Assembly (NCBI RefSeq): GCF_013623775.1
Contig: NZ_JABFAM010000009.1
Location: 124,001-188,000 of the forward strand
Source: Rufibacter sp. XAAS-G3-1
GTDB lineage: Bacteria; Bacteroidota; Bacteroidia; Cytophagales; Hymenobacteraceae
Length of the DNA: 64,000 bases
Direction of reading: 5' to 3'
Shown here: one piece after another, positions 1-64,000 of the stretch
Layout: each line of letters begins with the position of its first letter
Numbering within the stretch: the first letter of the stretch is position 1
Notes under the pieces: generated by a model
What the model was told of the DNA's origin: nothing
The model's input: only the letters and a program-made list of their open reading frames with translations
Databases searched by the model: none
Program-made: the position numbers and the translations under genes

Positions 1-854
1 GGCGCATTGTTTTCGGTACCCTTGCGTTGGATGAAGTTGAAGGTTCTTTGTACCTGTAGGCCTTTGATCTTCACTTCCACCAACTCGCCGGAGGCCAATT
101 CTTTCACTACAGCCTGCCTTGGCAGAAAGGCCAGACAGGTGTCTACCCGCACGAAGTTTTTCAAGGCCTCTGTTCCGCCCAGCCTTACCCGCACCGGCAA
201 TTGGGCCAATTTTATGCCTTTCTGCACTAAGGCTTCTTCCAACACCGCCAAGGTGCCAGAGCCGGCCTCCCGCAAGGCCAGCGGAATCTGGTACAAATCC
301 TTTACTTCCAGTTCGTGCTTTTTGAGGGGGTTGCGCTGGGAGCAGACGGCAATCACCTCGTCGGTTAAGAAAGGCGTGTAGGTGACCTGGCTTACTTTAT
401 TGATGCCTTCAATAATGCCCAAGTCAATGTCATGGTCAAGCAACGCTTTGAGAATGTTCTCGCTGTTCCGGTTTCTGAGGCTCAGTGCTACCTGCGGAAA
501 CTGCGTGAGGTAAGCAGACAGCACCGGCGGCAAGATGTACAGCGAAATGGTGGTACTGGCCCCCAGCACCAGCGTGATCTGCGGTTGAAAATCCTGACTT
601 AACAAGGGAAGTTCCTGGTGCAGGTCGTTCTGGATCTGCTGTACGGCTTCCAGTTTCTGAAACAACAACTGGCCGGCCGGGGTGAGGCTGATGGTGTTGC
701 CGTGCCGCTCAAACAGACCCGTTTTGTAATAGTCTTCCAAGGCCTTGATCTGCTTGCTGATAGCCGACTGGCTGATGTACAGGATCTGGCTGGCCTTGGT
801 GAAGCTGAGCTGCCGCGCCACTTCAAAGAAGACGTTGTGTTTATGTGAAATCAC
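1..854 (-). CDS. LysR-family transcriptional regulator (3' end cut by window edge)
   Basis: The frame reads from a GTG at 854 down to base 1 without a stop, so the C-terminus lies outside the window. The first 60 residues form a LysR winged helix-turn-helix (FFEVARQLSFTKASQ, then SQSAISKQI and GLFERHG), followed by the LysR substrate domain (LVLGASTTISLYILP, EAGSGT). No ATG fits the N-terminus, so the GTG start is chosen because the HTH begins straight after it. The cupin gene lies 26 bp upstream on the same strand and may be co-transcribed. The effector is unknown. The PxLxxYLxxFP-like segment resembles the CysB/CysL branch, but that is only an impression. Confidence 0.85.
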   Translation of the reverse strand, partial: MISHKHNVFFEVARQLSFTKASQILYISQSAISKQIKALEDYYKTGLFERHGNTISLTPAGQLLFQKLEAVQQIQNDLHQELPLLSQDFQPQITLVLGASTTISLYILPPVLSAYLTQFPQVALSLRNRNSENILKALLDHDIDLGIIEGINKVSQVTYTPFLTDEVIAVCSQRNPLKKHELEVKDLYQIPLALREAGSGTLAVLEEALVQKGIKLAQLPVRVRLGGTEALKNFVRVDTCLAFLPRQAVVKELASGELVEVKIKGLQVQRTFNFIQRKGTENNA

Positions 855-880
855 AGGAATATAGGATAGTGACCCGGTGC

Positions 881-1243
881 TTACAACCGCTCTAAATTCA
901 GGCGCGTGCGGTTGCTGTCTTCCCTGTTACCAGTATTGACGGTACCAGCCGGTTCAAACAACAGGACGCTTACCTCTTCTTGGGCCACCGGCCGATGCTC
1001 TACTCCCCGGGGTACAATCAGAAATTCACCTTCGCGCAGTTCCACGGTTTTGTCTCTGAACTCCATTCTGAATTGCCCTTGCACCACCATAAAAAGCTCG
1101 TCTTCGTGGTCATGGTGATGCCACACGAACTCGCCTTTGAACTTAGCCAGTTTCACGTGCTGGCCATTCAACTCGCCCACAATTCTGGGGTTCCAATGGT
1201 CTGAGAACAAGGTCAGTTTCTCTTGTAAATTCACTTTCTCCAT
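881..1243 (-). CDS. Small cupin-domain protein
   Basis: A 120-residue single-domain cupin. Motif 1 is seen as WHHHDHEDELFMVVQG, giving the His cluster and Glu that bind a metal in this fold, and motif 2 as EGEFLIVPRGVEHRP. The start is placed at the ATG at 1243 (MEKVNLQEK). The frame opens 12 codons earlier, but the extra residues look unlike a cupin N-terminus. It has no signal peptide, so it is cytoplasmic. Many such cupins are sugar or small-molecule binding proteins or isomerases, and the substrate cannot be read from sequence. It sits just upstream of the LysR gene on the same strand. Confidence 0.85.
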   Translation of the reverse strand: MEKVNLQEKLTLFSDHWNPRIVGELNGQHVKLAKFKGEFVWHHHDHEDELFMVVQGQFRMEFRDKTVELREGEFLIVPRGVEHRPVAQEEVSVLLFEPAGTVNTGNREDSNRTRLNLERL

Positions 1244-1549
1244 GTGACTGATGCTGGATCTTGAGCAGGGAAGGTACAAAAGGAAAAGATGATTCTCTAC
1301 TCTTCACAGGCTGTTGCTTACTTCTACTTCTCTCCAAACGCCATAAAATAGGCTCCATAGGGAAATTTCCATTGTGAACCGCTTACCAGAACCAAGGGGG
1401 AAATTCAAACAAGAGCTAAGGTTTTCGGCTTCCTACGGTTTCAAGATTACTCCTTCTCCGTTTCTTCTTACCGCCGAAGACCTTTAAAAACCCCGGTCTT
1501 CCGTTAACCGTTAGCCAAAAGACATTCAGTACACTTTAACCCAGATGCT
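1244..1549. other. Intergenic region between divergent cupin and carbonic anhydrase genes
   Basis: About 300 bp between divergently transcribed genes, so both promoters should lie here. I see no clear TAnnTTTG box. Bases 1391-1408 (AAATTCAAACAAGAGCT) resemble one end of the AGAGC-TGTTTA repeat family found at 3193, 22901 and 24404, but no partner end is evident. Confidence 0.4.
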
Positions 1550-2365
1550 ATGCGTATAAACAACCTGCTTTTTTTGGCCTATGCCTTCTTTTTTGTAACC
1601 ATGCAGCAGGCCTGCGCCCAAAGGAAGAGCGCTGCCCAAAAAAGTATTGGGCCTACCACCCTGTCCCAGAACATGAAATCTGCGAAATGGCGGGAACAAA
1701 ACCACATTGTTAACCGCGACTCTGCCTACCTAAACCCCTATTATGGCATCCAGAAGCTGAAAGGCGGCAACATGCGCTTTGAGATGAGCCACAGCATTCA
1801 CCCGCGCCAAGACCCGGCTTTGATCAAAAGTCTATCAGAGGGACAGGCCCCGTTTGCTACCATTGTGGGTTGCTCTGATTCCCGCGTGTCCAGTGAGATT
1901 CTCTTTGACCAGGGTTTCGGAGATCTGTTTGTGGCGCGCACCGCCGGACAAGTTATGGCCGAGGCTACGTTCGCCACCATTGAATACGCCTACCTTAACC
2001 TGGGCACCAAGCTGGTGGTAGTACTTGGCCATAGCGGCTGCGGTGCGGTAAGCGCGGCCATGAAAAGACCCGAAAGCCCACCCGGGCACATTGTCACCTT
2101 GATCAACTCCATTAAGCCCGCCGCCCTGGCCGCCGAGCAAATGGGCCAAAACAAGGCAGAGCATGCGGTAAGGCTTAACGTGATCAACCAGGTGAAGGAG
2201 CTGCGCCAGTTAGAATCTGTATTGAGCCGGGCGCATGAAAAAGGCGAAATCTTGATTGTAGGTGCCGTGTATGATTTAAGCAACGGCAAAGTAGTGTTTT
2301 TGGAAGAAACCATGCAGAACTTACCGCCTACCCGCTACGCTAAAACGGATATTACAGGGTTATGA
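1550..2365 (+). CDS. Exported beta-class carbonic anhydrase
   Basis: A 271-residue beta-carbonic anhydrase, interconverting CO2 and bicarbonate. The zinc ligands are C108, H161 and C164 (motif HSGCG), and the catalytic dyad is D110/R112 in CSDSR. The family core spans about residues 65-260. Residues 1-24 form a hydrophobic signal sequence ending QQACAQ, so the enzyme is probably periplasmic. C22 could be lipidated, but the lipobox is poor. Export of a beta-CA is less common than the cytoplasmic form and suggests a role in envelope CO2/HCO3- exchange. It is a single-gene unit followed by the terminator at 2439-2474. Confidence 0.92.
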   Translation: MRINNLLFLAYAFFFVTMQQACAQRKSAAQKSIGPTTLSQNMKSAKWREQNHIVNRDSAYLNPYYGIQKLKGGNMRFEMSHSIHPRQDPALIKSLSEGQAPFATIVGCSDSRVSSEILFDQGFGDLFVARTAGQVMAEATFATIEYAYLNLGTKLVVVLGHSGCGAVSAAMKRPESPPGHIVTLINSIKPAALAAEQMGQNKAEHAVRLNVINQVKELRQLESVLSRAHEKGEILIVGAVYDLSNGKVVFLEETMQNLPPTRYAKTDITGL

Positions 2366-2438
2366 CAAACCTCTTTTGCCAGGAAGGAAAGGATTTTCTT
2401 TTCAATTCTGAACCCATTTTTGCCCTAATTTTTAAAAA

Positions 2439-2474
2439 ACCGCCCGGAAACGCAGTTCTCCGGGCGGTTTTTTT
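2439..2474 (+). terminator. Rho-independent terminator after the carbonic anhydrase gene
   Basis: A 9-bp GC-rich stem (CCGCCCGGA / TCCGGGCGG) with an 11-nt loop is followed by seven T and preceded by six A. The symmetrical A and T flanks could let it work on both strands. It lies about 75 bp after the carbonic anhydrase stop. Confidence 0.9.
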
Positions 2475-2577
2475 ATAAACACGGCTGGTTCCCCGTTGCC
2501 GCCCTCATGTGAAGAGCTTGTGGAATGCTTAGCGCCATAACTAACGGGTTCAAAGTGCTGGGCAGGTAAACCTTGAA

Positions 2578-2904
2578 TCAGGCGGGTTCGCCGGTAGTGG
2601 TGTCTATGTTTCTGTTTTTGCGCTGTTTTTTCATTTTATCGGCTAAAACGTAAACATCGCCGTACTCTTGGGAGAATTTCTCTGCGTCATACAAAACAGA
2701 GTCAAGGTGCGAAGAACCCTGCTCCTTTTCTGGGACAACCAGTTTATGCCAGAAAATGGCGATCAGGGAGAGAACACAGCCAATGGCCAGGTAAGCCAAA
2801 ACCCGTAAGGCGGCGGTGTCACTGTCATTGGAACTGAACGCCAGCACAAAAGTACCCGCGAAGAAACCAACGGCAATCAAAGTAGAGGAGTAGTCTTTTT
2901 TCAT
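2578..2904 (-). CDS. Small two-helix membrane protein, unknown function
   Basis: A 108-residue protein with two hydrophobic segments, at about residues 8-24 (LIAVGFFAGTFVLAF) and 34-51 (LAYLAIGCVLSLIAIFW). A charged, Lys-rich cytoplasmic tail of about 55 residues follows (KMKKQRKNRN). I recognise no family. It stands alone, convergent with the carbonic anhydrase gene. Confidence 0.6.
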   Translation of the reverse strand: MKKDYSSTLIAVGFFAGTFVLAFSSNDSDTAALRVLAYLAIGCVLSLIAIFWHKLVVPEKEQGSSHLDSVLYDAEKFSQEYGDVYVLADKMKKQRKNRNIDTTTGEPA

Positions 2905-3440
2905 ACGTTTCTGTTTATGGTTCCCAAATGCCTCACACCTAAAAATGCTATGTTTTCTAAGATGCTTACCTAAATATACGAAAGTGTTTTTACTATGTTC
3001 CTATTTTACCTTGCCTTTTTACAATTAATTTTAAGAAATTTTAATTTTACGGGATAGTAGCTGTGCTTTTTCCTATAAACCCGAACCGGCTGTTTTAAGC
3101 CTGATTTCTGAAAAACACGCCCAAATCATTCCCGTTTTTTATCTTCCGGCCCGTACACAAACCTTGGGGCAGCACTTTGGCTTTTTGATCTTAGAGCTTG
3201 TTTACATTTGAGGTTTGCAGGCTCAACTAACCAGAGAAAGGTTCTGCGGAAGCTTTTTTGGAGCCGCGTGGCAGCACTACGGGGCAACGCAACCGCGCAT
3301 GCAGGTTCTTTTTATGGCCGTTTGCAGCGCAAAGATGAAATATAAACATGCTCTTAGCTTTGCTCCCAAATATTTGAGATTTTGGCCGGTGCAAACGCGC
3401 CCTAACCGTAGTCTCTTAAGATAAATAAAACTTGACCTAT
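2905..3440. other. Repeat-bearing intergenic region upstream of pncB
   Basis: 536 bp without a convincing gene. It holds a degenerate palindromic box (about 3084-3126) and one complete copy of the AGAGC-TGTTTA element (3193-3354), listed separately. The remainder is AT-rich, especially 2990-3055, and probably contains the promoters of the flanking divergent genes. Confidence 0.6.
3193..3354 (-). repeat. AGAGC-TGTTTA inverted-repeat element, copy A (162 bp)
   Basis: The ends are imperfect inverted repeats: AGAGCTTGTTTACATTT on the left and its near-complement ending AAACATGCTCT on the right. Read on the minus strand, the interior matches copies at 22901 and 24404, sharing the stretch CAAACGGCCATA and then GAACCTGC. 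It encodes no transposase. It looks like a non-autonomous, MITE-like element or an exported structured repeat. Confidence 0.75.
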
Positions 3441-4922
3441 ATGAATATCAGCCAACGCTACCAGCTTTCGCTTGCCCTGCTCACCGACATGTACCAACTG
3501 ACCATGGCCCAGGGATACTGGAAGAAAGGAATGGCGGAGCAGGAAGCGGTTTTTCACCTGTATTTCCGGAGTAACCCGTTCAAAGGCGGCTACACCGTCT
3601 GTGCCGGCCTAGCCGATGCCCTGGATCTTCTGCTGAACTTCCGGTTCACCCAAGATGACCTCTCCCACCTGAGAAGCCTCAAAGGCAGCCAGGGAAAAGC
3701 TTTGTTTGAAGAAGGGTTTCTGGCGCACCTGCGTGACCTGCGTTTCAGCTGTGAGGTAGACGCCATCCCCGAAGGCACCGTCGTGTTCCCGCACGAGCCG
3801 CTGCTCCGCATCAAAGGCCCCATTCTACAATGCCAGCTCCTGGAAACGCCTTTGCTGACGATTCTTAACTTCCAGACCCTGATCGCCACCAAAGCGGCCC
3901 GCGTGGTGGAGGCCGCGCAGGGCGACGCGGTGCTTGAATTTGGGATGCGGCGTGCCCAAGGGCCAGATGGGGCCATTTCGGCGGCGCGGGCGGCTTTTAT
4001 AGGTGGGGTTGGTGCCACGTCTAACATGCTGGCGGGGCAGTTATTCAACATTCCGGTGAAGGGCACGCACGCCCACAGTTGGGTCATGTCGTTTGACCAG
4101 GAGCAGGAAGCCTTTTCGGCGTACGCCGATGTCTTCCCGCACGACTCGGTTTTTCTGGTGGACACCTACCACACGCTAGAAGGCATCAGGAAAGCCATTG
4201 AGGTAGCCCGGAAAATGCGCGAGAACGGCAGCGAACTCAAAGGGATAAGGCTGGACTCTGGTGACTTGGCTTACCTGAGCATTGAAGGACGCCACCTGCT
4301 GGATGAAGCAGGTTTCCCTAATGTCTCCATTCTGGCCAGCAATGACCTGGACGAGCACCTGATCCAAAGCCTGAAACTACAGGGAGCCCGCATAGACACG
4401 TGGGGCATAGGGACGAAACTGGTGACGGCCTATGATCAGCCCGCGTTGGGCGGCGTCTATAAACTGGCCGCGCTCCGGCAAGCCGATGGGGAATGGGAGT
4501 ACAAACTGAAACTCTCTGAGCAGCTCATCAAAATCTCAACGCCGGGCATTCTGCAAGTGCGCCGCTTCTACAAAGGCTCCTCCATTGTGGGCGACATGCT
4601 TTATTCTGAGCCGCTGGGCATAAACGCCTTGGCCACCATGGTGCACCCCAACGACCCCACCCAGCAGAAAAGCTTCCCCAGAGAATGCACCCATGAAGAC
4701 CTCCTGGTGCCTATTTTCAGGGAAGGCAAGCCGGTCTACACCTCTCCAGATTTGCTTGAGATACAGAAGCGTACCAAGCAGCAACTCAGCCTCCTGCATG
4801 AAACATACCGCCGCTTCCTGAACCCCCACGTGTACAAAGTAGGCCTGGAAGAACAGCTACACGACAAGAAAATGGCCTTGATTATTGACCTTAGAAAGAG
4901 CGCCCAACGCAACGAAGCGTAA
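3441..4922 (+). CDS. pncB: Nicotinate phosphoribosyltransferase
   Basis: A 493-residue NAPRTase joining nicotinate to PRPP to give nicotinate mononucleotide, the entry step of the Preiss-Handler NAD salvage route in the cytoplasm. Family signatures include LLTDMYQLTMAQGYW at the N-terminus, EFGMRRAQGPDGA, the GTHAHSWV histidine motif, LVDTYHTLEG, GIRLDSGDL and ILASNDLDE. The ATG at 3441 is preferred over a TTG three codons upstream. The nicotinamidase gene pncA, which makes its substrate, is convergent 55 bp downstream, so the two salvage steps are adjacent though on opposite strands. Confidence 0.96.
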   Translation: MNISQRYQLSLALLTDMYQLTMAQGYWKKGMAEQEAVFHLYFRSNPFKGGYTVCAGLADALDLLLNFRFTQDDLSHLRSLKGSQGKALFEEGFLAHLRDLRFSCEVDAIPEGTVVFPHEPLLRIKGPILQCQLLETPLLTILNFQTLIATKAARVVEAAQGDAVLEFGMRRAQGPDGAISAARAAFIGGVGATSNMLAGQLFNIPVKGTHAHSWVMSFDQEQEAFSAYADVFPHDSVFLVDTYHTLEGIRKAIEVARKMRENGSELKGIRLDSGDLAYLSIEGRHLLDEAGFPNVSILASNDLDEHLIQSLKLQGARIDTWGIGTKLVTAYDQPALGGVYKLAALRQADGEWEYKLKLSEQLIKISTPGILQVRRFYKGSSIVGDMLYSEPLGINALATMVHPNDPTQQKSFPRECTHEDLLVPIFREGKPVYTSPDLLEIQKRTKQQLSLLHETYRRFLNPHVYKVGLEEQLHDKKMALIIDLRKSAQRNEA

Positions 4923-4977
4923 GTAACCCTTCTGCTGTTTCCTGCCTGTTTTCGCAAAAACGGGCAGGAAACGCCCA

Positions 4978-5589
4978 TTAGCTTAAGAGGCGGGTACTTT
5001 GAATGAATTGCCCTCCTTTGGCCATGATCTGGGCTTTCGCTTTCTCAAAGCCTTGGGCGTTGATGGCGCGGGTGGCATCTTCAATAAAATAGGTCTTAAA
5101 ACCTTCCTGCAAGGCATCCAGGGCGGTAAAAGCCACGCAGAAATCGGCCGCCAGGCCTACCAGATATACGTCTGTTACGTCTTTGCCTTTCAGGTACTCG
5201 GCCAAGGCCGTGGATTTAAGGTGGCCGTTGTCATAGAAACCGCTGTAGGAATCAATCTGGGGGTCTGTTCCCTTCCGGAAGATGGCCTCTACCCTGTTCA
5301 TCTCCAGTTGGGGCGAGAACTCGGCCCCCGCTGTACCCTGCAGGCAGTGGTCTGGCCAGAGCACTTGCTCTAGTCCGTTCAGTTGGGTGGTGTCAAAAAC
5401 CTCTTTTCCCGTATGCTGCGATGCGAAGCTTTTGTGGTGGGCCGGGTGCCAGTCCTGGGTGGCAACCACTACGTCAAAATGGGGTTGCAGGGCATTCACG
5501 ATGGGCAGGATGGCCTCTCCCTCGGGTACCGCCAACGCGCCGCCGGGAATAAAATCGTTCTGAATATCTATTAAGAGTAATGCTTTCAT
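4978..5589 (-). CDS. pncA: Nicotinamidase
   Basis: A 203-residue cysteine hydrolase that deamidates nicotinamide to nicotinate for PncB. The triad is D8 (in LIDIQNDF), K106 (FRKGTD) and C151 (AADFCVAF). Metal ligands are expected at D46, H48 and H81 (motifs DWHPAHH and PDHC). The frame opens 35 codons earlier, but MKALLLIDIQ at 5589 is the normal family start and the extra residues look non-coding. It is convergent with pncB and lies just downstream of the amidase lipoprotein gene on the same strand (25 bp). Confidence 0.95.
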   Translation of the reverse strand: MKALLLIDIQNDFIPGGALAVPEGEAILPIVNALQPHFDVVVATQDWHPAHHKSFASQHTGKEVFDTTQLNGLEQVLWPDHCLQGTAGAEFSPQLEMNRVEAIFRKGTDPQIDSYSGFYDNGHLKSTALAEYLKGKDVTDVYLVGLAADFCVAFTALDALQEGFKTYFIEDATRAINAQGFEKAKAQIMAKGGQFIQSTRLLS

Positions 5590-5614
5590 GGTGGTGGTGT
5601 TTGTTTTTAATGCC

Positions 5615-6235
5615 TTACCGCTTGCTGGAAACCAGCTCCCGTAGCTGCGGCAATAACTGGTAAAGATCCTCGCCCGGGCATGCGGTGGCCGCATTGTCCT
5701 TGTGCCCGGAGATATTCTCGGCAGAGATCTTCCAGCGTTTGGCTAGGGCCAGGGTAAGCTGTTCCAGGCTCTGCCGCTGGGCTTCGGTTACCTTCTCCGT
5801 CTGGAAATTGCCTTCCAGCACAATGAGCGCGTGCCCCCACGGATCATACGGCGTGTTGGAGTCTCCCACAAACTGGAGTTGCCGCCCTTCGCCAATCTGG
5901 CCTTTCACGTCAATGTAGAAATGGTACGGAATGTCGGCCCAGGGTTCTTTGACGCGTCCGCTAGAAAGGGTGCTGCGCTCTACGGAGAACTTTTGCAGGG
6001 CTTTGAGTTTTTCTTCTAGCGTCCGGTTCAGGTTTTGATTGGTGGCGGTGTGGTGGATGGTTATTTTCTGCGGCACCTGGGTTTTCATGGGCAATAGAGG
6101 GGCCACGGCTCCCCACTGGGCGCGGGTCACAATTGGAATTCCTTTGGGCAAAGAAACCTCTTTGGAAGATCGGCAAGCCGCCGAAAGCGTTACCAGCAGC
6201 AGCAGCATTAATTGGGGAAGGGAAGAATAGCGCAT
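5615..6235 (-). CDS. N-acetylmuramoyl-L-alanine amidase (Amidase_2/PGRP fold) lipoprotein
   Basis: A 206-residue exported amidase that should cleave the lactyl-amide bond between MurNAc and the stem peptide. Residues 1-20 are a lipoprotein signal (LLLLVTLSAAC, lipid Cys C21), placing it in the periplasm on a membrane. The zinc site is visible as H61 or H62 (ITIHHTA), H178 (SGHKD) and C186 (ACPG), with Y104 in DIPYHFYID as the usual active-site Tyr. The start is the ATG at 6235. Longer readings run into the proA 3' end. It follows proA on the same strand with about 100 bp between. Confidence 0.9.
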   Translation of the reverse strand: MRYSSLPQLMLLLLVTLSAACRSSKEVSLPKGIPIVTRAQWGAVAPLLPMKTQVPQKITIHHTATNQNLNRTLEEKLKALQKFSVERSTLSSGRVKEPWADIPYHFYIDVKGQIGEGRQLQFVGDSNTPYDPWGHALIVLEGNFQTEKVTEAQRQSLEQLTLALAKRWKISAENISGHKDNAATACPGEDLYQLLPQLRELVSSKR

Positions 6236-6290
6236 GTTCAATGAGTCACTGATGTTTGTTCGTTTGTAGTTTTGATAGCACGTTGGGCTG

Positions 6291-6325
6291 TTTTGAGGCT
6301 GTTTTTGGAAAAACGCACCTAAAAC
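6291..6325. repeat. Palindromic box (family 1) between proA and the amidase gene
   Basis: Degenerate palindrome of the form TTTTGAGGCTGTTTTTGG ... AAAACGCACCTAAAAC. It belongs to the abundant 35-50-bp family described in the findings. Confidence 0.7.
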
Positions 6326-6333
6326 CATGGTGC

Positions 6334-7581
6334 TCAGGCTCTGATCTGCCCATCTCCTTTGATTACCCATTTATAGCTGGTGAGTTCTTCCAGGCCCATG
6401 GGCCCGCGGGCATGAAGCTTTTGGGTACTGATCCCTATTTCGGCCCCTAACCCGAACTGCGCGCCGTCTGTGAAGGCGGTGGAGGCGTTGGCGTACACGG
6501 CGGCGGCATCTACCCGGTTCAAAAAAGTCTCAAGGGCCTGGGTGTCTTCCGCAATGATGGCTTCGCTGTGTTTGGAGCTGTAACGGGCAATGTGCTCCAG
6601 GGCCGCAGACAAACTGGGCACCGTCTTTACGGCCATCTTCAAAGACAGAAACTCCGTCCCGAAATGCTCTTCCTGGGCCAGGTGCAGTAACTGGGGAGGA
6701 TACGATTGCCCCAGCGCGGCGTAGGCAAAGAGATCTGCGTAGAGTTCCACCTCGTAATAAGCCAGGGGAGCCAGCAAAGCGGTCAAATCGGCCAGCCGGT
6801 CTTCATGCACCAGCAGGCAGTCCAGCGCGTTGCAGACACTCACCCGGCGGGTTTTGGCGTTGTGGATGATCTTCTTGCCTTTCTCCAGATCTCCTGAGGC
6901 ATCAAAATAGGTATGGACAATGCCGGCCCCGGTTTCAATAACGGGTACTTTGGCGCTTTGCCGCACATAGTCTATCAAGGCCTGACTGCCTCTGGGAATG
7001 AGCACGTCTACGTAGCCAATGGCTTGCAACAGGGCTTCGGTGGCTTCGCGTTTGGCGGGCAACAAAGTAGCCAGATGAGGGTCTAGCCCATGTTTCTCCA
7101 ACACCCGATGGATTACGGAGACAATGGCCCGGTTAGAGAACTCGGCATCACTGCCGCCCTTCAAAAGACAGGCGTTCCCGGTTTTCAGACAAAGGGCAAA
7201 CACGTCAAACGTGACGTTGGGCCGGGCTTCATAGATAATGCCCACCACGCCCATGGGCACCCGCACCTTGGAAATCTGCAGCCCGTTGGCAAGTTCCTTC
7301 TGCAGGAGCACCTCGCCCAGCGGAGAAGTAAGATTCGCTACATTTTCCAGATCAAGGGCAATGCTTTGGAGGCGGGCTTCGGTCAGCAGCAGGCGGTCAT
7401 GCTTGGGATCATCCGGAGACATACGGGCCAGGTCTTTCTGGTTTTCAATCAAAAGAAAGTCTTTCTGCGCGAGGGTTTCGGCGGCCACTTCCCGTATGAC
7501 GGCGTTCACCAGACCAGGGGCAAGTATCCCCAACGCTTGGCTGGCCAACTGGGTGTTTCTGAATAAATCTTCGTACTCCAT
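6334..7581 (-). CDS. proA: Gamma-glutamyl phosphate reductase (glutamate-5-semialdehyde dehydrogenase)
   Basis: A 415-residue NADPH-dependent enzyme reducing gamma-glutamyl phosphate to glutamate semialdehyde, the second step of proline synthesis. The catalytic Cys is C250 in [14 protein letters not shown]. The phosphate and NADP regions include [10 protein letters not shown] (118-126) and [12 protein letters not shown]. The C-terminal [17 protein letters not shown] is typical. Length matches the family. It lies 93 bp downstream of proB on the same strand, so the pair is probably one transcript. Confidence 0.96.
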
Positions 7582-7674
7582 TGTTTAAGGTATAGAAGGT
7601 AAGACCTGCAGGTAGCACATTACTGCAAAGCGTTTTACCGGTGTTTTTCTGAATTAAAGCTTAAAACGGGAAGG

Positions 7675-8766
7675 CTACTCCAGCTCCTGAGAAAGGAACA
7701 GGTAATCATAGTGCACCAGCGGTTTTTGCTTTTGCTGCCCCAGCCGTTCAAGGGCTTTCTCAGAACCGTATTCGGCAATGCCGAACCCGATCTGGTGGTT
7801 TTGCTCATCTACCAGTTTCACAATATCGCCTTTCTGGAAATGGCCCTCAATCTGCACTACGCCTACCGGCAGCAGGCTTTTGGCCACTTGTGAGCCGCAC
7901 AAGGCAGTCTTGGCCCCTGCGTTGATGCGCACCACCCCCTTGGCGAACGTGCCCGAATGGGCAATCCACTTTTTCTTGCCCGAAGCTGATTTATCTGGCA
8001 GGAAACGGGTGTTCTCAATTTCTCCGTTCAGCAGCCTTTGCAGTACGTTTTCGGTTTTGCCGTTGGCGATGTGCACCGCAATGCCTAGTTGCGCTACTTT
8101 ACGCGCCATGTGGCACTTGGTGATCATGCCGCCGCGGCCAAACTGCGACCGCTGCGTGGTGACAAAAGAGGCAAAACCGGTGGTGGAAGCATCAATGTCT
8201 TTGATGACGGTACTAGCGGGATCTTTGGGGTCGCCGTTGTAGATGCCGTTCACGTTGCTTAGGATCAGGAGCGCATCAGCGTTGAGCATGGAGGCGATCA
8301 GCCCGGCCAGTTCGTCGTTGTCGGTGAACATCAACTCGGTGACGGAGATCACGTCGTTTTCGTTGACAATGGGGATGACGTTGTTCTGCAGCAGTACCTG
8401 GAAACAGTTTTTCATGTTGAGGTAATGGCCCCTATCCCGGAAATCTTCTTTGGTCACCAACACCTGCGCGCAGACCAGCTGGTGCTGGCTGAAGAGATTC
8501 GCGTAGGTATGAATCAGTTTCACCTGCCCCACCGACGCCAGCAACTGCCGGGAACTGACGGCATCGGTCTTCTCAGAGATGCGGATAAGGCTTCTCCCCG
8601 CTGCCACCGCCCCCGAGGACACCACAATGACTTCTTTCCCTTCTTTCTTCAACCCCGAGATCTGCTCCACCAAATGCTGCATCCGCGCCTCATCGGGCAT
8701 TCCGTTTTCCTGCGTGAGCACATTGGAGCCAATCTTGACAATGATCCTTTTATAACTGAATGGCAT
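7675..8766 (-). CDS. proB: Glutamate 5-kinase with C-terminal PUA domain
   Basis: A 363-residue kinase phosphorylating glutamate at the gamma-carboxyl, the first and feedback-regulated step of proline synthesis. The amino-acid kinase domain (about 1-260) shows IVKIGSNVLT, VSSGAVAAG, IPIVNENDVIS and ILSNVNGIYNGDP. Residues about 275-360 form a PUA domain (AHSGTFAKGVVRINAGAK, VGVVQIEGHFQKGDIV). It precedes proA on the minus strand and heads the operon. The upstream 340 bp carry the promoter and a terminator for the next gene. Confidence 0.96.
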   Translation of the reverse strand: MPFSYKRIIVKIGSNVLTQENGMPDEARMQHLVEQISGLKKEGKEVIVVSSGAVAAGRSLIRISEKTDAVSSRQLLASVGQVKLIHTYANLFSQHQLVCAQVLVTKEDFRDRGHYLNMKNCFQVLLQNNVIPIVNENDVISVTELMFTDNDELAGLIASMLNADALLILSNVNGIYNGDPKDPASTVIKDIDASTTGFASFVTTQRSQFGRGGMITKCHMARKVAQLGIAVHIANGKTENVLQRLLNGEIENTRFLPDKSASGKKKWIAHSGTFAKGVVRINAGAKTALCGSQVAKSLLPVGVVQIEGHFQKGDIVKLVDEQNHQIGFGIAEYGSEKALERLGQQKQKPLVHYDYLFLSQELE

Positions 8767-9108
8767 GGTTACTTCTCCTCTTTGAGAAAAAGTAATTTTA
8801 AAGGATTCTGCGCAATTCCCCTATTCTTTTCTGAAAACAATGTGTGTGAACTGAATCTGAGCACAGGGTAAATCAAAAGAGTGCCTGAGTATTTCATCGC
8901 AGAAAAGGTACTACCCCAGATAAAGGAGTGACCTTGCAATACCATCCCTTGAAATAGAAATAGGCCTACTTTCTCAAAAATAGGCCAAAAACGAAGCCGG
9001 ATCAATGAAACCTTTTGTCAAGGTACAATTCTGTAAGGCTATTAAAAGAAATGACTTCACTCGCCGGAGGCGAGCGAAGTCATTTCTGGAGAGCTAACCA
9101 TAAAAAGC
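8767..9108. other. Intergenic region upstream of proB
   Basis: About 340 bp that should hold the proB promoter. I see only the strong hairpin at 9047-9087, assigned to the upstream hydratase gene. A short minus-strand frame (8769-9005) has no recognisable protein character and is not called. Confidence 0.4.
9047..9087 (-). terminator. Rho-independent terminator at the 3' end of the phenylacetate cluster
   Basis: A 19-bp near-perfect inverted repeat (AGAAATGACTTC-CTCGCC and its complement) with a 3-nt loop. On the minus strand it is followed by TTTTAAT. It sits 22 bp after the stop of the last hydratase gene and so ends the paa transcript before proB. Confidence 0.85.
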
Positions 9109-9873
9109 CTACTTGCTCTTAAACCCTTGAATGAAGTTGCGGGTAAAATCAGACAGCACTAACGTTCCGCTGATTCCGGCGCGCTCAATTAGCAATTTAT
9201 CCCAATGCTGGGTTCCTTCCCAGAAAACCTGTTTAAGGGCAGCCAAGGCCTCTGGACTATAGGAGGCTAATCTGGAGGCAAAGGCCTGAACGGCGGCGTC
9301 CATTTGCGCAACTGACTCATACACTTCGGCGTACAATCCCTTTTCCTTCGCCCAGGCCGCCGACCTGAACTCAGTTGCATCCAAGGCCAGTTGCGAGAAA
9401 GCAGACAAACCAATCTTCCGTTCCACCGCTGGCCCCACCACAAACGGCCCAATACCTACGGCAATCTCACTTAACTTCACCGAGGCCTGTTGGGTGGCCA
9501 AGCAATAGTCCGTAGCCGCGGCCACGCCCACGCCGCCGCCAATGGCCTTGCCCTGTACTCTTCCCACTATGATCTTGCCGCAGGTTCGGCACGCGTTGAT
9601 CACCTTCGCAAAACCCGAGAAGAACTCCAGCCCCTGCGCTTTGCTCTGGATGGAAATCAACTCATCAAAGCTGGCCCCCGCGCAGAAAGTCCGTTCCCCT
9701 TCGCTCTGGAGCACAATGACTTTTACTTGTCCGTCTTGTCCAGCCCGCAGAATAGTCTGGGCCAACTGGTTCAATAAGGCGCCCGGCAAGGAATTATGCG
9801 ACGGATGGAAAAACGAAATGGTACCAATACCGGTTTCATCAATGGCAAGCGTTACGTGACCTGTTTCTGTCAT
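9109..9873 (-). CDS. Enoyl-CoA hydratase/isomerase, probable PaaF-type
   Basis: A 254-residue crotonase-fold protein. The oxyanion-hole segment FCAGASFDEL and the glycine-rich AIGGGVGVAAATDYCLA are present. The usual catalytic Glu pair is not clear, since the second motif reads AVGIGPFVVGPAVERKIG. In phenylacetate catabolism, PaaF hydrates 2,3-dehydroadipyl-CoA. This gene is the last of the paa cluster, so PaaF is the natural assignment, but the family is broad and the sequence is divergent. It is separated from paaZ by 385 bp of repeats and may have its own promoter. Confidence 0.7.
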   Translation of the reverse strand: MTETGHVTLAIDETGIGTISFFHPSHNSLPGALLNQLAQTILRAGQDGQVKVIVLQSEGERTFCAGASFDELISIQSKAQGLEFFSGFAKVINACRTCGKIIVGRVQGKAIGGGVGVAAATDYCLATQQASVKLSEIAVGIGPFVVGPAVERKIGLSAFSQLALDATEFRSAAWAKEKGLYAEVYESVAQMDAAVQAFASRLASYSPEALAALKQVFWEGTQHWDKLLIERAGISGTLVLSDFTRNFIQGFKSK

Positions 9874-9915
9874 TTTATGTTTAAATCTAACTTCTTACAA
9901 CTTACAACGATTTCA

Positions 9916-10129
9916 CTGGCGCGAGTCGCCAGGCTCGTGCCTACGGATGGTGGGTAGTCTCTGACTACCCTCGCTGCCTCAGCAGCGACATTTCGCATAA
10001 GAGAATTAACACTTGAGGCTCCGGCAACTGCCTTTTCACCATCCCGCCCTCAGGGCACCCCTCCTAAAGTAGGAGGGGAATTTTTGGTCACCGTCGCTAC
10101 TATGGCACGAGACTTCAGTCTCGCGCCAG
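9916..10129. repeat. Long composite repeat with CTGGCGCGAG ends (family 4b), 214 bp
   Basis: The element begins CTGGCGCGAG and ends CTCGCGCCAG, a 10-bp perfect terminal inverted repeat. Inside are smaller hairpins (GGTAGTC...GACTACC; CTCCTAAAGTAGGAG). Most of the interior recurs in reverse orientation at about 36650-36792 (CTCCCCTCCTAGTTTAGG, GGCGGGTGGTGAAAAG). It fills the gap between paaZ and the last hydratase gene and has no coding capacity. Confidence 0.7.
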
Positions 10130-10258
10130 AATAAAATGCAAACCCGTTTCAGGGCTGATTTTATGAAAACAAGCTCAAAACAGGGCCTACTACTGAAAAT
10201 GAAGCATCTCCACATCTTCAAATTTCCTCATCTTCAAATCTCCCCATCTTCAAATCAC

Positions 10259-12310
10259 TTAGGCTTGCTCCAGCTTCTTCACCATGGTCATGATGGTGGC
10301 GATGGCAACGGTGTCACCTGTTTCATCGGTCACGTCCACCAACCATTTCACAATGCCTTTGGCTACGTCTTCCTCGCTGCGTTTCTCCTGGGCTACTTTC
10401 TCTTTCACCGTCAGTTTTACCCCAATGGTCATGCCGGGGTACACGGGTTTGGTGAAGCGGCAGTTTTCAAGTCCGTAGTTTAAGAGAACTGGGCCTTTTT
10501 TGGGGTCTACAAACATACCGGCGGCTTTAGACAAGATGTAATAGCCGTGAGCCACGCGCCCGGTGAACAAGGTGCCTTCCAACGAGGTGGCGTCTACGTG
10601 GGCGTAGAAATGGTCGCCGGAGACGTTGGCGAAGTTGGTGATGTCGGCCTCGGTCACGGTGTGGCGGTGCGTGACCCAGGTTTCAGAGATCTCCAGTTCC
10701 TCAAAGTGTTTCCGGAACGGATGCACATCTTTTTCTATCTGCCTGGCACCTTGCTGGTACACGCCTGTAATGGCCGTAATCATGGAAGGAGAACCCTGGA
10801 TGGCCGTTCGCTGCATAAAGTGTTTTACACCGCGTACGCCGCCCATTTCCTCGCCGCCGCCTGCTCTGCCGGGCCCGCCGTGGGTGAGCATGGGCATGGG
10901 GGAACCGTGGCCGGTGCTTTCCTTCGCGCAGGCATTGTCTAAGACCAGAATACGGCCGTGGTGCGTGGCGGCACCGATGGCAAACTCCTGGGCAATGGTT
11001 GGGTCTGCCGTGGCGATGGACGCGACCAGCGAGCCTTTTCCCAGCTTGGTTAACGCAATCGCCTCGTCTAAATGTCTATAGGGCATAATGGTAGCCACCG
11101 GCCCGAAGGCTTCCACCTCGTGGGTGTTGGTGTACCGGAACGGCTCAGGGTTCAGCATCACAATGGGCGAGATGAACGCGCCTTTCTCTTGGTCGGCCCC
11201 AATGAGGTTTACCTGGTTCAGGTCGCCGTACACAATGGGTGTTTGACGGGCAAGTTCTTTTACCTGCTCCCTAAGTTTCTTTAGCTGTTCCCGGCCAACC
11301 AGTGCACCCATGCGCACCCCTTCGGCCTGCGGATCTCCGATGGCCGTTTTGGAAAGTTCTTTTCCCAAGGCAATCTGCACATCTTCCACCAGTTTCTCCG
11401 GTACAATGGCCCTCCGGATGGCGGTGCATTTCTGTCCGGCCTTGGACGTGATTTCCTTCCGGATTTCCTTGATGAACAGATCAAATTCGGGAGTTCCGGG
11501 CACCGCGTCTTCGCCTAAGACCGAGCTGTTCAGCGAATCGGCCTCCATGGTGAACGGGACTGCCTCCTGAATAAGCCGTGGGTGCGCCTTGAGTAACCGA
11601 CCCGTATGCGCCGAACCCGTGAATGTCACCACATCCTGGTAGGTCACATGATCCAGAATGCCTTCGCCGGTACCGGTCACCAGCTGCAAAGCTCCTTCCG
11701 GCAATATGTTTGAGGCAATGATTTCCCGCACCACGGCTTCGGTAAGGAAAGCGGTGATGGGAGCGGGTTTCACAATGGCCGGCATGCCCGCCAGCAGGTT
11801 CACCGCTATTTTCTCCAGCATGCCCCACACCGGAAAATTATAGGCATTGATGTGGACGGCCACCCCCTCTTTGGGCACCAGAATGTGGTGCCCCATGAAG
11901 GTGCCGCCTTTGGACAAACCAATGGGTTCATCCTCTACAAAGTAGGGTTTGTCTGGAAACTGCTTGCGCAAAGAGGCATAGGCGAACAGGTTGCCAATGC
12001 CGCCCTCAATGTCTACCCAGCTATCGGCACGGGTGGCTCCCGTGCGGTAACTTAACTTATAAAAGTCTTCTTTTTTGGTTTGCAGGTGCAGCGCCAGGGC
12101 TTTGAGCATGCGGCCGCGTTCCTGGAACGTCATCTTCCGAAGGGCTCGGTTCCCTTTGGCGCGGGCGTATTCCAGCATGGCGTTGAAGTCAAGCCCGCCG
12201 CTATAGGCCATGCAGATCAAGTCTCCGGTCACGGCGTCCACCATCTCACTTTCTTTCCCAGAGCCGGGCGTCCACTGGCCCATGGCGTAATTCTGCAATA
12301 CTGCGGTCAT
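10259..12310 (-). CDS. paaZ: Bifunctional PaaZ: oxepin-CoA hydrolase / 3-oxo-5,6-dehydrosuberyl-CoA semialdehyde dehydrogenase
   Basis: A 683-residue fusion that opens the oxepin-CoA ring and oxidises the resulting aldehyde. The ALDH domain (about 1-520) has catalytic C295 (GQKCTAIRR) and E256 (TMEADSLNSS), the same numbers as in E. coli PaaZ. The C-terminal MaoC-type hydratase (about 535-683) keeps D566 and H571 (SGDHFYAHVD), matching E. coli D561/H566 shifted by five. Both active sites look intact. It lies 141 bp after paaY; the gap contains one palindromic box. Confidence 0.96.
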   Translation of the reverse strand: MTAVLQNYAMGQWTPGSGKESEMVDAVTGDLICMAYSGGLDFNAMLEYARAKGNRALRKMTFQERGRMLKALALHLQTKKEDFYKLSYRTGATRADSWVDIEGGIGNLFAYASLRKQFPDKPYFVEDEPIGLSKGGTFMGHHILVPKEGVAVHINAYNFPVWGMLEKIAVNLLAGMPAIVKPAPITAFLTEAVVREIIASNILPEGALQLVTGTGEGILDHVTYQDVVTFTGSAHTGRLLKAHPRLIQEAVPFTMEADSLNSSVLGEDAVPGTPEFDLFIKEIRKEITSKAGQKCTAIRRAIVPEKLVEDVQIALGKELSKTAIGDPQAEGVRMGALVGREQLKKLREQVKELARQTPIVYGDLNQVNLIGADQEKGAFISPIVMLNPEPFRYTNTHEVEAFGPVATIMPYRHLDEAIALTKLGKGSLVASIATADPTIAQEFAIGAATHHGRILVLDNACAKESTGHGSPMPMLTHGGPGRAGGGEEMGGVRGVKHFMQRTAIQGSPSMITAITGVYQQGARQIEKDVHPFRKHFEELEISETWVTHRHTVTEADITNFANVSGDHFYAHVDATSLEGTLFTGRVAHGYYILSKAAGMFVDPKKGPVLLNYGLENCRFTKPVYPGMTIGVKLTVKEKVAQEKRSEEDVAKGIVKWLVDVTDETGDTVAIATIMTMVKKLEQA

Positions 12311-12365
12311 ATTTTTTAGTGGTTAGTTGCTGGTTGTTAGTTTTCGGCTTTAAACTCCTTGCCTT

Positions 12366-12403
12366 GGTTTTAGGCCTGTTTTCTGAAAAACTCGTCTAAA
12401 ACG
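12366..12403. repeat. Palindromic box (family 1) between paaY and paaZ
   Basis: GGTTTTAGGCCTGTTTTC facing AAAACTCGTCTAAAACG with a short loop. One mutated arm shows the box is decaying. It lies inside the paa cluster without interrupting a gene. Confidence 0.75.
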
Positions 12404-12451
12404 AAACAGCCAATCTTCACGGGACAAGGTGTTTTTAGTTCTTCCTGCTGT

Positions 12452-13048
12452 CTACTCTCCTTTTCGTGCAGTCCAGATCTGGTATCCGCCTTCCTGCCTT
12501 GTCCGGTTTTCCGGGACTTGCCGGAGGGGTTCGCAGGGCTTTAGGGTCGCGTGGAGATCGGCGGGAAGCTGCATGTAGATCTGGGTGCCTTCGGTTTTCC
12601 AGGCGATCATCTCCTCGCTCACCTGTTTCACAATCTTATGTGGATTGCCTACCACTACGCTCCGGGGCGGAATCTTTTCATCGGCCCGCACAAAACACAG
12701 GGCGCCCACAATGCTTTCATCGCCAATCTCCACTCTATCCATGATGACGGCGTTCATGCCTACCATCACGTTGCGGCCAATGGTGGCCCCGTGAATGATG
12801 GCGCCGTGTCCAATGTGCGCCATTTCTTTCAACAAAACCGTGGTGCCCGGAAACATATGGATGGTGCAGTTTTCCTGCACGTTGCAGTTGTCTTCAATAA
12901 TGATCTCGCCCCAATCTCCCCTGATGGCGGCTCCCGGGCCCACGTACACGTTTTCCCCGATGAGCACATTACCCGTAACCGTCGCCTGCGGATGCACAAA
13001 GGCGCTTTCATGCACCACGGGCACGTAGCCGTTGAATTCGTAGGTCAT
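12452..13048 (-). CDS. paaY: PaaY-type hexapeptide-repeat protein (gamma-carbonic anhydrase fold)
   Basis: A 198-residue left-handed beta-helix protein with repeating [LIV]-G-X4 turns (TVTGNVLIGENVYVGPGAAI, ATIGRNVMVGMNAVI). The metal-binding histidines typical of the gamma-CA fold are seen in IHMFPGT and HIGHGAIIHG. In phenylacetate clusters, PaaY is a thioesterase that clears 2-hydroxycyclohepta-1,4,6-triene-1-formyl-CoA and other dead-end CoA esters. The ATG overlaps the thiolase stop by 4 bp (13045-13048), indicating translational coupling. Confidence 0.9.
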   Translation of the reverse strand: MTYEFNGYVPVVHESAFVHPQATVTGNVLIGENVYVGPGAAIRGDWGEIIIEDNCNVQENCTIHMFPGTTVLLKEMAHIGHGAIIHGATIGRNVMVGMNAVIMDRVEIGDESIVGALCFVRADEKIPPRSVVVGNPHKIVKQVSEEMIAWKTEGTQIYMQLPADLHATLKPCEPLRQVPENRTRQEGGYQIWTARKGE

Positions 13049-14250
13049 ACCCGTTCAATAATGACGGCGTACCCTTGCCCAACGCCCACGCACATGGTTA
13101 TTAGGGCATAGCGTTTGTTTTGTCTGTGCAGTTCTATGGCCGCTGAGTTCAGGATTCTGGCCCCGCTCATTCCCAGCGGATGGCCTAAAGCAATAGCGCC
13201 GCCATTCGGGTTGATGCGGGGGTCATGGTCGTCAATTCCCAAGCCCCGGGTGCAGGTCAAGACCTGGGAGGCGAAGGCTTCGTTTATTTCAATCAGATCA
13301 ATGTCGTTCAACGTCAAACCGGCTCTTTGCAGGGCCATTTGCGTGGCGGGAACCGGCCCCATGCCCATGTACCGGGGTTCTACCCCAGCCGCGCCCATGG
13401 AAACGTAGCGGGCTTTGGGGGTGAGGTTGTATTTCTTCAGGCCTTCCTCAGAGGCGAATAACAGCGCCGCCGCCCCGTCGTTCAAGCCCGAGGCGTTGCC
13501 CGCCGTCACCGTTCCTTCTTTATGGAAAGCCGGCCGAAGCTTCGCCAACACCTCCAGCGTGGTGGTGGGTTTAATGAATTCATCCTGGGCAAACACGTTG
13601 GGCTCGCCTTTCTTCTGCGGAATGCTTACGGGCACAATCTCCTCGGCAAACCTTCCGGCTTCCTGGGCTTTGGTGGCTTTCTGTTGTGACCAGAGAGCAA
13701 ACGCATCCTGATCTTCGCGGGTAATGCCTTCCCGGCAGGCCAGGTTCTCGGCGGTTTCACCCATGCCATGGGTGCCGAACACTTCGTGGATTTTTGGGTT
13801 CACGAAACGCCACCCGAAGCTGGAATCGAACATCTGGGCATCTCGGCCGAAGGGCGTGCTGGTTTTGGAAATCACCCAAGGCCCTCTGGTCATGTTCTCC
13901 AGCCCACCGGCTACAAACAAATCACCGTCACCGCACTGAATGGCCCGTGCCGCCGCCACCGAAGCAGACAGGCCAGAGGCGCAAAGACGGTTGATGGTTT
14001 CGCCGGGAACCGAGAACGGCAGTCCCGCCAACAACAGGGACATACGGGCCACGTTGCGGTTGTCTTCCCCGGCCTGGTTTGCGCAGCCCATGATCACATC
14101 GGCAATGGCCGCCGGATCTGCCGTGGGATTCCGTTTCAGCAACTCCTGGATCACGAGCGCCCCTAAATCATCGGGCCGCACCGTGGCCAAAGACCCGCCA
14201 AAATTCCCGATGGGTGTGCGAATGCCGTCTACTAGATATGCTTGCTTCAT
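13045..14250 (-). CDS. paaJ: 3-oxoadipyl-CoA / 3-oxo-5,6-dehydrosuberyl-CoA thiolase
   Basis: A 401-residue thiolase cleaving the last intermediates of phenylacetate breakdown to acetyl-CoA and succinyl-CoA. Active residues are C90 (INRLCASG), H357 (LGHPLGMSG) and C387 (TMCVGVGQG). NEAFASQ is also present. The start is ATG 14250 (MKQAYLVDGIRTPIG); the frame opens 12 codons earlier without family likeness. It overlaps paaY and lies 218 bp after paaH, a gap taken up by two inverted-repeat elements. Confidence 0.93.
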   Translation of the reverse strand: MKQAYLVDGIRTPIGNFGGSLATVRPDDLGALVIQELLKRNPTADPAAIADVIMGCANQAGEDNRNVARMSLLLAGLPFSVPGETINRLCASGLSASVAAARAIQCGDGDLFVAGGLENMTRGPWVISKTSTPFGRDAQMFDSSFGWRFVNPKIHEVFGTHGMGETAENLACREGITREDQDAFALWSQQKATKAQEAGRFAEEIVPVSIPQKKGEPNVFAQDEFIKPTTTLEVLAKLRPAFHKEGTVTAGNASGLNDGAAALLFASEEGLKKYNLTPKARYVSMGAAGVEPRYMGMGPVPATQMALQRAGLTLNDIDLIEINEAFASQVLTCTRGLGIDDHDPRINPNGGAIALGHPLGMSGARILNSAAIELHRQNKRYALITMCVGVGQGYAVIIERV

Positions 14251-14320
14251 GGTTGTCTTTTCTAAGCGCTGGCTTAAAGTCTTCAATTTTATGCAGCTTA
14301 CTATGCTACTATTTATGGCC

Positions 14321-14400
14321 TACTATGGCGCGGAAGTTACTTCCGTGACGTTCCTTTGTGATTCTTCATAAGTCACGGAACTTACTTCCGCGCCATAGTA
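14321..14400. repeat. Long inverted repeat with CTATGGCGCGGAAGT arms (family 6)
   Basis: Two 29-nt arms (14321-14349 and 14372-14400), each itself partly palindromic (GGAAGTTACTTCC), face each other across a 22-nt loop. Related sequence recurs at 27397-27436 as a single palindrome and at 54223-54250 as a half element. It lies between paaH and paaJ. Confidence 0.8.
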
Positions 14401-14425
14401 CCCTAATCTATTTCTCAAGGAAACC

Positions 14426-14465
14426 GCGTTTAGTGGCTGTTTTTACTAAAACAGCCACTAAACGC
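14426..14465. repeat. Palindromic box (family 1) directly after paaH
   Basis: A near-perfect palindrome: GCGTTTAGTGGCTGTTTT, short loop, AAAACAGCCACTAAACGC. It ends 3 bp before the paaH stop codon region on the minus strand, so it would form a stem at the 3' end of the paaH message. Confidence 0.8.
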
Positions 14466-14468
14466 AGT

Positions 14469-15632
14469 CTATAACCCTGGAAAAAACGTCTGATTTTCCC
14501 GCACCATTTTGCGGAGGAGCGGGCTGGCGCGGTAACGGTCTTCGTGGTATTCTTTGTAGAGGCCGTCTAAAGTTGCCAGCACGTGTTGCGCACCTAGTTC
14601 ATCGGCCCAGGCCAGTAACCCTTTGGGGTAGTTCACGCCTTTGGTCATGGCTAGTTCCAGGTCTTCTTTGGAGGCCACGCGTAAGGCCAACGCATCAATC
14701 GCCTCATTGATGAGCATGGCTAGAATACGGTTCAAGATGTAATGGCCCAGTTGCTCGTCTCTGGTGGGCGCCGGAGGAACTGCACCTTCCTGGTAATTAT
14801 AAAAACCTCTCCCAGATTTCCGGCCGAAGTAGCCTGCCTCAAACAGCCGTTTTTGGGTGAACGAGGGTTTATAGCGCGGATCATAGAAAAAAGAGGCAAA
14901 AACGGACTCGGTGACGCGGTAATTCACGTCGTGCCCAATGAAGTCCATGAGGGTGAACGGGCCCATTTTGAAGCCGCCCAGTTCTGTCATGGCCCAGTCA
15001 ATGGTGGCGATGTCGGCAATGCCTTCTTCGTAGATCCGGATGGCCTCGCCGTAGAACGGACGGGCTACGCGGTTCACGATGAAACCGGGCGTGTCTTGGG
15101 CGATGACCGGCAATTTGCCCCAGGATTGCACCATATCCTTTATTTCTTCGGCCAATCCCTCGCGGGTTTGTACCGCCGGAATAATCTCTACCAACGGCAT
15201 TACCGGAGCCGGGTTGAAAAAGTGGATTCCAATGAAGCGCTCTGGGTTCTGGCAAGCCGAAGCAATGGAAGCAATGGATAAAGAAGAAGTGTTGCTGGCC
15301 AGTATACAATGCTCTGGCACAATCATTTCCACCTCCCTGAACAAGTTCTGCTTTACCTCCAGGTCTTCTACCACTGCCTCCAACACTAGATCACAATCCC
15401 CAAAGTCTTGGTGCGCCTCTGTGAAGTTTAACCGATCCTGAATATCAGCCGCATCATTTTCTGACAGCTTCCCCTTTGCCGATAGCTTGCGCAAGGAGCC
15501 TTTGATGCTCTTGGCGGCGCGCTCCAATGCCTGTGCGTTTTTGTCTAGCAGATGGACTTTATGGCCCGCCGTGGCGATGACCTGCGCAATGCCGGAGCCC
15601 ATGGCCCCGCTCCCGATGATGCCTACGATCAT
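14469..15632 (-). CDS. paaH: 3-hydroxyadipyl-CoA dehydrogenase
   Basis: A 387-residue 3-hydroxyacyl-CoA dehydrogenase oxidising 3-hydroxyadipyl-CoA with NAD+. The N-terminal Rossmann motif is VGIIGSGAMGSGIAQ. Family motifs include ASNTSSLSI, GIHFFNPAPVMPLVEI (catalytic His) and DTPGFIVNRVARPF. A duplicated C-terminal domain is present, giving the monofunctional 380-390 residue form. The 5' end overlaps the paaG stop by 4 bp. Confidence 0.93.
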   Translation of the reverse strand: MIVGIIGSGAMGSGIAQVIATAGHKVHLLDKNAQALERAAKSIKGSLRKLSAKGKLSENDAADIQDRLNFTEAHQDFGDCDLVLEAVVEDLEVKQNLFREVEMIVPEHCILASNTSSLSIASIASACQNPERFIGIHFFNPAPVMPLVEIIPAVQTREGLAEEIKDMVQSWGKLPVIAQDTPGFIVNRVARPFYGEAIRIYEEGIADIATIDWAMTELGGFKMGPFTLMDFIGHDVNYRVTESVFASFFYDPRYKPSFTQKRLFEAGYFGRKSGRGFYNYQEGAVPPAPTRDEQLGHYILNRILAMLINEAIDALALRVASKEDLELAMTKGVNYPKGLLAWADELGAQHVLATLDGLYKEYHEDRYRASPLLRKMVRENQTFFPGL

Positions 15633-16414
15633 TGTCCGGTGAAATTAGGTTTACGCTTCTGAAGGAAGGCCTCTACCCCTTCTTTGAAATCATGGGTCTG
15701 TCCGGCTTTCTGTTGGTAGACAGCTTCCTGTTCCAGCTGTTCTGCCAGGGTATTCTGGAATGTCACGTTCAACAGTTGTTTGGTGTAGGCCAGGCCTTTG
15801 GTAGGCATCTGGGCTAGTTTTTGCGCCAGTTCCATTACTTCGGTGTCAAACGCCTCGTCGGGAAACGTCTTGTAAATCATACCCATCTGTACAGCGTCCG
15901 GTGCGCTCACTTTGTCGCCGGTCATCATCAACGCCGAAGCCCGCTGCAGACCAATCAGGCGCGGAAGGAAGAACGTACCCGCACTGTCTGGAATCAAGCC
16001 GATTTTGCTGAAAGCCTGAATAAACGAAGCCGATTCCTTGGCGACCACCAGGTCACAAGCCAAGGCCAGGTTGGCTCCGGCTCCGGCGGCCACTCCGTTC
16101 ACCGCGGCCAGCACGGGTTTGTTCAACTCCCGCAACAGCAGGATAATGGGGTTGTACTGCTGCACCACAATCTGGGAGATTTCCATGCTGGCTGGGCCGG
16201 TGGCCTCGGCTAAGTCCTGTCCGGCGCAGAAGGCTTTTCCTTCGCCGGTTAGCAGGATGGCCCGTACTTCCTCGTTTTCGCCGCAGGCGCGCAGGTGCTC
16301 CTGTAGGGCCAGGGCCATCTCGCGGTTGAAGCTGTTGTAGACGTTGGGGCGGTTTAGCCTAAGGGTGGCCACGCCGTTCTCCAGAGAATAAGTGATGAAG
16401 TTGCTTTGGGTCAT
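15629..16414 (-). CDS. paaG: Ring 1,2-epoxyphenylacetyl-CoA isomerase
   Basis: A 261-residue crotonase-fold enzyme that converts 1,2-epoxyphenylacetyl-CoA to oxepin-CoA. Seen motifs are LNRPNVYNSFNREM, GKAFCAGQDLAE, AAVNGVAAGAGANLALACDL and KIGLIPDSAGTFFLPRLIG, where the Asp of IPDSAG is the conserved acid of PaaG-type isomerases. The start is ATG 16414, four bases after the paaD stop on the minus strand. It overlaps paaH by 4 bp. Confidence 0.93.
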   Translation of the reverse strand: MTQSNFITYSLENGVATLRLNRPNVYNSFNREMALALQEHLRACGENEEVRAILLTGEGKAFCAGQDLAEATGPASMEISQIVVQQYNPIILLLRELNKPVLAAVNGVAAGAGANLALACDLVVAKESASFIQAFSKIGLIPDSAGTFFLPRLIGLQRASALMMTGDKVSAPDAVQMGMIYKTFPDEAFDTEVMELAQKLAQMPTKGLAYTKQLLNVTFQNTLAEQLEQEAVYQQKAGQTHDFKEGVEAFLQKRKPNFTGQ

Positions 16415-16418
16415 AGTT

Positions 16419-16910
16419 TTATTTGAGGCACTTGAAGTAGTCAAACGGCTCCAGGCAGTCAAGGCACTGGTAATGCGCCTTACAGGAAGTAGAGCCAAAC
16501 TGGCTGATCAATTTGGTGTTTTCTGATTTGCAAAGCGGACAACGCACCAGGGTGTCCCGCCCGAAAAGGGCATGGATGTCACCGTTCGGTTCTACCGGTG
16601 GGGCGATGCCGTAGGCTTCCAACTTCACTTTCCCATCGGGGGTAAGCCAATCGGTTGTCCAGGCGGGGCTGAGCTGTAGATTTACGCTTACGTCTTTGAA
16701 CCCCAGGGCCAGAAGTTTCAGCTTGATATCGGCGGCAATGGTGTTCATGGCCGGACAACCCGAGTACGTGGGCGTAATGGTCACCTGCACATGTCCGTCT
16801 TCCCGCACCCGCACATTCCGCAGCACCCCCAGATCCAGAATGCTCAGTACCGGAATTTCGGGGTCAGATACCTCTTCCAAAAGTTGCCAGATGTTCTCTT
16901 CGGTTGTCAC
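16419..16910 (-). CDS. paaD: PaaD, maturation factor of the phenylacetyl-CoA epoxidase
   Basis: A 163-residue MIP18/DUF59-type protein needed for epoxidase function, probably in Fe-S or diiron maturation. It shows DPEIPVLSILDLGVLRNV and TPTYSGCPAMN. The C-terminal zinc-ribbon-like tail has five Cys (RCPLC, SCKAHYQCLDC) before a final Cys. A GTG at 16910 (VTTEENIW) is taken as start because family members begin there. An ATG 12 codons upstream (16946) is possible. Confidence 0.88.
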   Translation of the reverse strand: MTTEENIWQLLEEVSDPEIPVLSILDLGVLRNVRVREDGHVQVTITPTYSGCPAMNTIAADIKLKLLALGFKDVSVNLQLSPAWTTDWLTPDGKVKLEAYGIAPPVEPNGDIHALFGRDTLVRCPLCKSENTKLISQFGSTSCKAHYQCLDCLEPFDYFKCLK

Positions 16911-17003
16911 TCTATTTAGTATCAAGTAGCACGTATCAGGTAGCAAGACACAAGACTTCTCTGCCTTGTTTTATAGTTGCTTTCGGTAAAAATTAAACCA
17001 TCC

Positions 17004-17100
17004 ATTTGTCATCTTGGAAGAATCTTGTGAGCCAGCCAGAATTGCTTTGACTAACCGGTATTGCCGTTCGCGATCAAGATCCTTTGGGGAGGACAAAGAG
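17004..17100. repeat. TTTGTCATC...GACAAAG inverted element (family 5) between paaC and paaD
   Basis: A roughly 97-bp degenerate inverted repeat whose ends read TTTGTCATCTTGGAAG and CCTTTGGGGAGGACAAAG, with AATCTTGTGAGCC and CAAGATC inside. Related copies lie at 27901, 45436 and 54251. It splits the otherwise tightly packed paa genes. Confidence 0.65.
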
Positions 17101-17168
17101 GTAGAGTGTGTTTCAGCCTCCGTTTTTCACTTACTTTTAGAAAATCAGGTTCTAAACGGCGGCTTTTC

Positions 17169-17972
17169 TTACCACTCCAAACCCGGGTACGCCCGTTGCA
17201 GGTACTGCAATTCAGTTAAGAGGTAGCCCAAATGCTCGGTATGAAGGCCGGTTTTGCCGCCCTTCTGCATGAACACGTTTTGCGGTACCTCCAAGGTGGC
17301 TTCAGCAAATACTTTGGCTACGTGGGCTTCCCACTGCGGCTGCAAGGCGCTGTACTCGGGGATGAAGCTGGCCTGCGCCAACTGCTTTTCAGTCTGGGTC
17401 ATGGCGAAGAGTTCGCCGGAGTACCTCCAGAGGTTGCTCAGGGCTTTCTCTATGCGGCGTTTGCTTTCCTCGGTGCCATCGCCCAGGCGGATGATCCATT
17501 CTGAGCTCCACTTGAGGTGGTAACTGGCTTCTTTGAAGGATTTGGCGGCAATGCCCGCCAGCCCTGGGTCTGGGCTGTTTTGCAGGTCTTTTAGCAAAAA
17601 GAAGTGAAAACCGTCAAAGATAAACTGCCGCATGACGGTATCTGCAAAATCACCATTAGGCTGTTCCACCAGCAGCGGGTTCTTGTATTCCACCGCCTCG
17701 CGCAGGTAAGCCAAATCATCTTCTGTCCGACCTTTTCCTTCCAGTTCGGCGGCGTATTGGTACAGGCTGCGGGTCTCTCCAATCAAATCCAGGGCGATGT
17801 TGGCCATGGCCAAGTCCTGTTCCAGAATGGGGCCGTGGCCACACCACTCAGATAAGCGGTGCCCCAGAATAAGGCTGGTGTCCGCCAACTGCAGGGTGTA
17901 GTCAAATAACAACACCCTAAGTTCGGGTGAATAGTTCTGCAGCGCAGCCGTTGGTGTATGCTGTAGATCCAT
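17169..17972 (-). CDS. paaC: Phenylacetyl-CoA epoxidase subunit PaaC
   Basis: A 267-residue ferritin-like, non-catalytic structural subunit of the PaaABCE epoxidase, forming the PaaAC core. Characteristic stretches are FDYTLQLADTSLILGHRLSEWCGHGP, here noted by ends only, then ANIALDLIGETRSLYQYAA and HLKWSSEWIIRLGDGTEES. It starts 3 bp after the paaB stop, so the two are surely one transcript. After it comes the family 5 repeat and paaD. Confidence 0.94.
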   Translation of the reverse strand: MDLQHTPTAALQNYSPELRVLLFDYTLQLADTSLILGHRLSEWCGHGPILEQDLAMANIALDLIGETRSLYQYAAELEGKGRTEDDLAYLREAVEYKNPLLVEQPNGDFADTVMRQFIFDGFHFFLLKDLQNSPDPGLAGIAAKSFKEASYHLKWSSEWIIRLGDGTEESKRRIEKALSNLWRYSGELFAMTQTEKQLAQASFIPEYSALQPQWEAHVAKVFAEATLEVPQNVFMQKGGKTGLHTEHLGYLLTELQYLQRAYPGLEW

Positions 17973-17975
17973 GGC

Positions 17976-18266
17976 TTACATGTTTTTGATTTCGGCGGGC
18001 ACCTCATAGAAGGTAGGGTGCCGGTACACTTTGTCAGTGGCGGGGTCAAAGAAAGCGGCGGCCTCGTCTGGGTTGGATGCGTGCACGTGCTTCGATTCCA
18101 CCACCCAGATGCTCACGCCTTCCATGCGGCGGGTGTACACATCGCGGGCGTTCTGGATGGCCATCTCGGCATCAGAGGCGTGCAGGCTGCCTACGTGTTT
18201 ATGGTCTAGGCCTTGTTTGCTTCTGATGAAGACTTCCCATAGCGGCCATTCTTTCTGCTGATTCAT
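17976..18266 (-). CDS. paaB: Phenylacetyl-CoA epoxidase subunit PaaB
   Basis: A 96-residue small subunit linking PaaAC dimers in the epoxidase. It begins MNQQKEWPLWEVFIRSKQG and contains HVGSLHASDAEMAIQNARD and YTRRMEGVSIWVV, typical for PaaB. Length matches the family (about 95). It sits 42 bp after paaA and 3 bp before paaC. Confidence 0.95.
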   Translation of the reverse strand: MNQQKEWPLWEVFIRSKQGLDHKHVGSLHASDAEMAIQNARDVYTRRMEGVSIWVVESKHVHASNPDEAAAFFDPATDKVYRHPTFYEVPAEIKNM

Positions 18267-18308
18267 TGAATGAATGTTTGATTAAGTGAATTAGTGAATG
18301 AGGAAGAA

Positions 18309-19265
18309 TTAAGCCTGTTTCTCGGCTTCGCGTTGGGCGCGTTTCTGGGCGTGGGCCAGGGCGGCTTCGCGCACCCAGGCTCCTTCTTCGTGGGCTTTCA
18401 CGCGGGTGCTGAGGCGGTCTTTGTTGCAGGGGCCGTTGCCTTTCACCACGTTCCAGAACTCCTCCCAGTCCACGTCGCCGAAGTCATAGCCGTTTTTGGC
18501 TTCGTTCCAGGTCAGGTCTTTGTCGGGCACGGTCAGCCCGAGGAATTCGGCTTGCGGCACCATCATGTCCACGAAGCGCTGGCGCAGTTCATCATTGGTG
18601 AAACGCTTGATCTTCCAGCGCATGGACTGCTCTGTGTTAGGGGATTCTGAGTCCTTCGGCCCGAACATCATGAGGGTGGGCCACCACCAGCGGTTGAAGG
18701 CCTCCTGCGCCATTTTCTTCTGCGCGGGCGCGCCGTTGCACAAGGTCATCATGATCTCGAAGCCCTGGCGTTGGTGGAAGCTTTCCTCTTTGCACACCCG
18801 CACCATGGCCCGGGCATACGGCCCGTACGAGGTTCTGATCAAAGGCACCTGGTTCATGATGGCCGCACCGTCTACCAGCCAGCCAATCGCCCCAATATCG
18901 GCCCAGGACAAGGTGGGATAGTTGAAGATGCTGGAGTATTTGGCTTTGCCCGAGTGCAGGTCGGCGATCATCTGGTCGCGGGAGGTGCCCAGCGTTTCGG
19001 CGGCGCTGTAGAGGTACAAACCGTGGCCGGCCTCGTCCTGCACTTTGGACAGGAGAATGGCTTTGCGTTTGAGCGAGGGCGCCCGGGTTATCCAGTTGCC
19101 TTCCGGCAACATGCCCACAATCTCAGAATGGGCGTGCTGTGAGATCTGGCGCACCAGCGTTTTGCGGTACTGCTCCGGCATCCAGTCTTTGGGCTCAATA
19201 CGGATTTCGTTCGCGATCTTCTCCTCAAACAGTTCTTCCAGTGATTTATCTATGATCGTTTCCAT
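18309..19265 (-). CDS. paaA: Phenylacetyl-CoA 1,2-epoxidase catalytic subunit PaaA
   Basis: A 318-residue diiron oxygenase subunit that epoxidises the aromatic ring of phenylacetyl-CoA using O2 and electrons from PaaE. Diiron ligands are visible as E78/H81 (QDEAGHG) and E161/H164 ([10 protein letters not shown]), with E48 ([11 protein letters not shown]) in the first helix. Length and motif order match the family. It is separated from paaE by 184 bp holding a palindromic box and a long inverted repeat. Confidence 0.96.
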
Positions 19266-19320
19266 ATCCTTTTAACAGTTGTACTGATACTTACGTTACT
19301 TGCGCGCCTTGCGGTAGTTT

Positions 19321-19360
19321 CCGTTTTAAGCCTCTTTTTCTGAAACCAGGCCGAAAACGG
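19321..19360. repeat. Palindromic box (family 1) between paaE and paaA
   Basis: CCGTTTTAAGCCTCTTTTTC against GAAACCAGGCCGAAAACGG, a partly decayed palindrome in the paaE-paaA gap. Confidence 0.7.
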
Positions 19361-19365
19361 TTTAT

Positions 19366-19446
19366 GTAGGTGCAATCCCTTGTGGTTGCCCTTTGTGCGT
19401 TTTTGTTATGGTGTATGAAAGGGCAACCACAAGGGATTGCACCTAC
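19366..19446. repeat. Perfect 29-bp inverted repeat between paaE and paaA
   Basis: Arms 19366-19394 and 19418-19446 (starting GTAGGTGCAATCCCTTG) are perfect complements separated by 23 nt. The stem would form in the transcript linking paaE and paaA. There is no T run on either side, so it is not a classical terminator, but it could pause or process the message and alter subunit ratios. Confidence 0.85.
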
Positions 19447-19449
19447 AGG

Positions 19450-20526
19450 TTATTGGTCAAAATCTACTACTACCCGTTCCGTCAAAGGCCGGGCCTGGCA
19501 GGTGAGAATGTAACCGGCGGCAACCTCCTCGGGCTCCAGCGAATAGTTTACGTCCATTTCCACTTCGCCCTCTAGCACTTTGGCGCGACAGGTGCTGCAA
19601 ACGCCGCCTTTGCAGGAGTAAGGCACATCGGCACCGGTTTCAGCGGCGGCATCCAGAATGGTGTTGCCGTAGTACGACATCTCCAGATGGTGGTAATTTC
19701 CGTCTAGGCGTATCTGCACCTGGCTTTTCTTGTCTCCCTCGCCTACGGGGCGCACCTGGCGCTCGGCGGCTTTCTGCCCGGCCTCGCCGGAAGTGAAAAG
19801 CTCGAAATGGATATGCTCTTTGGGAACACCTGCTTCTTCCAGGGCTTCCTTCGCCCCGAAAATCATTTCCTCTGGCCCGCAGATAAAGCATTCGTCTACC
19901 TCATCGGCTTTAATGAGCTTCTGGAGGAACAGTTCTGTTTTCTGTTTGTCAATGCGTCCGAACAGCAGATCGGTGTCGCCGTGTTCGCGGCTTAGGATGT
20001 GGTAGACGCTCAGACGGGCCAGAAACTTGTTTTTCAGACCTTCAATCTCCTCTTTGAACATGATGGAGTTGCGGCCCCGGTTCCCGTACAGGAGCAGCAC
20101 CTGGCTTTTGGGTTCTGCCAGCAACACGGTTTTGATGATGGACAGAATGGGCGTGATGCCGCTTCCGGCCGCTACCAGCACGTAGCTTTTCTGCCGGTCT
20201 GGGTGCAGCGGGGTGTAGAATTTGCCCATGGGTGGCATGACCTCCAGTTCTTCGCCGGGTTGCAGGGCCTCGTTGGCGAAGGAGGAGAATCGGCCTTCGG
20301 GCACTTTCTTGATGGCCACTTTCCAGACGTTCTCCAAGGGACTGGAGCAGATGGAGTAAGACCGCCTGAGTTCCTCGCCGTTATGGTGCCGCCGGAACGT
20401 GAGGTACTGCCCCTGGGTGTAGCGGAAGGTGTCTTTCAGTTCTTCGGGCACGTCTAAGGTCACCGTGACGCTGTCATGTGTCTCGCGCTGCACTTCTTTT
20501 ATTTTGACTTTATGGAATCTGCTCAT
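19450..20526 (-). CDS. paaE: Phenylacetyl-CoA epoxidase reductase subunit PaaE
   Basis: A 358-residue FAD and [2Fe-2S] oxidoreductase passing electrons from NADPH to PaaA. The FAD motif is RRSYSICSS, the nucleotide-binding motif VAAGSGITPILSI, and the plant-type ferredoxin domain carries CKGGVCSTCRAKVLEG with the last Cys in YILTCQARP. The start is ATG 20526, overlapping the paaR stop by 4 bp. Here paaE is first after the regulator rather than last as in E. coli. Confidence 0.95.
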   Translation of the reverse strand: MSRFHKVKIKEVQRETHDSVTVTLDVPEELKDTFRYTQGQYLTFRRHHNGEELRRSYSICSSPLENVWKVAIKKVPEGRFSSFANEALQPGEELEVMPPMGKFYTPLHPDRQKSYVLVAAGSGITPILSIIKTVLLAEPKSQVLLLYGNRGRNSIMFKEEIEGLKNKFLARLSVYHILSREHGDTDLLFGRIDKQKTELFLQKLIKADEVDECFICGPEEMIFGAKEALEEAGVPKEHIHFELFTSGEAGQKAAERQVRPVGEGDKKSQVQIRLDGNYHHLEMSYYGNTILDAAAETGADVPYSCKGGVCSTCRAKVLEGEVEMDVNYSLEPEEVAAGYILTCQARPLTERVVVDFDQ

Positions 20527-21113
20527 GCTTCTTTTTTCTCCAGGCCCTGGAATAAAACGGTGAGGATGGTGTTTTCCAGTTCTTCCAGGGAGATGCCGCG
20601 GCCGGGTTTCCACCACAGTTCTACCCAGCGTACCGCCGATAAAAGGGTGAAAAGCGCCACCGATTGGTTTACGTCCTGCAACTCGCCCGCTTCCACCCCT
20701 TTCTCTATCAGAGAGGCCAGCCTTTTCTCATAGTGGCTGCGCAGGCGTTTGAACTCCTCCAGCGCCTCGGGCGACAGGTATTTCCAGTCATTGTTGGCCA
20801 CCGAGACCTCGGCTCCCTTGTTCACCATCAGGTGGATAAGCAACCGTACCAAAGCCTTCAGTTTCTGGGTATACGTACTCTGGGAGGCTTCTATTTCCTC
20901 CAGTTGGCTGACGTAGCGGTTGGCGATGTCAAAGCAAATGGTTTTCAGGATCTCGTCTTTGGAACTGATGTAATGGTACATGGTAGCCGCGTCCATGCCG
21001 GCCTGATCTGCGAGATCACGCATGGACGTGCCGCCAAAGCCTTTCTGTTTGAACAGTAGGGCCGCGGCCTCAATGATACTCTCCCGCCGGAGGTCTTTCT
21101 TTTTTTTGATCAT
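20523..21113 (-). CDS. TetR-family regulator, probable phenylacetate repressor
   Basis: A 196-residue TetR-type protein with N-terminal helix-turn-helix GGTSMRDLADQAGMDAATMY and the following YHYISSKDEIL. It is the first gene of the paa cluster and overlaps paaE by 4 bp, so it is autoregulated with the operon. By analogy with PaaR of other bacteria the ligand would be phenylacetyl-CoA. The ligand domain cannot confirm this. Homologues next to acyl-CoA genes often sense CoA thioesters. Confidence 0.88.
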   Translation of the reverse strand: MIKKKKDLRRESIIEAAALLFKQKGFGGTSMRDLADQAGMDAATMYHYISSKDEILKTICFDIANRYVSQLEEIEASQSTYTQKLKALVRLLIHLMVNKGAEVSVANNDWKYLSPEALEEFKRLRSHYEKRLASLIEKGVEAGELQDVNQSVALFTLLSAVRWVELWWKPGRGISLEELENTILTVLFQGLEKKEA

Positions 21114-21513
21114 GTACCAGGGTCATCCACGAGTAAAAGCACTTGCCATAGTTTGTCCACACCTCACATCATAAAGCAAGTGTACAGAGATAAACGCTAA
21201 AAGTCAAATGTTCGTTTGGCTTTTATGGCAAACCACTCCCATCTTCCTAGACGTGGCTAAAAAAATCAGTTCTGCACCATCAGATCTGGTGACTAAAATT
21301 CAACTACCACATCAATTTTCAATCAACGCATCTCATTTGTAGGTGAACAAAAAAGAAACACTTTTTACGGCGATGAGCGACCCCTGCGTTTACCTTTCTT
21401 TTTAAGAGTATAGGCCATTTTCGCCAGCAACCCCAAAATTTAAACATGCTCTTAGTGCAATTTTTTACCTCTTGCCAAAACCTCATCTATGTTTCACCTT
21501 TGCTTTATTATGT
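21114..21513. other. Upstream region of the paa cluster
   Basis: About 400 bp that must hold the paa promoter and PaaR operator. I cannot pick a convincing TAnnTTTG box on the minus strand. Bases 21429-21450 (CCAAAATTTAAACATGCTCT) match the right end of the AGAGC-TGTTTA elements, but no left end is clear, so this may be a solo end or decayed copy. Confidence 0.4.
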
Positions 21514-21715
21514 GAAGCTGTTTAGAGTTTTGCGCCTGTTTTCATAAAAGTAGCCTGAAAACGGGGTACAAACGGACGCTTACGGCAGTGTACAAATAAA
21601 CCTCTCGTTTTTAGGCTGTTTTCATAAAAACAGCCTAAAAACGACGGTAAAAGCGGGCACTTGCCCCAGAGAAATTCCTTTAAATGCCGGTTAATGAAAA
21701 ACTCTAAACAGGTTC
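21514..21715 (+). repeat. MITE-like element (family 3), copy 1 (202 bp)
   Basis: Bounded by GAAGCTGTTTAGAGTTTT and its near-complement AAAACTCTAAACAGGTTC. Two family 1 palindromes (about 21534-21566 and 21612-21645) sit inside. Copies of 199-202 bp occur at 34568, 51360 and 58074; copies 1 and 2 share orientation. It ends one base before the ATG of the decayed protease gene. Confidence 0.85.
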
Positions 21716-21716
21716 T

Positions 21717-22447
21717 ATGAAAGAAGTACTAACCGTTATCTGGATAGCCTTCCTGCTGGGTCATCAGGCTTTTGGGCAAGCCTATCCTTGATTCACACCT
21801 TGTTCAGGCACTCCAAGGAGCCACTACTCCGGTACAAGTGGTGGTTACTTTCACGGGAGACGGAGCACCTGGCCCAACCCACCTGCCGCTTTTGAAAAAA
21901 TTAGGGTTAACCCAAGGGCATGTTTTGTAAAAGTGTCCCCATTGCCAGGGTATTGGCGACTCCCGCCCAAGTAGAGGCCCTCTCTAAAAGCCCTTATGTA
22001 AAATCGGTTTACCTGAACAAGAAACTCACCTATATCAATAGCAACGGTACCCATATTACGGGAGTGCAACGCTTGCGCACAGACCCTAATTTCATCTCCA
22101 AGAACAAGGGTGTCCCGGTTTATGGCAAAGCTGTGGGGGTGATGGTCAATGACAGCGGCGTAGACGGCACGCACGAAGACATCACACTGGGAACCCACCT
22201 GGTACAAAATGTGCTGGGTTCCATCAACCTGAATGCCCTGTCTACCCTGCTTCCGGTCACTTATCTGGAAAACGTGCCGAATACGGATACCAACTTGGGG
22301 CATGGCAGCTGCCCTTACTTACTTTCCCAGTTCCAGTCTTCCCCGAACGCATACCGCCAGAGATGGAACAACACAGCACTTGCACCCACACTAAAAGCAG
22401 CCAAGCCATGGCAACAGCAAAAGGCGTGCACCTGCCAATCTCCCTAA
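21717..22447 (+). pseudogene. Decayed secreted subtilisin-like (S8) protease with I9 propeptide
   Basis: Three reading frames join into one protein. ATG 21717 gives a signal peptide (MKEVLTVIWIAFLLGHQAFG) that hits TGA at 21789. The next frame gives LDSHLVQALQGATTPVQVVV and LKKLGLTQGHVL, stopping at 21928. The third resumes with SVPIARVLATPAQVEALSKS, which is an inhibitor I9 propeptide. The S8 Asp motif follows (GVMVNDSGVDGTHED), and the His motif is reduced to LGHGSC. The Ser domain is absent. Two frameshifts plus 3' loss make it non-functional. It follows the family 3 element directly. Confidence 0.8.
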
Positions 22448-22549
22448 AGAAGCCGGTTCAAGGTAGATTTCAAAAATGAACCAAGGGGGTAACAAGGGTG
22501 TTCAGGAGCGCAGGCAAGCCTTGAAAAAAAATATTTTTTCTTTAGAAGA

Positions 22550-22557
22550 TACTTTTG
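22550..22557 (+). promoter_or_regulatory. Bacteroidota -7 box (TACTTTTG) upstream of the cold-shock gene
   Basis: Exact match to TAnnTTTG, 47 bp before the cold-shock ATG, which leaves a leader of about 40 nt. The upstream half is less clear: a TTG lies 26 bp before it, longer than the usual spacing. Confidence 0.5.
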
Positions 22558-22604
22558 AACGTTTTTTTTACTTACTTGGTAGTACCTGTATAATTAAAAA
22601 CAAT

Positions 22605-22796
22605 ATGAACAACGGTAAAGTAAAATTCTTTAACTCCGAAAAAGGCTTCGGTTTCATTAAAGACAGCAATTCAAACCAAGAGTATTTCGTGCACGTTTCT
22701 GGTCTGGTTGACGAAATCAGAGAAAATGACGATGTTACCTTTGAACTCAAAGAAGGCAAAAAAGGGCTAAACGCAGTAAACGTTAGACTCGCTTAG
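22605..22796 (+). CDS. Cold-shock domain protein
   Basis: A 63-residue single cold-shock domain binding single-stranded RNA or DNA. RNP1 is KGFGFI and RNP2 YFVHVSG, with the family start MNNGKVKFFNSEKGFGFI. The frame runs 43 codons upstream, but ATG 22605 gives the standard 63-67 residue length. A leader after the -7 box and a strong terminator 20 bp after the stop mark it as a single-gene transcript. Confidence 0.95.
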   Translation: MNNGKVKFFNSEKGFGFIKDSNSNQEYFVHVSGLVDEIRENDDVTFELKEGKKGLNAVNVRLA

Positions 22797-22820
22797 TCTT
22801 TAGTGATAAAGACATTGAAA

Positions 22821-22850
22821 AAAGCCTTGCCCCTTGGCAAGGCTTTTTTT
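22821..22850 (+). terminator. Rho-independent terminator of the cold-shock gene
   Basis: A 10-bp stem AAGCCTTGCC / GGCAAGGCTT with a 4-nt loop (CCTT), then a run of eight T ending at 22851, and A residues before the stem. Confidence 0.93.
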
Positions 22851-22900
22851 TATGCCCACGGGCGAGCCGTTTCGCCGCTGTTTTCTGTAAAACAGGTCTT

Positions 22901-23008
22901 AGAGCATGTTTAAATTGCACCTTTGCGCTACAAACGGCCATAAAAAGAACCTGCGGAAGCGTTTTTCTGGTCATTTTCGCTTGTAAACCTCAAATCTAAA
23001 CAAGCCCT
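22901..23008 (+). repeat. AGAGC-TGTTTA element, copy B (108 bp, internally deleted)
   Basis: Left end AGAGCATGTTTAAATTG, right end ATCTAAACAAGCCCT. It shares CAAACGGCCATAAAAAGAAC with the minus strand of copy A but lacks about 55 bp of the middle. A partial family 1 box (about 22867-22900) directly precedes it. Confidence 0.75.
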
Positions 23009-23197
23009 AAAACAGCGTTTAGGTTCAAGGGCCTGAATTAGGGCACCTTCCTATACTATCCTCAAAAAAGCCTTCGTTGAGCAAGGGAGACCAGGTACTG
23101 CATTCATCTGTCAATGCCTTTTCATTTCCACTAATTAAGTTTACCTCCTTTTAGCGGGAAGGTCAATCAGATCTATCATCTTATCAACTCAAAAGTA

Positions 23198-23644
23198 GTG
23201 CAGCACACCAGAGACAAAGAAGCCATCGTTCACCTTTATAACAAAGTACTGCCCCAGTTGGCCGAACGCATTTACCAGAACCTGACGGAGGTTTTCCCGC
23301 TGTTTGATGATTTCAACTTAGAAAAGATGGTAGATACCTGGACGAAAGACCCGAACGCCTCTTCTGACAAAGAAATCAGCATTGAGAACGGGAACGTGCA
23401 ACAGGTGGGGCTAAGGCTACAACTCAATGGCTTTCAAAGAGCGGGGGCACAAACCTTTGATCTAAGCAAGGAGCTGGTGTTCCGGTTAGCGTATTCCACT
23501 TATGAAGTTGGCCCAGACAAAAATACCCCTTGGCTTGAAAAAGCTTACTTACAAGCCTGGCCAGGCCAAGAAATAGAAGAAGTAGCAGCACGCTGGTCTG
23601 AAGAAGTAGTGGAAGAGATCACTAAAAGATTGGAAAATTTGTAG
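23198..23644 (+). CDS. Conserved-looking hypothetical protein (148 aa)
   Basis: A soluble acidic protein with no signal peptide or membrane segment. Its predicted helical N-terminus reads IVHLYNKVLPQLAERIYQNL. The middle is beta-rich (VQQVGLRLQLNGFQ, ELVFRLAYSTYEV). The end is helical (EIEEVAARWSEEVVEEITKRL). I recognise no family. Codon use looks normal for the window, so it is probably real. Both sides are repeat-rich spacers. Confidence 0.65.
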   Translation: MQHTRDKEAIVHLYNKVLPQLAERIYQNLTEVFPLFDDFNLEKMVDTWTKDPNASSDKEISIENGNVQQVGLRLQLNGFQRAGAQTFDLSKELVFRLAYSTYEVGPDKNTPWLEKAYLQAWPGQEIEEVAARWSEEVVEEITKRLENL

Positions 23645-24403
23645 GTGTTAATTGAATTTTTACAACCCAGTACGGGTGATTAAAATCTGGCTTTTTGCAG
23701 AAATGTAAAAATTCCAAAACAATGATTTTAAGGCATTTGGGTGATAAGAATGGTGGAACCTTGCACAGAGGGTGGGCTCTTGCTAGCTAAAAGATCATTT
23801 TTCTTCGTGTTAAAGCCAAATATTTACCATTGCCTACGATTTTTGCGAGAAAATTTATTGATAGATTAAATCACCCATTTGCTTTGGATTTTCGTTTAGT
23901 TTCTAGTACTTTCCTGAGACACTTATGGCACGTTAAATTTCTCCTTAGAGTTCACTACTAAATGATATGAGCAATATGTACGGTAGTCACCTTAAGTCGC
24001 ATCAGTATTCGGGGCCAACAGAACAGTTATCTGTGGCCAATTTGGTGCTGGCCATGCGCCTGAGCCGTTTGGGCCATACGGCCGACTATATCACTGATTT
24101 CGTTACTGGCTCCTGGAACCCCATGCCCTCTACCTCCGTCATGCATGCCCCCTGCCCAGAACTTACTCTACCGTGCCGGCAACAGAAATAAGCTAGCTTG
24201 CAGAGCCACAAGGGGCCATTGCATGTAGCTCTGCTTTCTGATGCACATGGCTTTTTTGACTTTCCAGCTTGCTTAGATAGGAAATCGCGCACGTTCACCG
24301 GCTGTTTTAGGCTTAATTTAAGGAAAGAGAGCCGGAAACGAAAGGCTGAAGAATTACGAAGGAAATGGTAAAGCTTTCTTTTTTCTTGGCTAGCTTTACT
24401 GTT
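23645..24403. other. Gene-poor accessory stretch
   Basis: About 760 bp with low coding character. A 74-codon frame (23967-24191) is the only sizeable one. I give it little weight: it has no recognisable motif and a Cys/Pro-rich tail. A degenerate family 1 box lies at about 24298-24342. The part from 23645 to 23966 is AT-rich and shows nothing I recognise. Confidence 0.4.
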
Positions 24404-24569
24404 AGAGTTTGTTTAAATTTTGTCTCACGTGCTGCAAACGGCCATAGAGAGAGAACTTGCGGAAGCGGTTTCATCGCCTTCGTAGCGCTGCTACAAGGCC
24501 TAGAAACCGCTTCCGCAGAACCTTACTCTTGCCATTTTTATTGATGAATCCAAAATTCAAACAAGCTCT
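24404..24569 (+). repeat. AGAGC-TGTTTA element, copy C (166 bp)
   Basis: Ends AGAGTTTGTTTAAATTT and AAATTCAAACAAGCTCT are near-perfect inverted repeats. The interior shares CAAACGGCCATA with copies A and B and carries an inner hairpin (GCGGAAGCGGTTT facing AAACCGCTTCCGC). It ends 14 bp before the next gene's ATG. Confidence 0.78.
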
Positions 24570-24583
24570 TTAAGCCATTTGCC

Positions 24584-25048
24584 ATGCTTCCGCCTAATGA
24601 CAATGAAGGGTTCGCTGTGCCTGAGCAACTTCCGCTGTATCTAAAAGGAAGGGAAATTTTCAGGCTCACCAAAGAAATCGTTAGCCTGATTGACGAGGAG
24701 AACGAGATCCTTTCTTCCTTGAAGGAATACATGCTGCTTGACGCCTCTTTTCTCACGGTAAAGGTAGTAGGCGCCGAAGCCGCCGACCTCTATGACCTGC
24801 GCATGGAAAATGCCACCCTCATCAGGAAAGCGGCCCAAGACCTTCTCTCCCATTGCCACAGTTTAGAAATGTTCGGCTTTAAGGAAGTCCACTACTTCCA
24901 GCTTCTGCGCGATGCCGTGGAAGAATACCGGCTCCTGTTTGTGGATTGGGTACAAGGTTTCGACCCCTGGAACTACGTCACCGACCGCTGGGGGCTCTTC
25001 AACCCACCCGGCATACAGCCCCATGATACGGAAGAAGATGATTTCTGA
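24584..25048 (+). CDS. Hypothetical helical acidic protein (154 aa)
   Basis: A soluble, mostly helical protein (LTKEIVSLIDEENEILSSL, ATLIRKAAQDLLSHCHSLEM). The tail is aromatic-rich (FVDWVQGFDPWNYVTDRW) and ends acidic (TEEDDF). The pattern resembles small uncharacterised four-helix proteins of Bacteroidota, but I cannot name a family. The ATG at 24584 directly follows the copy C repeat, so the element may supply or disturb its promoter. Confidence 0.65.
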   Translation: MLPPNDNEGFAVPEQLPLYLKGREIFRLTKEIVSLIDEENEILSSLKEYMLLDASFLTVKVVGAEAADLYDLRMENATLIRKAAQDLLSHCHSLEMFGFKEVHYFQLLRDAVEEYRLLFVDWVQGFDPWNYVTDRWGLFNPPGIQPHDTEEDDF

Positions 25049-25389
25049 TACTTCTTCTGAATACTGCCCTCTTCTTCTCATCATTTGATTGCTGGGCTTC
25101 TTCAGCAAGCTGATTTAAGGCTGTTTTCACGAAATCAGGCTAAAAACAATCAAGGGAAAATTCATTCCTTTCATGGTTCGTGTTCTCACCGCCAAAGACC
25201 AACGCAGGCGTCTTTCCGCTTGCTGGTGAAAATACGCAGCAAGGGCGAGTTTTCTTACTTTAGCTTTCACCGGTTCATCTATTTGAAAATGAGCATGCAA
25301 CCTTTCAGAATGAATGTGGCTCTTACACCTGACAGGCTTTATTATTTCATGGATGCTTCTTCTATCTGACAAAACTTAACGTTACTTGT
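25049..25389. other. Intergenic region before the LVIVD lipoprotein gene
   Basis: About 340 bp. It contains a family 1 box (25114-25148, TTTAAGGCTGTTTTC facing AAATCAGGCTAAAAAC). It also contains an inverted segment at about 25178-25247 (CGTGTTCTCACC ... AATACGCAGCAAGGGCG) related to the hairpin at 28090-28164. No gene is supported. Confidence 0.55.
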
Positions 25390-26679
25390 ATGCAAAGAAA
25401 ATCTACCCTTCACTTTCAACTGGCATTCCTGGTATGGGTGTTGCTGTCCGGGGTTCTGCTGGGTTCCTGCACAGATGAATGTCAGTCTACCATCACCTAT
25501 ACCACCTATGAACCGGTGTACATGACCAAAACGGAGCTAAGAAGCTCAGTGAAAGTAGAACCGGCCCGGGAACTCCAGAAACCCGGCAAGATTTACTCCC
25601 ACGGGCAGTACCTTTTTGTGAACGAGCAGCAGGAAGGGATTCACATCATTGACAACAGCAATCCGGCCACGCCGCAGCGTCTCAGTTTTGTAGCCATTCC
25701 GGGAAACGTAGACATGGCGGTAAAGGGTGACATTCTGTACGCCGACAACTACATTGACCTGGTGGTGATGGACATCTCCAATCCCATGTCGGTGAAGCTC
25801 CTGAACCGGGTGGAAAGCATGTTCAACATCAATAATTCCTTCGGCAGTACCCAGGCAGAAAGCTTCATTGCCAAATACAACGAAAAAAAGGTGACCGAAC
25901 CTTATCACGGCGACTGTGACGGCCAACCCCAGGGCGGTATCTTGTTCGCCGATGGAAGCGGCGGCGTACGGCCCATGAATGCTTTCTCGTCGGCCAGTGC
26001 GGCGCCCGGCGGAAAAGGTGGCTCCATGGCCAGGTTTGCGATTACCGAAGATCATCTGTACGCCGTAAATCCTAACTCCTTGCAGTTGTTTGATATTTCA
26101 GACCAGGTGCATCCGCAGAAAGGGAATACCATTCATTTAGGCTGGGGCATTGAGACAATTTTCCCGTACCAAGACAAACTTTTCATAGGTTCTACCACGG
26201 GCATGCATATCTATGACAACAGCAACCCAACCAAGCCGGTACGTTTGTCTACCTACGCCCACGTGAACAGCTGTGACCCGGTAGTGGTGGACGGCGACTA
26301 TGCCTGGGTAACGTTGCGCTCCGGTAATGCCTGCGCCGGGTTCACCAACCAGCTGGATGTCATCAACATCAGAGACCCCCGCAACCCTCAACTCGTGAAA
26401 ACCTATCCAATGCAGCACCCGCACGGGTTGGGAATTGACCAATCTCTGCTGTTCCTCTGCGAAGGTGCGTTCGGGCTGAAAGTCTTTGATGTCAAAAATC
26501 CGCTGAAGGTGACAGATAATCTTCTCAGGCACTTCCAGAACCTGCATGCGTATGACGTGATTCCCCTGGGCAACACACTTATCATGATTGGGGACGATGG
26601 TTTGTACCAGTATGATTACCGCAATCCGTCTGCTATTACATTAGTGAGCAAAATTCCGGTGAAACCAGCCCAACCTTAA
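25390..26679 (+). CDS. LVIVD-repeat beta-propeller lipoprotein
   Basis: A 429-residue exported lipoprotein (signal with lipobox LLGSC, lipid Cys about residue 27). It contains repeated 'display X, act on Y' units of the LVIVD type: GIHIIDNSNPATPQRL, LVVMDISNPMSVKLL, LQLFDISDQVHPQKG, MHIYDNSNPTKPVRL, LDVINIRDPRNPQLV and LKVFDVKNPLKV. This indicates a beta-propeller at the cell surface. Function is unknown; the repeats suggest binding rather than catalysis. The next gene starts on the base after its stop, so the two form a unit with an outer-membrane barrel. Confidence 0.9.
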   Translation: MQRKSTLHFQLAFLVWVLLSGVLLGSCTDECQSTITYTTYEPVYMTKTELRSSVKVEPARELQKPGKIYSHGQYLFVNEQQEGIHIIDNSNPATPQRLSFVAIPGNVDMAVKGDILYADNYIDLVVMDISNPMSVKLLNRVESMFNINNSFGSTQAESFIAKYNEKKVTEPYHGDCDGQPQGGILFADGSGGVRPMNAFSSASAAPGGKGGSMARFAITEDHLYAVNPNSLQLFDISDQVHPQKGNTIHLGWGIETIFPYQDKLFIGSTTGMHIYDNSNPTKPVRLSTYAHVNSCDPVVVDGDYAWVTLRSGNACAGFTNQLDVINIRDPRNPQLVKTYPMQHPHGLGIDQSLLFLCEGAFGLKVFDVKNPLKVTDNLLRHFQNLHAYDVIPLGNTLIMIGDDGLYQYDYRNPSAITLVSKIPVKPAQP

Positions 26680-27258
26680 ATGAAAAAATCACTCATCGCC
26701 CTCTTCTTGCTCCTGTGGGTGTTTTCCCGGGTGCAGGCCCAGGAAAAGAACGCCGCAGGAACTTTCCCGGGCAGGTACCAGGGAGGCATTGAAGTAGGCT
26801 ATCTGTACCAGGATAACAAAGACAACGCCCCCTCTACCGCAGACACCTCCCCTACCTTGACCGTCTTCAACGGTTACCGGTTTCACCGCCTGTTTAGTTT
26901 GGGCGCTACCCTTGGGCTGGACTTTTACAACCAGGTGTTGGTGACTCCTATAGCCCTGGGGCTGCGGGGTACACTGCTAAATACCCGCGTGAGCCCCTTC
27001 TACAGTTTGGACGCCGGGTACGGCACCACTTTCCTGAGTGATGAGTCTGATCAGAGAGAAAACAAAGGCGGCTGGATGTTCAATCCAGCCCTGGGTCTAC
27101 GGGTGGCATCGGGCAACAACACGGCCTTCGCGTTTAGCCTGGGTTACAAACTACAACGCGCCACCACCAAAGAACCCCTCCTCTGGAACAGAAATTCTTT
27201 CATCACTGAGGAACACTCCTTCAAAAGACTCTCTGCCCGCATAGGTTTTATGTTTTAG
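26680..27258 (+). CDS. Outer-membrane beta-barrel protein
   Basis: A 192-residue protein with a cleavable signal (MKKSLIALFLLLWVFSRVQA) and alternating hydrophobic strands (GGIEVGYLYQD, FSLGATLGLDFY, FAFSLGYKLQ). It ends SARIGFMF, the C-terminal aromatic signature read by the BAM machinery. It is a small 8-strand barrel by length. It starts directly after the LVIVD lipoprotein stop, so the two are translationally coupled and may work together at the cell surface. Confidence 0.85.
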   Translation: MKKSLIALFLLLWVFSRVQAQEKNAAGTFPGRYQGGIEVGYLYQDNKDNAPSTADTSPTLTVFNGYRFHRLFSLGATLGLDFYNQVLVTPIALGLRGTLLNTRVSPFYSLDAGYGTTFLSDESDQRENKGGWMFNPALGLRVASGNNTAFAFSLGYKLQRATTKEPLLWNRNSFITEEHSFKRLSARIGFMF

Positions 27259-27300
27259 CAGGCCCAATGACGGAGTTTATTCTCAGATAAGAACCGGTTA

Positions 27301-27354
27301 GAAGCCTGCGTTTCAGGGCTGTTTTATGAAAAACAGCCCTGAAACGCAGGCTTC
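27301..27354. repeat. Extended perfect palindrome of family 1 (54 bp)
   Basis: GAAGCCTGCGTTTCAGGGCT and its complement flank a short core. The stem is at least 24 bp and perfect, the best preserved box in the window. It lies 43 bp after the barrel gene stop. No T run follows, so termination would have to be factor-dependent. Confidence 0.88.
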
Positions 27355-27396
27355 TATTGAACAATTAGTTCTTTAAGAAAGGAGATGAACCAATCC

Positions 27397-27436
27397 CTCT
27401 CTATGGCGCGGAAGTTACTTCGGCGCCATAGAGAGG
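27397..27436. repeat. CTATGGCGCGGAAGT palindrome (family 6)
   Basis: CTCTCTATGGCGC-GAAGT against ACTTC-GCGCCATAGAGAG: a single palindrome matching the arms of the long inverted repeat at 14321-14400. Confidence 0.75.
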
Positions 27437-27721
27437 CTATAGAAGGTTTTTCCTGTGCGGAATAGAATACTCGGTCTCTTCTGGCCGTGTTCCTGTTTCT
27501 GGCTTATTTTTCAGAAAATCAGCTTAAAGGAGAAGAACATTCCTTTCATAACAGTCACAGACAAACGCTTGCACCTGAGTTGACCAATAAGAGCTTGCAA
27601 ATAGGGATCATTATAGTAGTTTTAATTTCTTGGTTCATCTCTACCCGTGGTCTACGCCTCAAATTTCATTTCCTGATCTGCACCAGCATGTCATTGCTGG
27701 GGTAAGCAGGGGGCTTCTCCG

Positions 27722-27868
27722 CTGTTAACCTACCATTCCGTGGGGCATACCTTAGACGTGCTGGCACAGGTAGAGGCCCTTGCCCGGGAAGAAAAGGTGA
27801 CCCAGGTGGACAGCCCAAAAACACTATCAGGGCACTTTATAGATGTTCACCCTCGAACTTTCATCTAA
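27722..27868 (+). pseudogene. Possible remnant of a second S8-protease I9 propeptide
   Basis: The frame reads TYHSVGHTLDVLAQVEALAREEKVTQVDSPKTL before a stop (given in parts: HSVGHTLDVLAQVEALAREE, then KVTQVDSPKTL). It resembles the propeptide stretch of the decayed protease at 21717 (ATPAQVEALSKSPYVKSVYL). No start codon or mature domain remains. Confidence 0.35.
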
Positions 27869-27900
27869 GTATTCGGACAAAATTAGGTTGACTTACTTTT

Positions 27901-28000
27901 CTTGTCTTCCTCCTGGGAGGATCTTGGTGGCAAACGGCAATAGCGCTCCATCAAAGCTATTCTAGTTCGCCCACAAGATCCTTCCAGGAGGGCAAATAGG
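27901..28000. repeat. Family 5 inverted element
   Basis: CTTGTCTTCCTCCTGGGAGG and CCTTCCAGGAGGGCAAATAG form the ends; the interior includes GGATCTTGG and GCCCACAAGATCC. It is followed by AACGTAATGCTGTCTCCGTA, which recurs in similar form after the family 5 copy at 54251 (ATAATGCTGTCTTTGTAG), so the unit may extend to about 28023. Confidence 0.65.
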
Positions 28001-28344
28001 AGAACGTAATGCTGTCTCCGTACTTAGAGCACAATTTAAGCTTTCTTGAATATGAACTTATTTAGTAAAGCCAAGGTGAAACACCCTTGCCCTTGCTGCG
28101 TGTTCTCCCCAGCAAGGGCGAGGGTGCCCGCGTCTGGATTGTTGGCGAGAACACGCAGCAAGGGCGGCGGGGTTGTCTATCCTAGTGCTTCACTGAACAG
28201 GTTCTATAGGAAAGACAATCTGCTTCAAGGAACATCTCTGAAAACCATGGCCCCCTTTATCCAGTAACCATAAACTCACTCAGGAGTAGAAAACCTATCT
28301 TCGTTTCAATTACAGAAGAAAATTATCTCTCCCCATCAGTACGC

Positions 28345-29499
28345 ATGAAGGAATTACAGGAAATAGTAGCGGCTTACGAGCGGCACCAAAGCAAAGGGCT
28401 GAAAACCGCTCTGGCCACGGTGGTGCACGTAGAAGGTTCCTCTTACCGAAGACCCGGTGCCCGGATGCTGGTGTCTGAAGACGGGCAACTCACCGGGGCC
28501 ATCAGCGGGGGTTGCCTGGAGGGCGATGCCTTGCGCAAAGCCCGGATGGCCATGGTACAGAGAGCACCCAGCCTGGTCAAGTATGACACCATGGACGATG
28601 ACGACTCTAAATTAGGCGTGGGCCTGGGCTGCAATGGCATCATCCATGTTCTCATTGAACCGATTGAGGCGGCAGACCCGGTAAACCCGATGGCACTCTT
28701 GCAGCAGGTGGTGTCCCACAGAAGAAGCGCGGTGGTGGTGACCCTTTTCTCTTTACAAAACCGCCGGGGGCCGCAACCCGGCACCCGCCTGCTCCTGACC
28801 GAAGACGGCTTGCAGGTAGGAGCCATAGAACCGGAAGAGGGGAAGGAACAAATCACCCAGCATGCCAAGGAAGCCCTCCAACAAGGCAGTTCTTCCTTCA
28901 GAACCTACTCCTTTGCCCAAGAACTCACCGGCTTCATCGAGTTTCTTCCCCCTGCCCTTTCCCTGGTGATTTGCGGTGCCGGAAATGATGTGATGCCCCT
29001 GGTAAACATGGCCAATCTGCTGGGTTGGCACACCACCGTGGTAGATGGCCGGGCAAATTATGCCACCGCACAACGCTTTCCTACCGCCCACCACGTTTTG
29101 GTGTCTAAACCAGATAACGTGCTGGAACAGGTTCTGGTAGACAGAAAAACTGCTTTTCTGTTGATGACGCACAACTACAACTATGACCTGGCCATCCTCC
29201 GGAACCTGCTTCCGCTGGAGGTTCCTTATATTGGCGTACTAGGCCCTAAAAAGAAGCTGGAAAAATTAGTAGAGGAATTACAGGAAGAAGACCCCACCAT
29301 CACCAGTGACCAGTTGAAAAGCGTCTATGGCCCCACCGGTCTTGACTTGGGGGCGGAAACAGCAGAAGAAATCGCCTTGTCTGTGCTGGCGGAAATCAAA
29401 GCCGTTTTTGCTAGAAGAGACGGCCGTTTCTTACGCGACAAAAAGGAAAGTATCCACGCCAATCCTCAGCCCACCCAGCCCCACCCTATTCATTCGTAA
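28345..29499 (+). CDS. XdhC/PaoD-type molybdoenzyme maturation factor
   Basis: A 384-residue two-domain protein. The XdhC_CoxI domain (about 15-85) shows ATVVHVEGSSYRRPGARM and GAISGGCLEGDALRKA. The Rossmann XdhC_C domain (about 210-350) shows LVICGAGNDVMPLVNMANLL and VVDGRANY. Members bind Moco, oversee its sulfuration and insert it into xanthine-oxidase-family enzymes; PaoD does this for PaoABC in E. coli. It leads the plus-strand block ending in the oxidoreductase genes, with mocA starting 3 bp after its stop. Confidence 0.92.
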   Translation: MKELQEIVAAYERHQSKGLKTALATVVHVEGSSYRRPGARMLVSEDGQLTGAISGGCLEGDALRKARMAMVQRAPSLVKYDTMDDDDSKLGVGLGCNGIIHVLIEPIEAADPVNPMALLQQVVSHRRSAVVVTLFSLQNRRGPQPGTRLLLTEDGLQVGAIEPEEGKEQITQHAKEALQQGSSSFRTYSFAQELTGFIEFLPPALSLVICGAGNDVMPLVNMANLLGWHTTVVDGRANYATAQRFPTAHHVLVSKPDNVLEQVLVDRKTAFLLMTHNYNYDLAILRNLLPLEVPYIGVLGPKKKLEKLVEELQEEDPTITSDQLKSVYGPTGLDLGAETAEEIALSVLAEIKAVFARRDGRFLRDKKESIHANPQPTQPHPIHS

Positions 29500-29502
29500 A
29501 GC

Positions 29503-30108
29503 ATGTCTACTACAGGCATCATCATATTAGCGGCTGGCTCCTCCTCCCGTTTAGGTCAGGCAAAGCAACAGCTTCTCTACAAAGGAAAAACGCTGCTGCA
29601 ACATGCGGTGCAGACGGCCCTTGACACCGGCATAAAAAACGTCATAGTAGTGCTTGGGGCTAATTCTGAAAAATTCCTCCAACACCTACCGCTTTCACAG
29701 GTGCAAGTCGTCCAAAATCTGGGCTGGGCCGAGGGCATGGCTTCTTCTATCAGGTTAGGCCTGGCGGAACTGCAGAAGGTGGCTCCTCAAATTACCCAAG
29801 TTCTGTTCATGCTCTGTGACCAGCCCTTCGTCACCGCAGCTTTATTGAACGAGCTGGTTCAGAAGAAAGAGGAAACAAAAAAAAAGATAGTCGCCTGCTC
29901 CTATGCAGATACCTTAGGGGCCCCAGTCCTCTTTGACCTAGCCTTTTTCCCTGAACTTCTACAGTTGAAAGGCCAGGAAGGAGCCAAAAAAATACTGTCC
30001 AAACATCCCGTAGACATCGCACCCCTTTTCTTCCCATTAGGAGTAGTAGACATAGACACCCCTTCAGATTACACCTTTCTTATACAGAAGGCTAACGCCA
30101 TAGACTAA
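29503..30108 (+). CDS. mocA: MocA-type molybdopterin nucleotidyltransferase
   Basis: A 201-residue MobA-like nucleotidyltransferase with IIILAAGSSSRLGQAKQQLL (GxSxRxG-x-K loop) and LFMLCDQPFV, the Asp of which binds the metal. MocA transfers CMP from CTP to Moco, giving the cytosine dinucleotide form used by PaoABC-type enzymes, while MobA uses GTP. Its place between the XdhC-like gene and the oxidoreductase favours MocA, but the base specificity is inferred from context. Confidence 0.88.
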   Translation: MSTTGIIILAAGSSSRLGQAKQQLLYKGKTLLQHAVQTALDTGIKNVIVVLGANSEKFLQHLPLSQVQVVQNLGWAEGMASSIRLGLAELQKVAPQITQVLFMLCDQPFVTAALLNELVQKKEETKKKIVACSYADTLGAPVLFDLAFFPELLQLKGQEGAKKILSKHPVDIAPLFFPLGVVDIDTPSDYTFLIQKANAID

Positions 30109-30748
30109 ACATTCTGCTTTAAGTTCTCTTTACATCAGAGCCCCGCTGATGCGTTTAGCGGCTGGTCTAAGAAAAAGGGGCTGTAAACGGCATACGCATA
30201 GACACTGGTAGGAACTGCGTACGCTACAAGGTCTTTGGAGCGGGCGGCACTGCGGAAAACAAGCTGGAAATACGAAAACCTGTGAGGTCTCCAAGACCTC
30301 ACAGGTTTAGCAGCTAATGGGTTTAAACCAGCTGGCGCGAGACTCCAGTCTCGTGGCTTAGGATGAAGCGAGTCTCCAGACTCGCCGGGAGCCATCAGCA
30401 GTAAGGCGGAACATCCGTTACCAATACAATCTCATGCAGAATATTTCGGGCATTATCAGTCACTCTCGGCAGAGGAAAATGGAAGTGATATTGGTGCCTT
30501 TTCGGAAAAACAGGCCAAAAACGGCTCTGCTGTTTCTAAGGTATCCATTTGTACCCCTTTTCTGTCTAACAGAAAGTAGAGAGAACCCGTAAACCCCATA
30601 ACTGCAAGTGCACAGGTACTTGCAGGTGCGGTTGGATAGGCGAACCAGTAGCCCGTGTAGGAAGCCACATAACAGGTCAACCGGATTCATCAGAGAAGGC
30701 AGACTTGTCCTTTAAAAAGATTGTTTCACCCGTTCAACCGGAATTTCC
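30109..30748. other. 640-bp repeat cluster inside the molybdenum block
   Basis: Holds a degenerate family 1 box (30149-30188), the family 4a composite (30279-30396) and another half box (about 30500-30525). Frames of about 75-86 codons on the minus strand are by-products of the repeats. The promoter for the paoABC genes probably lies in the last 100 bp. Confidence 0.6.
30279..30396. repeat. Composite repeat family 4a (three nested hairpins)
   Basis: Three hairpins in order: CCTGTGAGGTCT..AGACCTCACAGG (30279-30305), CTGGCGCGAGACT..AGTCTCG (30332-30353) and GCGAGTCTCCAGACTCGC (30368-30385). The same order recurs at 51171-51276 and, reversed, at 54382-54489. Confidence 0.8.
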
Positions 30749-31276
30749 ATGAGCCCAGAAAACGCTCCCGGCACCGCCGCGGCCCAAAGGCCCACGTTGC
30801 CCGAGACCAGAACCGTCACCTTACGGGTGAACGGCACCAGTCACCAATTGCAAATCGCCCCCTGGACATCGGTGCTGGATGCCTTGCGGGAACACCTCCA
30901 GCTAACGGGTACCAAAAAAGGCTGCGACCACGGTCAGTGCGGGGCCTGTACTATTCTGCTGGACGGCAAGCGCATCAATTCCTGCCTCACCCTGGCCGTA
31001 ATGCAGGAAAACAAAGAAATCACCACCATTGAAGGCTTAGCCAAGAATGGCGAGTTGCACCCGGTGCAACAGGCTTTCATTGACCATGATGCCTTTCAGT
31101 GCGGGTATTGCACGCCGGGGCAAATCTGCTCGGTGATTGGCCTGGTAAACGAAGGAAAGGCCAAGACGCTGGACGACATCAAAGACCTGATGAGCGGCAA
31201 TGTCTGCCGTTGCGGCGCGTACGCGAACATTGTACAAGTGGCGCAGGAAGCGCTGGAAAGGAATACCGGCCTATGA
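30749..31276 (+). CDS. paoA: Aldehyde oxidoreductase iron-sulfur subunit (PaoA/YagT type)
   Basis: A 175-residue subunit with two [2Fe-2S] clusters carrying electrons from the Mo site to FAD. Cluster one ligands are C59, C64, C67 and C79 (KGCDHGQCGAC); cluster two C118, C121, C153 and C155 (QCGYC, NVCRC). Unlike E. coli PaoA, the N-terminus has no twin-arginine signal, so the enzyme should stay in the cytoplasm. The stop overlaps the start of the FAD subunit by 4 bp. Confidence 0.92.
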   Translation: MSPENAPGTAAAQRPTLPETRTVTLRVNGTSHQLQIAPWTSVLDALREHLQLTGTKKGCDHGQCGACTILLDGKRINSCLTLAVMQENKEITTIEGLAKNGELHPVQQAFIDHDAFQCGYCTPGQICSVIGLVNEGKAKTLDDIKDLMSGNVCRCGAYANIVQVAQEALERNTGL

Positions 31277-32265
31277 GACCATTTACGTTTACCCAAGCCC
31301 CAGATATAGCCACCGCCGTGCAAGAAGTCTCTTCTGACGGAGCCAAATTCATCGCAGGAGGCACCAATCTGCTGGATTTGATGAAAATTGACGTGATGCG
31401 CCCCAGCCATTTGGTGGACATCACGCAGATTGCCTTGGACACCATTGAAGAAACCGAGCAGGGCGGATTACGGCTGGGAGCGTTAGCCAAGAACGCAGAT
31501 ACCGCCTACCATCCGCTGGTGGAAGCCCGCTATCCGCTGCTCTCCCACGCCATTCTGGCCGGAGCCACCGCCCAGTTGCGCAACATGGCTACCGATGGAG
31601 GTAATCTCCTGCAACGTACCCGCTGCTATTATTTCTATGACACGCACACGCCCTGCAACAAACGCGAACCCGGCTCGGGCTGTTCGGCCATTAACGGCTA
31701 TAACCGAGATTTGGCCATTCTGGGCACCAGCGAACATTGCATTGCCACGCACCCGTCTGACATGGCGGTGGCCTTGGCAGCCTTGGAAGCTACGGTGCAC
31801 GTGACCGGCAAAAACGGCGACAGAGCTATTCCGTTCGCAGATTTTCACCGGCTCCCCGGCGATACCCCGCACCTAGACACCAACCTTCAGCCAGATGAAA
31901 TCATCACGGCCATTGAGTTACCGGCCAAAGGCTTCGCGCAGCATTACACGTACCTCAAACTGAGAGACCGTGCCTCCTATGCCTTTGCTTTAGTATCCGT
32001 CGCGGCGGCGCTTGATTTGGACGGTGATTCCATCAAAGAAGCCCGCATTGCCTTGGGCGGAGTGGCGCACAAACCCTGGCGCGTACCAGAGGCCGAAGCT
32101 TTGCTGCAAGGGCAACCCGCCACCAGAGAGAATTTCAGGAAAGTGGCAGAAGCGTACCTGCAAGGGGCCAAAGGCTACAAAGACAACACATTCAAGATTG
32201 AACTGGCCAACCGCGCCATTGTACGCGCGCTGGAGCAAGCCACTAAAATGGAGGCGATAGCATGA
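31273..32265 (+). CDS. paoB: Aldehyde oxidoreductase FAD subunit (PaoB/YagS type) with 4Fe-4S motif
   Basis: A 330-residue FAD-binding subunit. The PCMH-type FAD site is seen as AGGTNLLDLMK and TDGGNLLQRTRC. Four Cys at C118, C128, C137 and C156 (RCYYF, PCNKREPGSGCSA, EHC) match the extra [4Fe-4S] cluster known in PaoB and 4-hydroxybenzoyl-CoA reductase. The start ATG 31273 overlaps paoA; a longer in-frame reading inside paoA is spurious. It overlaps paoC by 4 bp. Confidence 0.92.
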   Translation: MRPFTFTQAPDIATAVQEVSSDGAKFIAGGTNLLDLMKIDVMRPSHLVDITQIALDTIEETEQGGLRLGALAKNADTAYHPLVEARYPLLSHAILAGATAQLRNMATDGGNLLQRTRCYYFYDTHTPCNKREPGSGCSAINGYNRDLAILGTSEHCIATHPSDMAVALAALEATVHVTGKNGDRAIPFADFHRLPGDTPHLDTNLQPDEIITAIELPAKGFAQHYTYLKLRDRASYAFALVSVAAALDLDGDSIKEARIALGGVAHKPWRVPEAEALLQGQPATRENFRKVAEAYLQGAKGYKDNTFKIELANRAIVRALEQATKMEAIA

Positions 32266-34481
32266 AAGAGAACTATACAGGAAAGCCGGCCAACCGCGTA
32301 GACGGGCGGGCGAAAGTAACCGGCGAGGCGAAGTACGCCGCGGAGTTCAATGTTCCTAACCTGTTGCATGGCGTGGTGGTGAACAGCGCCATCGCGAAAG
32401 GCACCATCAAAAGCATTGACACCTCCGCGGCTTTGCAGCTAGCCGGAGTGGTGCAGGTGTTCACGCATGAGAACCGCCCGGGCTACACTTGGTTGGATAG
32501 TCATTACATGGATGAAGACGCCCCGCCGGGCTCACCGTTCAGGCCATTTTACAACAACCAGATTCTGTTCAGCATGCAGCCTGTCGCCTTGGTGGTGGCC
32601 GAAAGCTTTGAACTGGCGCGGTATGCGGCCCTGCTGGTGAAAGTGGAGTATGAGGCACAGCCGCACGAAACAGACCTGGAATCCAACCTTCCCAGAGCCT
32701 ATACCCCGAAGAAGTATAAATCTCCTCCTCCCACAGACCCGCGCGGCGATGCGGATACTGCTTTTGCCCAGGCCACTTTCAAAGTAGAGGAAGCCTACGC
32801 GCACCCGGCCCACCACCACAACCCCATGGAGATGCACGCCTCTATTGCCATTTGGCACGAAGACGGCAAAATGACCATCTATGACAAAATCCAGGGGGTA
32901 CAGAACAGCCAGAAATATATCTCCACCGCCTTCGGGATTCCGCAGGAAGATGTGCAGGTGCTTTCGCCCTTCGTGGGGGGTGCTTTTGGCTCGGGTTTAC
33001 GCCCGCAGTACCAGTTGTTTCTGGCGGTGCTGGCGGCAAGGGAACTGAAAAGAGCCGTGAAAGTAGGACTTACGCGGCAGCAGATGTTCTCCTTCGGGCA
33101 CCGGCCCGCCACCGTGCAGCGGCTGGCGCTGGGTGCTTCGGCCGAAGGCGAACTGGAGGCGGTGAAGCATGACGCCATCGCGGAGACCTCGCGTTTTGAA
33201 GATTACAACGAAGATGTGGTCATCTGGCCCGGTGTGTTGTACGACTGCGAAAACGTGAAAGTAAGCCATCAACTGGTAGACCTGGATGTGTTCACGCCGC
33301 TGGACATGCGCGCTCCCGGCGGGGTTACCGGAACATTCGCGCTGGAAGTAGCCATTGACGAGATGGCCTACCAACTAGGAATAGACCCGCTGGAGTTCCG
33401 CCTCAAAAACTACACCAACACCGACCAGAACAAAGGCAAGCCCTACTCCAGCAAGGAACTGAAGGAATGTTACCGGCAGGGGGCCGAAAGGTTTGGCTGG
33501 TCTAAACGGAAGATGGAGCCCCGCTCCATGAAAGAAGGCCACCAGCTGATTGGCTGGGGCATGGCCAACGGCGCGTGGGAAGCCAAACAACAGGAAGCCG
33601 CCGCCAAAGCCGTCTTCAGTCCGGACGGGAAACTCACCGTCTCCTGCGCCACCGCCGACATCGGGACGGGTACCTACACCGTCATGTCCCAGATTGCCGC
33701 CGAAACCATGGGACTTCCGCTGGAAGAGGTCACGTTCAAACTGGGAGATTCCACCCTGCCCAAGTCTCCGCTGGAAGGTGGTTCCTGGACCGTTTCCTCC
33801 GTAGGCTCCGCCGTGAAACTGGTGTGCGAAAAATTGCAGGAGCAGCTTCTGGAACAGGCCCGTAAAATGGAGAACTCTCCGTTTAAAGATGCCAACCCTG
33901 AAGATGTTTCGTTTGCCGAAGGAAGAATGTTTTTAACCCAGGCTCCGGCGCAATCCATTTCCATTCTGGAGGCAGTGCAGCAGAACGAGGGACAACCCCT
34001 GGTAGCGGAAGCCTCCCAGAAGCCGGACAAGAATCAGAAAAACTATTCCAGCTACTCCCACTCCGCTACGTTTGTGGAGGTGATGGTAGATGAAGACCTG
34101 GGCACCGTGAAAGTTACGCGTATGGTAAGTGCCATAGCCGCAGGCCGCATCATCAACCCTAAAACAGGCCGCAGCCAGATATTAGGCGGTTCCGTCTGGG
34201 GAATTGGCGCCGCCTTGCAGGAACACACCGTAATGGATCACCGCCTGGGCCGCTTCATGAACCACGACCTGGACAAATACCACGTACCCGTCTCAGCCGA
34301 TATCCATGAAACAGACGTAATCTTTGTGGAAGAGAAAGACGAGATTGTAAACCCCATAGGTGCGAAGGGTTTGGGCGAGATTGGAATTGTGAGCATCGCC
34401 CCGGCTATTGTCAATGCCGTCTTCCATGCCACCGGCAAACGCATAAGAGAACTGCCTATTACGTTAGATAAGTTACTATAA
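32262..34481 (+). CDS. paoC: Aldehyde oxidoreductase molybdopterin subunit (PaoC/YagR type)
   Basis: A 739-residue catalytic subunit of the xanthine oxidase family, oxidising aldehydes or N-heterocycles by hydroxylation at Mo. Motifs include NPMEMHA, SPFVGGAFGSGL, VDLDVFTPLDMRAPGG and ATADIGTGTYTVMSQIAAET; the catalytic Glu is E706 (KGLGEIGI). Length equals the PaoC class (about 730), shorter than XdhB fused forms. The substrate is unresolved. It overlaps paoB by 4 bp and ends just before a family 1 box. Confidence 0.93.
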   Translation: MKENYTGKPANRVDGRAKVTGEAKYAAEFNVPNLLHGVVVNSAIAKGTIKSIDTSAALQLAGVVQVFTHENRPGYTWLDSHYMDEDAPPGSPFRPFYNNQILFSMQPVALVVAESFELARYAALLVKVEYEAQPHETDLESNLPRAYTPKKYKSPPPTDPRGDADTAFAQATFKVEEAYAHPAHHHNPMEMHASIAIWHEDGKMTIYDKIQGVQNSQKYISTAFGIPQEDVQVLSPFVGGAFGSGLRPQYQLFLAVLAARELKRAVKVGLTRQQMFSFGHRPATVQRLALGASAEGELEAVKHDAIAETSRFEDYNEDVVIWPGVLYDCENVKVSHQLVDLDVFTPLDMRAPGGVTGTFALEVAIDEMAYQLGIDPLEFRLKNYTNTDQNKGKPYSSKELKECYRQGAERFGWSKRKMEPRSMKEGHQLIGWGMANGAWEAKQQEAAAKAVFSPDGKLTVSCATADIGTGTYTVMSQIAAETMGLPLEEVTFKLGDSTLPKSPLEGGSWTVSSVGSAVKLVCEKLQEQLLEQARKMENSPFKDANPEDVSFAEGRMFLTQAPAQSISILEAVQQNEGQPLVAEASQKPDKNQKNYSSYSHSATFVEVMVDEDLGTVKVTRMVSAIAAGRIINPKTGRSQILGGSVWGIGAALQEHTVMDHRLGRFMNHDLDKYHVPVSADIHETDVIFVEEKDEIVNPIGAKGLGEIGIVSIAPAIVNAVFHATGKRIRELPITLDKLL

Positions 34482-34482
34482 A

Positions 34483-34520
34483 CGTTTAGGGGCCGTTTTC
34501 ACGAAAACAGCCCTTAAACG
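34483..34520. repeat. Palindromic box (family 1) directly after paoC
   Basis: CGTTTAGGGGCCGTTTTC against GAAAACAGCCCTTAAACG, starting 2 bp after the paoC stop. Its position would place a stem at the 3' end of the paoABC message. Confidence 0.82.
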
Positions 34521-34567
34521 CAACACTTCTTTGGTCATTGCCTAAAAGAAAAGTAGATTTATACAAT

Positions 34568-34766
34568 GAAGCCGTTTAGGGTTTTACGCCTGTTTTCATA
34601 AAAGTAGCCCAGAAACGGGGTGCAAGCGAATGCTTGCGGCAGTGCCGAATAAACCTCTTGTTTTTGGCCTGTTTTCGTAAAAGTAGCCTAAAAACGGAGT
34701 ACAAGCGGATGCTTGCGGCAGAGAAATTGCTATGAAGCTTGTGCATAAAGAACTCTAAACGGGTTC
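34568..34766 (+). repeat. MITE-like element (family 3), copy 2 (199 bp)
   Basis: Ends GAAGCCGTTTAGGGTTTT and AACTCTAAACGGGTTC. Two internal family 1 palindromes (TACGCCTGTTTTCATAAAAG and GGCCTGTTTTCGTAAAAG) are present, and GCAAGCGAATGCTTGCGGCA is repeated as GCAAGC/GGATGCTTGCGGCA. It is flanked on both sides by AAT, a possible 3-bp target duplication. It lies between paoC and moaD. Confidence 0.85.
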
Positions 34767-34818
34767 AATGGTGCAGGCCTACAGTGTGGTAGGCCGATAA
34801 AAACGAAAGAACAGAACG

Positions 34819-35058
34819 ATGGAAATACTCCTGTTTGGGATAACCCGGGAAATTGTGGGAGGGTCAACCCTGACGGTAGAACCAGAACAGCCGCTGGAGA
34901 CGGTTGGGCAACTGAAAAACTGGCTTGCCGACCGTTACCCCGCTATTAAAAAACTAAGCTCTCTGGCCATTGCCGTAGACAGTGAATACGCCGATGACGC
35001 GCATCCCCTCGCCCCTGGCCAGGAAGTGGCGCTGATTCCACCGGTAAGCGGAGGGTAA
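34819..35058 (+). CDS. moaD: Molybdopterin synthase small subunit
   Basis: A 79-residue ubiquitin-fold sulfur carrier. It ends PPVSGG, the Gly-Gly tail that becomes a thiocarboxylate for dithiolene formation in molybdopterin. The beginning MEILLFGITREIVGGS is typical. It is followed 9 bp later by moaE, and MoeB-rhodanese further down should activate it. Confidence 0.93.
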   Translation: MEILLFGITREIVGGSTLTVEPEQPLETVGQLKNWLADRYPAIKKLSSLAIAVDSEYADDAHPLAPGQEVALIPPVSGG

Positions 35059-35067
35059 AGATAACCT

Positions 35068-35478
35068 ATGGTAATCAAGATTGTTACAGACGTTGACCTA
35101 AACGAAGCGTACCAGTACTTACAGGCACCAGGCGCGGGCGGCATTGACTTGTTTGTGGGTACCGTGCGTGACCATGCCAAGGGAAAAAAGGTGGTAAAAC
35201 TGGTGTTTGAAGCCTACGCGCCCATGGCCCTCAAAGAAATGCAGAAAATTGCCGAAGCCGCCCAACAACAGTGGCCCCTTGAGAAACTGGTCATGCTGCA
35301 CGCCGTGGGCGAGAAACTGGTGGGCGAACCGGTGGTGATTATCGGGGTGGCCTCGGCGCACCGCGATGCCGCTTTTTCGGCTTGCCGTTTTCTCATTGAT
35401 GAACTGAAGAAGACGGTGCCCATCTGGAAAAAAGAATTTTACGAAGACAACAGCGTGTGGGTCAATGCCCACCCCTAA
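35068..35478 (+). CDS. moaE: Molybdopterin synthase catalytic subunit
   Basis: A 136-residue subunit converting cyclic pyranopterin monophosphate to molybdopterin with MoaD thiocarboxylate. Motifs are GGIDLFVGTVRDHAKGKKV, LVFEAYAPMALKEM and IGVASAHRDAAFSACRFLID, followed by the lysine-rich KKTVPIWKKEFYED. Its end overlaps the moaA start by 14 bp. Confidence 0.95.
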   Translation: MVIKIVTDVDLNEAYQYLQAPGAGGIDLFVGTVRDHAKGKKVVKLVFEAYAPMALKEMQKIAEAAQQQWPLEKLVMLHAVGEKLVGEPVVIIGVASAHRDAAFSACRFLIDELKKTVPIWKKEFYEDNSVWVNAHP

Positions 35479-36478
35479 GCCCCAAATGAGTAAATCCCAG
35501 TTGATAGATAAATACGGCCGGCAATTAACGTACCTGCGGCTCTCGGTCACTGACCGGTGTAATTTCAGGTGCTACTACTGCATGCCCGAGGAAGGAATGG
35601 ATTTCGCCGCGCGCCAGGAGCTGCTGTCCTTTGAGGAACTGTACCGTTTATCGGCTGTTTTCTGCGATTTAGGCGTAAACAAGATCCGGATTACGGGCGG
35701 CGAGCCGTTCGTGCGGGCCGGAATTATCCCGTTTCTGCGGAAGTTGAGCAAACTGCCCGGTCTGGAGGAAATCACCGTCACCAGCAACGGGTCGCTCACC
35801 AAACCCCAAATTGAAGCCCTCCAGGAAATAGGCATCCGGAAAATCAACATCAGCCTGGACTCCTTAGACCGGGAACGATTCTTCAAAATCACCCGCCGCG
35901 ACAAGTTTGAGGACGTGTACGCCAGCATCTTTCAGCTGATTGATAGTGGTTTTGACATCAAACTGAACTGCGTGGTGGCCGAAAACAAAAACATCCAGGA
36001 CATCCTCCCCTTCGTGGAACTGACGAAAGACCACGCCTTGGCCGTCCGGTTTCTGGAAGAGATGCCCTTCAACGGCAGTGATACGTTTCAACTCCCGCAA
36101 TGGAGCCACCGCGAGATTTACCGGCACATCCAAGACCAATACCCCGTTCTGGAGAAACTGCAGAGCGAACCTACCTCTACCTCGGTCAATTACCAAGTGC
36201 CGGGCTACAAAGGTTCCTTCGGCATTATTCCGTCTTTCAGCAGAACCTTCTGCGGCACCTGTAACCGCATCAGGCTGGGGGCTACGGGTGAACTACGCAC
36301 CTGCCTCTACGGCCCCCCCGTTACCAACCTCCGCGACTTGATACGCCTTGGAGCCTCATCAGAGCAAGTTGAACAGGCAATCTTGGGAGCTGTGAGCAAC
36401 CGGGAAAAAGACGGTTTCGCCGCTGAAGCGAGTTATACGCCTTCCAAACATGAATCCATGTCGGTGTTGGGGGGATAA
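35465..36478 (+). CDS. moaA: GTP 3',8-cyclase (radical SAM)
   Basis: A 337-residue radical SAM enzyme starting molybdopterin synthesis from GTP. The SAM cluster is C32, C36, C39 (CNFRCYYC), and the second [4Fe-4S] ligands C263, C266, C280 (FCGTC, RTC). ITGGEP is the SAM motif, and the C-terminal GG needed for catalysis is present (SVLGG). ATG 35465 overlaps moaE; ATG 35486 (MSKSQLIDKYGR) is equally plausible. Confidence 0.96.
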   Translation: MPTPKPQMSKSQLIDKYGRQLTYLRLSVTDRCNFRCYYCMPEEGMDFAARQELLSFEELYRLSAVFCDLGVNKIRITGGEPFVRAGIIPFLRKLSKLPGLEEITVTSNGSLTKPQIEALQEIGIRKINISLDSLDRERFFKITRRDKFEDVYASIFQLIDSGFDIKLNCVVAENKNIQDILPFVELTKDHALAVRFLEEMPFNGSDTFQLPQWSHREIYRHIQDQYPVLEKLQSEPTSTSVNYQVPGYKGSFGIIPSFSRTFCGTCNRIRLGATGELRTCLYGPPVTNLRDLIRLGASSEQVEQAILGAVSNREKDGFAAEASYTPSKHESMSVLGG

Positions 36479-36479
36479 G

Positions 36480-36877
36480 CTGGGGTTTGCCGAAAGCATA
36501 TGTTTATTGCTGTGCGTAGAGTTAGCGTCAGCGCTCTACGCACTAGCCGGATAGCCAATCTCCTGATTGGCGTAACGGAAAAGTTATTTGCACAGACGCT
36601 CACAGGTCTTCCAGACGCTACTAGGTCTTTTGAGCGAGCGGTACAGCGCTGGCAGACAAAAACTCCCCTCCTAGTTTAGGAGGAGTGCCCAAAAGGCGGG
36701 TGGTGAAAAGCGGGTAACAGAATAGCAGCTTTGATTAGCTGCAATCCCGGTTTCGCTGTTGCACAGCGAGGGTAGTCAGAGACTCGCGCCAGCTGGGAAT
36801 AACAATGAATGCGAGTTCCTGTTTCAAAGTCAAAATCCTGAAAACAGCGCATAAACAGGTATTACATAGAGAGAAGC
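36480..36877. repeat. Composite repeat cluster (family 4b, reverse) before moaC
   Basis: About 400 bp splitting moaA from moaC. It holds a 10-bp stem hairpin GTGCGTAGAG..CTCTACGCAC (36512-36543) and a reversed copy of the element at 9916-10129 (aligned about 36656-36792, ending CTCGCGCCAG). A partial repeat at 36597-36640 (CAGGTCTTCCAGACG) is also present. The final 80 bp should hold the moaC promoter. Confidence 0.6.
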
Positions 36878-37357
36878 ATGAGTTCACTTTCACATATTAA
36901 TGAACAGGGCCAGCCCAGCATGGTAGATGTGTCACTTAAAGCGGTGACGACCAGAACGGCCGTAGCCGAAGGCATTGTTCGTTTCCCCGAAGCCGTTTAT
37001 GAGCAGTTGGCAGGTCAGAACTTCCTAACCAAAAAAGGGGCCGTATTTCAGACCGCCATTATTGCGGGGGTAATGGCCGCCAAGAAAACGGCAGACATTA
37101 TTCCGCTGTGCCACCCCCTGGCGCTGTCCACCTGTAAGATTGACATTGAAGCCGCTCCTAACGCATCGTTAAAGGTAACGTGCCTGGTGCGCTGCGAAGG
37201 CAAAACGGGCGTGGAGATGGAGGCTCTGACGGGCGTATCGGCGGCGGCGTTGTGCATCTATGATATGTGCAAGGCACTCACCCATGACATTGTGCTATCA
37301 GACATTCGGTTGGTAGAAAAGACGGGTGGTAAATCAGACATCCTTGCAGCACACTAA
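36878..37357 (+). CDS. moaC: Cyclic pyranopterin monophosphate synthase
   Basis: A 159-residue enzyme that turns MoaA's product into cyclic pyranopterin monophosphate. Signatures are MVDVSLKAVTTRTAVAEG, KTADIIPLCHPLAL with the active-site Lys/Asp region, and KTGVEMEALTGVSAAALCIY. Typical full length. It lies 32 bp before the moeB-rhodanese gene. Confidence 0.96.
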   Translation: MSSLSHINEQGQPSMVDVSLKAVTTRTAVAEGIVRFPEAVYEQLAGQNFLTKKGAVFQTAIIAGVMAAKKTADIIPLCHPLALSTCKIDIEAAPNASLKVTCLVRCEGKTGVEMEALTGVSAAALCIYDMCKALTHDIVLSDIRLVEKTGGKSDILAAH

Positions 37358-37389
37358 AGAAATAGGTGAATCTTTCCAAAAACTGAACC

Positions 37390-38475
37390 ATGGAAAACCG
37401 TTATAGCCGCCAATTGCAACTGCCGGGTTTTGGGGCCGAATCACAAAAGAAGCTTCAAAACGCCAAAGTGTTGGTAGTGGGTGCCGGAGGCCTGGGAGTT
37501 CCCGTGCTGCAATACCTGGCCGGTATGGGCGTAGGCAAGCTGGGCATAATAGACGGCGACCAGATTAGCCTGACTAACCTGCACCGCCAAGTGCTATACA
37601 ATACCGCCGAGGTGGGACAGCTGAAAGTGGAGGTAGCGGCGCAAAAGCTGGCGCAGCTCAATCCCGAAATTCAGCTTATCCCTTATCACACGCACCTCAC
37701 CCCGCAGAATGCACTGGGTATCTTGGCAAACTATGACTTGGTGATTGATGCCACCGATAATTTTGAAGCCCGTTACCTCATCAATGATGCCTGCGTGCTG
37801 TTGGGTAAGCCATTTGTGTACGGGGCCCTGCACCAGTTTGAAGGACAGGTGAGCGTGTTCAACTGGCAAGGTGGCCCCACGTACCGATGCCTCTATCCTA
37901 CTCCGCCCTCGGCGCAGGAAATCCCGGACTGCAATACTGCCGGTGTGCTGGGCGTAGTGCCCGGCCTGATTGGCTGCCAACAAGCGCTGGAAGCGGTGAA
38001 AGTGTTAACGGGAATTGGGAAATCTCTTTCCGGGTACCTGCTTATGCTGGATTTTCTAAACCAAAGCCAATACAAGATCAAGCTGAAGGCCAATCCCGAG
38101 AACCAGAACATCACCAGCCTGCAAATCTCGTACGCGGTGGCCAGTTGCTCAACGGTACCAGAGGTTTCGGCCAAGGAACTGTATGAATGGGTTAAGGAAG
38201 GAAAGAAACTTCTGTTGCTGGATGTACGGGAACAGGACGAGTATGTGAAAGGGCACCTGCAGAAATCGCTGCTGACGCCCTTGTCGGTGTTCAGGAACCA
38301 GATAGACCAATTGCCGCAGCACCTGCCTATTGTTACCATTTGCCAGAAAGGAAGCCGGAGCCAAAAAGCCGCCGAAATGCTGTTAGAGAAGGAAAACAGC
38401 GCCGAAGTCTATAGTTTAGCGGGCGGCATGGAGGCCTGGTTGAGCCAATTACCCAATAAGCTGGTCGTGCAATGA
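37390..38475 (+). CDS. moeB: MoeB-type adenylyltransferase with C-terminal rhodanese domain
   Basis: A 361-residue fusion activating the MoaD C-terminus and delivering sulfur. The E1-like domain (about 1-240) has VVGAGGLGVPVLQYLAGMGV, NLHRQVLY and DCNTAGVLGVVPG, in which the Cys is the MoeB/ThiF site. The rhodanese domain (about 255-355) has C318 in CQKGSRSQKAA. The two zinc CxxC pairs of E. coli MoeB are not seen. It overlaps the next gene by 4 bp. It may also serve ThiS. Confidence 0.93.
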   Translation: MENRYSRQLQLPGFGAESQKKLQNAKVLVVGAGGLGVPVLQYLAGMGVGKLGIIDGDQISLTNLHRQVLYNTAEVGQLKVEVAAQKLAQLNPEIQLIPYHTHLTPQNALGILANYDLVIDATDNFEARYLINDACVLLGKPFVYGALHQFEGQVSVFNWQGGPTYRCLYPTPPSAQEIPDCNTAGVLGVVPGLIGCQQALEAVKVLTGIGKSLSGYLLMLDFLNQSQYKIKLKANPENQNITSLQISYAVASCSTVPEVSAKELYEWVKEGKKLLLLDVREQDEYVKGHLQKSLLTPLSVFRNQIDQLPQHLPIVTICQKGSRSQKAAEMLLEKENSAEVYSLAGGMEAWLSQLPNKLVVQ

Positions 38476-39239
38476 TGGGTCTGGAGGTAAACCTGCTGTT
38501 ACTTATTCTCAGTTTCTTCGTTATCGCCACACTGTATTCGTCGGTGGGGTTTGGCGGCGGTTCCAGCTATTTGGCTTTGCTGGCGCTGTTTCTGCCCAAT
38601 TTTCTGGAAATTAAATCTACGGCCCTGCTTTGCAATTTGGTGGTGGTCACCGGCAGCACTTACCTGTTCATCAAAGAAGGTATTTTTGACGCGAAGAAGT
38701 TTTTACCCTTGGCCATCTGCAGTGTTCCCGCCGCCTTTCTGGGAGCTACCTTCGCCCTTTCCCAGGCGGTTTTCTTTATTTGCCTGGGAGCGGTGCTGGC
38801 GTTTTCGGGGGCGTTGCTGATCCTGCAGTTTTTCACGCAACCCGTTGCTAAAGGTATTCTGTATAGGCATCACTCCCGCTTTTTCAACTTTTCATTAGGT
38901 GTCAGTTCCGGTTTGGTGTCGGGCTTGGTGGGTATTGGCGGCGGGATTCTGCTTTCGCCGGTGTTGCACCTGCTACGGTGGGCCGATGGCCGAACCATTG
39001 CGGCTCTGGCTTCCTTTTTCATTCTGGTGAACTCGGTAGCGGGTTTACTGGGGCAAGTGGCCGGAGGTAATTTCAAGGTAGATGTTTCGCTGTTGCTGCC
39101 CTTGCTGCTGGCCGTTTTCCTGGGCGGACAGGTGGGCACGCGGGTGAGTTTGAAGAAGATCAAGCCCCAGGCAGTAAAAGGCTTAACGGGTGTTTTCGTT
39201 TTGTGCATCGGCTTGAGGCTGGTCATCAGTTATCTTTAG
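38472..39239 (+). CDS. TauE/SafE-family transporter (sulfite exporter type)
   Basis: A 255-residue integral membrane protein with seven or eight hydrophobic segments. The two repeat-half signatures GFGGGSSYLALLALF and GIGGGILLSPVLHL are typical of TauE/SafE. Such proteins export sulfite or other small sulfur-containing anions. Its location between moeB and moeA, and coupling to moeB (ATGA overlap), hint at sulfur or molybdate-related traffic during cofactor synthesis. Substrate is inferred. Confidence 0.85.
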   Translation: MMGLEVNLLLLILSFFVIATLYSSVGFGGGSSYLALLALFLPNFLEIKSTALLCNLVVVTGSTYLFIKEGIFDAKKFLPLAICSVPAAFLGATFALSQAVFFICLGAVLAFSGALLILQFFTQPVAKGILYRHHSRFFNFSLGVSSGLVSGLVGIGGGILLSPVLHLLRWADGRTIAALASFFILVNSVAGLLGQVAGGNFKVDVSLLLPLLLAVFLGGQVGTRVSLKKIKPQAVKGLTGVFVLCIGLRLVISYL

Positions 39240-39243
39240 CGGC

Positions 39244-40434
39244 ATGATATCAGTAGCGGAAGCCTTACAACGGGTGTTGCAACACAAAGCAGAACTGGCC
39301 ATTGAAGAAGTGGATTTGCTCCAATCGGTGGGCCGGGTGCTGGCGCAGGAAGTCATCGCTGATCGGGATTTCCCCCCTTTTGACCGGGTCACCATGGACG
39401 GAATTGCCATCAACACCCAAGATTTCGCATCCGGCACCCGGTCTTTTCCCGTTGCACAGATCCAGGCCGCCGGTTCTCCGCAGACCTCCTTATCCCAAGC
39501 CGGGCACTGCCTGGAAGTGATGACCGGGGCCATGCTCCCCCTAAACACAGATGCGGTGGTGCGGTACGAAGATTGCGACCTACAGAACAACGTAGCCAGC
39601 GTGCTGCTAGAACAAGTAGTATCTGGGCAGAACATCCATCGGCAAGGTTCAGACAAGAAAGCCGGTGAGGTGTTGCTAACTTCAGGTGTTGTTATCACTC
39701 CCGCTATCATAGGCACCTTGGCTTCGGTAGGTCTAGGAAAAGTGAAGGTGTACCAAGTCCCCAAAGTGGCCGTCTGCTCCACCGGCGATGAACTGGTTGA
39801 AGTACACGCAAGTCCCCTCCCGCACCAGATCAGGAGATCCAACGCGTTTATGCTGGCCGCCGCCTTGCGGCAGGAAAACATTCAGGCAGCCCTTTTTCAC
39901 CTACCGGATGAGCCCGAGATCATGCGGCAACGTCTGGCTTCCATCATTGCCGACCATGACGTTTTGATTTTGTCAGGGGCCGTGTCTAAAGGGAAGTTCG
40001 ATTTTCTGCCGCAGGTGTTGGAAGAATTGGGTTTTTGGGCTGTTTTCCATAAAATAGCCCAAAAACCGGGCAAGCCCATGCTGTTTGGGATGCTGCCAGA
40101 GCAGAAGGTGGTGTTCGGCCTGCCGGGAAATCCGGTCTCTACGTTCGTTTGCTACCAGCTTTTCTTCCGGCCCTGGCTGAGGGCTTCTCTGAAACTACCC
40201 CAGGTAGAAACCCAAGCCCAATTAACTCAGCCGATCACGTTTAAACCAGCCCTCACGTATCACGTGCCGGTGAAGCTGCAAAACGTTAACGGCACGTTGA
40301 AAGCGACTCCCATCGCCACCACCGGATCTGGGGATTTGACCAGTCTTCTGGACGCAGATGGCCTATTGAGTTTTCCGGCGGAGCAGGACACGTTTGCCGA
40401 AGGAACCGCTTTTCCCCTCACCTTGCTTTCTTAG
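39244..40434 (+). CDS. moeA: Molybdopterin molybdenumtransferase
   Basis: A 396-residue enzyme inserting molybdate into adenylylated molybdopterin. Motifs: MDGIAINTQDF, EVMTGAMLP, STGDELVE, SGAVSKGKFDFLPQVL, KPGKPMLFG and GLPGNPVSTFV. A family 1 palindrome (40030-40067) lies in frame and encodes residues about 263-275 (FWAVFHKIAQKP), which still match the family. No mogA/moaB homologue is in the window to make its AMP substrate, so that function must be elsewhere. Confidence 0.95.
   Translation: MISVAEALQRVLQHKAELAIEEVDLLQSVGRVLAQEVIADRDFPPFDRVTMDGIAINTQDFASGTRSFPVAQIQAAGSPQTSLSQAGHCLEVMTGAMLPLNTDAVVRYEDCDLQNNVASVLLEQVVSGQNIHRQGSDKKAGEVLLTSGVVITPAIIGTLASVGLGKVKVYQVPKVAVCSTGDELVEVHASPLPHQIRRSNAFMLAAALRQENIQAALFHLPDEPEIMRQRLASIIADHDVLILSGAVSKGKFDFLPQVLEELGFWAVFHKIAQKPGKPMLFGMLPEQKVVFGLPGNPVSTFVCYQLFFRPWLRASLKLPQVETQAQLTQPITFKPALTYHVPVKLQNVNGTLKATPIATTGSGDLTSLLDADGLLSFPAEQDTFAEGTAFPLTLLS
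40030..40067. repeat. Palindromic box (family 1) inside moeA
   Basis: GGTTTTTGGGCTGTTTT facing AAAATAGCCCAAAAACC. Sequence and architecture match the intergenic boxes. It is in frame and codes for the conserved segment just before the KPGKP motif. Confidence 0.75.
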
Positions 40435-40481
40435 CCGGGCCTGTTCTGCTGCAGGGCTGGGCAGAGGCAAATCAACGTAAC

Positions 40482-40523
40482 CTTGTTTTAGCCCTGTTTT
40501 AGAGAAATCAGCCTAAAAACAAG
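40482..40523. repeat. Palindromic box (family 1) after moeA
   Basis: CTTGTTTTAGCCCTGTTTTA facing AAATCAGCCTAAAAACAAG, 48 bp after the moeA stop, at the end of the molybdenum block. Confidence 0.78.
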
Positions 40524-40588
40524 TGCTAGAATCCCCTGCTTACTGGCCTGTTTCCGTATAAAGAGGGCAATACTAACCGGAGAAAATA

Positions 40589-40909
40589 ATGGAAAATACA
40601 ACGTATGATGCCGCGCGTCACCGCGAACTGAATGGCTATTTCAGGGATAGAATCCAGCACCAGTTAACGACAGACCCGCACCTGCAGAACCAGGTAGCCC
40701 AGGGAAACAGCTTACAGTTAAAGGAAATTGTGGAGAGCCTCACGCTGAATGACCAGGTTCTATGGAAAGAATTCCTGCACCTGGATCAGCTTAAAATGCA
40801 CCAGGATCTACAGAATCACTTAGAAGGAAAAGGCACTCCCCTGCACGACGGCTCTGGCTTTTACCGCCAGCCAGACCAGGAGAACGGCGAGGAAAAGCCC
40901 CTTTGGTGA
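40589..40909 (+). CDS. Hypothetical helical protein (106 aa)
   Basis: A soluble 106-residue protein rich in Gln, His and charged residues (HRELNGYFRDRIQHQLTTDP, LKEIVESLTLNDQVLWKEF). It is mostly helical by composition, with no signal or Cys. No family recognised. It follows moeA by 155 bp with a palindromic box between, so it is probably a separate transcript. Confidence 0.6.
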   Translation: MENTTYDAARHRELNGYFRDRIQHQLTTDPHLQNQVAQGNSLQLKEIVESLTLNDQVLWKEFLHLDQLKMHQDLQNHLEGKGTPLHDGSGFYRQPDQENGEEKPLW

Positions 40910-41063
40910 AGAAAGCCCTGCTAAGGAACTGATCGTTCTTCTAAAGCAATGAAGACTCGCTCGCCTCTGAGGTGCGGGTGGGTACCTGCGGCTTTAAACG
41001 AAGCGCCATCATCTGAAAGCCTTTACACAACTCAACACCAACAAATCACTTCCTGCCAACTCT

Positions 41064-41525
41064 TTATTTCAATGACTCAAAACTGTACTGGGCATCGCTC
41101 CAGAATTGATCCAGGGCGATAATGCGGGGTTTGAAGAAGGAGATGAGCGCGGGCCAGTCTTCACGGTTGAACACGTTGACGGGGCCAAGCTCTTTGTAGA
41201 TGCGGCTGACGGTTTCGCCGAATTCATTGGTGGTGTGCAATTCCCACGCCCATTCCTCTCCTAGCGTCTCGTGCAGATAGGTTTTCAGCTCCAGGAACTG
41301 CTCAAAGAAAAGCTCCTGCAGGTCGGGGTCGGGGTGCGTTAACTCAATGCCGATGGACGCGTTCCTGGTTTCGGCCCGCATTCTGAAATACACGTACTTG
41401 AGGCCCGTCTTGTAGTTTGACCAGTTGATTTTCAACCCTTCCGCCGAAGGATGGGGTGCAATGTACTGGCCAAAGGTTGTCCAAAAGGCTTGTCTTAGTT
41501 GCGAGGCTTGTTCTCTGGTGTACAT
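41064..41525 (-). CDS. DUF4268-family protein
   Basis: A 153-residue protein matching the DUF4268 pattern: QASQLRQAFWTTFGQYIAPHP, NWSNYKTGLKYVYFRMRA and IGIELTHPDPDLQELFFEQF. The family is related in fold to PD-(D/E)XK-type or substrate-recognition modules, but no function is established. There is no signal peptide. It stands alone between oppositely oriented neighbours. Confidence 0.85.
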   Translation of the reverse strand: MYTREQASQLRQAFWTTFGQYIAPHPSAEGLKINWSNYKTGLKYVYFRMRAETRNASIGIELTHPDPDLQELFFEQFLELKTYLHETLGEEWAWELHTTNEFGETVSRIYKELGPVNVFNREDWPALISFFKPRIIALDQFWSDAQYSFESLK

Positions 41526-41799
41526 GTTTTTCCGCTTCTCTGTGGAATAAATGGGAGTACATAAATACCTATTTTTAAGTATTTTTTATGACTACTTAAA
41601 AACAGTACTTTGCAGACAGATGGAGTTAGAAACAGGCTTCATCACAGGTTTTACTTATGTTAGAAAGGGGGCATCGGGGGACGCCCCCTTTTTGTTTTTT
41701 CCGCCTTTTGCTTTTCTGCCGCTGCGGTGTACCACCTTGTTTCAGCGGGCTGTTTTTAGCCTAAAAAAGGAAAATACCTGAAAAAGCCTTGCCTCTGCT

Positions 41800-42786
41800 C
41801 TACCACTGCTGATGCACGGTGGGTCTGATGTACTGGTCGTAGATTCTGCGGACACCTTCCATTTGCGCTGGGCTTAGCGTAGGCAAAGCGGCGGCGGCCA
41901 GGTTGGCGCTCACTTGCTCGGGCCGGGAAGCACCCGGAATCACCGTACTTACCTCGGGGAACATGAGCACCCAACGCAGTGCCCAGGGCGCTAACGGTTC
42001 CTGCCCCGGGAAAAGTCTTTTTAGTTCTTCCACGGCCTCCAGGCCCAGGTCAAAGTCTACGCCGGAGAAGGTTTCGCCTTTGTCAAAGGCCTCGCCGTTG
42101 CGGTTGAACGCGCGGTGATCCTCGGGATTGAACGTGGTCTGGTGCGACATTTTACCGGTGAGCAAGCCGCTGGCGAGGGGCACCCGCACAATGAGGCCCA
42201 CGTTGTTTTCTTTGGCGGTAGAGAACAACTGCTCACTCGGCTTTAGCCGGAACATGTTGAAGATAACCTGCACGGTGGTCACGTTGGGGTAGCGCATGGC
42301 CATGAGGGCCTCGTCTACCAATTCTACGCTCACGCCCAGGTTCCTGATTTTGCCCTGCTCCTTCAACCGGTCAAACACCCCGAAGATCTCGGGGCGGGTG
42401 TACACTTCGGTGGGTGGGCAGTGCAACTGGATCAAGTCTATGGTTTCCAGCTTCATGTTGCGGAGGCTCTGCTCTACGTAGCCAGTCAGTTTTTCAGGGG
42501 AATACCCCTGAGGGACATGCGGCTGGATCTGGCGTCCGCATTTGGTGGCGACAAAAACCTCTTCGCTGCGGCTTTTGACTACTTTGGCTACGGCGGCCTC
42601 GCTGAGGCCGTCGGAGTACACATCGGCGGTGTCAATGAAATTCACGCCTGCGTCAATGGCCGAGTTTATGATGGTTTCGGCGGTTTGCTCGTGGAAAGGC
42701 TCGCCCCAGCGGCCGCCTACCTGCCAGGTGCCCAGTGATATCTCTGATACGTTGAATCCGGTTTTCCCTAATGTTCTATAGTTCAT
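41800..42786 (-). CDS. Aldo/keto reductase
   Basis: A 328-residue NADPH-dependent oxidoreductase. The tetrad is visible as D and Y in FIDTADVYSDG, K in VATKCGRQ and H in IQLHCPP. It begins MNYRTLGKTGFNVSEISLGTWQVGG, the YajO/YghZ-like clade. Substrate unknown; typical for small aldehydes or ketones. It is followed on the same strand side by another AKR start region (42959-43852), so the two are adjacent and co-directional with 172 bp between, holding a family 1 box. Confidence 0.93.
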   Translation of the reverse strand: MNYRTLGKTGFNVSEISLGTWQVGGRWGEPFHEQTAETIINSAIDAGVNFIDTADVYSDGLSEAAVAKVVKSRSEEVFVATKCGRQIQPHVPQGYSPEKLTGYVEQSLRNMKLETIDLIQLHCPPTEVYTRPEIFGVFDRLKEQGKIRNLGVSVELVDEALMAMRYPNVTTVQVIFNMFRLKPSEQLFSTAKENNVGLIVRVPLASGLLTGKMSHQTTFNPEDHRAFNRNGEAFDKGETFSGVDFDLGLEAVEELKRLFPGQEPLAPWALRWVLMFPEVSTVIPGASRPEQVSANLAAAALPTLSPAQMEGVRRIYDQYIRPTVHQQW

Positions 42787-42905
42787 GTTTTGGAGCGTTT
42801 AATGAATGGACGTATTGTATGTACTTAAAAAGGCCCAGAAAAGATAGCGTCTCCCATTTTTCAGTAGACAGAGAAGTTGTTTTGAGTTTATCTTTTAGAT
42901 TTTCT

Positions 42906-42943
42906 CTTTTGAGGCTGTTTTCCTGAAATCAGCCCCAAAACAA
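42906..42943. repeat. Palindromic box (family 1) between two aldo/keto reductase genes
   Basis: CTTTTGAGGCTGTTTTCC facing GAAATCAGCCCCAAAACAAG. Confidence 0.75.
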
Positions 42944-42958
42944 GTGCGACAGGCTACC

Positions 42959-43852
42959 TTACCGGTGTTGCTCGTACACGGTTACCGGTATTTGCCTTTG
43001 CAAAGAACGGATGGTGTCTGGTGAAAGCGCGGGTGCATTGGCGGCGGTTAAGGCTTGTGCCAGGTGATGCTTGGTTCTGATGCCCAGCACCGCCGAGGTT
43101 ACTGCCGGATGGTGCAACACGTATCTCACCGATGCCTGGATGGCGTTTTCCTCTCCTGCAATTGCCTTGAGTGCTTCGGCGGTTTGGGTCACTTCTACCG
43201 CTGTGTGGTTGAGGTACGGTTTAGGGAGCTTGCCCAGTAAAAGGCCCTGGGCCAGGCTGCCCCGCGCCAGCACCCCAATCTGGTGTTGGTGCAGGAGATC
43301 CAGCATTTCTTCCTCGGGACGGCGATCCAGCAGGCTGTACTGCATCATGACGCTCACCAGGTTAGACCGCTCCACGTACTCGCGTATCACGTTGGGCCGG
43401 ATGGACGAAATGCCGTAGTGCCTGATTTTGCCCTGTTGCTTTAGTTGTTCAAAGGCTTCAATGGTTTCGTCTATGGGGTCTTCTATGGTGCCGCCATGCA
43501 GTTGGTACAAGTCAATGTAATCGGTTTGGAGCCGACGGAGGCTCTGCTCCACGGCTTCCAGAAGGTAGGCTTTGGTGGGGTTCCAGTCCCAGCCGCTGCC
43601 GTCTGGCCGCCACTGGTTGCCTACTTTGGTGGCGATGATGACCTGATCCCGTTTTCCCTTGAACGCTTTGCCCACCGTTTCTTCGTTCCGGCCTTTCTCG
43701 TACAGGTCGGCGGTGTCAAAGAAGTTGAATCCCGCCTCCTGGGCCTGGTGCAGCAAACGGAGGTTCTCCTCTTCAGACCCAGTTAAAGACATGCACCCAA
43801 AACTGATTTCGCTTACCTGTAAGTCTGAGGTTCCTAGTACTTTATAGTTCAT
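42959..43852 (-). CDS. Aldo/keto reductase
   Basis: A 297-residue reductase with the family tetrad in FFDTADLYEKG, IATKVGNQW and YQLHGGT. It begins MNYKVLGTSDLQVSEISFGC. Only about a third of positions look identical to the neighbouring reductase, so this is not a recent duplication. It lies upstream of the other AKR on the minus strand and just downstream of a membrane protein gene. Confidence 0.92.
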   Translation of the reverse strand: MNYKVLGTSDLQVSEISFGCMSLTGSEEENLRLLHQAQEAGFNFFDTADLYEKGRNEETVGKAFKGKRDQVIIATKVGNQWRPDGSGWDWNPTKAYLLEAVEQSLRRLQTDYIDLYQLHGGTIEDPIDETIEAFEQLKQQGKIRHYGISSIRPNVIREYVERSNLVSVMMQYSLLDRRPEEEMLDLLHQHQIGVLARGSLAQGLLLGKLPKPYLNHTAVEVTQTAEALKAIAGEENAIQASVRYVLHHPAVTSAVLGIRTKHHLAQALTAANAPALSPDTIRSLQRQIPVTVYEQHR

Positions 43853-43911
43853 ACGCGCTTCTTCTGCTTGAATGAGACAACTGCCTCTGCTACCAAAGGT
43901 AACAGGAAACT

Positions 43912-44060
43912 GGTTTTAGGCCTGCTTTCCTAAAAGTAACCCCGAAACACCAACGCCCACATTCCTTTACAAACGGAAGGACAAGTAAGAAGATTCGGGC
44001 GGATGATGGGCTGTCCCGCTTCTGTTTTAAGGCTGAATTCCAGAAAACAGGGCAAAAACG
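43912..44060. repeat. Two palindromic boxes (family 1) in tandem
   Basis: Box one at 43912-43951 (GGTTTTAGGCCTGCTTTCC, partly decayed right arm); box two at 44022-44060 (CTGTTTTAAGGCTGAATTCC facing AGAAAACAGGGCAAAAACG). They fill the gap between the AKR and the membrane protein gene. Confidence 0.7.
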
Positions 44061-44102
44061 ATGGCTTCTGGTGGATTACTGCTTGGCGGCGGGAAGCTGG
44101 GT

Positions 44103-44765
44103 TTAGACTTTTCGCCACGGGCGAAGGCCTTCGGCTTTCATCTTGGAAGACAGCAGCAGCAGGTACGTTACGTCCAGCACGAAGATGCCGCAGTACAGCA
44201 AGAGGAGCAGGTACGAGTTAGGGAAATACAGGTAAAACAAAACCGACGGGAAGACCGTCCCGATGAGTTTACTCAGGCCAATGTACATGGATTGCCCCGC
44301 CGAACTCTCCCGTTTCAGCAACATCCTGACAAACAGCACCGACATCATGAGGTTCTGCGCAAAGGCGGCGTAAATACCGATGTAGTCATTAAACTCCCGC
44401 GCCATAAACGCGATGGCGAGCGCGCAGTACACCAAAGTAAAAAGGAACGTGCCGTAGAATGACTGCGGCGGAAGTTGCCGGGGAAACTCGCGACGGCCGT
44501 ATTGGAGGTACTGCACCAGAATGCCTACGTCAAACAAAAGCCACAGGTAATCTATGTACAACTGCGGCTGCGGGTGCGGGTACACAAACGCGAAGATGAA
44601 CTCCCAGGAAACATTGGCGCACAGCGCCACCATGGGCATGCCGTAGAGCTTGTCTTTGTAGCCCCGGCGTAGAATCAAGAGGTAGGTGATGGTCCAGAAA
44701 AGGCCGCTGCCTACCATTAGAAAATGGCTTAACGCAGTATTGATGTGAACCGGATCTTGCAACAT
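44103..44765 (-). CDS. Seven-helix membrane protein, Pyr4-like terpene cyclase family candidate
   Basis: A 220-residue integral membrane protein with about seven hydrophobic helices. The motif CANVSWEFIFAF (N51, W54, E55) and an Asp in the last helix (GIFVLDVTYLL, D198) lie where fungal Pyr4-type transmembrane terpene cyclases place their two key acids (known there as E63 and D218). Pyr4-type enzymes cyclise prenylated epoxides inside the membrane. Whether this bacterial relative does so is unproven, and no prenyltransferase or epoxidase lies nearby. It could also be a structural relative with another role. Confidence 0.6.
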   Translation of the reverse strand: MLQDPVHINTALSHFLMVGSGLFWTITYLLILRRGYKDKLYGMPMVALCANVSWEFIFAFVYPHPQPQLYIDYLWLLFDVGILVQYLQYGRREFPRQLPPQSFYGTFLFTLVYCALAIAFMAREFNDYIGIYAAFAQNLMMSVLFVRMLLKRESSAGQSMYIGLSKLIGTVFPSVLFYLYFPNSYLLLLLYCGIFVLDVTYLLLLSSKMKAEGLRPWRKV

Positions 44766-44863
44766 ACTTTTCCTAAACAGTTTTAGGGGGTTTTGGTTAG
44801 GAGGATGGATGACTCAATTCCTCATTTTTAAATATTCCAGAGTATTCCAAGAAAAATTAACTT

Positions 44864-45370
44864 ATGTCCACAAACCCCCTCATCCTAACGCTCACGCTGA
44901 ACCCCGAAGCGGCTGAGTTCTTTTCCAATCTCCGCGACAAGCACTTTCCGCCTGAACGTAATTACCTAAAAGCACACCTTACCCTGTTTCACCATCTCCC
45001 TCCGGCTGAACAAAAGATTACCGAACTTCTTGCAGACGTATGCCAAAACCAAAAGCAAATGTCCTTGGAGGTAACAGATCTTATGAGCTTGGGTAATGGA
45101 GTAGCTTTCAGACTTGTAAGTGAAGAAGTACAGCAGTTGCACCGATACCTTCAGCAACAATGGGAGCCTTTTCTTACGCCGCAAGACAAACAGAAACTGC
45201 GCCCGCACATCACGGTTCATAACAAAGTAAAGCCCGAGGTAGCCAAAGCGCTGGAGAACGACTTACGAAGTACGTTCCAGCCGTTTGAGATCACCGGCAC
45301 TGGCGTCGCGCTCTGGGAATATGTAGGCGGCCCCTGGAAGTTCTACCAGGAGTTTCCATTTTCAGGCTGA
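44864..45370 (+). CDS. 2H phosphoesterase (2'-5' RNA ligase-like)
   Basis: A 168-residue 2H-superfamily protein. The two HxT/S motifs are HLTLF (about residues 38-42) and HITVHNK (about 108-114). Such enzymes act on 2',3'-cyclic or 2'-5' RNA ends. It is a second member of the fold beside thpR at 61819. It stands alone, divergent from the membrane protein gene. Confidence 0.85.
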   Translation: MSTNPLILTLTLNPEAAEFFSNLRDKHFPPERNYLKAHLTLFHHLPPAEQKITELLADVCQNQKQMSLEVTDLMSLGNGVAFRLVSEEVQQLHRYLQQQWEPFLTPQDKQKLRPHITVHNKVKPEVAKALENDLRSTFQPFEITGTGVALWEYVGGPWKFYQEFPFSG

Positions 45371-45435
45371 TTTTCGATAACTGCGGCAAAACAGGATGGG
45401 TGAAATCCTTATTGGAAATTAACTGAAGCACTAAC

Positions 45436-45534
45436 CTCCCCTTTGTCATCCTGAAAGGAACTTGTGGGTGAACTAGAATTGCTTTAAAGCAAGGTTACTA
45501 TAGATGGCCCACACAATCCTTTAAGGGACATTAA
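45436..45534. repeat. Family 5 inverted element
   Basis: Ends CCTCCCCTTTGTCATCCTG and CCTTTAAGGGACATTAAGAGG, with AACTTGTGGGTGAACTAG and GGCCCACACAATCC inside. Same architecture as 17004-17100. Confidence 0.65.
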
Positions 45535-45552
45535 GAGGCTTTTTTAAAAAAG

Positions 45553-45595
45553 AAGGGTCAAAGTGCGTGCTTTATAAACACGCACTTTGACCCTT
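45553..45595 (-). terminator. Bidirectional terminator hairpin between convergent genes
   Basis: A 17-bp perfect stem (AAGGGTCAAAGTGCGTG and complement) with a 9-nt loop. On the minus strand it is followed by CTTTTTT, ending the 1109-residue fusion gene; on the plus strand GTTTTCC follows. It sits 25 bp beyond the fusion gene stop. Confidence 0.85.
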
Positions 45596-45619
45596 GTTTT
45601 CCTCTGGCACTGGTGCTGC

Positions 45620-48600
45620 TTAGAATTGACCTAAAGCAACAATGTAATCTCTGCTTCCATCGGTGACCCAAGCGTCTAGCTGGGCGGGGTCTTTCATCTG
45701 CTGCCCGCGTTGGCGCGGCACGGCAATGTACCCGCACTTAACATCCGGCAATGCCGACATGTCACTCCACAGTTTTTCAATCTGGGCTACCGGGTAAATG
45801 TCTTCCTGGCCGTGTCCCCAACGGTATTTCACGTCTTTGATGGTGACATACGTAGGCATGCGGTGCGCCACACTTCTTACCGCCTTGGCTAATCGCGCTT
45901 CGTCCCCGCGAAGATCTGCCCGAGTAAGCCCGAACAGCGCCAACAATGGATCTATCTGAATCCAAGTGGTCATGGTGTTGTAGTAGCTTAGGTTCAGTTC
46001 GTCTTCCTCGCGGGGCTGGGCCAATCCCTCGAGTAGACGAACTTTGCCGTTCACGCGGGCCAATCCGCCCCCGCGGTCTTCAATGCGACGCGCCACCACT
46101 TCAAACGTAAGCACGTTGCCGGAATCCAGGTGATGGCCTAAAGCATCTGGATGAATATCAGCGCCCAGCGTATCAATGTTGTGCAGCATGATGGTTTCCA
46201 GCCGCGGATTCTCCTCCAGAATCTGTGCCAACACCCCGTTCCTGAGCATGTTAGATACTTCGTACCAGTGCCCTAAGGGCGAGAACCGCTGCGAGGCAAT
46301 GTTGTCTGCGTAGTCAGAACCTTCACCCTTACTCTTGGCCCAGTCAATCATAGACCTTCGGCCAGATTCCCGGACTTTCTGCTTGTTTTCGTCCAGCGTT
46401 TCCTGCGGCATTTCTTCCCATAAGAACCTAAGATCGCGCTCCATAGGCACATACCGCTGACCAATAGAACGGCCCGTAGACAAATACACCGGCCCTTCGT
46501 AGCCATACTTCTGGGTCAGCTCCAACTGTTTTTTGATGGGCTCATGCGTGAGGTAACTGGTGGCCACAATGTGCGGCAGTTTGGCTCCGTATTTAGCAGA
46601 GACCGCTTTGGTTTTGGCCAAATGGATTTCCAGGAAACTGCGGTGCACGCCTTCTACCTCCACAAATGGATTCAAAGCTTTGATTACCCCGGCCCCTTTT
46701 GTCCAGCGGCTACCAACCCCGGCGGCCAAACTCAACACGCCCACTTTGCCGGCTTTAATGGCCGCTTCACCCGTAGCCGTAGCGTTGGTGAGGCTTTCCA
46801 ATTTGGCAATATCTGTAGGCTGCACGTCTTCAATGGAAGTCTCATTAGGCAGACGGTTGCGCGACAAGCCGATGTAGCCTTTCTGTAGCTGCTCCCTGAT
46901 TTCTTCGTGCTGGATATAATCAAAGCCGTTTTCTTTTTTGATGCGGTCGGCTTTCTCGTTTTCATTGCTGCGCCCGCCCTGGCTAGACGGGTCAGATACC
47001 TTGAACAGATTGCTCACGATGGTGCGCAGCAAAGGATACGCCACGTTGTTCTCTCCGCAATGCGTGGTGAAGAAATCAATCTCAGCCCTTCGCACATAAG
47101 AAATGCTCTGCGGGTCTTTCTTCACCAGGTCAGACACGTGAATGGCATAGTATTGCTCCGGCATCATCGCCTCGTTGCCTACGTGCAGATACGACCACGA
47201 CCCTTTGTTGTTGATGTTCCAGTTATATACCACCGGTTCCATGGCAAACGGCAAAGAATCAGAAAGTTCTGCTTTGGTGGCGCGTAGAATTTCCAGCACC
47301 CGGCCCTTGTAGTCTTCGTACTGGTCTGGGTTCACAAACATGCCCATGCCGCCGCCCGACATGCCGCCCAGCATCAAGAAGCCCAGGTAATTCTCCCCGA
47401 ACTCTTTTTTCGCCCTGCGGATAATCTCTTCCGTGAAATGCGTGGATGCCCACGGAATAATGGTTTTGATGGGCTTTTCGAAATTATGGGCAGTATTCGC
47501 CGCTAACTTCCGGATGTCGCCTTCTCTGAGGGCCGCCAGAATGTTGTCAAATACCAGGTTGGTTTGTTGACGCGCTTCCCACTCGTTCTCTCCCCGGAGC
47601 AGGTATTTCTCGGTTACCATCTCCAGAATGGGCCCTACGTTGGAAGCCATCCCGCCGTGCATGAGCACCAGCGAGTTCATGAGTTTGTCGGCCATCTCGG
47701 GGTGAATCTCCTCGCCCTGCAACACGCGGTGCCTTGGCAACAACGTCCCGCGGCTAATGCCGAATTCCGGGTCGCCTTCCTCGGCAAACGTGCCCTGAAT
47801 GGCTTTGATGCCCGGCCAAACACCCCCAGAGTCCTGCCAGCCCCCGCCGGAACCGCCAATCCACTCGCCTAGAATGGCTCTAGAAGCGACTAATCGGCGT
47901 TCGCTTTCATCGAGTCCGCCCACCAGGTTCTTCGTCTGGCCGGTAGCCCGCATCAACAAGCTGATGATGGAACCCAACAGGTTGGTGGAAACGGCAAAGC
48001 GCGAACCCTTCGGAATATCATTCACGCGGGTCACCAATTCAATCCCCATGCCCGGTGCCACAATGCGGGCCAGAATATCGGGCAACGACTGGTTGGTGCC
48101 TTCAAACGAGGGCGGAATCAAGCCCGAGGCAATCACCCCGGCTTTCACCAGACTCAGGTAATCGTTCCCGAAGTTGAACAGGTCGTCCAGCTCGGTTATG
48201 TCTTTGGAAGTATTTAAGTCAATACTGGTCACCCGCAGCACCGGCTCCGGTATCACCCGCACATACGACTGCAACGGCGGCCGAATGTCTTTGTCGCGCC
48301 CGAACACGCCCAGGTTGATGGAGATGTTCAGCACCCTGGCACCCTCGGGATAATCCATGCCCAAAAAGAAGATATCTGACCACCCGCTGTGGGTTAAGTC
48401 CATGCGCACCGAGGTCTGCTCTTCCAGCACAGGGTAGAAAAGTGAGCTTTCCTGCCGCTGCAACAAAGCTGGGTGAATCTTGATAGGATGCTCTTCCTGA
48501 TGCCCTACCCTAAACATCCACTGGTTTCCTTTGCTGGAGCGCACGCTCTTGCGAACCTGGTTGGCCAATATTTGGAAAGACAGGTGGTGGTAGCTTTCGG

Positions 48601-48949
48601 CCAGTCCGCTGAACAAAGCGGCATTGGGGCCGTGCGTGTCTATCTCCTTTAAGAACGTAGTGATAGCGTGCTCAAATCGGCGGGCCAGCAAATCCTCAAA
48701 GCCCGCGTACGGAATCTTGCCGGTGGCCGGCGTCTCCGCCGACTCCATTAAGAAGAAACGGTAACCGGCGGCCAGAAAGAGAATGGCGCGTACTTTGTCG
48801 TATAAACTAGGGGTGGTTTTCCTGAAATCATCTAATTCCCGCAGTGCCTTGAAAAGCTCTCTGGTAGAAAGGCTCCGGCTCATCTGGAAAAACGAGCGGT
48901 TCCTCTCAGTAGGGTCAGTAGATGTAATGGTTTGTATAAAGATGTTCAT
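45620..48949 (-). CDS. GHMP (fucokinase-like) kinase - UDP-sugar pyrophosphorylase-like fusion, 1109 aa
   Basis: Two enzyme modules in one chain. The N-terminal part (about 180-640) has GHMP-kinase features of the L-fucokinase type: LPKGS-like loop IPKGSRFAVSTNLLG (312-326), GGGWQDSGGVWPGIK (368-382) and GGMSGGGMGMFV (528-539). The C-terminal part (about 730-1109) has a nucleotidyltransferase loop LSLAAGVGSRWTKGAGVIKA (739-758) of the UDP-glucose/UDP-GlcNAc pyrophosphorylase type, with HNIDTLGADIHP as a likely metal site. This suggests salvage: sugar to sugar-1-phosphate to NDP-sugar. The order is opposite to Bacteroides Fkp and plant FKGP. Residues 1-180 are helical and unassigned. It lies 60 bp downstream of the GalU-like gene on the same strand. 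Confidence 0.8.
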   Translation of the reverse strand: MNIFIQTITSTDPTERNRSFFQMSRSLSTRELFKALRELDDFRKTTPSLYDKVRAILFLAAGYRFFLMESAETPATGKIPYAGFEDLLARRFEHAITTFLKEIDTHGPNAALFSGLAESYHHLSFQILANQVRKSVRSSKGNQWMFRVGHQEEHPIKIHPALLQRQESSLFYPVLEEQTSVRMDLTHSGWSDIFFLGMDYPEGARVLNISINLGVFGRDKDIRPPLQSYVRVIPEPVLRVTSIDLNTSKDITELDDLFNFGNDYLSLVKAGVIASGLIPPSFEGTNQSLPDILARIVAPGMGIELVTRVNDIPKGSRFAVSTNLLGSIISLLMRATGQTKNLVGGLDESERRLVASRAILGEWIGGSGGGWQDSGGVWPGIKAIQGTFAEEGDPEFGISRGTLLPRHRVLQGEEIHPEMADKLMNSLVLMHGGMASNVGPILEMVTEKYLLRGENEWEARQQTNLVFDNILAALREGDIRKLAANTAHNFEKPIKTIIPWASTHFTEEIIRRAKKEFGENYLGFLMLGGMSGGGMGMFVNPDQYEDYKGRVLEILRATKAELSDSLPFAMEPVVYNWNINNKGSWSYLHVGNEAMMPEQYYAIHVSDLVKKDPQSISYVRRAEIDFFTTHCGENNVAYPLLRTIVSNLFKVSDPSSQGGRSNENEKADRIKKENGFDYIQHEEIREQLQKGYIGLSRNRLPNETSIEDVQPTDIAKLESLTNATATGEAAIKAGKVGVLSLAAGVGSRWTKGAGVIKALNPFVEVEGVHRSFLEIHLAKTKAVSAKYGAKLPHIVATSYLTHEPIKKQLELTQKYGYEGPVYLSTGRSIGQRYVPMERDLRFLWEEMPQETLDENKQKVRESGRRSMIDWAKSKGEGSDYADNIASQRFSPLGHWYEVSNMLRNGVLAQILEENPRLETIMLHNIDTLGADIHPDALGHHLDSGNVLTFEVVARRIEDRGGGLARVNGKVRLLEGLAQPREEDELNLSYYNTMTTWIQIDPLLALFGLTRADLRGDEARLAKAVRSVAHRMPTYVTIKDVKYRWGHGQEDIYPVAQIEKLWSDMSALPDVKCGYIAVPRQRGQQMKDPAQLDAWVTDGSRDYIVALGQF

Positions 48950-49009
48950 CTGCCTCTTGAATAAGCAATTAGGTGCGTATTGGATGCTCTCCTAACTTGC
49001 TGTAAAACC

Positions 49010-49960
49010 CTATTTTGTTTGACGTTGATTGGCTTCGGCCAGCAGCTCTACCATGGTGGTGAGCGTTTCATCGTGGGCTTTGCCCGCCAAACCTAGGGCA
49101 ATCTGCGCCTGCAGCAACCCTTGCTTTTTACTCAGGTCATAGCGGTTTCCTTTTACTTCCAGGGCCAGGTATTTCTCGGTAGAGGCCAGTTCCTGCAAGG
49201 CAGTGGTCAACTGCACGTTCTGGCTGCCGCTTTCAATCTGCGTTTGCAGCATAGGGAAAACCGAAGGCGTGAGCACGTGCATCCCGAAGAAGCAGAGGTA
49301 ATAGCCCGCCCGTAAACCCGGGGTTTGCAGTTCCAGTTCGGCGGTGCTCAATGAGGGTTTTTCAATGATTCTGTCTATCTGGTACACGCCTTTTTGGTTA
49401 GGCTGGTGCTTGCCCGTAAGGGTGCCGTAGCGGTGAATCTGGTGCTCAACGGTGGGGTTCACCGCCGAAACGGCGCAGCCTTCCTGCACCGCCAAACTGA
49501 TCAACTGGGCCGCACAACGCTGTTCAGCCAAACCAGACACGTACAAGTGATCACCCAATAACAGCAGGAAAGGCTCCTCTTTCACGAATTCACGGGCGCT
49601 GTACACGGCGTGGCCGTAACCCAAGGGTTCTTGTTGTTCTATGAATTGCAGACGCGTGCGCAGGTGGTCTACTTTATCGGCTTCTTCCTGGGCCCAGTCA
49701 GAGTTCTTGAACGAGTCCAGTAAGTTGTTCCGCAGCGAAGTGAATGCTTCCTGGTACCGCGGCCCATCGCCGGGGGCGCAAATCACGCAGATTTCTTCTA
49801 TACCGCTGGCAAAGGCCTCTTCGGCAATAATCTGGATGGCTGGTTTGGTTAGTCCGTCAATGTCAATGACGGGCAGCATGGCTTTTTGTACGGTATCGGC
49901 CACAGGATATAACCTTTCGCCACGGGCGGCAGCTGTGATGACAGCTTTTCTTATTTTCAT
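49010..49960 (-). CDS. GalU-like sugar nucleotidyltransferase
   Basis: A 316-residue nucleotidyltransferase resembling UTP-glucose-1-phosphate uridylyltransferases: KAVITAAARGERLYPVADTV then KAMLPVID, LLLGDHLYVS, and EKPSLS. The usual GLGTR loop is changed to ARGER, so activity or nucleotide choice may differ. It precedes the kinase/pyrophosphorylase fusion by 60 bp and is likely co-transcribed, which suggests a shared sugar-activation route, or one active and one regulatory nucleotidyltransferase. Confidence 0.85.
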   Translation of the reverse strand: MKIRKAVITAAARGERLYPVADTVQKAMLPVIDIDGLTKPAIQIIAEEAFASGIEEICVICAPGDGPRYQEAFTSLRNNLLDSFKNSDWAQEEADKVDHLRTRLQFIEQQEPLGYGHAVYSAREFVKEEPFLLLLGDHLYVSGLAEQRCAAQLISLAVQEGCAVSAVNPTVEHQIHRYGTLTGKHQPNQKGVYQIDRIIEKPSLSTAELELQTPGLRAGYYLCFFGMHVLTPSVFPMLQTQIESGSQNVQLTTALQELASTEKYLALEVKGNRYDLSKKQGLLQAQIALGLAGKAHDETLTTMVELLAEANQRQTK

Positions 49961-50277
49961 AGAAATGTTAGATAGCAGTGTTTTGGGGAATCAATAGAAT
50001 ATTCCAAGTGCTAATATAAGCTAATATAAGCCTCAGAAGCATGCATTGAGAGAAGATAAAAAGCGGATTGTGCCTCCAGGGCAAACGGAGATAAGCCTTT
50101 CTTCAGGCGGAAGGCGGTAGGTTTGGATGTTGCGTTGCTTCTACTTTGGTTTAATGGCTATTTTCTGAAAAGAAGCAAAAAACTGAAAAGCAATGCGTTG
50201 TATACTGAAAAGGCAAGGCAACAAAGCCCAGCTTTGACAGAGGGCAATTTAGAAGATACCGCAGGAGTAAGCAGGAA
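49961..50277. other. Intergenic region upstream of the nucleotidyltransferase pair
   Basis: About 317 bp. It holds a tandem AT-rich repeat GCTAATATAAGCTAATATAA (50012-50031) and a decayed family 1 box (about 50148-50186). The promoter for the minus-strand pair should lie in 49961-50060. Confidence 0.5.
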
Positions 50278-51039
50278 TTAAAAGGTGCTTTTAAAATTAT
50301 CTTCCTGTAAATGCTCCACAAAACTCAGCATCTTGCCAAAGTGAGAGCCTTTCCAGTACACCTGTTGGCAACGGGTACATTGGTAAAACAAGTGGAAGTA
50401 CTGCTTGGTCTTGGGCTCGAGTAAGTGCAGGATGTCCTGTTTCTCTACCTCCTGAATCTTTCCGTTACAGACCAAGCAGCGGGTAAAAGGCGCTAGTTGC
50501 GGGGCCAGGTTAAACCGAACCATGACCTCCCGCAGTTGCTCCTCCCACTGCTGAGACCGTAGCCAATACCCCCAGCGCACCGGTTTGTGCTTCAGCAGCC
50601 CTACGTCCCTGGTCAGCACAATGCGTTGCTCCTTCACCGCCAGGTGCACAAGGGCAAGCTCATCATACTCGTTTTCATAGAAAGCGTCAAACCCCAGTAA
50701 CCGCAGGTAACGGGCCAGTTTGCCCAGGTGTGCATCCAGGATAAAAGCCGCAGGAACGGGAGCAGGAATCTGCAGGGAAGGCAAGGGACTTCCTGAACCC
50801 TCGGGCACAACCGGAAAAACCTCCACTTTCCCTTGGTGCGGCAAAGGGGCTGAAAAGGTAGCTTCCCTCCCATTCACGCTGATACTCCCTACCTCGGGGT
50901 GCGGCACGTTACAGGCTTCTATCACATCTTTCACCGCCGGTGCTCCCATAAAAGAATAGGGCATCCATTGCTGGCGCGCGCCGCTGGGTAGAAAGTCGTT
51001 TAAAGAACCGTGAAAAAGAAGTTGCGCTACGTTCACCAT
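50278..51039 (-). CDS. Mut7-C RNase-domain protein with N-terminal ubiquitin-like domain
   Basis: A 253-residue two-domain protein. The N-terminal ~80 residues form a ThiS/ubiquitin-like domain (RQQWMPYSFMGAPAVKDVIE). The C-terminal Mut7-C PIN-like domain follows with FILDAHLGKLARYLRLLGFD and VLTRDVGLL acids. A zinc ribbon (RCLVCNGK, QCTRCQQVYW) ends it. These proteins are predicted nucleases; RNA targets are unknown. The start is ATG 51039 (MVNVAQLLFHG). It stands alone. Confidence 0.9.
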   Translation of the reverse strand: MVNVAQLLFHGSLNDFLPSGARQQWMPYSFMGAPAVKDVIEACNVPHPEVGSISVNGREATFSAPLPHQGKVEVFPVVPEGSGSPLPSLQIPAPVPAAFILDAHLGKLARYLRLLGFDAFYENEYDELALVHLAVKEQRIVLTRDVGLLKHKPVRWGYWLRSQQWEEQLREVMVRFNLAPQLAPFTRCLVCNGKIQEVEKQDILHLLEPKTKQYFHLFYQCTRCQQVYWKGSHFGKMLSFVEHLQEDNFKSTF

Positions 51040-51125
51040 AGTTTCCCGGTTTATAGTATAAACTGACCTTTCGCAGAAGCCCAATTTCCCAGTTCATCCC
51101 GCGTAGAACAGGAAAACCCCGCTGA

Positions 51126-51167
51126 TGCGTTTTAAGGCTGTTTTACAGAAAACGAACTTAAAACGCA
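51126..51167. repeat. Palindromic box (family 1)
   Basis: TGCGTTTTAAGGCTGTTTTA facing GAAAACGAACTTAAAACGCA. Confidence 0.78.
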
Positions 51168-51170
51168 GAT

Positions 51171-51276
51171 ACCTGTGAGTTCTCCAAGACCTCACAGGTT
51201 TGAGTGCAACTGGCCCGGGGGGCCAGTCTCGCGCCAAAGGATGAAGCGAGTCTCCAGACTCGCCGGGAACCACCGG
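51171..51276. repeat. Composite repeat family 4a, second copy
   Basis: Same order as 30279-30396: CCTGTGAGTTCT hairpin, GGCCCGGGGGGCC-type hairpin with AGTCTCGCGCC, then GCGAGTCTCCAGACTCGCCG. It directly follows a family 1 box, the same neighbour relation seen at 54492. Confidence 0.78.
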
Positions 51277-51359
51277 CAGCTTTGCGTATCGTCCTATATA
51301 AACTACTTTCAGGAAAGTAAAAGGTTGGCTTTCCTATGCGGAAGGGAGCATTTAAAATC

Positions 51360-51561
51360 GAACCTGTTTAGAGTTTTTCTCAACTGGCCTTTAAAGCAAC
51401 TCCTCTGTTGCAAGCGGCTGTAGGTGCCATGCATTTTTAGGCTGATTTTATGGAAACAGGCCAAAAACAAGAAGTTTATCTGTACACTGGCGCCTGCCGC
51501 TGCTTGAACTGCCGTTTTCAGGCTATTTTTATGAAACATGCATAAAACTCTAAACAGCTTC
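51360..51561 (-). repeat. MITE-like element (family 3), copy 3 (202 bp, reversed)
   Basis: Ends GAACCTGTTTAGAGTTTT and AAAACTCTAAACAGCTTC. Orientation is opposite to copies 1 and 2. It is flanked by ATC on both sides, a possible 3-bp target duplication, and carries TTTAGGCTGATTTTATGG-type boxes inside. Confidence 0.85.
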
Positions 51562-51727
51562 ATCCTTTTCTTGTCATGATTTACGCGCATTCTTTACTTT
51601 CAAGAAACCACCAGAGTATGGGCCATTGAAGCCATCTGTAGACTGGCAATTAAGAAGCTGGAGCCATGAAAACATTTTTCTTTTTCTGAGGTTATCCTCT
51701 CTACTACTATCTCTTTTATAAAACCCT

Positions 51728-53059
51728 TTGCAAGTACCTGTTGTCCTTTTCTGGTTCCGGCGCGATTTACGTCTTTCTGATAATGCCGGTCTGTACCACG
51801 CCCTTACCTCTGGCTATCCGGTGATACCGCTGTTTATCTTTGACCAGGACATTCTGGGGCAGCTTTCCGGCAGCCAAGACCGCCGGGTAGACTTTATCCA
51901 TGACACCGTCACCGCTTTAGGCAGCCAATTACAGTCCTGGGGCTCTTCTCTGTTGGTAAAATACGGCAGGCCGATGGAAGTACTAATGGAGCTTACAGAA
52001 CATTACCACCTGCAAGCGGTATATGCCAACCATGACTACGAACCGGCGGCCATTGCCCGTGACCAGCAGATAGCTACTTTTTTAACTTCCAAAGGAATTT
52101 CCTTCAAGACCTACAAAGACCAGGTTCTCTTTGAGAAAAGCGAGGTAGTGAAAGACGACGGAACTCCGTACCGCGTGTTTGGAGCCTACAAAAGAAAGTG
52201 GATGAGTACGCTCTCAGACTTCTACCTTTCCTCTTACCCCACCCACCGGTATCAGCGGCACTACCACCAGACAGCCCCTTTTCCCACTCCTGCCCTGGAA
52301 ACCATGGGCTTCAGCAGAAGTTCTGACAAAATTTTCCCTTCCCCAGACCTACAGGAATCCATCATCCGGAACTATGACCAAACCCGCGACTTGCCATCTC
52401 TGCCGGGTACGTCCCGGTTGGGCCTGCACCTGCGGTTCGGGACGGTGAGTGTGCGGATGCTGGCCAGGCAGGCCCTTCAACTGAATGCCGTCTGGCTGGG
52501 CGAACTCATCTGGCGCGAATTCTTCATGATGATCCTCTACCATTTTCCGCACGTGGTGCACCGGCCTTTCCACCTGGAATATGAGCACATGCAGTGGCTG
52601 CACCCCGAGGGTCAGTTTGAGCGATGGTGCGCCGGAACCACCGGGTACCCCTTGGTAGATGCCGGCATGCGGGAACTCAACGCCACCGGTTTCATGCACA
52701 ACCGCGTTAGAATGGTAGCTGCCAGCTTTCTGGTAAAGCATTTACTCGTTGACTACCGTTGGGGCGAAGCGTATTTCGCGCAAAAACTGCTGGATTATGA
52801 TCTTGCAGCGAACAACGGCAACTGGCAGTGGTGCGCCGGTACCGGCTGTGATGCCGCGCCCTATTTCAGGGTCTTCAATCCCGAGAGCCAGGCCAAAAAG
52901 TTCGACAAACAGCAGGAATACATCAGAAAATGGGTTCCCGAACTCGGCACTCCCGCCTACCCTACTCCCATGGTAGAACACGCATTTGCCCGCGATAGAG
53001 CCCTGAAAGCCTATAAACAAGCTCTAAACAAAGCCAGAGGAACGGAGCCTGTTTCTTAA
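51728..53059 (+). CDS. phrB: Deoxyribodipyrimidine photo-lyase
   Basis: A 443-residue class I photolyase repairing cyclobutane pyrimidine dimers with FADH- in blue light. Motifs: LFWFRRDLRLSDNAGL at the N-terminus, TSRLGLHLRFGTVSVR (FAD contacts), WREFFMMILYHFP, and GNWQWCAGTGCDAAPYFRVF with DAGMRELNATGFMHNRVRM. The start is a TTG at 51728: an in-frame TAA is 6 bp upstream and no ATG fits, so a non-standard start or a few missing residues must be accepted. It is a single-gene unit. Confidence 0.95.
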   Translation: MQVPVVLFWFRRDLRLSDNAGLYHALTSGYPVIPLFIFDQDILGQLSGSQDRRVDFIHDTVTALGSQLQSWGSSLLVKYGRPMEVLMELTEHYHLQAVYANHDYEPAAIARDQQIATFLTSKGISFKTYKDQVLFEKSEVVKDDGTPYRVFGAYKRKWMSTLSDFYLSSYPTHRYQRHYHQTAPFPTPALETMGFSRSSDKIFPSPDLQESIIRNYDQTRDLPSLPGTSRLGLHLRFGTVSVRMLARQALQLNAVWLGELIWREFFMMILYHFPHVVHRPFHLEYEHMQWLHPEGQFERWCAGTTGYPLVDAGMRELNATGFMHNRVRMVAASFLVKHLLVDYRWGEAYFAQKLLDYDLAANNGNWQWCAGTGCDAAPYFRVFNPESQAKKFDKQQEYIRKWVPELGTPAYPTPMVEHAFARDRALKAYKQALNKARGTEPVS

Positions 53060-53131
53060 AGAAGAGTGAATCGGTTTCAAAGTGAATAATCAGGGTTAAC
53101 CTGTGTCAGTTACTGCCACCGCCAGCTCAGT

Positions 53132-53168
53132 GCTTTAAGGCTGATTTTTGAAAAACAGGCATAAAACA
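53132..53168. repeat. Palindromic box (family 1)
   Basis: GCTTTAAGGCTGATTTTTG facing AAAAACAGGCATAAAAC, between the photolyase and the AKR gene. Confidence 0.72.
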
Positions 53169-53319
53169 GAACGTGCGTTTACCGGTTCTTTCACCGGAAG
53201 CACTTCCGGTTCCCTTAGAACACCTATCAATCAGCAGGAAAGCAAGGCAGGTAAGAGAATTGTGAAAACTTCTTCTCTGAAAACGGGTACATCCATAGAT
53301 ATCCACTAATTACATCATT

Positions 53320-54195
53320 ATGGCACAGACACCAAAAACATATACCCCAACCTTCAGCCTTGGCGCAGATGTAACGGTAAACCGCATGGGGTACGGCGCC
53401 ATGCGCATCACCGGCGATGGCATCTGGGGGCCACCCAAAGACCGGGAAGAATGCCTACGGGTACTGCAGAAAACCGTGGAACTGGGCATTAACTTCATTG
53501 ACACCGCCGATTCCTACGGGCCCCACGTCTCAGAGGAACTCATCGCCGAAGCGCTTTACCCTTATCCCAAAGATCTGGTCATTGGCACCAAAGGCGGCCT
53601 GCTGCGCACCGGGCCTAACCAGTGGCCCATCAACGCCAAGCCAGGCCACCTCAAAGAAGCCCTGGAAGGCAGTTTGCAGCGCCTGAAACTAGACAGAATA
53701 GATCTATACCAACTGCACCGGGTAGACCCGGAGATTCCCTTTGAACAAACCCTGGAGTTTTTACAGGACGTGCAGGAACAGGGGCTCATCAAACACATAG
53801 GCTTGTCTGAAGTCACCGTAGAGCAGATACAGCAGGCGCAGAAATTTGTGGAGATCGTGTCGGTGCAGAACATGTACAGCTTTGACAACCGTAAATGGGA
53901 GGCCGAGCTCATGTACTGTGAAGACAATGCCATGGCCTTTATTCCGTGGTACCCGTTGGGCGGCGGAAACCTGAAAGCCCAGCAAACCCTGGATCAGATA
54001 AGCGCCAAGTACAATGCCTCCAACCACCAGATTGCCCTAAGCTGGCTTTTGCACCGTTCGCCCAACATTCTGCTCATTCCGGGTACCTCCAAGGTGAAAC
54101 ACCTGGAAGAGAATTTTCAGGCAGCCTCCATCCCCCTCTCTGAGGATGACTATGAAGCCCTGAACCAAATTGGCTCTGACACTTTCATAAGCTAA
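53320..54195 (+). CDS. Aldo/keto reductase
   Basis: A 291-residue reductase, third AKR in the window. The tetrad is in FIDTADSYGPH, IGTKGGLLR and YQLHRVD; the NADPH segment includes IPGTSKVKHLEEN. It begins with the motif LGADVTVNRMGYGAMRITG, of the YdbC/AKR13 style. Substrate unknown. It stands alone, followed by several repeats. Confidence 0.92.
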   Translation: MAQTPKTYTPTFSLGADVTVNRMGYGAMRITGDGIWGPPKDREECLRVLQKTVELGINFIDTADSYGPHVSEELIAEALYPYPKDLVIGTKGGLLRTGPNQWPINAKPGHLKEALEGSLQRLKLDRIDLYQLHRVDPEIPFEQTLEFLQDVQEQGLIKHIGLSEVTVEQIQQAQKFVEIVSVQNMYSFDNRKWEAELMYCEDNAMAFIPWYPLGGGNLKAQQTLDQISAKYNASNHQIALSWLLHRSPNILLIPGTSKVKHLEENFQAASIPLSEDDYEALNQIGSDTFIS

Positions 54196-54668
54196 GCCTG
54201 CGTTTCTCCCGGGCTTTTCTTTCTATGGCGCAGATTTACTTTCGTGACTTGCTTTTCAGGTAATCTTGCGGGCTGGAAAAACACGCCAGTAGAGCCATAC
54301 TCGTTCGCCCACTAGATCTTTACAAGATGACTACAGGATAATGCTGTCTTTGTAGGTGTCATCTGCTGTTCCGGTTTCTGGCTGGTGGTTCCCGGCGAGT
54401 CTGGGGACTCGCTTCCTCCCATGTCACGAGACCGGAGTCTCGCGCCAGTTGCACTTAAACCTGTGAGGTCTCCAAGACCTCACAGGTTTCCGCGTTTTGA
54501 GCCTACTTTCCGGAAAACAGCCCCCAAACGCATCAGTGAGACTCTCCTCTCCACGGAAATGGGGGGAGGTTCTACGCACTCCGGCGGAAGGCAAGCCAAT
54601 ACCGTTTTAGGCCTGTTTTCTGGAAAATACCTCAGAAATAGAAAAGATGCTTCTATGGTGAAACGCTT
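54196..54668. other. Repeat cluster between an aldo/keto reductase and msrA
   Basis: Contains, in order, a half family 6 element (54223-54250), a family 5 element (54251-54350), family 4a (54382-54489), a family 1 box (54492-54531) and a second partial box (54602-54635). No gene is supported. Confidence 0.7.
54382..54489. repeat. Composite repeat family 4a, third copy (reversed)
   Basis: Reverse order to the other two: GCGAGTCTGGGGACTCGC, then CGAGACCGGAGTCTCGCGCC, then CCTGTGAGGTCT..AGACCTCACAGG. Confidence 0.78.
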
Positions 54669-55232
54669 TTAAGCTCCTTCGTCTTTCCGCCAGTTTCTTT
54701 CCAGGAAACCTGCTCTGCCAGATCCCACAAAATACCGGCCATAGTGTCCCGGGTTCTTTTTGTAGTAATCCTGGTGGTATTCTTCGGCTTGGTAGAAAGG
54801 AACCGCCGGAAGAACGGGCGTCACAATGGGGGTTTCAAACGGGCCGTTGTTCTGCAGTTCTTTTTTGGAAAGCTCTGCCTGCTCTTTCTGTTGCTCTGAG
54901 TGGTAGAAAATGGCCGTTCTGTAAGAGGAGCCCCGGTCACCGAACTGGCCTCCCGCATCTGTGGGGTCAATGGATTCCCAGAAGATGTTCAGGAGCTGCG
55001 GGTAGGAAATCACCTCTGGGTCAAAGGTAACCTGTACCGCCTCATAATGGCCGGTGGTCTCTGAACAAACCTGCTCGTAGGTAGGATTGGGAACGTGTCC
55101 GCCCGTATACCCCGAGACCACTTTTATCACCCCCTCGTATTTGTGGAACGGCTTCACCATGCACCAGAAGCAACCGCCCGCAAACGTGGCGAGTTCGTAT
55201 TGTGTATCTTTTTGCGTAGAGTCTTCCATCAT
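54669..55232 (-). CDS. msrA: Peptide-methionine (S)-S-oxide reductase
   Basis: A 187-residue enzyme reducing methionine S-sulfoxide in proteins. The catalytic Cys is C21 in FAGGCFWC, followed by [12 protein letters not shown] and [29 protein letters not shown] closes the fold. No signal peptide, so cytoplasmic. No MsrB domain is fused. It follows no operon partner. Confidence 0.95.
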
Positions 55233-55389
55233 GTTCTATTGTACGGCAAGAGAGGACTTTTAACTGTAAACTCATTCTCCTGACTTTTGTTGCAAAATCG
55301 CTTTTTAGCCCGTTTTCTAAAAAACAGACGCAAACCGGAAATCCCTAAAATGCCGTTAAAGGGAAAACGGCTTCTACACCACCAGCGCT

Positions 55390-55848
55390 ATGCACTACTT
55401 TCTACAGCCCCAACCTGCCGCCCCGGCTCCGGAATCTCCTTTCGGTGGAATAGAGGAAACCATCATCCAGGGCGTGCAGGGGCTCAAGCTCCTCATTGAG
55501 ACCATAGGTGCCCTGATCATTGGCGTAGGGGTGCTCATTGCCCTTTTCTACATCATCAAAGGCTTGATTCCACCGCAGGTGGAAAGCTACAATAAGATCC
55601 GGTTGGTTTTGGCGCGGTACCTGGCCCTGGCCCTGGAATTCCAACTAGGCGCCGATATTCTCTCCACCGCCATTGCCCCTTCCTGGGATCAAATTGGTAA
55701 ACTGGGGGCCATTGCCGTTATCAGAACCGCCCTCAACTATTTTCTGGCGCAGGAGATGAAAGAGGAAAGGCAAGCAGAAAAAGAAGCAGCCAATGATAAA
55801 ACCATGATACCAGATGTGCATCCCGCCCAAAAACCGACCAATGAATAA
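55390..55848 (+). CDS. DUF1622 membrane protein
   Basis: A 152-residue protein with three hydrophobic segments: IETIGALIIGVGVLIALFYI, LVLARYLALALEFQLGADIL and IGKLGAIAVIRTALNYFLA. This is the DUF1622 pattern of small inner-membrane proteins, function unknown. A highly charged tail (EMKEERQAEKEAAND) follows. It lies between msrA and the serine hydrolase on the opposite strand. Confidence 0.85.
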   Translation: MHYFLQPQPAAPAPESPFGGIEETIIQGVQGLKLLIETIGALIIGVGVLIALFYIIKGLIPPQVESYNKIRLVLARYLALALEFQLGADILSTAIAPSWDQIGKLGAIAVIRTALNYFLAQEMKEERQAEKEAANDKTMIPDVHPAQKPTNE

Positions 55849-55900
55849 CCACAGCCCTTGCAGATTACGTTGGGGCAATCCCTGGTGGTGGCCCTACTCA

Positions 55901-57751
55901 CTATTTTTTAGCGGCCGAAAGATCATCGCCTTTCTCCATAGCCAGGTAGATGGCATCCAGAATGCGCTGCCTTATCTTTAGAGATATAAGTTTGTTTGAT
56001 ACTTTAGGGTGTACCCGGTTGGAGAGGAACACGTAGACCAACTCGTTCTTAGGATCAACCCAGACGCAGGTTCCGGTGTAGCCGGTGTGGCCGTAGGTTT
56101 CTGGGGTGGCTAGTTGAGACGGGTACTTTTGGGTGGTGTCCGGGTCCCAGCGGTCAAAGCCCAGGCCCCGGCGGCTCACGGCAGATTGTTTGGAGGTGAA
56201 CAGTTGCACGGTCTCGGGTTTAATGTATTGCTTTCCGCCGTAGGTGCCGCCGTTGAGCATCATCTGGTACAGAATAGCCAGATCATTGGCGGTGGAAAAC
56301 AGACCGGCGTGGCCAGATACGCCGCCCATGCGCGCCGCGCCGCCATCATGCACGTAGCCCCTCAGCAGCGTTTTCCGGAAAGAAGCATCTACCTCGGTGG
56401 GCACTATGCGGCTCTGGGGAAAACGGTTCAAAGGCAGAAAACCCGCGGTTTGCATGCCCAGTGGCGCATAGAAACTCTTCTCCACAAACGTATCCAGAGA
56501 AGTTTGGGCTAGCCGTTCCACGGCTTCCTTCAGGTAATACATACTCACATCGGCGTAGACGTATTTGTCTTGCTCGCCCATTTTGGCGTTCAGCATGCGG
56601 GGCCAGATGACCTCCTTGAAATAGTCCTTCCGGAGGTAAGCGCTGTCAGAGGCTTTGACGGTGTAGTAGTTTGTAGGGACGGGACTCACATCCTGTTTCT
56701 GGAGCGGCAAGTGCACCCCGGCCGGCAAGCCCGACTGGTGCAGCAGCAAGTCCCTGATTTTGATATCGGCTTTATTCGTGTTTCTGGCCGAGGGCACATA
56801 AAAGGCGAAGCTTGAATCCAAGGCCATTTTCTGCTGGTCGTACAGGTTCATCACGGCCATGGTGGTGGCCGACACCTTGGTGATAGAGGCAAGGTCGAAA
56901 ATATCAGAGATTTGGGTGGCCTGGGTGTTTTCATAGGTGTGCGACCCGTAGGCTTTCTGGAAAATGACCTTCCCGTTTTTGGCCACCAGCACCACCGCCC
57001 CCGGCGTAGCCTGCTCCCGAATGGCCTGGGCCACAATACCGTCTATGGACTGCTGCAACTCAGAGGTTTTGAGGCCTACTTCCTCCGGAACGCTGTATTT
57101 CAGCCGGATGGCCGATGTTTTAGCCCCATCTCCCTTCTTGAATTTTGTGGAAGTGGTATTTGGCAACGTCCCCGAGGCCGCCACCCCACCAAAAACAAGT
57201 TGCGCCGCGTAACTGGCCGTCATCGCCGATTCTTTCTCTGACCAGATAATGGGAGCCGTCAGGGATTCAGCGTACACCAGGTGCTCTGCCTTGCCAAACA
57301 CCGCCACCACCAATTGCTTTTGGCTTTGCAGTTGCAGCAGAAAGTCTAAGTTCTTTTTATTGCCCAGCGCAGAAGCCTCTACCTGCACAATCACGGCCTG
57401 AAACCCCGAGAGGGCGGTGAGCAGTTGGGAAAAGGAATTATTCTGGACATACGCCGCTGCCGGAAAAGCCGTGACGGTGGTGTACTTATTCAGCAAGCTG
57501 TCAAATTGCGCGGCGTGCTTCACGTTCAAGGAAACACTCGCGATCTTCTGCTCCAGGTTCTTCAGGGGCACCAGCCCTGCCTGGTTGTTGAGCAACACCG
57601 TATTTCTGATGGCGTCTTTGTGCTGCTGCAACCACGTCTGGCTTTTCTTGTTCTCGTTCCGCTGCGCCATGGTGCCGCAGGAGAAACTGGTCATGATTGC
57701 CAACACCAGAACACTCTGGATCATAGAACTTCTAAACGCTTTTGAATACAT
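55901..57751 (-). CDS. Exported serine hydrolase (beta-lactamase fold) with GH3 C-terminal-type domain
   Basis: A 616-residue envelope protein. The N-terminal signal ends at FSCGTMAQ, which includes a possible lipid Cys. Residues about 40-200 match the C-terminal domain of GH3 beta-N-acetylglucosaminidases (NTVLLNNQAGLVPLKNLEQ). Residues about 220-600 form a class C beta-lactamase/PBP fold with S289-I-T-K292 and Y399-A-D. The catalytic GH3 N-domain present in related ~1000-residue NagZ-serine hydrolase fusions is missing. Role in murein turnover is inferred. Confidence 0.88.
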   Translation of the reverse strand: MYSKAFRSSMIQSVLVLAIMTSFSCGTMAQRNENKKSQTWLQQHKDAIRNTVLLNNQAGLVPLKNLEQKIASVSLNVKHAAQFDSLLNKYTTVTAFPAAAYVQNNSFSQLLTALSGFQAVIVQVEASALGNKKNLDFLLQLQSQKQLVVAVFGKAEHLVYAESLTAPIIWSEKESAMTASYAAQLVFGGVAASGTLPNTTSTKFKKGDGAKTSAIRLKYSVPEEVGLKTSELQQSIDGIVAQAIREQATPGAVVLVAKNGKVIFQKAYGSHTYENTQATQISDIFDLASITKVSATTMAVMNLYDQQKMALDSSFAFYVPSARNTNKADIKIRDLLLHQSGLPAGVHLPLQKQDVSPVPTNYYTVKASDSAYLRKDYFKEVIWPRMLNAKMGEQDKYVYADVSMYYLKEAVERLAQTSLDTFVEKSFYAPLGMQTAGFLPLNRFPQSRIVPTEVDASFRKTLLRGYVHDGGAARMGGVSGHAGLFSTANDLAILYQMMLNGGTYGGKQYIKPETVQLFTSKQSAVSRRGLGFDRWDPDTTQKYPSQLATPETYGHTGYTGTCVWVDPKNELVYVFLSNRVHPKVSNKLISLKIRQRILDAIYLAMEKGDDLSAAKK

Positions 57752-58292
57752 GTGGTATGGATTGGCCCAGGCCGATGCCTTGAACGGTTCTCCGCCCGTG
57801 GGGAAGGAAATCTACCTAGTCTGTTTTATTTCTGGAAATAGGCAAGTTAAGAAAAATATGGTTGCCTGCTGAGGGAGAGATGAAAGGTCACTCTGTGTAA
57901 GAGTAATAGGTAAATAGATGGCTTCTACCTTTACCGTTATCCTGCATATGTGTATCTGCCGCATTTAAAGCAAGTTCTCCCCACAAGGGGAGAACTTGCT
58001 CTCTGTGATGATTTTGTACAAAAGAAATTTATAAGTTGATTCTCTGATCCCGATTATTTCTTCATTTAAAATCGAAGCTGTTTAGAGTTTTCATTAACCG
58101 GCATTTAAAACAATTCCTCTGGGGCAAGCATCCGTTTAAACTCTTGTTTGGAGCTACTTTTATAAAAACAGGCCAAAAACAAGAGGTTTAGCTGTACACT
58201 GCCGCATGCAGATGCTTGTACCGTCGTTTTCAGGCTAGTTTTATAAGAACAGGCCTGAAACTCTAAACAGCTTCATCAACTGAACTGAGATC
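57752..58292. other. Intergenic region with hairpin and repeat element
   Basis: About 540 bp upstream of the serine hydrolase gene. It holds a 14-bp perfect hairpin AGCAAGTTCTCCCC..GGGGAGAACTTGCT (57969-58000) and family 3 copy 4 (58074-58274). No gene is supported. Confidence 0.6.
58074..58274 (-). repeat. MITE-like element (family 3), copy 4 (201 bp, reversed)
   Basis: Ends GAAGCTGTTTAGAGTTTT and GAAACTCTAAACAGCTTC. It has the same orientation as copy 3, and both share the flank CATTTAAAATC on the left and ATC on the right. It lies 18 bp downstream of the SDR-MBL fusion stop. Confidence 0.87.
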
Positions 58293-60200
58293 CTATTCTT
58301 TATTGTCCACAAACTTCCCGTGCTTGGGGATGGCGATGGTCTCGAAGTCTTCTACCAGCTTTTGCAGCCCTTTGGTTAAGGCTTCCCCTTCCATGTGTTT
58401 CCCGTGGCCGGGAACGATCAGTTGGGGATGGAGGGCGGCAAGTTTCCGCGCCGATTCCCAGGCGGCTTGCCAGTCGGTGGTGAGGTAGCGGGGCGGGCCC
58501 TGTATTTCCTCTACCTGCATCAGGACTTTGTAGAATGAATCCTGCTTGACGGTGATCACGGCATCGGCGGAGAGGAGGGTTCTGTCGGTTTCCCGGAAGA
58601 GGGCTACTTGCCCGGGCGAGTGGCCGGGCACAAACACCCAGTGCCAATCTGGCAAGCCCGGTATGGTTCCGTCTTCGGGCAAAGGCAAGAGGTTGGCTCC
58701 GCTGATGTTGATGGGTTCATGGGGGTATATGGCCGAGATCTTAGCCAGCATCCCTCCTTCCACGGTCACGTCTGGCTCTGGATAGGCCTGCTTACCCGTT
58801 AAGAAGGGAAACTCATAGAGATGCGCATACACGGGCACTTGCCAGGCTTCCAGCAAACCCACCAATCCGCCTACGTGGTCAAAGTGGCCGTGCGTGAGAA
58901 CGATGGCCGCGGGTTTGGCGTTTTTCCCGAAAACACTTTCTGTGACCTGTACTATCTCCTGGGTAGATTTAGGCATGCCCGCATCTACCAGCACCCAGTG
59001 CGCGGCAGTGCCTATCATCACAAAATTGACAATCTGGTTGGTGTAATAATACACATCGGGGCGTACCTGCCGGATATTTCCCGTAGAGATGGAAGTCATG
59101 GGAATGAACTTGTCATCCGCACTCTGGTGCATGTTAGAATCCATATTACGCTGGTTTGAGGTGGTAGTATTCTTAGAAGAGCCTTTTGGTTTATTCTTTC
59201 TTGAACTGAGAGCGGCCACCGCCAAGCCTATTCCGGCCAAGGCCAGAGAGGTTAAGAGCGGATGCTTCTGCGCTTTCACATATAAGCTTTTGGGACGTTT
59301 CCAGCCAGCGTTGGTGCCGCGTTCATGGAGCCCATACCCGGCCCGGTAAAGTGCATTGTCTTCCACGTCACGGGAAGGCCGCTCATCGTGTTGCGAATAG
59401 AAGCCATACCCTTCCATCACTTTGTCTACCAGACGGGGGGCCATTCCTGCTAACTCCACAAAGAATTTGGACTGTAAGCCAACGTACATGTCCCGTTTGG
59501 GGTGGGCCGCACAATATAAGATTGCCTCCGCTACTGATTCTGGCGGGTAGACCATGCCCCGGTGCGAAGGCTGTTTTTCCTGGTAGCTGCGGGCATGCTC
59601 ATTGTAGGGAGTGTCTATGCGGCCGGGTTTAACCAGGGAGACAGAGATAGGTTCTTTGGCTGCTTCCAGCTCCATGCGGAGCACATCATTAAAGCCGTGA
59701 AGGGCATGCTTGGCGGCAGAATACGTTCCCTGTACCACAGGAGCCCGGTCTCCAAAGAGAGAGCCCACATTTACGATGGCTCCTGCCCCGCCCCGTTCCC
59801 TGAAGTGAGCCACGGCCGTACGGCAGCCATACACCACTCCCCAGAAATTAGTGTCAAACATCCGTTTCATGTCGGGGATGGAAACCTCCAGGCAAGACCC
59901 GAAGATGGAGATACCTGCGTTGTTTACCCAGGTGTCAAACCTGCCAAAGGTAGCGATAGCAGCGTCGCCAATGCGTTTCACATCCTCTTCCACCCCTACA
60001 TCGGCCACCACAAACTCAGCACTTCCGCCACTGGTGTTAATTTCGTTGGTTAGCTCACGCAGGGCCTCCTGGTTACGGGCGGCCAGCACTACTTTAGCCC
60101 CTTCTTTGGCGGCCATTCGCGCAGTGACTAAGCCAATACCGCTAGAGGCGCCGGTGATCACAATTACCTGTTCTGAGAGAGGTTTAAGTTTTACCTTCAT
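58293..60200 (-). CDS. Short-chain dehydrogenase - metallo-beta-lactamase fold fusion (635 aa)
   Basis: An SDR part (about 1-300; TGASSGIG, S147, Y160 and K164 in YSAAKHAL) is followed by a hydrophobic segment (LLTSLALAGIGLAVAALSS, about 316-334), a Lys/Ser/Asn linker, and an MBL-fold hydrolase (about 365-635) with HGHFDH (437-442). The linker contains ATG M353 at 59144, a good start for a separate MBL gene. In the next frame a TAA lies 2 nt before it, so a single-base change could have fused two adjacent genes. The SDR tail with a membrane segment matches SDRs of similar length without an MBL. Confidence 0.82.
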   Translation of the reverse strand: MKVKLKPLSEQVIVITGASSGIGLVTARMAAKEGAKVVLAARNQEALRELTNEINTSGGSAEFVVADVGVEEDVKRIGDAAIATFGRFDTWVNNAGISIFGSCLEVSIPDMKRMFDTNFWGVVYGCRTAVAHFRERGGAGAIVNVGSLFGDRAPVVQGTYSAAKHALHGFNDVLRMELEAAKEPISVSLVKPGRIDTPYNEHARSYQEKQPSHRGMVYPPESVAEAILYCAAHPKRDMYVGLQSKFFVELAGMAPRLVDKVMEGYGFYSQHDERPSRDVEDNALYRAGYGLHERGTNAGWKRPKSLYVKAQKHPLLTSLALAGIGLAVAALSSRKNKPKGSSKNTTTSNQRNMDSNMHQSADDKFIPMTSISTGNIRQVRPDVYYYTNQIVNFVMIGTAAHWVLVDAGMPKSTQEIVQVTESVFGKNAKPAAIVLTHGHFDHVGGLVGLLEAWQVPVYAHLYEFPFLTGKQAYPEPDVTVEGGMLAKISAIYPHEPINISGANLLPLPEDGTIPGLPDWHWVFVPGHSPGQVALFRETDRTLLSADAVITVKQDSFYKVLMQVEEIQGPPRYLTTDWQAAWESARKLAALHPQLIVPGHGKHMEGEALTKGLQKLVEDFETIAIPKHGKFVDNKE

Positions 60201-60355
60201 ATAACTACCTGTTTTGAGTGAGGAAGCCCGAGGGGAATTGAAGGGTAAGCGTCCTCGGGCACAGGTAGTTTAACGACACTACGGAAGCTCCGTTTGCAAC
60301 CTTTGTGCTTTTGGCAAGATTAAACCTGAATTTCAGTATTTATGCTGATAGTAGT

Positions 60356-61057
60356 TTATCCTAGCCCGGCTTCTTTGGCCAATACCACTAAATCTGCCAC
60401 ATTCGCGGTTCCTAACCGGGACTGGATGTTCCGGCGGTGGGTGTTGACGGTGTGCACGCTCAGGCAGAGTTGGTCTGCAATCACTTTGGAGCTTTTCCCT
60501 TTACAGACCATGCTTAGCACCTCGGTTTCGCGCTTGCTTAGACTTTTCACCAGGAGTTCGTTTTTGTGCTTCAGGTTTTCCCGAAGGGCGGCAATCAACT
60601 GTTTCTCGGTGCTCATGCGGGGGCTCATGTCCACATCTACGCAGAGAATCTCTTTCACGTGCCCGTCCTGTGCATGCGCGAAGGCCCTGGCCCAACCAAT
60701 AAACCATCGGTACTCCTTCTGGAATCTGTGGCGGGCCCGGAAAACCCCACCAAACTCTGCCCCGGTAAACTCCTGGTAATGCGTGATGCTGTCTTGGGGA
60801 ATGTTCAGGTCTTCTGGGTGTACAATCTGGCGCATGTACTCCATGGTGCCCATTTGTTTGATTTCTTCCAGGGTATAGCCCAAGGTTTCCTGGTTGGTTT
60901 TGTTGCACCAGGTAACCCCGTCCTGCAGGTCAGACACGTAGATGTTGGCCGGAACCTCATGGATGATTCTCTCCAGAAAAGCGTATTTCTCCTGTAAGGC
61001 TCTGAGTTGTTCCTGGAGCCTTTTCAGGTCTTCGTCCTTCTTCAACGTTTGGTTCAT
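60356..61057 (-). CDS. PAS domain - LuxR-type transcriptional regulator
   Basis: A 233-residue cytoplasmic regulator. An N-terminal coiled segment (LQEQLRALQEKYAFLERIIH) leads to a PAS domain (about 30-145; IYVSDLQDGVTWCNKTNQET). The C-terminal LuxR helix-turn-helix is at about 172-220 (LSKRETEVLSMVCKGKSSKV then LSVHTVNTHRR). There is no receiver domain, so it probably senses a ligand or redox signal through PAS. Target genes unknown; it is separated from the fusion gene upstream by 156 bp. Confidence 0.9.
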   Translation of the reverse strand: MNQTLKKDEDLKRLQEQLRALQEKYAFLERIIHEVPANIYVSDLQDGVTWCNKTNQETLGYTLEEIKQMGTMEYMRQIVHPEDLNIPQDSITHYQEFTGAEFGGVFRARHRFQKEYRWFIGWARAFAHAQDGHVKEILCVDVDMSPRMSTEKQLIAALRENLKHKNELLVKSLSKRETEVLSMVCKGKSSKVIADQLCLSVHTVNTHRRNIQSRLGTANVADLVVLAKEAGLG

Positions 61058-61092
61058 GCGTTAATACTTTTGCCTCGGAAATCTTTCAGATT

Positions 61093-61695
61093 TTATACGT
61101 TTTGCGTGACCGTCAGTGCAAATTCCGGTACCTCTATGACCTGCCCCGGTGGCATTTCGCCTAACCTAATCGCTCCTATTCTTACCCGTATGAGGCGCAG
61201 CGTAGGAAACCCCACCGCTGCCGTCATCTTCCTGACCTGGCGGTTCTTGCCTTCGGTAAGGGTAATGGACACCCAACTGGTGGGGCCGTGCCGGTCATCG
61301 CGCACGTGCCGGGAACGTTCCGGGAACTCAGGCGCGGGGTCTAGGCGGGAAGCCGCACAGGGCAAGGTGAAATACGGTTGCTTTTCATGCGCTATCTCAA
61401 TGCCGCCTTGCCTTAGTTGCTCCAGGGCTTTAGGGGTGATACTACCGTCTACCTGCGCGTAGTATTCTTTCTCCACCTTACGGCCCCGCACGTACTCGCT
61501 CATCTTGCCATCGGTGGTCAGCAATAGCAAGCCTTCGCTGTCCTGGTCTAGTCGGCCAATGGCCATGGTGCCGCTTGGAAAGTCATACAAGCCTCCCAGC
61601 AGCTTTTTCTTTTTGGCATCGGTCACAAACTGGCTGAGGTAGCCGAAGGGCTTGTGCAGGATAAAATGGCGATGGTTGGTTTCTGGATAACTCAA
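61093..61695 (-). CDS. rluE: 23S rRNA pseudouridine synthase, RluE type
   Basis: A 200-residue RsuA/RluE-family pseudouridine synthase lacking the S4 domain. The catalytic Asp lies in IGRLDQDSEGLLLLT. Other signatures are FILHKPFGYLSQF, EYYAQVDG and LTEGKNRQVRKM. Length matches RluE, which modifies U2457 in E. coli 23S rRNA. It lies about 125 bp after the 2H phosphoesterase thpR on the same strand. Confidence 0.9.
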   Translation of the reverse strand: MSYPETNHRHFILHKPFGYLSQFVTDAKKKKLLGGLYDFPSGTMAIGRLDQDSEGLLLLTTDGKMSEYVRGRKVEKEYYAQVDGSITPKALEQLRQGGIEIAHEKQPYFTLPCAASRLDPAPEFPERSRHVRDDRHGPTSWVSITLTEGKNRQVRKMTAAVGFPTLRLIRVRIGAIRLGEMPPGQVIEVPEFALTVTQNV

Positions 61696-61818
61696 ATGAA
61701 TGGGGTATTTACTCGCTAATTTCCGGAAAACAGGCCAAAAACGGAAATCAGGAATAGAAGGTAGTTACAACCTGATGTGGCGAAACAGTGCTGGTGTTTC
61801 CCGTCGAGCCCAGAGACG

Positions 61819-62403
61819 TCACCAAATCTCCTGCTCTTGCGAAGGCACTGCGCGTTCCCCTCCCAGCGGAAACTCTTCCACCACGGTATAGATGGGATGC
61901 GGCGAGGCTAACTGCGACTGCCACAGGGCGAGGGACGTGACCGGATACCGCACCTCTTGTGGGGGCGTGACAATGGGCAGATCACGCGGTACGGCTCCCT
62001 CCTTCCTGAAACGGCACAGCGTCACGTGCGGAATGAACTTCTCCTGTTTGGGCGGTACGGGCGACAGGGCCTGCGTTAAATCTTGGCTGAGTTGCGAAAA
62101 AGCGGTGTTTTTCTGAAAACGAGCCCAAACCAGCCGGGGCGATCTGGGCTTGGGGCCGGGTTCCAGTTGTTCCAGGGTGAGGGTGAACGGTTGGTGCCGC
62201 TGCGCTACCTGCGCCAGCGTCTGCCGAATGTAGGTGTCCTCAGTAGCGGGCACGTTCCCCAGGAAGTACAGCGTGAGGTGCAGGTTCTGCTCTGGCACGG
62301 CCCTGATGCTGGGATCTTCATACGCCTGCCGCGCCTGCCCCAGGTATGCGATCACCTCTTCCGGCAATCTGGCTGCTACAAATAAGCGGATGGTGTCTTT
62401 CAT
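61819..62403 (-). CDS. thpR: RNA 2',3'-cyclic phosphodiesterase
   Basis: A 194-residue 2H-family enzyme opening 2',3'-cyclic phosphates to 2'-phosphates. HxT motifs are HLTLYFLG (about residue 42) and HVTLCRFR (about residue 126). The start MKDTIRLFVAARLPEEV is the usual ThpR beginning. It is likely co-transcribed with rluE downstream, giving two RNA-modifying enzymes in one unit. Confidence 0.93.
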   Translation of the reverse strand: MKDTIRLFVAARLPEEVIAYLGQARQAYEDPSIRAVPEQNLHLTLYFLGNVPATEDTYIRQTLAQVAQRHQPFTLTLEQLEPGPKPRSPRLVWARFQKNTAFSQLSQDLTQALSPVPPKQEKFIPHVTLCRFRKEGAVPRDLPIVTPPQEVRYPVTSLALWQSQLASPHPIYTVVEEFPLGGERAVPSQEQEIW

Positions 62404-62579
62404 AGTGATTGGAATTGAGTTTTTGGTTTACGTACGCAGACCCGCCAAAGAGAAGTCCCATTGCCAAGTGCTGATAATACTCTTCTGACGTACGCCTTCT
62501 CTTTTTCTTCTTCAACTACGCACGGCGGCATCCGTAAGTAAGCAGATTGACACGTACTTATTCATTTAAAGACTAGACC

Positions 62580-62807
62580 ATGGAAGAGAAAGATAAAACA
62601 GAACAAGACCCGAACCCAACCCCGGGAAAGCAGAGCGAAGCCAACCCGCACGCCACCTACACCCCAGACGCAGAGGAACTGCGAAACAGCGCATCTACCT
62701 CGGTGTATGACGCGGGTTCCTCGGGCAACACCGGGCACGAAGGGTTCCTTTCCCGCCAAGACGAGGACGACCTGAAAAGCCGGACAGATGAGCCTGAGAA
62801 CAGATAG
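62580..62807 (+). CDS. Small acidic, likely disordered protein (75 aa)
   Basis: Rich in Glu, Asp, Asn, Ser and Pro, with no hydrophobic core (MEEKDKTEQDPNPTPGK, LRNSASTSVYDAGSSG). It is likely disordered. The perfect hairpin at 62825-62876 follows 18 bp after the stop, supporting a real transcript. Function unknown. Confidence 0.65.
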   Translation: MEEKDKTEQDPNPTPGKQSEANPHATYTPDAEELRNSASTSVYDAGSSGNTGHEGFLSRQDEDDLKSRTDEPENR

Positions 62808-62824
62808 GCATTCCCCTGAAAAGG

Positions 62825-62876
62825 TTCCCTCAAAGCAGAAGCCATAGATGATGCTATGGCTTCTGCTTTGAGGGAA
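62825..62876 (+). terminator. Perfect 23-bp hairpin after the small acidic protein gene
   Basis: Arms 62825-62847 and 62854-62876 (TTCCCTCAAAGCAGAAGCC and complement) with a 6-nt loop. Only a weak T-rich stretch follows (ATTACTT), so termination is likely but less certain than at the classical sites. Confidence 0.7.
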
Positions 62877-62960
62877 TTACTTCCTCAATATGGAATGAAA
62901 ACCATCCACGGGCTAGGCTAAGTGGGATTTCTCTTTTCTAGTTTGCTCCTTCTGATTTAA

Positions 62961-63014
62961 AAAGAGGCTGCTTTAGGCTTGCTTTCTATAAAACAAGCCT
63001 AAAACAGCCTCTTC
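62961..63014. repeat. Extended palindromic box (family 1) between the acidic protein and DUF2911 genes
   Basis: AAGAGGCTGCTTTAGGCTTG facing CAAGCCTAAAACAGCCTCTT around a 14-nt loop. It lies 31 bp after the DUF2911 stop on the minus strand and could end that message. Confidence 0.83.
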
Positions 63015-63045
63015 TGGGCTAAGAACTGTTCCTGTTCTAATGGTC

Positions 63046-63582
63046 TTATTTAAGCGCCACCGGCACTTCCAGGTTCTCCCATAGTAAGGAGAAGCCTTTA
63101 GGTGTTACGTTGTATGCCAAACGCTCATTCATTTTAGCAGCTTTCTTCGGCTTCACGTTCACGGTTAACACGTTGTTGGCGGGGTCAAAGTTGGCACCCT
63201 GGCGGTTGGTTCCCCATTGGCCGGTCTGGGAGTTGAAAATCACTTGCCACTCGCTCTCGCCGGGTACCATGAAGATGCTGTATTTACCAGCTTTCAAGGG
63301 TTTGCCTTGCACGGTGATGTCTTTGTCTGTGGTGAAGGTAGTGGCTTCATTCGCGCCCGCTCTCCACGCCTTGCCGTACGGCACCAGCTCGCCCCACACT
63401 TTCCGTCCTTTCACCGACGGGCTGCTGTAGGCAATGGAAATGTTGGCGGCACCCACTTTCCCGGTGGCCGTAGCGGCCGGACTCGCTTTAGGTTTAGGGG
63501 CATCTTGGGCAAAAACGGATGCGGTCATGGTTAACAGGAAAAGGACTGTTAACAGCAAGAAGTTTTTCTTTGGCGTGTTCAT
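63046..63582 (-). CDS. DUF2911 family exported protein
   Basis: A 178-residue periplasmic protein with a signal peptide (MNTPKKNFLLLTVLFLLTMT then VFAQ) and the DUF2911 pattern: ISIAYSSPSVKGRKVWGELV, WRAGANEATTFTTDKDITV and GKYSIFMVPGESEWQVIFN. Function is unknown; this Bacteroidota family often stands alone. A family 1 palindrome follows its stop. Confidence 0.92.
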   Translation of the reverse strand: MNTPKKNFLLLTVLFLLTMTASVFAQDAPKPKASPAATATGKVGAANISIAYSSPSVKGRKVWGELVPYGKAWRAGANEATTFTTDKDITVQGKPLKAGKYSIFMVPGESEWQVIFNSQTGQWGTNRQGANFDPANNVLTVNVKPKKAAKMNERLAYNVTPKGFSLLWENLEVPVALK

Positions 63583-63878
63583 AGTTCTGGTTAATTGATT
63601 GTACTTATAAATGTAACAGATTTTCAGGTTCTAAGAAAGGTTTCTGGAAGAACAGAGTAACCGCCCGTGGTGACCCAAGAACTTGTCAGATGATTCTTGT
63701 TCTTGCGGGCAGGCAGCTTTCCGTTTCTGGGTTATTTACTATGGAACGTAACAAATCCCTTCTTTAGTAGACCTAACCTCATTTTGAGGGTTTAGTTTGA
63801 GTGAACTGAAATAAAAACTTGTTAGCGCCTGTTCTAGTATATACTACAAGAATATACCTTTGTTAAAACAGCCAACAA
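63583..63878. other. Divergent promoter region before the right-edge gene
   Basis: About 296 bp between DUF2911 (minus) and the antitoxin-like gene (plus). The -7 box at 63855 serves the latter. I see no clear -7 box for the minus-strand gene. Confidence 0.4.
63855..63862 (+). promoter_or_regulatory. Bacteroidota -7 box (TACCTTTG) for the right-edge gene
   Basis: Exact TAnnTTTG match, 16 bp before the ATG. The upstream half-site is not convincing at the usual spacing. Confidence 0.5.
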
Positions 63879-64000
63879 ATGAAGAACTTATCTCTAAAAC
63901 TGGAAGACAATATTTTTCAGGAAACTGAAAGCATCCTGGGCAAACTCCACACCAACCGGAACCGCTACATCAATGAGGCGCTGGAGTTTTACAACAAACT
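63879..64000 (+). CDS. Ribbon-helix-helix-like protein, probable antitoxin (3' end cut by window edge)
   Basis: Only the first 40 residues are present. The N-terminus MKNLSLKLEDNIFQETESIL followed by KLHTNRNRYINEALEFYNK is the pattern of a ribbon-helix-helix protein (short beta strand, then two helices, with RNRYINEAL as the second helix). Such proteins are commonly antitoxins. The expected toxin gene would lie just outside the window. A -7 box is seen 16 bp upstream. Confidence 0.7.
   Translation, partial: MKNLSLKLEDNIFQETESILGKLHTNRNRYINEALEFYNK

Follow-up and report, generated by a model that had tools for sequence, protein, structure and literature searches.

Can a sugar be activated on a single polypeptide in which the kinase precedes the pyrophosphorylase, and what would an altered relative of GalU be doing beside it? 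This question is raised by two neighboring genes of Rufibacter sp. XAAS-G3-1, which lie in a 64,000-nucleotide stretch of its genome that we call the window and whose numbering is used throughout. We postulate that the two genes form a horizontally moving module that would convert a free sugar to a nucleotide sugar. The kinase of the fusion protein would phosphorylate the sugar at C1, its UDPGP-type half would couple the resulting sugar-1-phosphate with a nucleotide (UTP being the likeliest) and release pyrophosphate, and the GalU-like partner, as a non-catalytic or nearly dead subunit, would bind the fusion and hold or regulate it. We regard this reading of the whole module as moderately probable. 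The path from sugar through sugar-1-phosphate to NDP-sugar is read by analogy, because FKP and the plant combination of a kinase with UDP-sugar pyrophosphorylase (USP) work in this way; the domain make-up is consistent with the sugar activation route that the original prediction had put forward.

Results

Domain order and folds of the fusion protein

Both open reading frames were found where the original prediction had put them, on the minus strand with 60 bp between them. The larger (45620..48949, minus strand) encodes a protein of 1109 amino acids that consists of a helical N-terminal domain, an FKP-type GHMP kinase fold, and a UDPGP-type nucleotidyltransferase fold. An AlphaFold2 model of the fusion (pLDDT 88.2, pTM 0.88), a check that had been proposed with the prediction, places FKP fucokinase on residues 143 to 589 and UDP-glucose pyrophosphorylases on residues ~665 to 1109, so that the two halves are an FKP kinase fold and a UDPGP fold. 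Together with the Pfam and NCBIfam matches, the model bears out the predicted order of kinase before pyrophosphorylase. The NCBIfam Fkp model matches residues 178 to 542 with an E value of 1.3e-16 and 59.6 bits, below its cut-off of 721, and the N-terminal half also matches solved Fkp chains. None of the 42 members of the kinase alignment matched a GHMP kinase Pfam model (PF00288 or other) at an E value of 0.01, despite the presence of the GHMP kinase fold in the model comparison. The C-terminal half exceeds the curated cut-off of Pfam UDPGP (PF01704; 48.3 bits against 22) and has the UDPGP fold in the model comparison, in agreement with the predicted family.

The N-terminal 180 residues had been left without an assignment. 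In the model, residues 1 to 150 (48500..48949, minus strand) form an all-helical domain, which gives the segment a structural description; at the level of sequence it still has no match to the FKP linker (probability of 0.3 in 100), and homology by sequence was dropped. With this domain, 446 residues align to whole FKP, versus 354 to the FKP kinase part, and it may be the counterpart, by shape only, of the three-helix linker of FKP. At the N terminus, 15 of 110 alignment columns are at least 95% identical.

A conserved kinase half with a different phosphate loop

Residues were counted in 78 fusion sequences (77 of 80 loci plus the window), and trees and comparisons drew on five alignments (A1 to A5, with 52, 47, 42, 42, and 48 rows). 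The sequences are non-independent, so counts are given and no P values. The kinase domain spans residues 171 to 600 (47150..48439, minus strand). Using the residue roles described for BfFKP (PMC11982464) and an alignment with BfFKP chains, we found the same residue at R592 (R182 of the fusion), W599 (W190), D601 (D192), D644 (D244), S719 (S321), E751 (E362), Q761 (Q372), and D762 (D373); none of the eight varies among the 78 sequences. Other positions are changed just as uniformly (78/78): Ser720 is Thr322, Ile193 takes the place of Thr602 in the sugar site and Leu245 that of Met645 in the modelled base pocket, and the phosphate-loop glycines G715 and G717 are R317 and A319. The loop IPKGSRFAVST (residues 312 to 322; 47984..48016, minus strand) replaces IPxGSGLGTSS and is invariant except at K314 and F318; GSR[FL]AVST occurs in all 78 sequences, and GSGLGTSS of FKP is not present.

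The loop had been described as degenerate, and the kinase half as possibly inactive or regulatory. The comparison supports neither description: the loop is invariant and different, and conservation in the fusion is highest in the kinase core (residues 161 to 400), where 102 of 240 columns reach 95% identity or more; in the linker at residues 601 to 670, the figure is 1 of 70. Given that the catalytic residues are also identical throughout, the inactive or regulatory reading is unsupported; such conservation would not be expected of an inactive or purely regulatory kinase, while a changed sugar or donor would be expected to leave this pattern. The sugar and phosphate donor of the fusion may differ from those of FKP, because R317 and A319 stand for two loop glycines, I193 for Thr602, and L245 for Met645.

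An alternative, which we consider unlikely, is that the kinase fold uses a donor other than ATP or serves as a sugar sensor for control of the UDPGP half. The Arg and Ala in place of the two glycines in 78 of 78 sequences would fit this, as would the presence of GSGLGTSS in both FKPs compared and of PxGxGLGxS in 15 of 23 other related kinases, and the long stem (3.04 changes per site) that separates the fusions from the nearest FKPs in the kinase tree. However, the fusions retain the general base D373 as well as R182, E362, and S321/T322, and a mere sensor would not need the kinase to be conserved above all other parts of the chain. Moreover, the loop pattern is also absent from 8 of these 23 kinases, so the loop is no sure sign of lost ATP use. 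We therefore prefer an active sugar kinase. Its tree places the fusions beside two FKPs with weak support (81/74) and a long-branch warning; on these grounds, we claim only that the fusion kinases are a separate clade.

The same tree holds two kinase-like open frames of 461 to 463 codons (L137 and L140) that have GGWQD and lack the usual loop pattern; they form their own deep branch among heptokinase-like proteins.

The pyrophosphorylase half

The nucleotidyltransferase (residues 665 to 1109 plus stop; 45620..46957, minus strand) looks complete. Twelve positions are identical in all 78 sequences (G744, G746, R748, K757, T797, H894, N924, D926, K1041, Q1056, E1058, and K1086), among them K757, H894, N924/D926, and K1086, which we take to be the loop Lys, GH, NxD, and C-terminal Lys catalytic positions of UDPGP enzymes (K757 and K1086 were placed by eye). 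The invariant K757 ends the nucleotide loop LAAGVGSRWTKGAGVIK (residues 741 to 757; 46679..46729, minus strand). Two stretches of this half, 747 to 753 in the nucleotide loop and 1043 to 1048, have low confidence in the model. N991 is Asn in 73 sequences and Ser in 5. Position 831, presumably near that of the uracil-reading glutamine of UDPGP enzymes (by eye), is Gln in 58, Leu in 19, and Lys in 1, and because of this variation UTP is uncertain as the nucleotide.

A search of the Rufibacter genome for further UDPGP or FKP-type pyrophosphorylases matched the fusion protein only; none of 14 control genomes matched the UDPGP search, for which the fusion itself was the only positive control. PF07959, the Fkp-type pyrophosphorylase domain, had no match in the genome or in the fusion protein.

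The GalU-like partner

The smaller gene (49010..49960, minus strand) encodes a 316-residue protein of GalU fold, a probable pseudoenzyme subunit. As predicted, it carries ARGER where GalU has the loop GLGTR (PMC4643126). It scores 150.6 bits with the GalU equivalog model TIGR01099, below the curated cut-off of 326.8. The altered loop, AAARGER...QK (residues 10 to 26; 49883..49933, minus strand), is 7 to 8 residues shorter in one clade of relatives, in which the pairing with the fusion is still kept. GLGTR occurs in none of 73 readable loci, and its Thr is replaced in 50 of 50 loop-bearing rows.

The partner loop could be read in 73 of 78 loci; those of L035, L042, L044, L055, and L066 are cut by a contig end. 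The scoring of L042 as deleted is an artefact of that end, and the tree count of two state changes includes it. Five rows of the loop-loss clade, scored "?" in the tree, read as deleted on direct inspection of the loop, and two further loci with a deleted loop (L076 and L079) are absent from the tree. Partner residue counts cover 66 loci plus the window, with the cut L042 among the 66.

The original prediction had taken this gene to encode an enzyme; with catalytic elements lost, it is instead probably a pseudoenzyme without activity of its own. Could it still be an active nucleotidyltransferase in Bacteroidota, which would let the pair produce two nucleotide sugars, or one with a second nucleotide? 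All 50 loop-bearing rows retain Arg16, Lys26, Asp137, and the EKP of the GalU site, and 46 of them retain Asp275. Among loci beyond these residue counts, the loop Arg is Leu in L051, and the loop Lys is Arg in L046. Bacteroidota partners, this one included, retain the loop Arg and Lys and may keep some activity. Against full activity, the loop Thr is never kept, and a whole clade has lost the loop and stayed paired, so the shared role cannot need catalysis by the partner. In addition, identity reaches 95% or more in 19% of partner columns, versus 32 to 42% of those in the catalytic regions of the fusion. We judge an active partner quite improbable and favor a subunit of the fusion.

Conservation of the pair

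In a protein search, 7998 passed of the 7999 candidates with the most words in common with the query. Among the 120 matches listed, lengths were 1078 to 1130 amino acids and identities 78 to 93%; the names, where given, were mostly UTP--glucose-1-phosphate uridylyltransferase, with UDP-N-acetylglucosamine pyrophosphorylase and hypothetical protein. In species-representative genomes, at least 582 relatives were confirmed among at least 592 stretches that matched the pattern. The best 80 of these relatives (54 to 94% identity, nearly all full length) keep the architecture and are recorded as Bacteroidota, Hydrogenedentota, Planctomycetota, Verrucomicrobiota, Kiritimatiellota, Lentisphaerota, Chloroflexota, Acidobacteriota, Armatimonadota, Ignavibacteriota, and Fibrobacterota; many are MAGs, of which two (L023 and L063) bear unlikely names and may be wrongly binned. 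Because it is kept across several phyla, the fused architecture is no accident.

The proposed check of neighborhood conservation also upheld the pairing: a same-strand GalU-like gene lies upstream in 78 of the 80 loci, and the other two (L020 and L021) have no space for one before the contig ends. The gap between the genes has a median of 26.5 nucleotides, is at most 100 nucleotides in 61 of 78 loci, and is negative (an overlap) in 10. Only one gap exceeds 240 nucleotides (1197 in L070), with two other open reading frames between partner and fusion; this locus is from a Planctomycetaceae MAG, and the intervening frames (6819-7966) are unrelated. Pairwise distances of fusion and partner are correlated (r = 0.88, 40 shared rows), as co-inheritance would give. 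The next commonest neighboring cluster occurs in 9 of the 80 loci, and no neighbor points to a sugar.

A patchy, moving module

Seven of 247 genomes of the phylum matched, 6 with the fusion (that of Rufibacter included) and 1 with an FKP. In the order, 19 of 192 genomes matched, two of them (G315 and G371) in part only. The GalU model finds the partner class in exactly the same 19 carriers (136 to 161 bits), and the highest score below these is 94 bits.

In the window, the pair has a Mut7-C-like gene on one side and a 2'-5' ligase-like gene on the other (named by eye). Among 29 loci of relatives around the Mut7-C-like gene, three (L095, L097, and L102) have the two flanking genes adjacent and no pair; they lack the stretch corresponding to 45371..50277, in which, by the list of open reading frames, the two module genes are the only genes. 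In four others (L106, L107, L108, and L121), the Mut7-C-like gene adjoins the gene that the window has on the far side of the ligase. L001 and L052 have the pair between these flanking genes, and the L095 genome carries the fusion at another place. The module thus appears patchy and horizontally moving. One plasmid record matched, a copy in Hymenobacter volaticus (L155; NZ_CP095065.1, 8001-11327), which may be broken, because the fusion aligns in four pieces and no gene is listed. The partner beside it is annotated.

Five of the Mut7-C-like loci (L096, L101, L103, L108, and L111) have one stop codon within the match or its frame. Elsewhere in the window, a MobA-like nucleotidyltransferase frame (29521-29895; L088) and a MoeA-like gene (39244-40434), both named by eye, suggest a molybdenum-cofactor region, and three aldo/keto-reductase-like genes (by eye) lie within 13 kb (41800-42786, 42959-43852, and 53320-54195).

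Patchiness, the empty site, and the plasmid copy would also suit a mobile conflict or defence module with nucleotide-sugar chemistry. We give this little credence: there was no PADLOC match, 61 viral stretches matched the pattern and none was confirmed as a relative, no neighbors are conserved, and the active-site conservation looks metabolic.

Sugar-nucleotide genes of carriers

The Rufibacter genome has a galactokinase and RmlA over their cut-offs, two ManC-like genes (by eye), and two more genes resembling NDP-sugar synthases that stay below all cut-offs shown; no GalU exceeded the curated cut-off. The same holds for GalU in 7 of the 18 other carriers of the order sample, which could indicate that the module stands in for GalU as another source of UDP-glucose. 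This is very unlikely. GalU is over the cut-off in 11 of 19 carriers versus 15 of 173 non-carriers (raw counts, kinship ignored), which speaks against replacement; furthermore, UDP-glucose needs no sugar-1-kinase, and carriers of the module are few and scattered (6 among the 247 genomes sampled in the phylum). Activation of a free sugar remains our preferred reading.

Discussion

The module is widespread but unstudied: relatives occur in at least seven phyla as recorded, and in databases this large enzyme is mostly labelled an ordinary maker of UDP-glucose. If our reading is true, that name hides a kinase and a different pathway, and with the fusion, evolution would have solved one-chain sugar activation a second time. 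The fusion would also be a candidate tool for the synthesis of UDP-sugars from free sugars, and its partner would be a bacterial pseudo-nucleotidyltransferase subunit whose loop loss can be traced on a tree. We speculate further, as a long shot, that it is a third independent kind of kinase/pyrophosphorylase, a complex of fused chain and pseudo-nucleotidyltransferase that would make an undescribed nucleotide sugar with an Arg-loop kinase and a non-ATP donor, possibly the pyrophosphate that the second half of the fusion sets free.

FKP, which makes GDP-fucose by a kinase and a pyrophosphorylase on one chain, has this arrangement in common with the fusion, as well as the kinase fold, most catalytic and sugar-contact residues, and perhaps, by shape, the helical segment before the kinase. 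It differs in its reversed domain order and in its GSGLGTSS and Thr602, where the fusions have PKGSR[FL]AVST and Ile; the fusion has a UDPGP-type pyrophosphorylase without PF07959, its own partner gene, and a separate clade with a long stem. One fusion event has been favored for FKPs (PMC12732313); neither the abstract and section 4 of that paper nor a term search of it mentions the kinase-then-UDPGP architecture, and searches of the open-licence PMC literature brought up no paper with this order. What PMC10481521 reports on fungal fucose genes has no bearing on the fusion.

The eukaryotic UDPGP family (UDP-glucose pyrophosphorylase, UAP, and plant USP) has the same domain that the fusion carries behind its kinase, at 14 to 22% identity. 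The nucleotide loop of the fusion is longer (by eye), its lysine is preceded by Ile, Val, or Cys, and at what we take to be the sugar-side NTNN motif of the family, the fusions mostly have N[TS][MNL]T. A plant GHMP sugar-1-kinase and UDP-sugar pyrophosphorylase follow the two-step logic proposed here. They belong to the same two superfamilies but are separate proteins, with a kinase of a different branch, and we know of no pseudo-GalU in that route. In plant sugar recycling, the sugar-1-kinase acts before USP (PMC3659416). A zebrafish glucuronokinase/putative pyrophosphorylase also joins a GHMP kinase to a nucleotidyltransferase (PMC3938481). Unlike in the fusion, its nucleotidyltransferase comes first and is bacterial-type rather than UDPGP-type, and the kinase is second.

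For the partner, there are two comparisons. GMPPA is an altered paralogue for which a role as regulator of its catalytic partner, GMPPB, has been proposed. GalF, named "GalU regulator GalF" in NCBIfam, is a GalU paralogue with an altered catalytic loop that has been proposed to be a regulator (PMC4643126), a role that the abstract of the paper calls contradictory. Both would regulate their own paralogue, whereas the partner described here, if regulatory, would act on a fusion that is UDPGP-type and of another lineage; moreover, the loop is deleted altogether in one of its clades.
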